IMG/VR virus record: IMGVR_UViG_3300045135_000392
Coordinates: 1-30,336 of that record
Length of the DNA: 30,336 bases
Reading direction: 5' to 3' (one strand)
From: a virus
A program made the position numbers and the translations under genes. Positions 1 to 30,336 of the stretch are shown here, piece by piece. The notes below the pieces were generated by a model that saw only the letters and a program-made list of their open reading frames with translations, made no database searches and was not told the DNA's origin. Each line of letters opens with the position of its first letter. Positions within the stretch are counted from its first letter, which is position 1.

Positions 1-943
1 GCCCAAGAACTGCGGCTGGTGTTAATCCAAAGTCTACGCCAACATACACAGGAACATTGGCGGCTACTGGTATTTCTTCTTTTGCAATGTGAACTTCCGA
101 TGCAAACATAGGGTACACTGGCTTTCCGTCCTGTATGTGACCCAAACGATTCATCACATACACATCTATCCATGATTTTGTCTTACCTCTAATAAGATTG
201 GAATAATAGTTTGCAAGCATATTTTTGCAATTCTCAGCTTCCTTATTAGGTAAATAATCAAGAATCTCTCCTTCTTCATCTTTCTTTTCAATCATTCCAG
301 AGGGTTGCGTAAAGAAAGACCAGTTGTCTGGCTTTACTAACATCTTAGCTTGCTCTCTAGGAATGTGGTCAGGAATAGGAACTTCACCCGACATAATAGG
401 CCACCAATGATCTTCTTCTGGTGCGTTAGTATCAGCTATTACGCCAGTCCAAGATGGACCTCCATCACGCATTGAAGGATAACGACCAACACGCATAGTA
501 CAAGCATCAATAATAGATTTGGGAATCTCTCTTGCTTCATTAATCCATATCCCTGTTAATTCAAGCGAAAGAAGTTTCTTTACATCTTCAGGTCTATCTA
601 AAGCTAAGAAGAGAACCTCAAGATCAATGTCACCCTTTTTGATATGGTGGGTATAAGGTACAGACCACATAAACTTACCCCAATCAGCTTCAGGAAACCA
701 ATCAAGCCAAGTCTTTATTGTTGTTGTTCGAAGTTGTGGGTTGGTGTTTCGAATGATAGCCCATCTGCTTTTACGAATACCATCTGGACCTTTCTTCTGT
801 TGCAAAGCTCTGCGAAAAACCTCAACACAGCAACCAACCGATTTACCAGAACCTACTGGCCCTCTAATGCCACGAAAGAAGGTGTCATCTTTCATAAAGT
901 GCTTTAGTACATTCCCATCAGGTTTATATTTAAATGTTGTCAT
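1..943 (-). CDS. terL: Terminase large subunit, partial (C-terminus beyond left edge)
   Basis: ATP-driven DNA packaging motor and headful/cos nuclease, acting at the portal vertex. I translated 314 codons from ATG 943 with no stop before the left edge. Walker A is GPVGSGKS at residues 28-35, and a Walker B-like strand GIWINEARE lies at 131-139 (WINE in place of the common DE pair). VGVDFGLTPA near residue 304 looks like the first catalytic Asp of the RNase H-fold nuclease, so the ATPase domain is complete and most of the nuclease domain is missing. The start overlaps the stop of the upstream gene by 4 nt (ATGA), implying coupled translation. The family is clear; the subtype cannot be told from this part. 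Confidence 0.95.
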   Translation of the reverse strand, partial: MTTFKYKPDGNVLKHFMKDDTFFRGIRGPVGSGKSVGCCVEVFRRALQQKKGPDGIRKSRWAIIRNTNPQLRTTTIKTWLDWFPEADWGKFMWSVPYTHHIKKGDIDLEVLFLALDRPEDVKKLLSLELTGIWINEAREIPKSIIDACTMRVGRYPSMRDGGPSWTGVIADTNAPEEDHWWPIMSGEVPIPDHIPREQAKMLVKPDNWSFFTQPSGMIEKKDEEGEILDYLPNKEAENCKNMLANYYSNLIRGKTKSWIDVYVMNRLGHIQDGKPVYPMFASEVHIAKEEIPVAANVPVYVGVDFGLTPAAVLG

Positions 944-1353
944 ATCATTTTAAACTGAGAAATTGGTATTTCACCAAGAGCTTCAATATCAGCAGCATCA
1001 TTTCTATCAACTCTACCGCCAACAATTATATTATATCTCTGTAACATATCAGCATAACCAACAGCGTCACTCCATCGAACAAGGAATAAACAAGGAAGAC
1101 CAGTTGCCAAATACATAGATTGGGCTGCTTGCAGCTTGTTTACTGATATAAAACAAGTTGGATAAGAAGAAGACAAAATGTTTCGTGTTCTCATCTCAAC
1201 AAATGCTTTAACTTTTCCATTTCGAAGCGCAATATAATCAAACTGATTAAACTTATCTTGCTTCCTAAGTTGGCACCGCCAAGCAACTTCAGCATATCTA
1301 GCTAACGTAAATTCATTTGATAAATCGCCAGATGTCTCATAAGTTGGACGCAT
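940..1353 (-). CDS. PD-(D/E)XK nuclease-like protein
   Basis: 137 aa. The pattern fits the restriction-endonuclease fold: an N-terminal helix with Glu14, a strand ending FDYIAL (Asp39), a hairpin, then FVEMRTRN with Glu53-x-Arg55 where E-x-K is usual. No other domain is seen. It lies between nine small genes and terL and overlaps both neighbours (TAATG upstream, ATGA downstream), so it is probably made together with the large terminase. A role in DNA end or branch processing during packaging would fit, but this is inference. The Lys-to-Arg change in the active site could mean an inactive nuclease or a DNA-binding relic. Confidence 0.6.
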   Translation of the reverse strand: MRPTYETSGDLSNEFTLARYAEVAWRCQLRKQDKFNQFDYIALRNGKVKAFVEMRTRNILSSSYPTCFISVNKLQAAQSMYLATGLPCLFLVRWSDAVGYADMLQRYNIIVGGRVDRNDAADIEALGEIPISQFKMI

Positions 1354-1553
1354 TACCTCAAGCCTTTATCAACCAATACCTTCATTGATTTTTCTACAAC
1401 CTCTGGGCCATACCAATCAATAATCTGATCTACCATTGCATTAGTAATAGCTGACTTGCCATGCTTTTTACCCACATAATGAAAGTGAACACGCTTAACA
1501 GCTTCACGCAAAAGATTTAAATCTTCTTGCTTTAAAGTATTTACAAAGCTCAC
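1353..1553 (-). CDS. Small hypothetical protein (66 aa)
   Basis: Not recognised. A helical protein with many His and Lys residues near residues 20-35 (HFHYVGKKHGKS) and a C-terminal helix. The GTG start at 1553 lies inside a 4-nt GTGA overlap with the stop of the preceding 72-aa gene. Its own stop overlaps the next ATG by one base. This tight packing is the main evidence that it is a real gene. KKHGKSAITNAMVDQII could be a small winged-helix or HTH-like segment, but the match is too weak to name. Confidence 0.6.
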   Translation of the reverse strand: MSFVNTLKQEDLNLLREAVKRVHFHYVGKKHGKSAITNAMVDQIIDWYGPEVVEKSMKVLVDKGLR

Positions 1554-1768
1554 TTCTTTGCTTTCTTTGTCTTTGATTCATCGATGTTAGGCGTAGAAGG
1601 ATCGTCAGCTTTAAATGTTCCCTTCTTGGTTCTTGCTTTTACTGGTTCATCACCTTCTTCAAGCTTTACAGAATAACTCATATGAGTTGCTTCTGTCCAA
1701 GTAAAACCATGTAATTCATGAGTTGGGCCTGTCCACAACTCCCCAGTGTTTCTAATATACCAAGCCAT
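1550..1768 (-). CDS. Small hypothetical protein with Lys-rich tail (72 aa)
   Basis: The N-terminus MAWYIRNTGELWTG followed by aromatic residues resembles the short beta domains found in many small phage proteins. The C-terminal third is charged and disordered-looking and ends in KTKKAKK. ATG 1768 overlaps the previous stop by one base (TAATG), and the TGA stop overlaps the next GTG start. No function can be given. The basic tail suggests nucleic-acid or capsid-interior contact (inference). Confidence 0.65.
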   Translation of the reverse strand: MAWYIRNTGELWTGPTHELHGFTWTEATHMSYSVKLEEGDEPVKARTKKGTFKADDPSTPNIDESKTKKAKK

Positions 1769-2004
1769 TATGTTCTATATCTCCTTACTTTCCTAGCAAT
1801 CGCTTTCGGTTGAGCCACAAACTGCTTACCCGAAGCCTTACCCTTTCGTTTAGCTCTGGTTGTAGCTGCATATTCAGCATCACTAAGAGCAGCAATAGCC
1901 GCGCTAGGTAAGTACCGTTCACCTGTTTCACTAGACTTCTTCCCAGATTTAGTGCGCCACTTCTGCTTGCCCCAGTTTAATAATGATCGTTGTGACTTCT
2001 TCAC
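1768..2004 (-). CDS. Small basic protein (78 aa)
   Basis: Very rich in Lys and Arg (MKKSQRSLLNWGKQKWRTKSGKK at the start, KVRRYRT at the end), with an Ala-rich central stretch EYAATTRAKRKGKASGK. It starts with GTG at 2004, inside a GTGA overlap with the end of the 55-aa gene upstream. Small basic proteins beside the terminase genes are common in T7-like marine podoviruses, as far as I recall; none has an assigned role that I can name here. A DNA-binding or packaged-core role is only an inference. Confidence 0.65.
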   Translation of the reverse strand: MKKSQRSLLNWGKQKWRTKSGKKSSETGERYLPSAAIAALSDAEYAATTRAKRKGKASGKQFVAQPKAIARKVRRYRT

Positions 2005-2168
2005 CTGTAACCACCGCCACGCTTTTTATATTCCTTGGCAAGCAACTGCGCTTTTCGAGCCGACCACTGACCAGCAGCAGTGCCATGAGTCGCCCTTGCT
2101 TTTATTCTTCGAAACAAGGACGCCCTCATCTTAGGTTTAGTATAATTACCTGCCTCATTTACCGCCAC
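2001..2168 (-). CDS. Small basic protein of the MAVN-x-AGNYTKP type (55 aa)
   Basis: Starts with GTG at 2168, preceded by AGGAAA at good spacing, and reads MAVNEAGNYTKPKMR at the start and AKEYKKRGGGYR at the end. I recognise this small protein type from cyanopodoviruses and pelagiphages, where it also sits near the terminase genes; its function is unknown to me. QWSARKAQLLAKEYKKRGGGY forms a basic amphipathic helix with a Gly-rich end. The start overlaps the preceding stop by 14 nt and the TGA overlaps the next GTG. It is short and has a non-ATG start, so automated callers may miss it. Confidence 0.75.
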   Translation of the reverse strand: MAVNEAGNYTKPKMRASLFRRIKARATHGTAAGQWSARKAQLLAKEYKKRGGGYR

Positions 2169-2439
2169 TGATCTTTTCCTGTATCTCTATTAATTGATCA
2201 TTCAACTGATTATACCTTGGACTCGAAACAAGTTGATTCTCTCTTTTGCTAAGAAGAAAGTTAAGAATCTTCATAATCCCTTTTGTTGCAAGCCCTTTAT
2301 CTTTAGAACTAAATCTCTCGCCCTCGCCCTGCATTTTCTCAACAAGACCAACGCCAGCAGATTCCTCCAACTTAGCAACTTCCTTCTTTAACAAAGAAGC
2401 CCTCTTACGAAGAGGAGCTATCGAAACCTGTTCAGCCAT
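2155..2439 (-). CDS. Small helical hypothetical protein (94 aa)
   Basis: Predominantly helical and charged. LRKRASLLKKEVAKLEESAGVG at residues 10-31 looks like a coiled-coil segment, and a second helix runs near the C-terminus (YNQLNDQLIEIQEKI). No catalytic motif. The start ATGGCTGA overlaps the stop of the upstream 42-aa gene by 8 nt. The run AAGAAGAAGAAG, which encodes the end of that gene, doubles as a purine-rich ribosome site. Probably a virion-associated or packaging accessory protein by context, not by homology. Confidence 0.65.
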   Translation of the reverse strand: MAEQVSIAPLRKRASLLKKEVAKLEESAGVGLVEKMQGEGERFSSKDKGLATKGIMKILNFLLSKRENQLVSSPRYNQLNDQLIEIQEKISGGK

Positions 2440-2560
2440 TCTTCTTCTTCTTCATAATCTTCTTTTTCAAAGCTTCAGGCAATGTCTTCTGCTTTGCTGT
2501 CAATAAACTCTTCTTTGGCCTTCCAACCTTAGAACCATAAGTTCCCTTACCCATTGGCAT
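2432..2560 (-). CDS. Tiny Lys-rich protein of the MPMGKGTYGSK type (42 aa)
   Basis: Translated by hand from ATG 2560. It begins MPMGKGTYGSKVGRPKKS and ends in a run of lysines (KIMKKKKNG). Proteins beginning like this are, from memory, frequent in marine podoviruses; none has a known function. GRPKK resembles an AT-hook core, so minor-groove DNA binding is a fair guess. A good ribosome site (AAAGGAGAT) lies 9 nt upstream of the ATG. The start shares its A with the upstream TAA (TAATG), and the stop lies inside the next gene. Confidence 0.75.
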   Translation of the reverse strand: MPMGKGTYGSKVGRPKKSLLTAKQKTLPEALKKKIMKKKKNG

Positions 2561-2748
2561 TACGAATCTCCTTTATATGGATTTAACAATGAACGTCTTT
2601 GACTTCCCATTCTTACATCACGAAACACTGGCTTCGCTATAGACTTTCTGCCAGACTTAGCCTGACTCATAAGCAAAGAAGGTAACGGACCAAAGCTCTT
2701 CTTCTGCTTCTGATACATACTCTCCGCACTAGGACCACCAAAACACAT
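2560..2748 (-). CDS. Small protein of the MCFGGP type (62 aa)
   Basis: Begins MCFGGPSAESMYQKQKKS. An MCFGG start on a short protein near the portal/terminase block is something I recall from T7-like cyanophages and pelagiphages; function unknown. The rest is basic and low in hydrophobic residues (AKSGRKSIAKP, RRSLLNPYKGDS). ATG 2748 shares a base with the previous stop (TGATG), with AAGAAGAG as ribosome site. The conserved Cys2 may matter for packing or lipidation, but there is no signal peptide. Confidence 0.7.
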   Translation of the reverse strand: MCFGGPSAESMYQKQKKSFGPLPSLLMSQAKSGRKSIAKPVFRDVRMGSQRRSLLNPYKGDS

Positions 2749-3035
2749 CAGCTCTTCTTATGCCTCCTTGCAAAATTCCTAGCACTCGCCTTGCTCCTAA
2801 AACCCCAAGCCTGAAGTGCTTTCAATAATCTAGTCGGCCTACCCTTCTCATCACGCTCAGGACCAGCCATACCACCAAATCTAGCAGCAAAAGAAACCTT
2901 CCTACTAAACCTCTTACTCCCAGCCTTAGGAGTCTCCTTAACTGGAGGCTTTAAATTAGCCCCCTCCTTCTTCTTAAAATATCTACGACCCTCAGGAGTT
3001 AAACCACCACTCGGGTCTTTATGCTCTTTCCTCAT
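2748..3035 (-). CDS. Basic conserved marine-phage protein (DUF6321-like, 95 aa)
   Basis: Two conserved-looking blocks can be seen: GGLTPEGRRYFKKKEGANLKPPVK at residues 10-33, and SFAARFGGMAGPERDEKGRPTR followed by ALQAWGFRSKASARNFA in the second half. I associate this layout with a conserved domain of unknown function in cyanophages and other marine phages (DUF6321, from memory). The protein is strongly basic. It is the first gene after terS, separated by 114 nt without a gene. A ribosome site AAGGG lies 6 nt before the ATG. Confidence 0.7.
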   Translation of the reverse strand: MRKEHKDPSGGLTPEGRRYFKKKEGANLKPPVKETPKAGSKRFSRKVSFAARFGGMAGPERDEKGRPTRLLKALQAWGFRSKASARNFARRHKKS

Positions 3036-3137
3036 AAAAAACCCTTAGCATACAAAAAATATTCTTGGCAATGCACAAACCTTTTTTAAGAAAAATGTGA
3101 GGGAGAGACTATTACAGTAACATAGCTACTAGTTTTT

Positions 3138-3149
3138 CCCCCTACCCCC
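3138..3149. repeat. C-tract mirror repeat directly after terS stop
   Basis: CCCCCTACCCCC on the plus strand (GGGGGTAGGGGG on the coding strand), starting at the base after the terS TAA. It is preceded by CTACTAG, the same heptamer that precedes the longer pyrimidine tract at 3654. Together they bracket terS. The role is unknown; a terminase recognition or pausing element is one inference. Confidence 0.5.
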
Positions 3150-3524
3150 TTATGTCAGGTCAATAGAAACTTTAATATCTCCTGCAACTTGTACTTGGGA
3201 ACGGTCTATAGGTTTATATCCAGCTCTATCAAGCAAATCCTTACTCGCTTCGAGCTGAACGTACTCAGACTTAGCATTGGAAGACAGCCTACGAACTGTA
3301 GCCAGCGCACTTGTAGCACTCAATCCAAAAGTTTCATTCATCCTCTGCATCATGTACTGTTGCACGTGTGGAGCTTTCAATGCTCTGTGTGCGCTTACTC
3401 TTCCGCTATCGCCTTTAGCGTAACCAGCTTTGATAGCTGCATCTTTTATACTTAACCCTTCAGCTACGAGTGTATCCACTAGTGCTATCTGTTTATCTGT
3501 CAGCTTTCTATCTGCTGGGAGCAT
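3150..3524 (-). CDS. terS: Terminase small subunit
   Basis: 124 aa with the layout of the small terminase DNA-binding family. The N-terminus LTDKQIALVDTLVAEGLSIKDAAIKAGYAKGDSGR forms a HTH (about residues 8-43), then RALKAPHVQQYMMQRMNE, a central oligomerisation helix, and a C-terminal SKDLLDRAGYKP motif typical of the group. It recognises phage DNA and loads it on the large subunit. ATG 3524 has AAGAAGGAT as ribosome site. It is the first gene of the leftward transcript from the control region. Unusually, nine genes separate it from terL. Confidence 0.88.
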   Translation of the reverse strand: MLPADRKLTDKQIALVDTLVAEGLSIKDAAIKAGYAKGDSGRVSAHRALKAPHVQQYMMQRMNETFGLSATSALATVRRLSSNAKSEYVQLEASKDLLDRAGYKPIDRSQVQVAGDIKVSIDLT

Positions 3525-3552
3525 CTCATATCCTTCTTCTTAGTGTTGTAAG

Positions 3553-3572
3553 CAGCACTTATCTAGGTGCTG
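3553..3572. other. Small hairpin upstream of terS
   Basis: CAGCAC (3553-3558) and GTGCTG (3567-3572) pair over an 8-nt loop. In the leftward transcript it would sit in the 5' leader of terS, about 28 nt before the ATG, between the candidate promoter and the ribosome site. No T-run follows it, so it is not a standard terminator. mRNA 5'-end stabilisation is a plausible role. Confidence 0.4.
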
Positions 3573-3580
3573 TCTACTAA

Positions 3581-3609
3581 CATATAGCTAAGAGTTTGAC
3601 GTCATTCAA
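3581..3609 (-). promoter_or_regulatory. Candidate sigma70-type promoter for terS and the leftward genes
   Basis: On the minus strand, TTGAAT (3609-3604), a 17-bp spacer, then TATATG (3586-3581), each matching 4 of 6 consensus bases. The 8-bp palindrome TGACGTCA (3597-3604) overlaps the spacer edge and resembles half of the GTGACG boxes found 110 bp away, so a regulator could bind here. It is the only candidate I see for the leftward transcript. Confidence 0.45.
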
Positions 3610-3653
3610 TTAGAAGGATTGAGATACTGACTAGCCATTGTTTTATCTACTAG

Positions 3654-3676
3654 CCCCCCTCTCCCTCTCTCCCCCC
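3654..3676. repeat. Homopyrimidine mirror repeat
   Basis: A 23-nt stretch of only C and T that reads almost the same in both directions (21 of 23 positions), with six C at each end and CCC and CTCT blocks between. CTAGC lies on the left and GCTAGC on the right. Such a tract can form triplex (H-DNA), and its G-rich partner strand can stack G-tracts. It lies between the divergent candidate promoters. Confidence 0.6.
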
Positions 3677-3710
3677 ACGCTAGCACTTTCTAGGTACTAT
3701 CTGTCAATAT

Positions 3711-3725
3711 GTGACGTGGCGTCAC
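3711..3725. promoter_or_regulatory. Palindromic operator candidate, box 1
   Basis: GTGACGTGGCGTCAC is a perfect 6-bp inverted repeat (GTGACG/CGTCAC) with a 3-bp centre. Box 2 begins exactly 22 bp downstream, about two helical turns, so proteins on both boxes would face the same side. Confidence 0.6.
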
Positions 3726-3732
3726 TAGTATT

Positions 3733-3747
3733 GTGACGTAGCGTAAC
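3733..3747. promoter_or_regulatory. Palindromic operator candidate, box 2
   Basis: GTGACGTAGCGTAAC is an imperfect copy of box 1 with one mismatch between arms. It covers the -35 element of the rightward promoter candidate, so binding here would be expected to block RNA polymerase or to replace the -35 contact. Confidence 0.55.
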
Positions 3748-3761
3748 ATACTACATATAGT
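3733..3761 (+). promoter_or_regulatory. Candidate early rightward promoter
   Basis: GTGACG (3733-3738), 17-bp spacer, TATAGT (3756-3761). The -10 is good and the -35 weak, which fits an activated or repressed promoter overlapping box 2. Transcription would start near 3768 and give a leader of about 300 nt before the first early gene. Confidence 0.45.
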
Positions 3762-3779
3762 ATTGACTACTATAAAAGC

Positions 3780-3800
3780 CTTCACGGTCTTTCGTTGAAG
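3780..3800 (+). other. 5' hairpin of the early leader RNA
   Basis: CTTCACG (3780-3786) pairs with CGTTGAAG (3793-3800) with one bulged T. It would be the first structure in an RNA started near 3768, just ahead of the long rod structure. Confidence 0.4.
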
Positions 3801-3820
3801 TTCTGCCAGTTGACTCACCT

Positions 3821-4066
3821 CTATGTTCTCTCTGTTTCACTGCGGCCACCTCGCATGTCTTTGTTCATTGCACGAGACAAATACCATTCGCAAGAAGTTT
3901 CCTCTTGCCGTTTATAGCTAGGTATTTGTGACCTCCTCCAGTGTAAAGTTCGACCTTCTCCTTGTGGGGAAACAACTTGCGAATAGCAACCTGCCTTGCA
4001 GGATTTGTCTTCGTGCATGAAGTCGTCATTGCGAGGGTGGTCCTCGCTAAGAACAGGAGAACCTAG
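3821..4066 (+). ncRNA. Long rod-like structured leader RNA (candidate new cis-regulatory or small RNA)
   Basis: No convincing gene lies here, but the two halves pair with each other along their length. From outside in: 3821-3823 with 4064-4066, 3825-3830 with 4057-4062, 3832-3836 with 4052-4056, 3844-3845 with 4042-4043, 3846-3848 with 4038-4040, 3849-3854 with 4031-4036, 3855-3857 with 4027-4029, 3864-3867 with 4018-4021, 3869-3875 with 4011-4017, 3876-3882 with 4003-4009, 3886-3894 with 3976-3984, and 3897-3904 with 3966-3973. That is about 64 pairs, broken mainly by single-base bulges. A side hairpin CCTGC/GCAGG lies at 3990-4002. The ribosome site AGGAGA (4055-4060) of the next gene is fully paired. 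The 61-nt apex is mostly unpaired. The pairing is seen; the function is inferred. Confidence 0.7.
4031..4047 (+). other. Alternative local hairpin in the leader
   Basis: GCGAGG (4031-4036) and CCTCGC (4042-4047) form a 6-bp hairpin with loop GTGGT. The same GCGAGG also pairs with 3849-3854 in the long rod, so the two folds exclude each other. That is the usual arrangement of an RNA switch just upstream of a ribosome site. Confidence 0.5.
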
Positions 4067-4068
4067 AA

Positions 4069-4452
4069 ATGACTAAACTTGTTGAACTTAAACTACAGAC
4101 CATTCAGTATCACAACGGTGATAACATGGACTACTTAATGATTAGTATGGCGCGAGACGCCTGTTACACTAGCTACAACTCACTTACCTACAAGAAGAAA
4201 CAGATGGCAGATACCATCACTGACTTCGAGACTGCGGTAACAGAAGGACGCGACATGCGAGCCGAAGCTATCACTCGCAAGCTTGACAATATGGAGATCG
4301 AACTCGAACATCTTGCAGAACGACATGACGCTGATTGTCAGGTCTATGCAATCATCACAGATGGTCAAGCTTGGACACCAGAACGCAAGCAACGCAACGT
4401 CAAAGGCGCACTTGCTAAGAAAGTTGCAGAACTCAAGAAAAGGGTAGCGTAA
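4069..4452 (+). CDS. First early-region protein, unknown function (127 aa)
   Basis: Not recognised. Mostly helical. Residues 35-90 (YNSLTYKKKQMADTITDFETAV through AITRKLDNMEIELEHLAE) look like an antiparallel coiled coil, and the C-terminus is basic (ALAKKVAELKKRVA). ATG 4069 has AGGAGA 8 nt upstream, but that site is paired inside the long leader structure, so translation may be gated by RNA folding. The stop lies in a 7-bp hairpin. The first gene of an early phage transcript often encodes a host-takeover factor; here that is only a guess from position. Confidence 0.7.
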   Translation: MTKLVELKLQTIQYHNGDNMDYLMISMARDACYTSYNSLTYKKKQMADTITDFETAVTEGRDMRAEAITRKLDNMEIELEHLAERHDADCQVYAIITDGQAWTPERKQRNVKGALAKKVAELKKRVA

Positions 4453-4461
4453 CAGCTACCC
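4442..4461 (+). other. Hairpin over the stop of the first early gene
   Basis: GGGTAGC (4442-4448), 6-nt loop, GCTACCC (4455-4461): a perfect 7-bp stem that contains the TAA stop. It has no T-run after it, so it is more likely a 3'-end protecting or processing element than a rho-independent terminator. Confidence 0.5.
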
Positions 4462-4467
4462 AATATC

Positions 4468-4499
4468 GTAGGCAGCTAGATACACATTTAGTTGCCTAC
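4468..4499 (+). other. Second hairpin after the first early gene
   Basis: GTAGGCAGCTA (4468-4478) pairs with TAGTTGCCTAC (4489-4499): 11 pairs including one G-U, 10-nt loop. With the hairpin 6 nt before it, this gives two strong stems in a row between two early genes, without a T-run, just upstream of a new promoter. A transcript boundary is likely. Confidence 0.5.
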
Positions 4500-4502
4500 A
4501 AA

Positions 4503-4517
4503 GTGACGTAACGTAAC
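4503..4517. promoter_or_regulatory. Palindromic operator candidate, box 3
   Basis: GTGACGTAACGTAAC, the third copy of the GTGACG-N3-CGTMAC motif, ends 2 bp before the -35 of the second early promoter candidate. It differs from box 2 at one base (TAG to TAA in the centre). Confidence 0.55.
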
Positions 4518-4519
4518 AA

Positions 4520-4549
4520 ATGACAGTACTGCATAAGTGCAACTACTAT
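4520..4549 (+). promoter_or_regulatory. Second early promoter candidate
   Basis: ATGACA (4520-4525), 18-bp spacer, TACTAT (4544-4549). The palindrome centred on TGCATAAGTGCA fills the spacer. The whole module aligns with the promoter at 7385-7413 (TGAC, two bases, TACTGCATA, two bases, TGCA), so the two are probably co-regulated. Confidence 0.45.
4529..4542. promoter_or_regulatory. TGCA-type palindromic operator, copy 1
   Basis: CTGCATAAGTGCAA: 5-bp arms (CTGCA/TGCAA) with one mismatch around a 4-bp centre, placed inside the promoter spacer. It shares CTGCATAAGTGCA exactly with the copy before the HTH gene at 5976. Confidence 0.55.
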
Positions 4550-4568
4550 CTGTTTGAAAGGAAACGTA

Positions 4569-4778
4569 ATGGAGTTCTTTACTCTACTGACTATAGCTTA
4601 TGTTATGAACGGACATCAGCTTGAAGCAAAGATTTGGTTTGAAAACGAAAGTGATTGTTGGAGTGTTCTTTTGAAAAACGAAACACTTTATGACCAGATC
4701 AATGGTGAAGCTGGATGGTGTGATGTAAGCGAAGTACCTTCAAAATTAATCAGGCCAAAAATAAGGCCACAAAACTAA
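4569..4778 (+). CDS. Small early hypothetical protein (69 aa)
   Basis: Start chosen at ATG 4569 because AAAGGAAA lies 5-6 nt upstream; an in-frame TTG at 4554 has no such support. The protein starts with a hydrophobic stretch (MEFFTLLTIAYVMNG) that could be a signal or weak membrane segment. It then has ESDCWSVL and AGWCDVSEVP, two Cys about 25 residues apart that could form a disulphide. This looks like a small exported or membrane-associated protein, similar in design to the 58-aa protein at 11307. No homologue recognised. Confidence 0.65.
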   Translation: MEFFTLLTIAYVMNGHQLEAKIWFENESDCWSVLLKNETLYDQINGEAGWCDVSEVPSKLIRPKIRPQN

Positions 4779-4789
4779 GGAGAACAATA

Positions 4790-5089
4790 ATGTTTGATAA
4801 TAATAAACAACCTGCAACTAACAAACAGCTATGGAAAATAAATCATTTAGCTGACCAAGCTTTCAACTTATCTATAGAAGCTGAAGTAAAAGAGCATGGC
4901 AAACTTGTTAGTGATGCTAAAGATTTAAGTATTTCTTTAATTTTTCCATTGAATAAAGAGCAAGCAAAAAACTGGATCAAAGTTTTAATGGAAAGAGTTG
5001 CTGGTCTGGAGTCTTTGATTGAAGTTCTTGACCAAGACATTGAGATGGCAAGCGTAATAAACGGAGAACAAAATGCAGATAACGTATAA
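4790..5089 (+). CDS. Early hypothetical protein (99 aa)
   Basis: Helical, charged protein. TNKQLWKINHLADQAFNL near the N-terminus resembles the helix that begins many small phage DNA-binding or primase-associated domains (the pattern 'T..Q...I..L'), and LNKEQAKNWIKVL at about residues 60-72 is a second helix. The ribosome site AAGGAGAACAATA is one of the near-identical early sites. It overlaps the next gene by 17 nt. Function unknown. Confidence 0.7.
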   Translation: MFDNNKQPATNKQLWKINHLADQAFNLSIEAEVKEHGKLVSDAKDLSISLIFPLNKEQAKNWIKVLMERVAGLESLIEVLDQDIEMASVINGEQNADNV

Positions 5090-5429
5090 CAAAAAAGCTT
5101 ACCCAGAAATGAGTACCCATGATATGTGGGCAGCAGGTGGCTATATTCCTCTTTGGGTAGTAGAGTGGAATCTGCGTCATTCTTTTGGCGTAGATGAAAA
5201 CCTAATCGATCATCTTGATAGCTCTTATAAAGCCAGAGCTGGCCTCTCAGTAATGGATCGCCCTCTTGGTGGGGAGATAGATGCTGAAGGTGTCTATCGA
5301 TACCCAGAGGATGAGCCTATGTATCCGTACATGACTTGGGAAACCAGAGATGGAACAGTTTATTTCTATCCTTATTCAGTGATGGGAATACCAACTGGAT
5401 CAGAACATTATGCAGTGAGGATGGATTAA
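5073..5429 (+). CDS. Early hypothetical protein rich in Tyr and Trp (118 aa)
   Basis: Unrecognised. The aromatic-rich sequence (MWAAGGYIPLWVVEWNLRH, RYPEDEPMYPYMTWE, GTVYFYPYS) suggests a compact beta-rich acidic protein. Acidic early phage proteins often act as host enzyme inhibitors or DNA mimics, but nothing here proves that. The ribosome site CGGAGAACAAA lies within the end of the upstream gene. The stop overlaps the next ATG by one base (TAATG). Confidence 0.65.
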   Translation: MQITYNKKAYPEMSTHDMWAAGGYIPLWVVEWNLRHSFGVDENLIDHLDSSYKARAGLSVMDRPLGGEIDAEGVYRYPEDEPMYPYMTWETRDGTVYFYPYSVMGIPTGSEHYAVRMD

Positions 5430-5653
5430 TGGCTAGATCAACACCTAGATTTACACGCAGAGACTATGAGTTTATCGCAGATAAGATTGCTCCGCATCTT
5501 AGCTGGGCAACAGCAATCAAGTATGTTGCTGATGAACTGAAAGCTACAAATCCAAACTTCAACTATGATAAGTTTGTAGAACGTGCTGAACGAGCATGGG
5601 AAGAAAACTACAACTTAAGTAAGGAGAACTTTAATGATGAAATCCCCTATTAA
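5429..5653 (+). CDS. Small early protein, F-T-R-R-DY-x-x-IA type (74 aa)
   Basis: Start set at ATG 5429, which shares a base with the preceding TAA. The sequence FTRRDYEFIADKIAPHLSWATAIKYVADELKATNPNFNYDKFVERA is a helical layout seen in many small unassigned phage proteins (R-x-DY-x-x-IA at the start, 'NP.F...KF...' at the end). Probably a small helical DNA- or protein-binding module; no function known to me. Its last codons overlap the start of the first zinc-knuckle gene. Confidence 0.65.
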   Translation: MARSTPRFTRRDYEFIADKIAPHLSWATAIKYVADELKATNPNFNYDKFVERAERAWEENYNLSKENFNDEIPY

Positions 5654-5783
5654 AAAATGTGAAAAATGTAATGGTCACGGTACAATCGAAGATTGGTATT
5701 ATTTACACCATACTAACGGTAAAATTTATGACAAATGGAAAGATATTATATCGTGTCCACAGTGTTTTAAAAAAGAAGATTGA
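5634..5783 (+). CDS. Zinc-knuckle protein, first of a tandem pair (49 aa)
   Basis: Begins MMKSPIKKCEKCNGHGTIE and ends SCPQCFKKED. The CxxCxGxG knuckle (residues 9-16) plus a distal CPQC gives four cysteines, a DnaJ-type or rubredoxin-like zinc site. ATG 5634 is preferred over 5637 since AAGGAGAAC is 6 nt upstream. The next gene repeats its first 18 coding bases exactly, so the two arose by duplication. Small Cys4 proteins of phages often bind host enzymes or nucleic acid; the role here is unknown. Confidence 0.7.
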   Translation: MMKSPIKKCEKCNGHGTIEDWYYLHHTNGKIYDKWKDIISCPQCFKKED

Positions 5784-5785
5784 TT

Positions 5786-5968
5786 ATGAAATCCCCTATT
5801 AAAGTTTGTGAAGTATGTGAAGGCGAAGGGCGTATCGAATATGATAAGCCTGTCCCTCACAACTTTGGTAGAGATGTTGGATACATAGATTCTGTTTGGG
5901 ATGACTGCTATGAATGTGATGGCTTCGGAGCAATGCCTATTGACGAGTATGATGATTTTTCTGCATAA
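5786..5968 (+). CDS. Zinc-knuckle protein, second of a tandem pair (60 aa)
   Basis: MKSPIKVCEVCEGEGRIEYDKP, then YECDGFG: two CxxCxGxG-type knuckles (residues 8-15 and about 44-50), the classic half of a DnaJ zinc domain. A clear paralogue of the gene just upstream, with the same first six residues. It is acidic in its second half (PIDEYDDFSA). The ribosome site is weak (AAGAAG), so coupling to the upstream stop is likely. The last codons and stop lie in the palindrome that precedes the HTH gene. Confidence 0.7.
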   Translation: MKSPIKVCEVCEGEGRIEYDKPVPHNFGRDVGYIDSVWDDCYECDGFGAMPIDEYDDFSA

Positions 5969-5974
5969 GTGCAG
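5961..5974. promoter_or_regulatory. TGCA-type palindromic operator, copy 2
   Basis: CTGCATAAGTGCAG, perfect 5-bp arms with centre TAAG. It ends one base before the ATG of the HTH gene and takes the place of its ribosome site, so a bound protein, or the RNA hairpin itself, could govern that gene. Autoregulation is the simple reading (inference). Confidence 0.55.
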
Positions 5975-5975
5975 T

Positions 5976-6260
5976 ATGAAGTCATATCTAAACTATTTGC
6001 AAGATCGAGCAAAGGAGGCTGATGTCTCCTTGCTCAAATGTTTTAAACGTGCTGAGATTCCTACCTCAACATACTACAGAACAATCAATGGCAATACAGA
6101 ACTCAGATATGATACAGCTGTGAAAGTCATCAATGTCATCGAAGAACTTGACTCGATACAAAAAGCCAGTGAGCATACCAAGAGACTACGAGAAGCTAAT
6201 AAGCCTGTTGATAGAAGCTCGATTCGAGCGAGGTTTAAGCCAAGAGTCTTTAGCTCATAA
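5976..6260 (+). CDS. Cro/XRE-like HTH DNA-binding protein (94 aa)
   Basis: Residues 6-60 (LQDRAKEADVSLLKCFKRAEIPTSTYYRTINGNTELRYDTAVKVINVIEEL) fit a lambda-repressor-type helix-turn-helix with the recognition helix around TSTYYRTI. The tail is basic (SSIRARFKPR). ATG 5976 follows the 5961-5974 palindrome directly and lacks a Shine-Dalgarno. The 3' third overlaps the next regulator by 128 nt in another frame. Probably a Cro-like repressor of early promoters that carry the TGCA palindromes (inference). An A5 run at 6160-6164 could mark a frameshift joining it to the next gene. Confidence 0.7.
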   Translation: MKSYLNYLQDRAKEADVSLLKCFKRAEIPTSTYYRTINGNTELRYDTAVKVINVIEELDSIQKASEHTKRLREANKPVDRSSIRARFKPRVFSS

Positions 6261-6411
6261 AATTGGTTGCACTTCTTCACTCATTCACAAGTGGGAAGCG
6301 CATAAGCGTATTCCATCTGGGTTCATGTTAATTTGTTGGTTGGATGCTTTAGGTTATGACATCGAGGTCACGAAAAGGAAGAGCGACAATATGTATAGCG
6401 TGTCAGACTAA
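6133..6411 (+). CDS. XRE-family HTH regulator (92 aa)
   Basis: The core ISLLIEARFERGLSQESLAHKIGCTSSLIHKWE (residues 23-55) is a textbook XRE helix-turn-helix, followed by AHKRIPSGFMLICWLDALGYDIEV, as in many small phage repressors. The start is uncertain: ATG 6133 lies deep in the upstream gene without a good ribosome site, and the domain itself begins near 6181. An alternative is a TTG near 6210, or entry by a +1 frameshift from the HTH gene upstream. With two regulators in a row, a Cro/repressor-like pair is a fair reading. Confidence 0.7.
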   Translation: MSSKNLTRYKKPVSIPRDYEKLISLLIEARFERGLSQESLAHKIGCTSSLIHKWEAHKRIPSGFMLICWLDALGYDIEVTKRKSDNMYSVSD

Positions 6412-6676
6412 GACACACTGGTATGTTGCCATCCTAAAAAATAACTCAGGACATACTATGCAAAAGCATTGGTATGTATGCCTAAACTGTTATGAGGAAG
6501 ACAAATGGCAAACCGTAACAAAAACAAAGGAACATACCATGAAAAGTGGTTTGTCAAATGGCTCGAAGAAGCAGGGATCAAAGCGAAGAGGCAGCCCCTC
6601 TCAGGCAGTTTGGGAGGCGAGTATTCAGGCGACATCAAACTCGAACTCAACGGAGAAGAATTGGTGGGAGAAGTAA
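6356..6676 (+). CDS. Possible zinc-ribbon protein overlapping two genes (up to 106 aa)
   Basis: In this frame CIACQTKTHWYVAIL is followed by HWYVCLNCYEED: a CxxC, 24 residues, CxxC pattern with a repeated HWYV, which looks like a real zinc ribbon and covers the only gap between the XRE and nuclease genes. The first 56 nt overlap the XRE gene. The last 172 nt overlap the well-supported nuclease gene and encode low-complexity Ser/Lys sequence. Either a genuine overlapping gene, or a ribbon that once led into another frame. Moderate to low certainty. Confidence 0.4.
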   Translation: MTSRSRKGRATICIACQTKTHWYVAILKNNSGHTMQKHWYVCLNCYEEDKWQTVTKTKEHTMKSGLSNGSKKQGSKRRGSPSQAVWEASIQATSNSNSTEKNWWEK

Positions 6677-6831
6677 AATACAGGGACAAATCTAACTTCC
6701 CTAACCCATTCAAGGTATTAGAAAGCAGAGACATTGCTTTCTATAAAAGGCGGACTGGACAACCGCAAACAGTAGTCATCATGAGTGGTGACAGATTTAT
6801 AAAACTAATGGAGAACAAAGATGAACCTTAA
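6505..6831 (+). CDS. Holliday-junction-resolvase-like PD-(D/E)XK nuclease (108 aa)
   Basis: NKGTYHEKWFVKWLEEAGI (Glu13), GSLGGEYSGDIKLEL (Asp43) and GEVKYRDKS (Glu56-x-Lys58) match the archaeal Hjc/phage resolvase nuclease core in order and spacing. RQPLSGSLGG resembles the conserved Ser loop before the catalytic Asp. About 110 aa is usual for the family. It probably resolves branched DNA made by recombination-dependent replication and clears it before packaging. GAGGAAG lies just before ATG 6505. It overlaps the next gene by 11 nt. Confidence 0.8.
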   Translation: MANRNKNKGTYHEKWFVKWLEEAGIKAKRQPLSGSLGGEYSGDIKLELNGEELVGEVKYRDKSNFPNPFKVLESRDIAFYKRRTGQPQTVVIMSGDRFIKLMENKDEP

Positions 6832-7132
6832 ACAAAAGTGGTGGGAGTGGCACAAAGAAAACCCACATGTATTTAGATTGTTCGAAGAGTTTACTTTCAG
6901 AGCAATCAACAAAGGCCACAACAGACTAAGCGCATGGCTTGTCGTCAATAGAATTAGATGGGAAACCAGCATTGAAACAACGGGTGATGATTTCAAGATA
7001 AGCAATGACTACATTGCTCTGTACGCCAGATACTTTATGCACCTGCATCCACAGTATGATGGCTTCTTTAAAATTAAGAAAATGAAAAGAGTAGAAATAC
7101 AAGGAGAACAAAATGAAGAATCTTACGCATAA
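6821..7132 (+). CDS. Conserved phage protein of unknown function (103 aa)
   Basis: WWEWHKENPHVFRLFEEFTFRAINKGHNRLSAWLVVNRIRWETSIETTGDDFKISNDYIALYARYFMHLHPQYDGFF is a sequence type I recognise from many phage genomes: 'NP.V..LF..F...A...G....SAW...NRIRW.......G..FKI.N....Y.R.....P...FF'. It is often near recombination and resolvase genes, but I know of no assigned function. A single globular domain of about 85 residues. The ribosome site GGAGAACAAAG lies inside the nuclease gene. Confidence 0.75.
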   Translation: MNLKQKWWEWHKENPHVFRLFEEFTFRAINKGHNRLSAWLVVNRIRWETSIETTGDDFKISNDYIALYARYFMHLHPQYDGFFKIKKMKRVEIQGEQNEESYA

Positions 7133-7388
7133 AGCAGTCCAAGCAAATGTCTGGGATGCCCACATTGCCAAAGCAAACAGCTCAGTGTCAGCTCTCAAAG
7201 AATACAAGAAGTCCAGCTATCAGGTCGATGGCTATCGAATCAATGCCAACCGCATTGTCAACGGTGAGCGTGTTGGTGAAGACTGGCTCAAAGGTAAACT
7301 CAAAGAACAGCTCATCAAGCTTGGCTACTGCAAACCATCAGACTTTGAAAAGTATAACAAACCTAATGGCAGCTTAAATATTGGTTGA
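7113..7388 (+). CDS. Early hypothetical protein (91 aa)
   Basis: Unrecognised. KEYKKSSYQVDGYRINANRIVNGERVGEDWLKGKLKEQLIKLGY suggests a short beta hairpin followed by a helix, with many Lys and Asn. AAGGAGAACAAA stands 3-10 nt upstream of ATG 7113, inside the preceding gene (20-nt overlap). It is the last gene of the transcript before the intergenic promoter at 7385, and no terminator separates them. Confidence 0.65.
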   Translation: MKNLTHKAVQANVWDAHIAKANSSVSALKEYKKSSYQVDGYRINANRIVNGERVGEDWLKGKLKEQLIKLGYCKPSDFEKYNKPNGSLNIG

Positions 7389-7413
7389 CCATACTGCATA
7401 CTTGCAGTAGTTT
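7385..7413 (+). promoter_or_regulatory. Promoter candidate for the recombination genes
   Basis: TTGACC (7385-7390), 17-bp spacer, TAGTTT (7408-7413). The palindrome lies in the spacer, the same design as the promoter at 4520-4549. A second AT-rich element (TATATA at 7418) follows. Confidence 0.45.
7392..7409. promoter_or_regulatory. TGCA-type palindromic operator, copy 3
   Basis: TACTGCATACTTGCAGTA: 7-bp perfect arms around TACT, the strongest of the three copies. Binding here would cover the promoter spacer ahead of the exonuclease and annealing genes. Confidence 0.65.
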
Positions 7414-7437
7414 ACCCTATATAAAAAGGAGAACAAT

Positions 7438-7593
7438 ATGGATGATCGTATCTGTATGCACTATGTGCTTGAACGTATCGAGCATATACAAGAAAAGAAA
7501 ACTAAGAAAGAATTAGAGGAAACGCTTGAGTTTTTTAAGCGTGAAATAATATACAATCTTGGTGTTAATTCTAGGATACGTCATGGAGCGTAG
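7438..7593 (+). CDS. Small hypothetical protein (51 aa) before the exonuclease
   Basis: Translated from ATG 7438, with the strong ribosome site AAAAAGGAGAACAAT. It reads MDDRICMHYVLERIEHIQEKKTKKEL at the start and is one long charged helix with a basic end (NSRIRHGA). It overlaps the exonuclease start by 11 nt, so its likely importance is translational coupling or a small accessory helix for the recombinase module. Not recognised. Confidence 0.65.
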   Translation: MDDRICMHYVLERIEHIQEKKTKKELEETLEFFKREIIYNLGVNSRIRHGA

Positions 7594-8368
7594 GGGCTTC
7601 ATAGGTGGCTCGGACTGTGTAAAGATTATGCAAGGCCACTGGTTAGAATTATGGCAAATCAAAACTGGTAGAGAATTACCAGAAGATTTAACAACAAACA
7701 TTGCTGTGCAGCTTGGTATCTGTACTGAAGACTTCAACCTTAGTTGGTTCGAGCAGCAAAGAAAGTGTATCCTTTCTAAGCATCAGTATGAGTATGAGCA
7801 AACTATTGGCTCAGTTCCAGTAAGAGGTACTGTCGATGCTCAGTGGGATAAAGCTATTGTTGAGGCAAAGCACACAAATGCTTTCAACAAAATGGAAGAT
7901 GTTATTAAACTGTATATGCCGCAGATACAACTCTACGCGCATCTAGCAAAAGCAGAGGGTACTTACCTCTCTGTCATCTTTGGTAACAGTAAATGGGAAT
8001 CTACCTATGTCGAACACAACCAACAGTATTTCAATTCTATGTGGGCGGTGGTCTCAGATTTCTGGGGTTACGTGCTTCGCGATGAAGAGCCGATTGGTGT
8101 TGACACGGAACAACTCTCGCATGACCACATTGCGGTGGACAACATGGTCAAACGAGATGCAACAACAGACAACCAGTTTGTCGATGCAGCCATCACATAT
8201 ATACAAGGTTATGAGCAGAACAGAGTTTTCGAGAATGCAAAGAAAGACCTTAAATCAATGGTCGGGGCTAACGAAAGAGAAGTCTACTGTGATTACCTTT
8301 CCGTCAAGCGAGACAAGAAAGGATCGCTTAGAATAACCAAAAGAAAAAAGGAGAACAACAATGAGTAA
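7583..8368 (+). CDS. YqaJ/lambda-exonuclease-type recombination exonuclease (261 aa)
   Basis: Degrades one strand from DNA ends to give single strands for the annealing protein encoded next to it. The nuclease core is visible: FIGGSD near the N-terminus, the GxxxE helix around Gly45-Glu49, GTVDAQ (Asp85), VEAKH (Glu94-x-Lys96) and MPQIQLYAH (Gln114/Gln116), in the order of the lambda Exo/YqaJ family. The length is close to lambda Exo. The start is set at ATG 7583; upstream in-frame TTG/GTG codons lie in the preceding gene without extra conserved sequence. It overlaps the annealing gene by 8 nt. Confidence 0.85.
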   Translation: MERRGFIGGSDCVKIMQGHWLELWQIKTGRELPEDLTTNIAVQLGICTEDFNLSWFEQQRKCILSKHQYEYEQTIGSVPVRGTVDAQWDKAIVEAKHTNAFNKMEDVIKLYMPQIQLYAHLAKAEGTYLSVIFGNSKWESTYVEHNQQYFNSMWAVVSDFWGYVLRDEEPIGVDTEQLSHDHIAVDNMVKRDATTDNQFVDAAITYIQGYEQNRVFENAKKDLKSMVGANEREVYCDYLSVKRDKKGSLRITKRKKENNNE

Positions 8369-8804
8369 TAAACTAGACATCTGGAACAAGCTGGCTGCTT
8401 CAGACCCCAAATATCTGAAGCAAGTCAGCTTTGGCAGTAGATCATTTACAGCCATTGATCCTCAGTACCAAGTCAGAATGATGACCGAACAGTTTGGACC
8501 AATTGGTTTGGGCTGGGGATGGTTCAATACAACTGAGGTAGTGTCTGTCAGCAACGGAGACAGTGCTGTACTAGCGCATGTAACTGTTTGGCATACAGAT
8601 AACCATCATTCTTTTGGGCCATTCACAGGCTGTCGTAAGTTCTTTGACGCAGCGAAGGGTCGTATGGCAGAAGATGCACCAAAGATGGCTATCACTGATG
8701 GTCTTACCAAAGCACTGTCGCACATTGGCTGTAATGCTGATGTCTTCTTGGGTGAGATGGATGGCAACAAGTATGCTGCTGATAGCGGCAAACCCAAGTG
8801 GTAG
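8361..8804 (+). CDS. Single-strand annealing recombinase (Rad52/Erf-like, 147 aa)
   Basis: FTAIDPQYQVRMMTEQFGPIGLGWGW at residues 30-55, then beta strands with FGPFTGCRKFF, and DAPKMAITDGLTKALSHIGCNADVFLG near the C-terminus. These are hallmark blocks of the phage Rad52/Sak/Erf-type annealing proteins, in which the AITDAL(T/S)KA-LS helix is typical. It should bind the strands made by the upstream exonuclease and anneal them. The compact 147-aa size fits a core domain without the C-terminal extension seen in larger members. The ribosome site AAAAAAGGAGAACAAC is strong. Confidence 0.8.
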   Translation: MSNKLDIWNKLAASDPKYLKQVSFGSRSFTAIDPQYQVRMMTEQFGPIGLGWGWFNTTEVVSVSNGDSAVLAHVTVWHTDNHHSFGPFTGCRKFFDAAKGRMAEDAPKMAITDGLTKALSHIGCNADVFLGEMDGNKYAADSGKPKW

Positions 8805-9118
8805 AAGAACGTGTAATAAAAGCTCAGAGGGTTAAAGAACTAATACCCTCTGAAGACTTAGCTCATGTCATTGAATTAGCTAAACAAAGAATGAGAGCTG
8901 AACAAAAATTTGTTAAAAGCAGAAAGGTGGTGGAAGAAAGAATAAATAGATGTCTGGTTGTCTTTGACCTTATGTACAATGGATCAACCTTAAAAAATGC
9001 AGGGGAGGCAATTGGTGCATCCCGTGAAAGAACAAGACAAATCGAAGCTAAGGTTTGTTTAAAAATTATGAAATGTTATAAAATTTACAAAAGGAGCCAG
9101 AAGCATGGCAGAATATGA
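8798..9118 (+). CDS. Sigma70 region-4-like regulator (106 aa)
   Basis: Residues 63-88 (LKNAGEAIGASRERTRQIEAKVCLKI) closely follow the sigma-70 region 4.2 pattern 'L..IG...G.SRER.RQIE.KA..K', which contacts the -35 element and the RNA polymerase flap. No regions 2 or 3 are present, and the first 55 residues are a charged helix. It could direct the host polymerase to phage promoters or act as an anti-sigma-like competitor. GTG 8798 overlaps the annealing gene stop and relies on coupling; an ATG at 8891 would remove part of the N-terminal helix only. Confidence 0.8.
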   Translation: MVEERVIKAQRVKELIPSEDLAHVIELAKQRMRAEQKFVKSRKVVEERINRCLVVFDLMYNGSTLKNAGEAIGASRERTRQIEAKVCLKIMKCYKIYKRSQKHGRI

Positions 9119-9464
9119 CACTACAAACACAGGCGCAGCTTGGACACCATTCCCAACTCAAAAGATGATTCTTCAAGGCAAGTTAAATGTTGAGGGCATT
9201 GACCATAAAGTTATCTTAGTCAAAGATACTACAAGAGATGGCACAGAGATTATTGAGATGTATACAAAAATGGGTGCAATGTTTGACAATGATAAGAAGG
9301 GCAATGAGTCTGCTCCCGATTACTCTGGGCCTGTCGGTAGCGACAAACGTATTGCAGGGTGGAGACGCATGAAAGATGATAAACCGTATATGAATTTCCA
9401 GATTACTGACAAACAGCAAAAAGATTCAGGAAACACCTTGAAAGATGATGACTTACCGTTCTAA
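9105..9464 (+). CDS. SSB-like protein with acidic DDDLPF tail (119 aa)
   Basis: The last residues, DDDLPF, match the acidic tip of bacterial SSB (DDDIPF) by which SSB recruits recombination and replication enzymes. The body (KMILQGKLNVEGIDHKVILVKDTTRDGTEIIEMYTKMGAMF then APDYSGPVGSDKRIAGWRRMKDDKPYMNFQITD) alternates as in an OB fold and recalls small OB-type phage proteins. The location after the exonuclease and annealing genes supports single-strand binding. It is shorter than cellular SSB (about 170) and the fold is inferred, not proven. Confidence 0.65.
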   Translation: MAEYDTTNTGAAWTPFPTQKMILQGKLNVEGIDHKVILVKDTTRDGTEIIEMYTKMGAMFDNDKKGNESAPDYSGPVGSDKRIAGWRRMKDDKPYMNFQITDKQQKDSGNTLKDDDLPF

Positions 9465-9480
9465 CATAAGAATGTTCTCT

Positions 9481-9521
9481 GGAGGTTCAACACTGTTCAA
9501 AGTCCGTTTTGCCGAACCTCC
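9481..9521 (+). other. Hairpin with 25-nt loop before the terminator
   Basis: GGAGGTTC (9481-9488) pairs perfectly with GAACCTCC (9514-9521). The loop contains GTTCAAAGTCC, which looks like a tRNA T-loop, but no D-arm, anticodon arm or room for them exists. Its 5' arm carries GGAGG without a start codon after it. Confidence 0.5.
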
Positions 9522-9528
9522 CAAACTT

Positions 9529-9558
9529 GGCGCACCTCTTTTGGTGCGTCTTTTTTTT
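9529..9558 (+). terminator. Rho-independent terminator after the recombination genes
   Basis: GGCGCACC (9529-9536), loop TCTTTT, GGTGCGTC (9543-9550), followed by eight T (9551-9558). An 8-bp GC-rich stem with one G-U: a classic intrinsic terminator for rightward transcription. It ends the recombination operon 65 nt after the SSB-like gene. Confidence 0.85.
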
Positions 9559-9568
9559 CGGTTATTAA

Positions 9569-9733
9569 ATGCTAATCATTACTAAAAAAATGATACAAGA
9601 AATAGAATGCCCTAAATGCAAAGCTAAAAAAGGAGAGTCTTGTGGTCATAGAAAAGATAAATCAAGAAGCCACTTCAAAAGATTACAAGCAGCACAAAAA
9701 TATTATAGGAGAAAAGTAAGTGACCCCACTTGA
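9569..9733 (+). CDS. Small zinc-binding protein (54 aa)
   Basis: ECPKCKAKKGESCGHRKDKSRSHFKRLQAAQKYY shows the C-P-x-C, G-x-x-C, H-x-x-R spacing of the small phage zinc-binding proteins common in actinophages and others (Cys14, Cys17, Cys25 and His35 as likely ligands). The start may be ATG 9569 or the in-frame ATG 9590; neither has a ribosome site, and the terminator lies just upstream, so expression would need read-through or an unseen promoter. It overlaps the next gene by 14 nt. Role unknown; such proteins are thought to bind nucleic acid. Confidence 0.6.
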   Translation: MLIITKKMIQEIECPKCKAKKGESCGHRKDKSRSHFKRLQAAQKYYRRKVSDPT

Positions 9734-10004
9734 ACGAATGATTGCAGATGCAAAGGTTTGCAACTCAAGACTAAAAACAAACAAGAATACTATCGAGCCT
9801 AAAGTACCAAACAAACCACCAAAACCTGCTGCTCCCAAGCATGGTAAGGGTTGGCGCAACAGTTCTTTGTCTACCAAAGAAATAGAGGACATCCAATATT
9901 TCAGAAGCAAAGGTTGGTGCGTCAGCTCAACAGCTATGGTTGTCGGAGTCAGCATCAAAACAGTGAGGAAGTATGATGCAGATTACAGAGGCGCAGAAAG
10001 CTGA
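9720..10004 (+). CDS. HTH-domain DNA-binding protein (94 aa)
   Basis: The C-terminal half (LSTKEIEDIQYFRSKGWCVSSTAMVVGVSIKTVRKYDADY, residues 50-89) is a resolvase/transposase-type HTH with recognition helix VSIKTVRKY. The N-terminal half is Pro/Lys-rich and probably a flexible linker (KVPNKPPKPAAPKHGKG). GTG 9720 has AGGAGA 7 nt upstream, a good site. Likely a small transcription factor, possibly for the late switch since it sits at the end of the early arm (inference). Confidence 0.65.
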   Translation: MTPLERMIADAKVCNSRLKTNKNTIEPKVPNKPPKPAAPKHGKGWRNSSLSTKEIEDIQYFRSKGWCVSSTAMVVGVSIKTVRKYDADYRGAES

Positions 10005-10155
10005 ACTAAAGTTTCTTCGAAGAGAAGTAGATAAATGGCAAGATGAGCTATACAGACTGGACGCTCATCCCAATGTAAAAACAAATCTCTGGGTTGCCAG
10101 AAAAGAACTACAAAAGTTTACTTCTCAGCTAAGAATAAAAGGCGTTAATATCTAA
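9973..10155 (+). CDS. Small coiled-coil protein (60 aa), end of early arm
   Basis: MMQITEAQKAELKFLRREVDKWQDELYRL is a heptad-patterned helix, followed by a second helix (KTNLWVARKELQKFTSQLR), so a helical hairpin. GAGGAAG lies before ATG 9973, inside the HTH gene (32-nt overlap). The TAA stop overlaps by 4 nt the stop of the endolysin gene coming from the opposite strand. Convergent transcripts therefore meet with no terminator between them. Confidence 0.6.
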   Translation: MMQITEAQKAELKFLRREVDKWQDELYRLDAHPNVKTNLWVARKELQKFTSQLRIKGVNI

Positions 10156-10613
10156 ACACTTAACTCAAAGTGAGGCGCATCAATAAAAGGTCTTCTGCCT
10201 TGCGACCTTCGAAGATCAATATACTCATTCATTGCTTCTTCCATTGAGCCTTCATATTCACCAATAGAGTTAATATGCCAAGCTGCACCCCAACGAACAT
10301 GAATACCAAGATCATTAGCTGCTTGTTTTATTGCATCTGCAATATCGTCATACAGATTCAATTCCCAAGATACTCTTGGCCCAACATAAGCAACAGTATC
10401 TATTGCTATTCCTTCGAGATGTTTACTCTTCATAGTTTGAGAAGCACCTTTATCTACAAGCTGACGCTGTTGCTCCATTGTTCGAAGACCACCTAAATGC
10501 GGTATGCCAAAGTCAACCTTGGTAATACCTATTGCATACTTAGCAATAGCAACCATGTTCTCATCAACACCTTCAAGCCTATCCAAACTTCTTTGACTTA
10601 ATTTAAAACTCAT
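10152..10613 (-). CDS. Endolysin, M15-family peptidase (153 aa)
   Basis: Cuts peptide cross-links of peptidoglycan to release progeny. SKHLEGIAIDTVAYV (Ser63, His65, Asp72) and DAPHFELSV (Asp145, His148) are the zinc-binding and catalytic signature of the VanY/L-alanyl-D-glutamate peptidase group that includes the T5 and A500 lysins. No signal peptide, so it needs the holin encoded upstream. The length matches single-domain M15 lysins. The start overlaps the holin stop by 4 nt (ATGA). It is the last gene of the leftward transcript. Confidence 0.9.
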   Translation of the reverse strand: MSFKLSQRSLDRLEGVDENMVAIAKYAIGITKVDFGIPHLGGLRTMEQQRQLVDKGASQTMKSKHLEGIAIDTVAYVGPRVSWELNLYDDIADAIKQAANDLGIHVRWGAAWHINSIGEYEGSMEEAMNEYIDLRRSQGRRPFIDAPHFELSV

Positions 10614-11002
10614 TTCTTACCTCCGAAAAATTTAGTTGCCGACCTTACGGCAAAGCTACTCGCTACAATGACACCCAAGGTATAACTATACCACTGGGGC
10701 ATTTGCTCCAAAGCAGCGAAACCATCTGTCACGGCTTCTTTTGCCCATTCAAATGGCAAGAACGAAAGTATAAGAGGGATTGAAAAAAGCAAAACTAGGT
10801 ACTCATCTTTCCACGAGTTCTGAGTACCCTCAGCCATAATCTTTTCCCACTCAGCCTCGCTTGTAGCTGCCGACTTCATAATGGTAGCTTTCGCTTCTGC
10901 CTCAACTAACTTTAGATTAGCAGCAGCAGCTTGAGCATCTGCTTTACCTTGTAACCAACCCCCTGCAAGATTAGCTATTGGTCCAATTAATTGTCCAATC
11001 AT
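10610..11002 (-). CDS. Holin-like membrane protein (3TM GTA-holin type, 130 aa)
   Basis: An N-terminal Gly/Ala-rich amphipathic segment (GPIANLAGGWLQGKADAQAAAA), a charged helix to residue 65, then two strongly hydrophobic stretches (YLVLLFSIPLILSFLPF near 70-86 and YTLGVIVASSFAVRSATKFF near the end). This is the layout of the holins in gene transfer agents and many alpha- and gammaproteobacterial phages. It would form the membrane lesion that lets the endolysin out. It lies between another small membrane protein and the endolysin, joined by 4-nt overlaps on both sides. Confidence 0.75.
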   Translation of the reverse strand: MIGQLIGPIANLAGGWLQGKADAQAAAANLKLVEAEAKATIMKSAATSEAEWEKIMAEGTQNSWKDEYLVLLFSIPLILSFLPFEWAKEAVTDGFAALEQMPQWYSYTLGVIVASSFAVRSATKFFGGKK

Positions 11003-11223
11003 TCTATTATCCTATCTGTCTTAGCTTCTTTGCCTAGCCATAACGCAAAGCTTGCACTCAACATAGCAGTAACCAAAGAAACAAATGCTGACTGTTGTGT
11101 TGTTGGGTCTTCGAGCGTCATAAACCAAAGACAAACTTTCCAAGTCAAAACAATCTGACAAAGAAAAGCCAATCTAGGCAGTATCTTCAGTTGGTCTATC
11201 GCGCTTGCTGTTATCTTCACCAT
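10999..11223 (-). CDS. Small two-TM protein, second holin or antiholin candidate (74 aa)
   Basis: Two membrane segments, LAFLCQIVLTWKVCLWFMTL (about 18-37) and SAFVSLVTAMLSASFALWLG (about 45-64), joined by a short acidic loop (EDPTTQQ), with a charged C-terminus (KEAKTDRIIE). The hairpin topology and the place at the head of the lysis cassette fit a class II-type holin or a partner of the holin gene that overlaps it by 4 nt. I cannot say which of the two is the lethal one. Confidence 0.65.
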   Translation of the reverse strand: MVKITASAIDQLKILPRLAFLCQIVLTWKVCLWFMTLEDPTTQQSAFVSLVTAMLSASFALWLGKEAKTDRIIE

Positions 11224-11317
11224 GTAAAAATCCTCTTGCTATACGCCTGTCGCTTACTTGTATAACCAGTTTATCATCATCTGTATAGACAACCCATCTG
11301 TTGTACTTAACTTCCAC
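11174..11317 (-). CDS. Possible small protein overlapping the lysis genes (47 aa)
   Basis: From GTG 11317 the frame reads VEVKYNRWVVYTDDDKLVIQ onward to PTEDTA, a plausible small beta-rich hydrophilic protein. It fills the 83-nt gap between its neighbours, overlapping the end of the 58-aa gene by 11 nt and the start of the 74-aa membrane gene by 50 nt. There is no ATG, and TTG codons upstream are alternatives. Ribosome site poor (TTGAAG). In a genome with many coupled GTG starts this is credible but not secure. Confidence 0.4.
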   Translation of the reverse strand: MEVKYNRWVVYTDDDKLVIQVSDRRIARGFLHGEDNSKRDRPTEDTA

Positions 11318-11483
11318 TAACTTCAAGACACTCAACCTTCATGCTTGAGTGAGTAACTAATATCTCTGCTTTTTGTTTTTCTGCCTGACATTCGTTATAG
11401 TCTGAAAATGTTTTTATCTGATAATATTTAAGATGATCTGTGTTTACAAAGTGTAAAAAAACTAAAATATAAATCATTACCAT
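11307..11483 (-). CDS. Small secreted or membrane-anchored protein (58 aa)
   Basis: Translated from ATG 11483 (or the in-frame ATG 11477, in a TAATG overlap with the upstream stop). MVMIYILVFLHFVN is a hydrophobic leader, followed by YYQIKTFSDYNECQAEKQ and KVECLEVSGS with two cysteines 18 residues apart. Small proteins with a leader and a 'F.....C...K.......C..' pattern are frequent near lysis genes of marine phages; a spanin-like or periplasmic role is possible but there is no lipobox. It resembles in design the 69-aa early protein at 4569. Confidence 0.6.
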   Translation of the reverse strand: MVMIYILVFLHFVNTDHLKYYQIKTFSDYNECQAEKQKAEILVTHSSMKVECLEVSGS

Positions 11484-11953
11484 TTACCTTGTGACTTACC
11501 AACAACCCAAATAATTCCAGAAAAGATTGCAAAGAAAACAACCACAATAACTGTACCCACTGCCCAGTTAATTAGGTTGTCTATCTTTTCTTGCCTACGA
11601 TATACAGCTTCTTTCTGCATTCTGCGCTGCTCTGCTTCGATCTGAACGATGCTTTCCCATGCAGATGGTCCATAGTATAGCGAGATGTATTCACGCAACT
11701 CCTCGCGCATCTCCTTGGCTTTCTGTTGATGCGCCCATATCTCTACAGCTGAGGTATCGAACTTGGGATCAAAGCGTTTCCACAATGGTGGGTCTTTTGC
11801 CTTGCTCCCAAGATAATCTAAATCAGAAATAGCCTTACCAAATGATGATAAATCTTTTCCTAGTTCGCTAATCTCTTTCCCTGCATTAATAGCTTTCTTT
11901 ATTCCAGTAAATGCTGTGGTGCAGATTGCAATCGCTGATGCAGGGTCAATCAT
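11477..11953 (-). CDS. Membrane-anchored late protein, unknown function (158 aa)
   Basis: N-terminus DPASAIAICTTAFTGIKKAINAGKEISELGKDLSSFGKAISDLDYLG is a weakly hydrophobic helical region. Then comes a coiled-coil, Arg/Glu-rich part (QKAKEMREELREYIS, EAEQRRMQKEAVYRRQEKI) and one strong C-terminal membrane span (WAVGTVIVVVFFAIFSGIIWVVG, about residues 130-152). I recall similar proteins next to tail fibre and lysis genes in marine phages, but not a proven function. Lysis timing or host-membrane contact is a guess from position. Confidence 0.7.
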   Translation of the reverse strand: MIDPASAIAICTTAFTGIKKAINAGKEISELGKDLSSFGKAISDLDYLGSKAKDPPLWKRFDPKFDTSAVEIWAHQQKAKEMREELREYISLYYGPSAWESIVQIEAEQRRMQKEAVYRRQEKIDNLINWAVGTVIVVVFFAIFSGIIWVVGKSQGKW

Positions 11954-12144
11954 TAGCCCATAAATGTCATGCGTAACAGTAACAGTAAACTTGCACCACC
12001 AATACCAATCATAATAGCTTCAAGCCTTTTGATTCTATTATACAAGTCTTTGAACTGGATTTTCATTTCAGTTTGAATCTCAATCATTTGTTTCTCCAGT
12101 GCATCTATTCGTGAGTGAGCTGACTGTACTGTACGCTTGTCCAT
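11953..12144 (-). CDS. Coiled-coil protein with C-terminal TM, XhlA-like (63 aa)
   Basis: Residues 8-45 (SAHSRIDALEKQMIEIQTEMKIQFKDLYNRIKRLE) are regular heptads, then one membrane span (AIMIGIGGASLLLLLRMTFMG). This is the design of the haemolysin XhlA family, which works with holins in Bacillus phages, and of many short tail-proximal phage proteins. It shares one base with each neighbour (TAATG junctions), so it is made together with them. An accessory to lysis is likely but not proven. Confidence 0.65.
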   Translation of the reverse strand: MDKRTVQSAHSRIDALEKQMIEIQTEMKIQFKDLYNRIKRLEAIMIGIGGASLLLLLRMTFMG

Positions 12145-12356
12145 TAGTTTACCGCTTCTTCTTTTTTCTCTAATGAGTCAGAAAGCATCTTCATAAATCC
12201 TTCTCGACCAACTTGCAGTTGCGCTAAGTTAAACTGAGCGGATGCAATCTTCTGGTCTAAAGAACTAATATGATTTATGCAAACCTTTGACTCGTCTGAT
12301 AGTTCACTTTCTTTGTATTCAACGTCATCAATCACGACCTTTTTTTCTTCAGTCAT
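12144..12356 (-). CDS. Small DUF6447-like protein (70 aa)
   Basis: VVIDDVEYKESELSDESKVCINHISSLDQKIASAQFNLAQLQVGREGF is a layout I know from many cyanophage and marine phage small proteins ('I.G..Y....L.......L..I...D..I..L......L...R..Y'), annotated as a domain of unknown function (DUF6447, from memory). A short beta hairpin is followed by a coiled-coil helix. It lies between tail-fibre accessory genes and the lysis genes. Function unknown. Confidence 0.7.
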   Translation of the reverse strand: MTEEKKVVIDDVEYKESELSDESKVCINHISSLDQKIASAQFNLAQLQVGREGFMKMLSDSLEKKEEAVN

Positions 12357-12380
12357 TCCTGAACTCCTTCTAAAGTTAAA

Positions 12381-12707
12381 TTACCACGGCACACCTGCAC
12401 CAGTGGTAGGGTTTTTATCTGCTTCAATCTTTGCAGCCAAAGCAGCCTCAGTATCTGATTTTGATACCGAACCTTGCACCCAACCGATAACATTAGCTTC
12501 GGTTAGGCTATCGTATGCTATGAAACCTTCTGCGCTTGCGTCAGGAGTAAAGCCACAAGTGCCATAAGAGGATGCCGTGTATGTAACCGCATCGTCACCT
12601 GTTCCTACTGTTTCTGAGGCATTACAACGCCAGTGTGCTATTGTTACACCACCGTCTGATAGGTTTCGTTCTACTGTAGGTATTGTCCATGTGTATGTGA
12701 TTGCCAT
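12381..12707 (-). CDS. Small conserved tail-fibre-adjacent protein (108 aa)
   Basis: Start set at ATG 12707 because GGAGAAAT precedes it; an in-frame TTG upstream overlaps the fibre gene without support. The pattern is YTWTIPTVERNLSDGGVTIAHWRC at the start, SSYGTCGFTPD in the middle, VIGWVQGSVSKSDTEAALAAKIEADKNPTT then GVPW at the end. I recognise it from cyanophages and pelagiphages, directly after fibre or other tail genes. It may be a fibre-associated or assembly factor; no activity is known to me. Confidence 0.75.
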   Translation of the reverse strand: MAITYTWTIPTVERNLSDGGVTIAHWRCNASETVGTGDDAVTYTASSYGTCGFTPDASAEGFIAYDSLTEANVIGWVQGSVSKSDTEAALAAKIEADKNPTTGAGVPW

Positions 12708-12717
12708 GATATTTCTC

Positions 12718-15700
12718 CTAAATTGCTGCAATAATAAAGGCTAAGAGTTCACTGTATCTTACGCCCATTCTAGTTCTTTCCTCGCCAGTTTCTTCGTCAG
12801 TCCATGTACTTGAGATAAACATAGCGTACTTCCCTGCGTCTAATCCTTCAGCCGCAAATGCAGCTTGTAAGTCTTGAGCAATAATACCGAAGTGAGTTCT
12901 CGCCTCGTCACCTTTTTCAGCCACTTTATCTTTCCAACGAAACTTACGCAGCAAGCCTTTAGCAGCAACAGCTACTCTTTGCTCTGCATCTGTAAGTTCT
13001 TCGATGTCTTGCTTTTCATTGCGGTCAGATGTTTGGATTGTGCCATTGGTCGCATACACATCATCAAAGCGCACATTAAACCTGCCTAAATCAACATTAC
13101 CATCGTTACCAGAACCACTAGTAGTATAAGGAGAAATAGAAGGGTCAGCATCTAAGAAACGTAACCCTGCAACACCAGTACCAATTAATAAATCATCGCC
13201 TATTGCGCCTATAATCCCCACCAAGGCGGTGTCTTTCTCGAACTGAACAATATCGCCATCTAATGTTTTTCTTCGGACTGTAAGAACATTATTACTATCT
13301 CTAGTAAAAGAAGAATAACCTGTTGATCTAAATTCTGCCCCTACATCGTTGCCTATGGCAGTCTTACCCACCAACACATTACCTGAGCTATCGATACGCA
13401 TACGTTCTGGGCCATTGACATTAAATTGCAAAACACTTGAAGAGTGGTCATATTGAATAATGCCAGCACCGTTGTCTTGCGGGTCACCAAAGCGTATTTG
13501 CTGTGAGGAGGTGTTAGGCGTAAGAAACTGAAGGACGGCTGTTGTACTGTTTTCTAAAGTTAAAACTGAATTAGCTTGACTTGATATTGTACCAGCAGAG
13601 CCTTTATGCACATGGAGAGTCTGGTCTGGGTCTGTAGTACCAATTCCAACATTTCCGCCGCTGATACGCATGGCTTCTGAGCCATCAACTTTAAATCTAA
13701 TATTTGAATCTGCCCCTTCATTATTTTCATCAGCAGATATGACTAAAGCATCTGAGTCCGACAAACCAATAAAGTTTGTTCTTTCAGTTACACCTGTTCT
13801 TAGAATCTGAATAATAGAAGTATCTCCAGATACTGCACTACCAACAACAAGTCTCCCACCGTCAGTATCAGTAGTTCCAATTCCAACATTTTGACTGCTA
13901 TCTATGGTAAGGGCATCAACTGGGTCAGTGCCACTAGTTGCGTGTGTTGAAAATATCATACGAGAAGGGGCTTTGGCTGATGAGTTAAAAGTACCATCTC
14001 CTTCAACCCTAATCTTAGCAGTAATACGACTTGCACCAACGACCGTACTATCAGCAGTTCTGAACTCAATACCACCCATATTAGTGCCATCAGAGACAGT
14101 ACTCTGGTCATCTTGTAAACGAATAAAAGGCGTAGTTGATTCAAGGGTAAGTTTAGCAGATGGCGAACTCGTCCCAATCCCGACATTACCGCCACTCAAA
14201 ATCCGCATGGCCTCACTCGAACCAGAGGTAAAAATAATATCTTGCGGAACTGTGATGTCTAAATCACGACCACCGTTTTCTACGTTAATAGTAGATGCAG
14301 CAAAACCATTATCTGTATCTTCAAGACTTATAGTACCGCCTGTTGTTGATGCAATATGCAAGTCACTATTTGGCGAACTCGTCCCAATTCCTAACGCTTC
14401 AGCACTCGCATCCCAAACTAACTTAGCAGTTGTGCCAGTGTCTTCGTAGAAGGAGATGTCTCCTGTTGCGTGGTCTATATTAAATCGTTTTGTTGCAGTG
14501 TTACCATCATCACTTAGAGTATAAATACCAAAGTCACCTGCTGCTGTATTTATTCTAGTATCTACATTTGTTGTATCTGTTTCTTTTAAGTCTATGTATG
14601 GAACACCAGAAGAAACAGCTAAAGATGTAGAAGCCGTAAGAGTTCCAGTAACATCTACACCACTAGAGGTGGTAGCGAGCTTTTCCGCATTGTCGTAGTA
14701 AAGTTGAACAGAAGAATCGGCATTAAATTTTGCCAAATTATCAAAGGTAGAATCTCCATTATCTTTTCTAAATGTTATTCCTGCTCCGTTTGTTTGTACA
14801 AACAGATTACCCGTTCCTCCATCATGAATAAAACTATGAGAGCCACTATGGTAAATCTCTAAGTCTGACCCTGCCCCAAATATGGCTTTGTCATTGTCTC
14901 CGAAAAGAATGTTAACACCACCAGTAGTATTACCAGATGTTAAAACATTGTTTAAATCTCCTGACCCTGCATTTGCATCAACATACGCCTTAATAGACTG
15001 TTGAGTTGCTAACTGAGTAGCCGAGTTAGAAGCCATATTATCTTCATCTAAAACAGCCGTTCCAGATACACCAGTATTAAGCACTGCACTCGTTAGCGTC
15101 TTGTTTGTAAGCGTGTCTGTTGTTGCTCTGCCAACCAAAGTATCAGTACTTGTAGGTAATGTCAGAGTTCCTGTATTGCTAATCGATGAAATAACAGGTG
15201 AAGTAAGCGTCTTGTTTGTTAATGTGTCTGTCGTTGCCTTACCAACCAAAGTGTCAGTCGCATCAGGTAAAGTAAGCGTTCTAGCACCTGTAAGCGTAGT
15301 TACAGCTAAATCTAGTGTATTACTGTTTTGAAAGTATCTAATCTCAGGCGTAGCTGTACCCTGTATTTGTATAGCCTGACCACCACTGTTAGTTAAAAAT
15401 TCATAGTTTCCACTAGCTGCTTTAAAATCAATGCTCGAAGAAGAGTTTTCAATCATCAAGCCAGTGCCATTTGCTTGTATTTGAGGAACAGAACCTAAGT
15501 TAAAAGTAAAATTAGTTGTACCTGCATCCTTAAAATAAACCTGTGCGCCATCAGCATCTAAAATAATATCGCCCGAAGCATCTACTGTAAAATCACCAGT
15601 AGTAGTCATTGTGTTTTGATTTGTTAAAGCAACAGTACCAGTTGAATCTGGTAAAGTAATTGTTCTACTGCCTGTAAGAGTAGCAACATCTAAAGTTAAA

Positions 15701-16722
15701 TCATTGCTATTTTGGAAATACTTTATTTCTGGAGTTGCATCATTATTAAATAATATACGCTGCTCACCGCCAGTACCAAGTATATTAACCTGACCACCTG
15801 CTGCTTGTAGGTCTATATCTCCACTGCCGCTAGTAACAATTCCTATACCACCTGCTGTGGTTATTCTTTCTCCTGCTGCACTGACTCTAAAGGTAAACTT
15901 TGTTGTACCACCATCTTTAAAATATATCTCTCCACCGTCAGCATCTAAGGTAATATCACCAGAAGAATCGACTAAAACATCTCCAGAAGTAATTCGAGTA
16001 CTACCACTAGTAGCAGTAATATCTACAACATAAGGTGATGCACTACCATCCAGTAAGACTTTACCAACGCCAGAGCCTTTGTTTGATTGAAGTATTGCAG
16101 TACCATTTTCAGAGATTAACCTTGAATCTGCATCTGCATTTACTCTAAAAAAGTTACCCTCGCCCGGAGTGCCAGAGTAAGAAATGGTAAATGTATCAAC
16201 TTCTAAGTCATCAAGTATTAAATCAAAATCAGAAGCAACACCAACAACCAAGTTTCCACTGCTATCAAATCCAAACAATTTATCTGCACGCTGACTTACA
16301 CTTGGCAAAGTTAAAGTTGCATCAGAATCCCAGTCAGCTAAACGAATCGATCTTGTTGTTACATCCTTAACATCAGAAGTAATAGCTGTTAGCTTATCAA
16401 GCTGCTCATTCAATGCAGCTCTGTTGATTGCAGTACCACCAGTAAAATCAGTAACACGCTCAATATCAATGTTTCTAACAATCGTTATAATATGATTAAG
16501 AGTAATCCCAGTGCCAAAGGTAATACTACCTGTTGAGCCACTGCCACCAGTTACAGTATAATCTGTTGTTAATGTTTTCTGAGATACCGACCCAGATGTA
16601 TCTTCCTCAAACACATCAAAGTCATCGTTGTCAAAAAACTCAAAAGGTACAGCAAACACAGTTTGACCGCTAGTTGCTGTATACCTTACTCTTGGATCGT
16701 TATCAGATAAAGAAATAGCCAT
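12718..16722 (-). CDS. Tail fibre with C-terminal S74 self-cleaving chaperone (1334 aa)
   Basis: Host-recognition fibre. Residues 1-150 (RVRYTATSGQTVFAVPFEFFDNDDFDVFEED onward to LADWDSDATLTLP) are the T7-type fibre N-terminus that docks to the tail. The middle consists of beta-repeat units (TDTLVGxATTDTLTNKTLTS, NVGIGTSSPS, AMRISGGNVGIGT). The C-terminus TSDRNEKQDIEEL ... KFRWK ... THFGIIAQDLQAA is an S74 intramolecular chaperone: Ser1232 and Lys1237 form the S-x4-K dyad that cuts after trimer folding. GAGGTGAC lies upstream of ATG 16722. The repeat-rich shaft is likely to vary between strains. Confidence 0.92.
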   Translation of the reverse strand: MAISLSDNDPRVRYTATSGQTVFAVPFEFFDNDDFDVFEEDTSGSVSQKTLTTDYTVTGGSGSTGSITFGTGITLNHIITIVRNIDIERVTDFTGGTAINRAALNEQLDKLTAITSDVKDVTTRSIRLADWDSDATLTLPSVSQRADKLFGFDSSGNLVVGVASDFDLILDDLEVDTFTISYSGTPGEGNFFRVNADADSRLISENGTAILQSNKGSGVGKVLLDGSASPYVVDITATSGSTRITSGDVLVDSSGDITLDADGGEIYFKDGGTTKFTFRVSAAGERITTAGGIGIVTSGSGDIDLQAAGGQVNILGTGGEQRILFNNDATPEIKYFQNSNDLTLDVATLTGSRTITLPDSTGTVALTNQNTMTTTGDFTVDASGDIILDADGAQVYFKDAGTTNFTFNLGSVPQIQANGTGLMIENSSSSIDFKAASGNYEFLTNSGGQAIQIQGTATPEIRYFQNSNTLDLAVTTLTGARTLTLPDATDTLVGKATTDTLTNKTLTSPVISSISNTGTLTLPTSTDTLVGRATTDTLTNKTLTSAVLNTGVSGTAVLDEDNMASNSATQLATQQSIKAYVDANAGSGDLNNVLTSGNTTGGVNILFGDNDKAIFGAGSDLEIYHSGSHSFIHDGGTGNLFVQTNGAGITFRKDNGDSTFDNLAKFNADSSVQLYYDNAEKLATTSSGVDVTGTLTASTSLAVSSGVPYIDLKETDTTNVDTRINTAAGDFGIYTLSDDGNTATKRFNIDHATGDISFYEDTGTTAKLVWDASAEALGIGTSSPNSDLHIASTTGGTISLEDTDNGFAASTINVENGGRDLDITVPQDIIFTSGSSEAMRILSGGNVGIGTSSPSAKLTLESTTPFIRLQDDQSTVSDGTNMGGIEFRTADSTVVGASRITAKIRVEGDGTFNSSAKAPSRMIFSTHATSGTDPVDALTIDSSQNVGIGTTDTDGGRLVVGSAVSGDTSIIQILRTGVTERTNFIGLSDSDALVISADENNEGADSNIRFKVDGSEAMRISGGNVGIGTTDPDQTLHVHKGSAGTISSQANSVLTLENSTTAVLQFLTPNTSSQQIRFGDPQDNGAGIIQYDHSSSVLQFNVNGPERMRIDSSGNVLVGKTAIGNDVGAEFRSTGYSSFTRDSNNVLTVRRKTLDGDIVQFEKDTALVGIIGAIGDDLLIGTGVAGLRFLDADPSISPYTTSGSGNDGNVDLGRFNVRFDDVYATNGTIQTSDRNEKQDIEELTDAEQRVAVAAKGLLRKFRWKDKVAEKGDEARTHFGIIAQDLQAAFAAEGLDAGKYAMFISSTWTDEETGEERTRMGVRYSELLAFIIAAI
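15095..15260 (-). repeat. 111-bp period repeat in the fibre shaft
   Basis: The segment starting AGCGTCTTGTTTGT at 15095 recurs at 15206 with scattered changes, 111 bp (37 codons) apart. Each copy encodes LVGxATTDTLTNKTLTS. The repeat is in frame and could drive shaft length changes by recombination. Confidence 0.7.
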
Positions 16723-16777
16723 ATGTCACCTCGTTATTTCCTTGTGTTTTAAAAATAAAAAAAGATCAACGCACAAA

Positions 16778-19700
16778 TTAGTAGCGTCCAAAACTAAAAG
16801 AATCATCAAGTTCACCTTCAATCATATTTGTGAACTGATTCATTTTACCCTTCCAAAACCACATTCTAGCAAAAGGTAAGTTGCGAATAACTTCTTTTGT
16901 GCCTTCACCAACTTCACCTGCTATGACTAAATCATATAATCCCCTACCAATATCAGCACCAATGCTAGGACCAGCACCAAGCAAGCCTGTTGCAGCATCT
17001 AAGGCATCTGGTTTCTGAGGAAAACGTGGTTGAAGCACACCACCAGTAATATTAGGTCCACCTAATGCTAAAGAGGTAGACATTCCTGTATAAAACATAT
17101 CTGAATACAAAGCAGCTACACCAGAGTAATCAAAAGCTCTAGCAAACTGATCTTGGAACTCCATCTCAACAAAATCAGGAAAATCTTTTGTTTTATATTG
17201 AAGCACCATGTATCCAAGACCTATAGACAAAGCAGTACCAATCCACTGATTCTTTAACTGACCATGACCATAAGCAGCAGTAATCTTATTTACAGCCGCT
17301 AAACTATAGCTATAGAACTGAAATGGTAATCCAAGAAGACCGCTCTCAATACGAGCATACCCTTTAAACTCTGCATCCTCTTTCATGCCAAATTGACGAG
17401 CAACACGCATAGGAATGTAAACAATACCATCAACAATAACAGGCTTGTCTGCTGGAGTACCCATTAAAATTGTATTCATAATTCCAGAACTCAAAGCATT
17501 GCGAAATGTTTCTACAGTATCAGGGCTAACTCTTGCTTGTTTTTCTATCTCAGCAATAGCCATATCATTAATAGCATTTTCATACGCAGCTTGATCTGCT
17601 TTCTTACGCATATCAAAACCCATATCTTTTGGCCTGTTGAGTGAGTGCATAATCTCGTGCATCTTAATGAAAGTCACATAATCATCTGGCGTATTGATGA
17701 TACCTTTTTTAATAGGTCTAACACCTTCAAGTCTTGGATTCTCCCAGCCACGCTGCTCATACATAACATCTCTAATATACTCTTCATCGATGTATATTTT
17801 CTTTTCCTCTTCACGATAAAATGCTGGTTTGTATCGGCCATCTTTTGCAAAAGACTCAGTTGGCCCAGAAACAATATCTGCCCTAGTTGATGGAAACTCA
17901 ATAGTATTTGTCCAAGCATCAGTATTTGCCATGTAAAAACCAGCTTGTGACTTTTCCCAAGGAGCATTAGCAATCTTCTGAGCGTCTTCTAAATTAATAT
18001 TATATCTAAGAAGATATTCCTGTTCTTGTTTAGTTGCTTTACCTTGAGTCCACCTAATAGAGTAATCAATCAAGCTATGAGATCGAACCATAGCATCAAA
18101 GTCTTTAAATATTCTTGTAAGTGGACCTAAGCCATTTAGTAAATAAAAAGGCTGCTTTGCTCTTTCTAAAATATTACTCCTAAAAGGATTGTTATTTACA
18201 TCATCAATTAAATGTAAATGAGCAGTGTTCTTTATATTATCTAATATTTCCCCAGCATACCTACCTTCTAACGCGCCTAGCTTTAACTGGTTATTCTTCA
18301 TAATAGAAAATAAGCCACGAAATGTAGGCCCAAGACCATGTTCCATTAAAATTTTGGCTGGTTCAGTAATAGTAGAAAACCCAGCAGAACCAAGATAATT
18401 TAGCTGTGCAAGATTTCTCAACAGCCTAGCTAGCCCCCCATCCCATCTATCAGGCTTTCTTTGGACACTATTAGTAACACGCCTATATAAATGACGCATA
18501 TCTTTCATAGCCGCATATGCTTGCTCTGGCGTTCTGCCAGCATCCATCATTTCATTAAATGTATCATCAAGAATATCATCAATGCTATTCCCATCAAACA
18601 TGCGAGCAAACTCATAACGTGCGCCTGTTCTTTGAACATAAGCATTCATAACTTGAATTGGGTTAGTTTGAATATAATCAAGAACAAGATTGTTAGGAAT
18701 GTCTATCAATCTATGTTTGAAATGCTTTGACTTACCAGCACCATAATATCCTATTTCTGGATCAAGAGCATCTCCTATATTTAAAATAGAATTAACAGTT
18801 TCATCAACACGCTTAGAAACAGCTTTAGGTTCTATAGACAACTCTACCCTAGAAAACTTACCATCTTTGCTTCTTGTAATTACAGAAGGATTATTTGTGT
18901 ACCAATCGCTAAGAATACGTTTAAAATCATCTAAATTATTTTTAATAGCTTCTAAATCCCAATATCTAGGACGAAATATCTTTTCATTGGGCGGTAAGAC
19001 AGGACCAGCATTTTTTAAATCTTCTAAAATTTCTTTTGCTTCATCTAACTGATCTTGATACCGTTTTAATTGACCGTTTAGTTTTAATCTATAATCTACA
19101 TTAGTAACTTTTTCTAAACGTCTTTCTGTATCTTTTATACGATTTTCACGACCAACAATAAATTTTTTGTAATAAGAAGCAGACCCAATCAAACCTTGTT
19201 CACTAAGACGCTCTTCCCACTTTTCATAAAACTTATTAAGACTTGCCATTGCTCTTGCTTCAAAATCATCTGCTGGCTCAATGCCACGCATAGCTTTTGA
19301 GTCAACATCCTCAAGCCAAGTTTCAAATTCTTTTCTTTTTGGCGTATAATCCAAAGGATTAAAAACACCCTTACCAGTGCTTTCGCCCCAGATATTCATT
19401 GTTTCATCAAAAACTCTAACCCACTCACCTTCGAGCAACTTAGCATTTTGAAAAACAGAGTTACCTACCTTTTGACCTTGTTTGTTTGCTGCGAGCAGCA
19501 AGCCAGAGTCATTGGCTATTTTGAGTGTACGCAACTTAACTGAGTTTGGGATACTGTCGTTAGTAAGAATACGCTTCATAGGGGTGGTAACACCTTTATA
19601 AAGCCAAGAATCAGTAAATAAACTTGGAGCTATTCTACCATCTGGCTCTTCACCTTCTGGAGAAATAGCAGTTCTTAAATTATCTATTTCAATTGCCGCT

Positions 19701-20287
19701 TCTTTTTGTGCTGCAAGCCTTCTTTGAATAGGTATAGTAAAAGCCCCAGCAAGAGTACCGCCAATCAACGCTGAAGAACTAATGTTAAAAATAGCCTCTT
19801 CTGGCGTTGCTAAGGGGTCAACAGGGTATCTAATGGCTTCTTGCCCAGCAACAATAGCACCAGTTGCTACCCCTCCTCTAAGAGCCGTTCTTGTAAATGT
19901 AGCAGCAGGTGCAAAAGGTATTGTAATCCAATTTACAAGATCAAAAACCTCTGCTGTTAATTGAGCAAATGTTCCAGAATCTGCTAATGTTCTTCTTACA
20001 TCAAAACCTTCTTCTAAATTATTAATTAAAAAATTCATATGATCTTGATTTGTAGCTTTAAGAAGATAAGAAGCATAAGGTTTTAAATTATCAGGTATAT
20101 TATCAATTGCTCTGTACCCATCTTCAGGCAAATCAGGGAAACGAATTTGCTCCTGAAAATAATTTACAATTGGAGAATATTTATAAGCAAGGCTAGCTTC
20201 TATTGTATCTTTAAAAGGTACATCTCTTCTACGAGGTACTGCTCTACCAGCCTCAAGACCTCTTATTATATTTAAACCATTTTCCAT
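16778..20287 (-). CDS. Large internal virion/ejection protein with HExxH motif (1169 aa)
   Basis: By position (after two internal virion proteins, before the fibre) and size this corresponds to the last T7-type core protein, ejected into the cell with the DNA. The sequence shows alternating helical and hydrophobic stretches (an Ala/Gly-rich region near residues 110-190; SIGLGYMVLQY and similar near the C-terminus). HEIMHSLN at residues 877-884 is a zinc-metallopeptidase HExxH motif in a region rich in acidic residues (ENAINDMAIAEIE follows). No lysozyme motif was found. There is no ribosome site before ATG 20287, which lies 1 base after the upstream stop, so coupling is likely. Confidence 0.75.
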   Translation of the reverse strand: MENGLNIIRGLEAGRAVPRRRDVPFKDTIEASLAYKYSPIVNYFQEQIRFPDLPEDGYRAIDNIPDNLKPYASYLLKATNQDHMNFLINNLEEGFDVRRTLADSGTFAQLTAEVFDLVNWITIPFAPAATFTRTALRGGVATGAIVAGQEAIRYPVDPLATPEEAIFNISSSALIGGTLAGAFTIPIQRRLAAQKEAAIEIDNLRTAISPEGEEPDGRIAPSLFTDSWLYKGVTTPMKRILTNDSIPNSVKLRTLKIANDSGLLLAANKQGQKVGNSVFQNAKLLEGEWVRVFDETMNIWGESTGKGVFNPLDYTPKRKEFETWLEDVDSKAMRGIEPADDFEARAMASLNKFYEKWEERLSEQGLIGSASYYKKFIVGRENRIKDTERRLEKVTNVDYRLKLNGQLKRYQDQLDEAKEILEDLKNAGPVLPPNEKIFRPRYWDLEAIKNNLDDFKRILSDWYTNNPSVITRSKDGKFSRVELSIEPKAVSKRVDETVNSILNIGDALDPEIGYYGAGKSKHFKHRLIDIPNNLVLDYIQTNPIQVMNAYVQRTGARYEFARMFDGNSIDDILDDTFNEMMDAGRTPEQAYAAMKDMRHLYRRVTNSVQRKPDRWDGGLARLLRNLAQLNYLGSAGFSTITEPAKILMEHGLGPTFRGLFSIMKNNQLKLGALEGRYAGEILDNIKNTAHLHLIDDVNNNPFRSNILERAKQPFYLLNGLGPLTRIFKDFDAMVRSHSLIDYSIRWTQGKATKQEQEYLLRYNINLEDAQKIANAPWEKSQAGFYMANTDAWTNTIEFPSTRADIVSGPTESFAKDGRYKPAFYREEEKKIYIDEEYIRDVMYEQRGWENPRLEGVRPIKKGIINTPDDYVTFIKMHEIMHSLNRPKDMGFDMRKKADQAAYENAINDMAIAEIEKQARVSPDTVETFRNALSSGIMNTILMGTPADKPVIVDGIVYIPMRVARQFGMKEDAEFKGYARIESGLLGLPFQFYSYSLAAVNKITAAYGHGQLKNQWIGTALSIGLGYMVLQYKTKDFPDFVEMEFQDQFARAFDYSGVAALYSDMFYTGMSTSLALGGPNITGGVLQPRFPQKPDALDAATGLLGAGPSIGADIGRGLYDLVIAGEVGEGTKEVIRNLPFARMWFWKGKMNQFTNMIEGELDDSFSFGRY

Positions 20288-20288
20288 T

Positions 20289-23200
20289 TTAATTATTAGA
20301 CTGACTTCTGTTTCTACGCCTTGGCTGTCGTTTTTTCAAACCTCTTATTACATCAAATCTTTCTTGCTGAATAACATTTAATCTTTGTGTTTCAGTATCT
20401 ATTTCCTCTGCTTTTCTAGCCCTATAATCAACAAGGTTTTTTTCACCAAATGAAGGATTGTATGGATTACCATCTTTTAACGGATTACCCTTTTCATCTG
20501 CATTATAAATTAAAGGAGTTAACTCATTAGCATCATTTATAAAATGCACAGAATAAATAATATCATTAGGTGTTACAATCGGAACTAACTTAATAAGCTT
20601 TGCATCAGGATCAACTTCTCTTTTTCTTCTAGCCCTAGAAATATTTGCTTTAGGACCAAATGTAAAAGAAGATATGTCTTTACCATCAATAGTAACATTC
20701 TTAGGTAAACTCTTCATAATTATAGAAAGAAACTCAAGTCTTCCTTCTTCATCATCTTTAAATTTTTGCCTTAAAGAATAACGTGATCTTGTTATTTCAC
20801 CCATTGGAACTCTAGGATCAGCAATAAAATCAGACTTAGAATACTTTTCATTTAAAATATCTTTAACTCTTTCTTTTGCCTGATCTAAAGAATTAAAATT
20901 TAACAAATAATACTCAAGTACACTTTCCATTTCAGCAGCAATAATAGGATCAGCTTCATTACCAAATGTTTTAGTAATATTCATTGCTTCTTGAGATAGT
21001 GTTGTATCTTTTAGTTGGGTTTTTAGATTTAATTGAGAATCTCGAGATTCCTGTCTAAGTTTAAACTCAGTTGCTATTTGCACAAAAGGCTGGTCTGAAT
21101 CTCTAGCAATATTAATTACATCATCTAAGAAAGCTTTTTCTACATCTGTTAATGAATTACCAAATGCAGTCTTACCAACAGCTTGATATACAGATAAAAA
21201 TGTTTCTGATCTTGGATTAATTTGACCGCTTGCAATACTAGATAATTCTTCAACAGCTCTTTGAGGAATTGCACTTGCAACAATTGGTAAAAACATTTTC
21301 TTTTGTTTATCTGTCCAAGATAAAAAGTTTTCAATAGGAGCATTATTTTGTATTAGAAACTCATCTACTGCTTCTCTATGTGCTCTAATATTTGAATCAC
21401 CACCAAATCCAGAAATTCTTTTAATTAAATTTAATTGTTCTAGCTCTTCTTCTCTTTTATTTTCTTCTGACTCTACTTTTACTCGAATAGAATCAATTTC
21501 TGTAAGAACACTTTTTTTATCACTTTCTTTAATTTCTGATAAAATTCTATTACCAGTTTCAATAGTTGGCTCTACCATTCCATCTCTTTTTTTACCTGAT
21601 GTATTTATATATACATGCAAGTTATTTAGCTGTCTTGAAGATGCAGTAACAGCAAAAGCTTTAATTCTATCAGAAGCCATAGATTTACGAAGTGAAGATA
21701 TTAATGTTTCAACTTTTGTTGCGCCAAGTGTTTCTGACTGATTAATTATAGAAGAGGACATATTATTAAACTCTTCAGTTGTTATATTTCCTCTATCAAT
21801 TAAATTGAGAGTTTCAGTTCGAAGTAAACGCTCAGTTTCTATTTGATCTATTTTTATTTTTCTTGAATCTTCAGATGACTCAAGAAGTGTTTGAGCAAAA
21901 CGCTTAATATCATCATTATCTAAAATTTCAGAAGCATGAAGAATATCTAAGAACTCATTTTGTTTAGGTGTTAAAAGACTACGATCTCTATCATAAGGAT
22001 TGCTAAATGCAGCCTTCAAACTTTCAATTTGTTTTTGACTTCCATCAGAAGCAGCCATTAAAATATATGGCTCAAGAAAAGTTTCTTTTGCTTTATTTAT
22101 TCTTTTACGGCGAGACGCATCAGTCATATCTCCAATGCCAGCCTCAAACATTTCATTTACTTGATTTTCTATTTCTTCAACCTTACGAAAACCACTTATG
22201 TAATTTCCGTGCATCATCATTTCTGGACTTTCACCAGCCCTAGATGGCAAAATAAATGAGTCAAATGCACCTTTAGAAGAATTTGCCCCAAAAGTTTCAA
22301 GATTATCTTCAAATGCTACTAAACTTTTTCTTGCCACTTTATCAGCAGCAAGTTCACTAGCTTTTTGTAGGTCGGCATAAACAGCATTATAGTCAGACGC
22401 TACTGATGAAGCATAGTTAAGTATTTCAGCTCTCTCAGTAGGATCAATAAATTCTAATAATTTATTAGTTTCTTCTTTATCTAAAGCAATACCTCTTTTA
22501 CCATCGCTTTGAATGTATAAAATCAATTGATTCCGTTCAGCAGGTGATTGAGTTTTATCCATTAAAAACTGAATGCCACCTATAGCAATAGATTTATTAA
22601 AAGCTTTTTCAGTTCTTGTATCATCACCAGCATTAAAGTTAGGTAATTTAGCAGCAATACCATCTTTTGTTACGCCAATATTTTTTTGTCTGATAGCTTC
22701 AGCAGATTCAAAATTACCAGCAGCAGCAGCCATCATTGCTTCACTTTGATTATCAGAAAGCCTAGAGATAAGCTGAGATGAAGCATCTTGTCTTGCTCTT
22801 GCTTGTACCTTGTCTTGAATGTTTAACTTTGTAAGAGCTAAATATTTAGCACCAGTAGATTCAATATAAGCTTCATATTTACCACCAGAGCTTTCAGACA
22901 TCTGACCAATATAATCGCTCATAGCCTCATCATAAGCTTCTGGATTAAACGGAAACTTTAATGCAATCTCTTCTGCTTTTAATCTAATCTCAGTATTTAT
23001 TGACTCTTCAAAACGATTATCAATAACACGTTGATATGATTCAGCAGCAATTTGACCAAAACCATCTGGAGCTTTAAAAGCTTCTGGTTTTTTTGTTACT
23101 GGATCAATCGTTGTTAACTTTTTTTCTTCAACAGCAAGAGCAGCATCAGTACCTGTTTTTTCAGCAGTTCTTACCGCATCTCTGTAAGCAAGATTTGCCA

Positions 23201-23312
23201 TAGTGCCAGCAGCACGACTAATTGATTGAGCAACTGAAGTAGCACCAGCTCTTGTTTGAACAACACCTACTGGCTGATTAAAAACTTGTGTTCTTTGTCT
23301 TCTTACAGCCAT
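20289..23312 (-). CDS. Internal virion protein, long helical (1007 aa)
   Basis: Almost entirely charged helix with coiled-coil stretches, as expected for the T7 gp15-like core protein that lines the ejection channel. It starts MAVRRQRTQVFNQPVGVVQTRAGATSVAQSI, with a short basic N-terminus common in this class, and ends in a very basic tail (KKRQPRRRNRSQSNN) that may contact DNA. No enzyme motif found. It shares one base with the preceding gene (TAATG) and is followed at once by the HExxH protein. Assigned by order and composition rather than by clear motif. Confidence 0.7.
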   Translation of the reverse strand: MAVRRQRTQVFNQPVGVVQTRAGATSVAQSISRAAGTMANLAYRDAVRTAEKTGTDAALAVEEKKLTTIDPVTKKPEAFKAPDGFGQIAAESYQRVIDNRFEESINTEIRLKAEEIALKFPFNPEAYDEAMSDYIGQMSESSGGKYEAYIESTGAKYLALTKLNIQDKVQARARQDASSQLISRLSDNQSEAMMAAAAGNFESAEAIRQKNIGVTKDGIAAKLPNFNAGDDTRTEKAFNKSIAIGGIQFLMDKTQSPAERNQLILYIQSDGKRGIALDKEETNKLLEFIDPTERAEILNYASSVASDYNAVYADLQKASELAADKVARKSLVAFEDNLETFGANSSKGAFDSFILPSRAGESPEMMMHGNYISGFRKVEEIENQVNEMFEAGIGDMTDASRRKRINKAKETFLEPYILMAASDGSQKQIESLKAAFSNPYDRDRSLLTPKQNEFLDILHASEILDNDDIKRFAQTLLESSEDSRKIKIDQIETERLLRTETLNLIDRGNITTEEFNNMSSSIINQSETLGATKVETLISSLRKSMASDRIKAFAVTASSRQLNNLHVYINTSGKKRDGMVEPTIETGNRILSEIKESDKKSVLTEIDSIRVKVESEENKREEELEQLNLIKRISGFGGDSNIRAHREAVDEFLIQNNAPIENFLSWTDKQKKMFLPIVASAIPQRAVEELSSIASGQINPRSETFLSVYQAVGKTAFGNSLTDVEKAFLDDVINIARDSDQPFVQIATEFKLRQESRDSQLNLKTQLKDTTLSQEAMNITKTFGNEADPIIAAEMESVLEYYLLNFNSLDQAKERVKDILNEKYSKSDFIADPRVPMGEITRSRYSLRQKFKDDEEGRLEFLSIIMKSLPKNVTIDGKDISSFTFGPKANISRARRKREVDPDAKLIKLVPIVTPNDIIYSVHFINDANELTPLIYNADEKGNPLKDGNPYNPSFGEKNLVDYRARKAEEIDTETQRLNVIQQERFDVIRGLKKRQPRRRNRSQSNN

Positions 23313-23791
23313 TATTTGCCTCCACCGCCACTTGTAATTTTAGGAACCTTTACTTTCTTATATCGATAACCAGCTTCACCCATAGTTCCAACTGCATCAA
23401 ATAATGAAGCATAAAGAGCATTACGACCCCTTCTTCCTTCTGCCATTGCCATCATATCTAATCTCAAATCTTCTGCTCTAGTTTGAGCTTCTATTCTTGC
23501 GGAATCTTCATTAGCTATTTCTTCTTGACGAGATAAAAACGCTTCAACACTTCGATCTGTAGTAATGTCACGACCTTGCAAAGCAAAAGCAGCAATATTA
23601 GCAGAAGTTGCTAAATCATATTCTTCTCTTCTAGCTCTTGCTTGCTGCATTGCAGAAGTTCTATTTTGTGTTTTCTGAGTTCTCATTTGAAACTGTGTTA
23701 GTTCAGCTTCCTGTTTTGCACCTATGCCACCAAGAATCTGACCCCCAGCATTTAAAGCTGCTGCTATTAACATTGTTGTTGGCTCGGCCAT
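23312..23791 (-). CDS. Internal virion protein B-like (159 aa)
   Basis: Ala-rich helical protein of the T7 gp14 size class. The start MAEPTTMLIAAALNAGGQILGGIGAKQEAE can insert in membranes, then comes a long polar helix with AMQQARARREEYD, ANIAAFALQGRD and SRQEEIANEDSARIEAQTRAEDLRL, and a Gly-rich end (TSGGGGK). In T7, gp14 forms the outer-membrane part of the ejection channel. The order gp12-gp14-gp15-gp16 is kept here. One-base overlaps join it to both neighbours. Confidence 0.7.
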   Translation of the reverse strand: MAEPTTMLIAAALNAGGQILGGIGAKQEAELTQFQMRTQKTQNRTSAMQQARARREEYDLATSANIAAFALQGRDITTDRSVEAFLSRQEEIANEDSARIEAQTRAEDLRLDMMAMAEGRRGRNALYASLFDAVGTMGEAGYRYKKVKVPKITSGGGGK

Positions 23792-26427
23792 TAAACTATT
23801 AACTCCACTACTAACCCATTAACCTGTAGTGGTAATGGTTCTGATTGCTCGATTGTAACTTGAGGACTACGAGTATACCCTGTTGTTCTTACTTCTTTCT
23901 TGCCATCCAAAGCATCAAGTATTGATTGATTCGCATCTTCAGGATGAGTTTTGCTAGAAATAGGTATACTTTTATTATTTACCTTCAAAGAAAAAGTATC
24001 TTTTACATCAAGAAGTATTCTACCAATCCCTCTTACTTCACCAGTTACAGGGCCATTGCCCATAGAGGCATCTATCTCATTGGTAACAATCTTAGCATCA
24101 AACTTCTTGCCAACATAAACATAAGTATAACCCAAACCAGAATATGCAGACAGATCAATCTTTTCATTAGAATCAACAGTAAAAGTTCCTAAGTATGCCT
24201 GATGACTATCAATTACATCAGTTGCTATAACATCAACAACATCACCCTGATTGTAAGCAGCACTTACATCAGCCTCATTGCTAAAGATAAGTTTATGCAA
24301 CCAAATATCTAAACCAACATTCTGCGTTGATTTAGGAGCAAACTCACAAACATGAAGCTGTCCACTCGTATCGTAAATCTCAGCAAACAATCTGTCCTCA
24401 ATAGCACAGACAGAACCAAACTTACCTTCAGTAGTAAACTGTACCCAAGATGCTTTTCTTTCAGCTCTGTTCGAAGAAAATACAATCAGGTTATTGCCTG
24501 TTGTAGTCATAGCTGCATAGGAATCTGGCTGACCAAAACCACTATGAACAACCGCCATATATCTTGGAGTATCAATCATATGTGAAGCTATGCTAGATAC
24601 AGGCACAGAAGTATAAGCATCCTCTCCGTCTGTAAATAAATACTCTCGAACAACCTTACCATTACGCTGAACAAACAAAGTCGCTCCATCAAGCTCTATT
24701 GGCTGAACATGAGAAACACCAAATGGCGTTTGTTTTTTAATCTGTAAGTTTGTTGGCGTTAATGCCTGATTCTGAAATGTAGGAATATATAACTCAGCAC
24801 CAGCAGCAAAGATTTGTAAATCTCTGTTGGAAACTAAATACCTGATTTCATTTACATCACCAGTAGCAGCAGTTACCTGTATTGCATCATCATCAGCAGC
24901 ATCACCCAAATCAAAGTTAGCAAACCTACCAATCTTACTGAAAAACAAAGTATCAGGCTCATCAAGTGTACCAGCAAAGACTAAGCGGTTTTGATGAAAC
25001 TCTACAGCAGCAGGGTATCCCCTTACCTCAGAAAATGATTGCTCATCAAAGTCAGTTGTTGGTGCATGACTTGTAATCTTGGGAAAACCACCGCCATCAG
25101 CAGAAGAGTTTGCAGTAGCTCCAGCAGTAAAGCTGTAAGTATTTTCATCAATAACTTCATGTATTGTTCTAGCACCATTTATACTAGCAGCATTTATACC
25201 GCCAACAGAAGTTGCTTCTGAAACAGTAATAGACTCACCTGCAGAAAAACCGTGTTGAGGCTGACTAACTTCTATCTTATTACTACCATCATTAGCCCTA
25301 AGAGGATTTTCTATTTCTAATCTTGTAGAAAGGGTATCAATAATATCTGCTCGAAACTGGTTAGAGTTATAAACTGTATCTATCTTTACTTCGTTTTTGT
25401 GATACCGCATTAAAACATCTAAGTGCTTTGAAGCACTATAGTTTTGCAACTTTCCACTACCAGTATCTTTTGAACCAGTAACATCTAAATATGTAACGCC
25501 TCTTTTATTTGTATGACCAATCTTAACAGTAGTTGCAAAGTTTCCATTAGCATAAATAGTAGCTACAGATTTAAACATACGATCTAAATATATTGTGGTA
25601 TTATTAGGGCCATCTATAGATTCAGTCAGAGCTACACCGTCCTGATCTGTTCCAGTAAAGGTAAATGTCACCCCACTAATATTACCAGTAGATGTAAGAC
25701 TTATTTCTACAGAGTTATCAAAAGCATCAGTAGCACCAGAATTAAGTGTTAAGTTTCCAGCTCCAGATGAGTTTGTTCCACTAAAATAAAAATCATCATC
25801 AGTAGTACCGTCCGTAGTATAAATGCTAAAATCTACATTATCTCCACTTGTAGCAGTAGGATCAAGTTTTACATTTGCATCTGCAAAACGAGAATAGGGT
25901 TGAAAAGTAACAAGCGTATCAGCTCTTTGATCAAAAGCAAAAGTTCTAACATGAAAACTAGTAGCACTTGTTCTTCGTAATATTCTAGGTGCAAACAATG
26001 GATGACAGATAAACATGTCATTCCCAAGCTGTGCTACCGTATATTGCTGAAGATAGTCCTTATCAAAAGGTAAAGTAGCACCATTTATATCTGTTGTTGT
26101 GTTTAAACGTTGAGTTAAAGTTGTAGCATTAACTTGGTGAACTCTTATTTGCTGATGCTGTATAGCAACTATATACTCTTCGTTCTCATCATAAATAAAT
26201 GGAAATAAATGAGATTGTTCTGGATTGTTAGCATCGTAGGTAATTCCACCATACTTAGCCATATGTTTAGCTCCATAACGCTTAGTTACAGAACCCTCTG
26301 GCATAACAACCATGTTTTGTAATGTCTGAACAGATGAAGCATAAACAGGGCTGTCTACCCTCATCGAGAGAGAATCACTGACTTCACCAAATTGAAAGCT
26401 ATTAATCGGAACTCTAACTCTCTGCAT
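23791..26427 (-). CDS. Tail tubular protein B / nozzle (T7 gp12-like, 878 aa)
   Basis: The N-terminus RVPINSFQFGEVSDSLSMRVDSPVYASSVQTLQNMVVMPEGSVTKRYGAKHMA is the diagnostic start of the podovirus nozzle family (F..GE.S..L..R.D...Y......L.N......G...RRPG). The beta-propeller-like remainder includes RGYPAAVEFHQNRLVFAGT ('P.....FQ.RL.FAGT'), another family hallmark. It forms the distal tail tube and fibre-binding surface. The length is close to T7 gp12 (about 790) with modest insertions. It shares a base with the gp11-like gene. Confidence 0.9.
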   Translation of the reverse strand: MQRVRVPINSFQFGEVSDSLSMRVDSPVYASSVQTLQNMVVMPEGSVTKRYGAKHMAKYGGITYDANNPEQSHLFPFIYDENEEYIVAIQHQQIRVHQVNATTLTQRLNTTTDINGATLPFDKDYLQQYTVAQLGNDMFICHPLFAPRILRRTSATSFHVRTFAFDQRADTLVTFQPYSRFADANVKLDPTATSGDNVDFSIYTTDGTTDDDFYFSGTNSSGAGNLTLNSGATDAFDNSVEISLTSTGNISGVTFTFTGTDQDGVALTESIDGPNNTTIYLDRMFKSVATIYANGNFATTVKIGHTNKRGVTYLDVTGSKDTGSGKLQNYSASKHLDVLMRYHKNEVKIDTVYNSNQFRADIIDTLSTRLEIENPLRANDGSNKIEVSQPQHGFSAGESITVSEATSVGGINAASINGARTIHEVIDENTYSFTAGATANSSADGGGFPKITSHAPTTDFDEQSFSEVRGYPAAVEFHQNRLVFAGTLDEPDTLFFSKIGRFANFDLGDAADDDAIQVTAATGDVNEIRYLVSNRDLQIFAAGAELYIPTFQNQALTPTNLQIKKQTPFGVSHVQPIELDGATLFVQRNGKVVREYLFTDGEDAYTSVPVSSIASHMIDTPRYMAVVHSGFGQPDSYAAMTTTGNNLIVFSSNRAERKASWVQFTTEGKFGSVCAIEDRLFAEIYDTSGQLHVCEFAPKSTQNVGLDIWLHKLIFSNEADVSAAYNQGDVVDVIATDVIDSHQAYLGTFTVDSNEKIDLSAYSGLGYTYVYVGKKFDAKIVTNEIDASMGNGPVTGEVRGIGRILLDVKDTFSLKVNNKSIPISSKTHPEDANQSILDALDGKKEVRTTGYTRSPQVTIEQSEPLPLQVNGLVVELIV

Positions 26428-27011
26428 TAGCTACGCCTTTGTGCAATAAACCTCGAAGTATTGAGCTTTCTTGTAGTTTGCTGTTGTGAATCAAGTGTTC
26501 TTGCTTTTCTCATTTGCTGTTCAGCTTTTAGCTCCATTGCTGAACTCAAAGCTCCATCACGAGCGACAGATACCGCAAGAATACTAGCTAGAAAAAACTC
26601 AACTCCAAGAATAAAATATGGAGGCCAGTTTTCTTCCCCTACCCTAAAGATATAGTCAGCAATCACAACATCAGCACTGTCTGCATTACAGAAAGCCTTG
26701 TTTCCGTAAACATCATATTTAATAGGTAAGTCCTGAACAGTAATCGCATTTACCATCAATGTATCGGCAGGGAGTTGGTAAGCAGCATCAAACCTTCCTG
26801 TTGGTGCGTCTGTAAGCCTACCAAGTTGCTGTTGATTCGTTGCGAACCTCCAGCGTGTTCTTGTTAAACAAGATTGAACAACATCTTCATAAATGTTGTT
26901 AGCAACATCTGCTTCAGTTGTTCCATCCGTAAACGATTGAATCGCATCACCACCAATCAAGATGGATGCGCGAGATGCTATTTTTACTGCACTATCAGCT
27001 ATCGTTGGCAT
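26427..27011 (-). CDS. Tail tubular protein A / gatekeeper (T7 gp11-like, 194 aa)
   Basis: VKIASRASILIGGDAIQSFTDGTTEADVANNIYEDVVQSCLTRTRWRFATNQQQLGRLTD is the typical opening of the family (A...LG...I.SF.D.T.........Y......L....W.FA), followed by AYQLPADTLMVNAI and DYIFRVGEENWPPYF. It joins portal to nozzle. About 194 aa is the normal length. Unusually, the ATG lies only 6 nt after a very stable hairpin (27018-27037) and has no Shine-Dalgarno, so its output should be low relative to the genes upstream. Confidence 0.88.
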   Translation of the reverse strand: MPTIADSAVKIASRASILIGGDAIQSFTDGTTEADVANNIYEDVVQSCLTRTRWRFATNQQQLGRLTDAPTGRFDAAYQLPADTLMVNAITVQDLPIKYDVYGNKAFCNADSADVVIADYIFRVGEENWPPYFILGVEFFLASILAVSVARDGALSSAMELKAEQQMRKARTLDSQQQTTRKLNTSRFIAQRRS

Positions 27012-27017
27012 ATTAGT

Positions 27018-27037
27018 ATGGGGGCCGAAGCCCCCAT
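27018..27037 (-). terminator. Strong hairpin between head and tail genes (possible attenuator)
   Basis: ATGGGGGC and GCCCCCAT pair perfectly (8 bp). On the coding strand the loop is TTCG, the exceptionally stable C(UUCG)G tetraloop. No T-run follows, so termination may be partial, or the hairpin may block processing or ribosomes. The place, after capsid and decoration genes and before gp11, equals that of the T7 T-phi terminator. Confidence 0.6.
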
Positions 27038-27044
27038 CCCTTTA

Positions 27045-27308
27045 TTAATCAGTGTCAGTTACACTAATTGCTGTTCCATCGGATATATCGACTACAGAAC
27101 CAGTGTTTGACAATACCACAGCAACGCTCATTGTTGGAGCATCACTATCTAAAACAAAGATAGCATCACCAACATTCATCATACCTGCGGCATCATTAAA
27201 ATAACCAGAAGCACGCACAGCAGTCATAGCGTCTGTTGAGTCATAAAACCAAAGGTTATGACCGCCACCACCTGCCATACGAGTTAAACCAGATGCAGAA
27301 TAAGCCAT
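27045..27308 (-). CDS. Putative head decoration or fibre protein (87 aa)
   Basis: MAYSASGLTRMAGGGGHNLWFYDSTDAMTAVRASGYFNDAAGMMNVGDAIFVLDSD is a layout I recall from many marine and alphaproteobacterial phages, right after the major capsid gene ('G.....LW.Y...D....V...GYF......L..GD.I.....'). Beta-rich and acidic, with no charged coiled coil: a surface-bound head protein is the natural guess. Strong ribosome site AAGGAGTTAGATA. The strong hairpin after it would keep its and the capsid's mRNA level above that of the tail genes. Confidence 0.7.
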   Translation of the reverse strand: MAYSASGLTRMAGGGGHNLWFYDSTDAMTAVRASGYFNDAAGMMNVGDAIFVLDSDAPTMSVAVVLSNTGSVVDISDGTAISVTDTD

Positions 27309-27319
27309 TATCTAACTCC

Positions 27320-28129
27320 TTAGTTGTTGTCTAAGACTTCAAAGACGCCATCGTCATCAATAACGGCAGCACCCATTGACATCATAGATGTGGTTAAGTG
27401 TGAGACTTTTTCTGCAACATAGTTGATTTCAGTTGAAACGTCAGAGTTGACGCCCAAACCAACAGCAGAAGTATGGTAAGCAAAGTTCTTACCACCAGCT
27501 ACAGCAGATGTTGAAAAAATCTTGAAGCTCAAGAACTCTTTCATTGTCATGCCACCAGCAAACGGTAGATTTTGCGGTCCAACAAAGTCAGATGATGCAA
27601 ACTCATTAATTGCAAACAAGTCAGCAAAACCAGCAGGTGACATTGCTAAATAGCGTTGCCCGTCTTCTGGAATGTCTTCATTGCCGAATGTTTCAAATAG
27701 AGAAAGCAGATCAGCTTTTTCAAGCGCACTACCTGTGTCGTGAATCTGAGTTGAGTTAGCACCAGCATCCATTGCTGTTGTAATAATCTCGTCAGTCTTA
27801 CGACCCAAAGCAGCAGCAGCAGATTGCGCTACAGCTTGACGCTCATTAATGTTGATCTTTAGTTCGTCTAGCTTATCAATATACTCAGCAGCATAATGAT
27901 CAGCCATTGTTGCCTCTACAGTAGTGTGAGCCAATTCCATTGGAGTCACGTTACCATTTCGAGACTTAGTACTTGCAGTGCCTTTTCCAATAACTTGGAA
28001 ACGAGCAGTCGAACCTGTCACATTTGAAGTACGCACGGTATTCCGTAGCTTAGAACCCATACGTTGATACGCCATGTGAACTTCGGTTTCGAACTGCTTG
28101 ATAAAGGCTGTGTCGATTGAGTTAGCCAT
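27320..28129 (-). CDS. Major capsid protein (269 aa)
   Basis: MANSIDTAFIKQFETEVHMAYQRMGSKLRNTVRTSNVTGSTARFQVIGKGTASTKSRNGNVTPM is characteristic of the podovirus capsid family with an HK97 fold (N-arm helix 'F...V....Q...SKL...V'). It is followed by the spine helix (ERQAVAQSAAAALGRKTDEIITTAMDAGA) and the A-domain (QRYLAMSPAGFADLFA). About 270 aa is short for this family but within range. The gene lies downstream of the scaffold and gp13-like genes and has AAGGAC as ribosome site. Over 400 copies per virion are expected for a T=7 shell. Confidence 0.9.
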   Translation of the reverse strand: MANSIDTAFIKQFETEVHMAYQRMGSKLRNTVRTSNVTGSTARFQVIGKGTASTKSRNGNVTPMELAHTTVEATMADHYAAEYIDKLDELKININERQAVAQSAAAALGRKTDEIITTAMDAGANSTQIHDTGSALEKADLLSLFETFGNEDIPEDGQRYLAMSPAGFADLFAINEFASSDFVGPQNLPFAGGMTMKEFLSFKIFSTSAVAGGKNFAYHTSAVGLGVNSDVSTEINYVAEKVSHLTTSMMSMGAAVIDDDGVFEVLDNN

Positions 28130-28207
28130 TTTTCAGTCCTTAATTGAAGTTTCTCTCGCTACAGGTATCCGCTTTTCTACTTCAGCAAGGGTATCCTTTC
28201 GGGCCTT

Positions 28208-28789
28208 TCAGTGTATTACGGGCTGTAATAACCTATCGCTAACATTATTTTTATTTGGATTGCAACGCACAAATTCAACATACTTGTGATTTCTTTGTTC
28301 TGAAAAGCCTACAGGATCAAAACCAAGCCATACAGCCCAGTTTAAAATTAACTCGTTACTTTGCAATATAGTCATGGTCATCATAGGTTGAGTCTTATCA
28401 AAAAAGTCTACAACCATTCTTGATCCACGAGCAGCAGCCGTAAAAGATTTCTTAATATTATCAGAAAACATAGCAAACATTTGTGGGCAATCCTGATCTT
28501 CATTGTACCAAAGACCCCCAACAGCAAGAAAAGTCTCCCCCTCTTTCCTAGCTATATAACATTCAGATGTTTCATACATATCAGTAATTGCTTTGCGTAT
28601 ATTAGTATAGCCAAGCAAAGCAAGCTCTTCTATGTTTTCAGAACTTAGATGCTCTACAACTTCATCAATATGATAAGGTTGAAAAGGAGTCAGATAATAC
28701 TGACCCCTTTGAAGAATCTTAACTTCTGTAGAGTTGCTGCCAACCCTCGTCAACTTGCTTAACAAAATCAGCATCCTTGTTGTATCCAT
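28208..28789 (-). CDS. T7 gp13-like protein with GNAT-like fold (193 aa)
   Basis: EGETFLAVGGLWYNEDQDCPQMFAMFSDNI, then RGSRMVVDFF and SNELILNWAVWLGFDPVG, follow the T7 gp13 (DUF2833) pattern: a GNAT-like beta sheet with 'A.GG......W....' and 'N.....FL...GF'. In T7, gp13 is needed for virion core assembly but is not found in the final particle, to my knowledge. Here the gene lies between scaffold and capsid rather than among tail genes. The first 23 codons overlap the scaffold gene. ATG 28789, ATG 28774 and TTG 28753 are possible starts, since no start codon lies past the overlap. Confidence 0.7.
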   Translation of the reverse strand: MDTTRMLILLSKLTRVGSNSTEVKILQRGQYYLTPFQPYHIDEVVEHLSSENIEELALLGYTNIRKAITDMYETSECYIARKEGETFLAVGGLWYNEDQDCPQMFAMFSDNIKKSFTAAARGSRMVVDFFDKTQPMMTMTILQSNELILNWAVWLGFDPVGFSEQRNHKYVEFVRCNPNKNNVSDRLLQPVIH

Positions 28790-29474
28790 GATACCTAGGA
28801 TCAGACATCATTTCTCTTAACTGAGCTTCAGATAATCCAGCCGTAGGTTGTGTATCCCCAGCAAAAGAACCATCTTTCATTTTTTCCATGATAACCTCAA
28901 GAGCTACAATGCCTTCAGATGTTTCGCATAAACGCTCAATAGCTGGCAAAGTTTCCTCTGGAAAAAAGTTATTTGCCCAAAGTGATGCAGCTTCAATCCT
29001 GTCTTGTGCGCTATCACCAAGCTTTGCAGTCTCAGCTTCTAAGTCAGGTTCAGCACCATTAATAGCTTGAGCGTACATCTCTATGCCTTTTTGAAACTCT
29101 TCTTGGCTGTAACCATTTTCAAAAGAATGTTCTGACCACCACTGAAGTAACTCATTATCAACAGCCATTTCTTCATCAACCATTTCTGGTAATTGATAAT
29201 CCCCAGCTTTTTCTGGCCTGTCACTAAATGCTTCAGATTGTATTTCTTCGATTAACTTGTTTCGAATGTCTTCCTCACGACTGCCTAACTTAGACTCAAG
29301 CTCCTTGTATGCTTTAGCTAAGTCCTCACCAGTATTATACTTCTCAGGAAGCCACTCAGGTCTATCAGATGTTTGAGATACCTTTTCAACATCTTCTTGA
29401 GTTACAAAATCACGACCATCAGCTTCTGCTGCTTCAACTGCTGTTTCACTCACTTGCTCTGTTCCTTGCTGCAT
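28719..29474 (-). CDS. Capsid assembly scaffolding protein (251 aa)
   Basis: Very acidic and helical: EQVSETAVEAAEADGRDFVTQEDVEKV at the start, RPEWLPEKYNTGEDLAKAYKELESKLG (the 'P..K......D...AY..L..K.G' motif found in T7-like scaffolds), an AGDYQLPE segment and a C-terminal helix ending in VDEGWQQLYRS. It guides capsid shell assembly and leaves before packaging. The location between portal and capsid is standard. It overlaps the Bbp19-like gene by 29 nt and the gp13-like gene by 71 nt. Confidence 0.85.
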   Translation of the reverse strand: MQQGTEQVSETAVEAAEADGRDFVTQEDVEKVSQTSDRPEWLPEKYNTGEDLAKAYKELESKLGSREEDIRNKLIEEIQSEAFSDRPEKAGDYQLPEMVDEEMAVDNELLQWWSEHSFENGYSQEEFQKGIEMYAQAINGAEPDLEAETAKLGDSAQDRIEAASLWANNFFPEETLPAIERLCETSEGIVALEVIMEKMKDGSFAGDTQPTAGLSEAQLREMMSDPRYHGYNKDADFVKQVDEGWQQLYRS

Positions 29475-29745
29475 GTTGTATCCTTGCCTGTATTAAACCT
29501 ACAATAAATCTTTGACCTTCATGATGACGAAGCTCTTCACTAGAAGTTGCTGCCCCATGAATCATATCTATAGTAATTGATTTTAAATATTTAAGTGTTG
29601 CTTCCCCTGACGGAGTTTTAAATGTCTCAGCCAATACTTGACTGATTTCTAAATCAGATTCAAAAGACCTTTTAAACCCATCAATGCCAAGATTAGCTGT
29701 CGCTTCACTCTTCTTGCTCAATTGGTACTCCTTGTTGCTGTGCAA
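29446..29745 (-). CDS. Bbp19-like head-region protein (99 aa)
   Basis: The C-terminal half TFKTPSGEATLKYLKSITIDMIHGAATSSEELRHHEGQRFIVGLIQARIQHA closely follows the Bbp19 family from Bordetella phage BPP-1 ('..T..G...L..L........P.......L....G.R.....I...I'). That family sits between portal and scaffold genes in podoviruses with this head type. Function unproven; a small head or assembly cofactor. It overlaps the portal end by 41 nt and the scaffold start by 29 nt, an unusually deep double overlap that argues for tight coupling. Confidence 0.75.
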   Translation of the reverse strand: MHSNKEYQLSKKSEATANLGIDGFKRSFESDLEISQVLAETFKTPSGEATLKYLKSITIDMIHGAATSSEELRHHEGQRFIVGLIQARIQHAARNRASE

Positions 29746-30336
29746 TTTGCTGCGCTATTGCAGCTATTTGTCTACGCTGTTCTTCATCACGAATCAAGCT
29801 TTCTGGCACACCAAATTTTTTAGCAAGGAAAATTGCGGTTTGTTCTGAGTCAATTAGGAGCTGCAAAGTTTCTGGTCCAAAGGTAGCACCAGTAAGTTCT
29901 AGGAACCTTGCAACGCTCGATATATCCTGATTAGCCTGAGCTTGCGCTAATGGAGATACCGATCTGACCTTTACTTCTCTTCCATTTACTGTAGGAACCT
30001 CTATGCGGCCTTGCTTCTTCAAGATATAAATCACTCGTTGAAGTACAGGCTGCACGAGTTCTGCTTGTAATCTACCAAAAGCAGCACCCATTCTTCTTGA
30101 TAAATCAGCCATACGCTCAGCAACTTCTGTCGCTGTTGCAGGTGTTCGATCAGGATTCCCAAGCATATCATTGTAAAGCGCACGTTTAATATTCAAACGC
30201 ATATCACTCAAAACAAGTTGAGCTACATCAAAACGACCAGCAGCCTGTATTGGCTGTAATCCAGCAGAACCCATAGCTTTTGGGATAATACTGCCCGGAA
30301 CGAGATTGATTGTATCAGGGTTTATAACGCCATCAT
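29705..30336 (-). CDS. Portal / head-tail connector, partial (N-terminus beyond right edge)
   Basis: The frame is open to the right edge, through DGVINPDTINLVPGSIIPKA before the first visible Met. RFDVAQLVLSDMRLNIKRALYNDMLGNPDRTPATATEVAERMADLSRRMGAAFGRLQAELVQPVLQRVIYIL is the conserved C-terminal part (stem and wing helices) of the T7/BPP-1-type connector, with 'MTATEV..R......G....RL..E...P......' clearly recognisable. About 210 residues are present; whole members run to 500-700. The dodecamer forms the packaging and exit vertex. The C-terminus is Gln-rich (IAQQIAQQQGVPIEQEE). Confidence 0.92.
   Translation of the reverse strand, partial: DGVINPDTINLVPGSIIPKAMGSAGLQPIQAAGRFDVAQLVLSDMRLNIKRALYNDMLGNPDRTPATATEVAERMADLSRRMGAAFGRLQAELVQPVLQRVIYILKKQGRIEVPTVNGREVKVRSVSPLAQAQANQDISSVARFLELTGATFGPETLQLLIDSEQTAIFLAKKFGVPESLIRDEEQRRQIAAIAQQIAQQQGVPIEQEE

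Follow-up and report, generated by a model that had tools for sequence, protein, structure and literature searches.

A rod-like structured element, most likely of the minus strand, upstream of the first early gene in marine phages, and the exchangeable slot that holds it

The window analysed here is a 30,336-nt viral contig of marine origin. It belongs to a podovirus, with a capsid that shares 53% identity with that of the pelagiphage EXVC031P Hodr and ~30% with those of the HTVC010P group. It carries a rod-like imperfect inverted repeat (3815-4072, ~250 nt), with ~70 bp in consecutive helices, immediately before its first early gene, gp1. Folds against shuffled sequences, covariation and strand tests point to the minus strand as the most likely structured strand, and we tentatively favour, at a little under an even chance, the reading that the rod is a structured non-coding RNA of ~250 nt lying opposite the leader of gp1. 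Sequence comparison shows that the slot in which it lies is exchangeable, close relatives having swapped either the whole module or the inner rod only.

A preliminary description of this DNA had claimed an RNA rod beyond chance, with two paired arms and a side hairpin at 3990-4002, of a shape for which it knew no named phage RNA family; the arms and the hairpin were both recovered in our fold. On the plus strand, 3821-4066 folds at -91.1 kcal/mol, where 200 dinucleotide-shuffled versions give -63.4 +/- 4.7 (z -5.9), the wider segment 3760-4075 is also better than its shuffled controls (z -4.7), and the rod region ranks first for structure in a 240-nt scan of the whole window. The minus strand of the rod folds better than the plus, with a z of -7.3. 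Searching Rfam with the rod gave no match, at the gathering threshold or at E<=1 to 3, in agreement with the earlier claim.

Homologues of gp1 were collected by a sequence search (34 viral loci) and by an alignment search (176 loci, 80 of these kept), and the rod was found directly upstream of gp1 in more than 100 marine phage contigs, where these stretches fold as rods despite often sharing only about half of their sequence. A query made from the core of the rod only (GTTCGCAAGG ... CCTTGC..ACT.CAAGC) matched 42 contigs, in 40 of which gp1 starts ~120-180 nt downstream of the match; the two exceptions are L155, which ends too early, and L129, in which the rod precedes a different type of gp1. 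L129 is a natural recombinant, in which a rod is joined to another gp1 family, so that rod and gp1 come apart. Cultured phages searched by DNA and by gp1 protein yielded no relatives, and sequenced prokaryote genomes a single related contig, binned as an archaeal MAG. The cultured pelagiphage Hodr does have a rod of unrelated sequence before its first early gene (12190-12376 of OQ414635; z -6.4/-6.8), leaning to the minus strand as in the window; in HTVC010P, HTVC034P and MEP301, a scan of the large gaps found no similar rods.

When 12 relatives of the window's rod were aligned as the minus strand, RNAalifold found 42 pairs, of which 22 show a double change that is compensated. When the structure of the window itself is used for the count, both sides change in 29 of 70 pairs (shuffles 17.8 +/- 2.5) and 72 cells are compensated (shuffles 30.7 +/- 4.5), while control structures slid along the alignment reach a maximum of 19 pairs and 35 cells. 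Among close relatives, which show ~50 distinct double changes, substitution at paired sites is half as fast as at unpaired sites. Since the homologues compensate well above both shuffles and slid controls, neither of the computable grounds for doubting the rod (shuffle energies similar to its own; no compensation) was found.

Read from its base, the rod would consist of a terminal helix holding the gp1 ribosome site, a helix of segments a and b (a:b), an internal loop, a middle stem, a three-way junction, a core helix and an apical domain. In the terminal helix an arm at 3825-3836 pairs with 4050-4062 and co-varies with the ribosome site in homologues. Segment a (3842-3857) pairs with segment b (GCGAGGGTGG, 4031-4040), and the internal loop beyond it is purine-rich as read on the minus strand. 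Segment b has a second possible partner in the neighbouring segment c (TCCTCGC, 4041-4047), giving a local hairpin (4031-4047) which competes with a:b; the preliminary description had overlooked this option. The side hairpin of the three-way junction (3990-4002) is seen in both fold and covariation, as is the core helix, TTCGCAA/TTGCGAA, between ATTCGCAAGAAGTTTCC (3886-3903) and GGGGAAACAACTTGCGAAT (3966-3984); its 5′ side is the best conserved part of the rod (in helix 7, pairing holds in 99.4% of cells and compensation is seen at 7 of 15 pairs). The apical domain comes in a short form (type 1) or a long form (type 2).

The preliminary description had assumed a plus-strand leader, and this assumption is weakened by wobble, loop and energy signatures. 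Three consensus pairs read as G-U wobbles on minus in 7 to 10 of the 12 sequences and as Watson-Crick pairs in others; on the plus strand the wobbles would be A-C. Where the folds of the two strands share a helix, isolated mismatches on the plus strand are A-C 45 times and G-T 5 times. The shuffle-corrected z-score is better on the minus strand in 34 of 37 divergent representatives, and the consensus fold is -44.8 for minus and -38.0 for plus. Unpaired bases on the minus strand (A 48, G 24, U 18, C 11%) resemble those of rRNA, 6S, RNase P and tmRNA controls (A 46, G 28, U 20, C 7). Against this must be weighed several cautions. In this phage, coding strands too have unpaired bases rich in A and fold better in the sense direction, so that base composition by itself tests the strand only weakly. 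New single mismatches in the helices of close relatives (G-T 38-40, A-C 45-46, others 74-77) show no wobble preference, which is unusual for an RNA helix, and their share of transitions equals that of unpaired sites. A conserved sigma-70-like promoter that could drive a minus-strand RNA was sought on the right side of the rod and not found, and no synonymous constraint that might mark one was seen near the gp1 start, although a promoter of a phage-specific type could still serve. Weighing these together, we consider it quite probable that the minus strand is the structured molecule, and hold less firmly that this molecule is RNA instead of DNA. A protein-coding reading of the minus strand was ruled out: most gaps are 1-2 nt long, and open stretches over the rod exceed those of shuffled sequence only a little in length.

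If the rod is a minus-strand RNA, a transcript of ~250 nt would cover it, folding as a long rod with a closed base, a side hairpin and an apical domain that can be exchanged. Because the 5′ end of such an RNA covers the gp1 ribosome site, it could act in cis as an antisense RNA on gp1 mRNA. Its main job, since close relatives swap both the tip and the whole module, may be that of a folded RNA acting in infection, either by binding to a partner from host or phage or by determining which related phages are compatible.

The strongest of the alternatives, which we nevertheless think unlikely, is that a plus-strand leader RNA from an early promoter folds as the rod, buries the ribosome site and locks gp1 translation, the lock being opened by RNase III cleavage or by b pairing with c and not with a. 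Burial itself, claimed earlier for AGGAGA at 4055-4060, is borne out: the gp1 site is paired with a partner more than 100 nt upstream in 36 of the 37 representatives, with a mean pairing of 0.95, compared with mostly 0.2-0.4 at the ribosome sites of the window's other early genes, and site and arm vary together across species (GGAG/CTCC, GGATAC/GTATCC, GAGGTAC/GTACCTC). Also consistent with such a lock are the a:b and b:c options, both retained in nearly all species, the b:c hairpin, where G-U appears by eye to be commoner than A-C on the plus strand, and a poly-T run 3′ of b:c in the L094-type group. Phage leaders of the lambda N and T4 gene e type work in this way, their pairing hiding a ribosome site which RNase III or an alternative promoter opens. 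The window's rod shares with them a fold-back before an early gene and a hidden site with co-varying pairing, but it is far longer, its strand signatures lean to the other strand, and the unpaired bases of its plus strand are 48% T and 11% G. In addition, most alternative modules of the same slot leave the ribosome site open, and for this reason control of gp1 translation cannot be the slot's shared role.

The suggestion of a replication element survives in a second, improbable alternative, in which the minus strand forms a hairpin of single-stranded DNA and serves as an origin, a primosome-assembly site or a priming site. Single-strand origins and primosome assembly sites, known from plasmids and single-stranded DNA phages, are long, imperfect, strand-specific hairpins in non-coding DNA that undergo module exchange, and origin-initiator cassettes typically exchange as modules; the rod, too, is a long, imperfect, non-coding hairpin swapped as a module, and its lean to the minus strand persists with DNA folding parameters (34 of 37). 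The lack of wobble preference in recent mismatches and of a conserved minus-strand promoter would fit such a hairpin, as would its intergenic site adjoining an ultraconserved tract. Early genes were searched, and included recombination genes (RecE/YqaJ, exonuclease/ERF-like, SSB-like and RusA-like) with no recognised replication initiator. However, DnaA boxes are absent near the rod, no known initiator or nicking protein adjoins it, a rolling-circle protein is absent among the families searched here, and both the conserved G-U positions and the A-rich loops suit RNA better than DNA. It is very improbable that the rod is a quasi-palindrome of little function, whose symmetry is maintained by template switching from one arm to the other during copying, as neutral-looking single mismatches alongside the many double changes might suggest, given its conserved mismatches and core motif, its three-way junction, its near-fixed position beside gp1 (40 of 42), its two maintained alternative pairings and the slower change of its paired sites.

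The minus-strand RNA that we favour must also be considered in its genomic setting, since the slot, with the early operon on one side and the divergent late operon on the other, holds either the rod or unrelated structured elements. It is marked by a 23-nt pyrimidine tract (CCCCCCTCTCCCTCTCTCCCCCC, 3654-3676, plus strand), upstream of the small terminase gene and identical in at least 100 viral contigs. Among the matches listed, 53 of 112 contigs with the tract have gp1, with the rod where examined, and most of the others hold different long sequences, several of them clearly structured, in at least four classes. In 18 representative pairs the flank is common and the slot content different (e.g. 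L108/L240, L092/L204, L007/L189 and L044/L200), and between the window and L036 the outer rod and gp1 are ~99% alike while the inner rods are unrelated. Three elements of a class other than the rod (L194, L204 and L267) carry the same core motif as the rod, and the strand lean of the other classes is mostly to the minus, with class X ambiguous. We entertain, with more doubt than conviction, the idea that a single slot of marine podoviruses, lying between the promoter-like site of the late operon and the first early gene, docks unrelated large minus-strand RNAs of ~200-700 nt, which would be swapped by recombination and, together with a fast-diverging partner protein, gp1, share a function.

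The alternative elements of class X (L258, L264, L204, L194, L267, L279), class Z (L189, L191, L199, L247, L270), class Y (L178, L278) and class V (L180, L281) are long, apparently non-coding and structured, and each class could be a separate new family; an Rfam search of these modules gave no match. The pyrimidine tract, possibly a packaging site or a G-quadruplex or triplex element, also occurs in L215, a 137-kb contig with otherwise different surroundings.

Between the tract and the rod lie a promoter-like TTGACA-N16-TGCTA directed towards the terminase genes (3681-3707, minus strand), conserved in most homologues, two operator-like palindromes (TGACGTnnCGTCA, 3712-3746) and a conserved TTGACA-like box (3763-3775), just 3′ of which the slot modules start. 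Following this box in rod phages, TACTATAA is probably an early -10; the TTGACA at the left edge was ruled out as a -35 of the early promoter, having no -10 at a fixed distance. A further operator-like palindrome (TGACGTAACGTAA, 4504-4516) lies downstream of gp1, and 8798-9115 encodes a protein of 106 aa, possibly a phage transcription factor, that contains the sigma-70 region 4 domain PF04545 of Pfam. A search for tRNA and tmRNA found none.

The gp1 gene (4069-4452) encodes a protein of 127 aa with no database family, predicted to fold as a helical hairpin (pLDDT 88), and fold comparison gave non-significant matches only, all of them generic coiled coils, with Rop and UvsY among them. At other slot modules the gp1 types differ. 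Two of these families (B and C) are clearly homologous (98.6%), and the window's gp1 has a weak link to that of L267 (62%) alone; it is suggestive that the other gp1 families are related, as one fast-diverging superfamily. Those of L258, L247, L178, L280 and Hodr have in common a DGxEI-like turn and a C-terminal G..Y.P motif. A GC-rich hairpin spanning the gp1 stop codon (4440-4462, GGGTGGCG TAA GCCACC type) is conserved in many homologues, accounts for the lower synonymous change at the end of gp1, and in the window resembles a terminator on the minus strand.

Large structured phage RNAs such as GOLLD and ROOL have been described, whose function is unknown (PMC12286853). Like them, the rod is a large, elaborate, conserved, phage-encoded fold, but GOLLD and ROOL are ornate, cage-forming RNAs of 600-800 nt or more found in tRNA islands, whereas the present element is a ~250-nt rod adjoining the first early gene, and covariance models of GOLLD, ROOL and OLE do not match it. 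It is similar to 6S RNA in shape and size, but is fixed beside gp1 and has no sequence similarity to it; the covariance model of 6S RNA (RF00013) found no match, and the earlier idea of a 6S-like decoy of RNA polymerase is without support. The pRNA of phi29 has paired ends, a three-way junction and a fast-evolving sequence, and is encoded near packaging functions. The rod is comparable in its phage origin, paired ends, three-way junction, fast-evolving sequence and nearness to packaging genes, but rod phages have a small terminase gene, the architecture and size differ, and the Rfam model of the pRNA gives no match. A literature search on the rod element found no paper. By kind, the rod belongs with the large structured phage RNAs; as far as these searches tell, what is new is the exchangeable slot, together with a rod whose tip is swapped.

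Phages have yielded few large structured RNAs, and what these do is not known; to these the marine metagenomes add a rod family of more than 100 members. Because the cultured pelagiphage Hodr has a rod upstream of its first early gene, testing at the bench is possible. Near-identical phages bearing different tips, or wholly different modules, amount to natural swap experiments and, if the alternative modules share a role, their comparison would reveal the features that matter.
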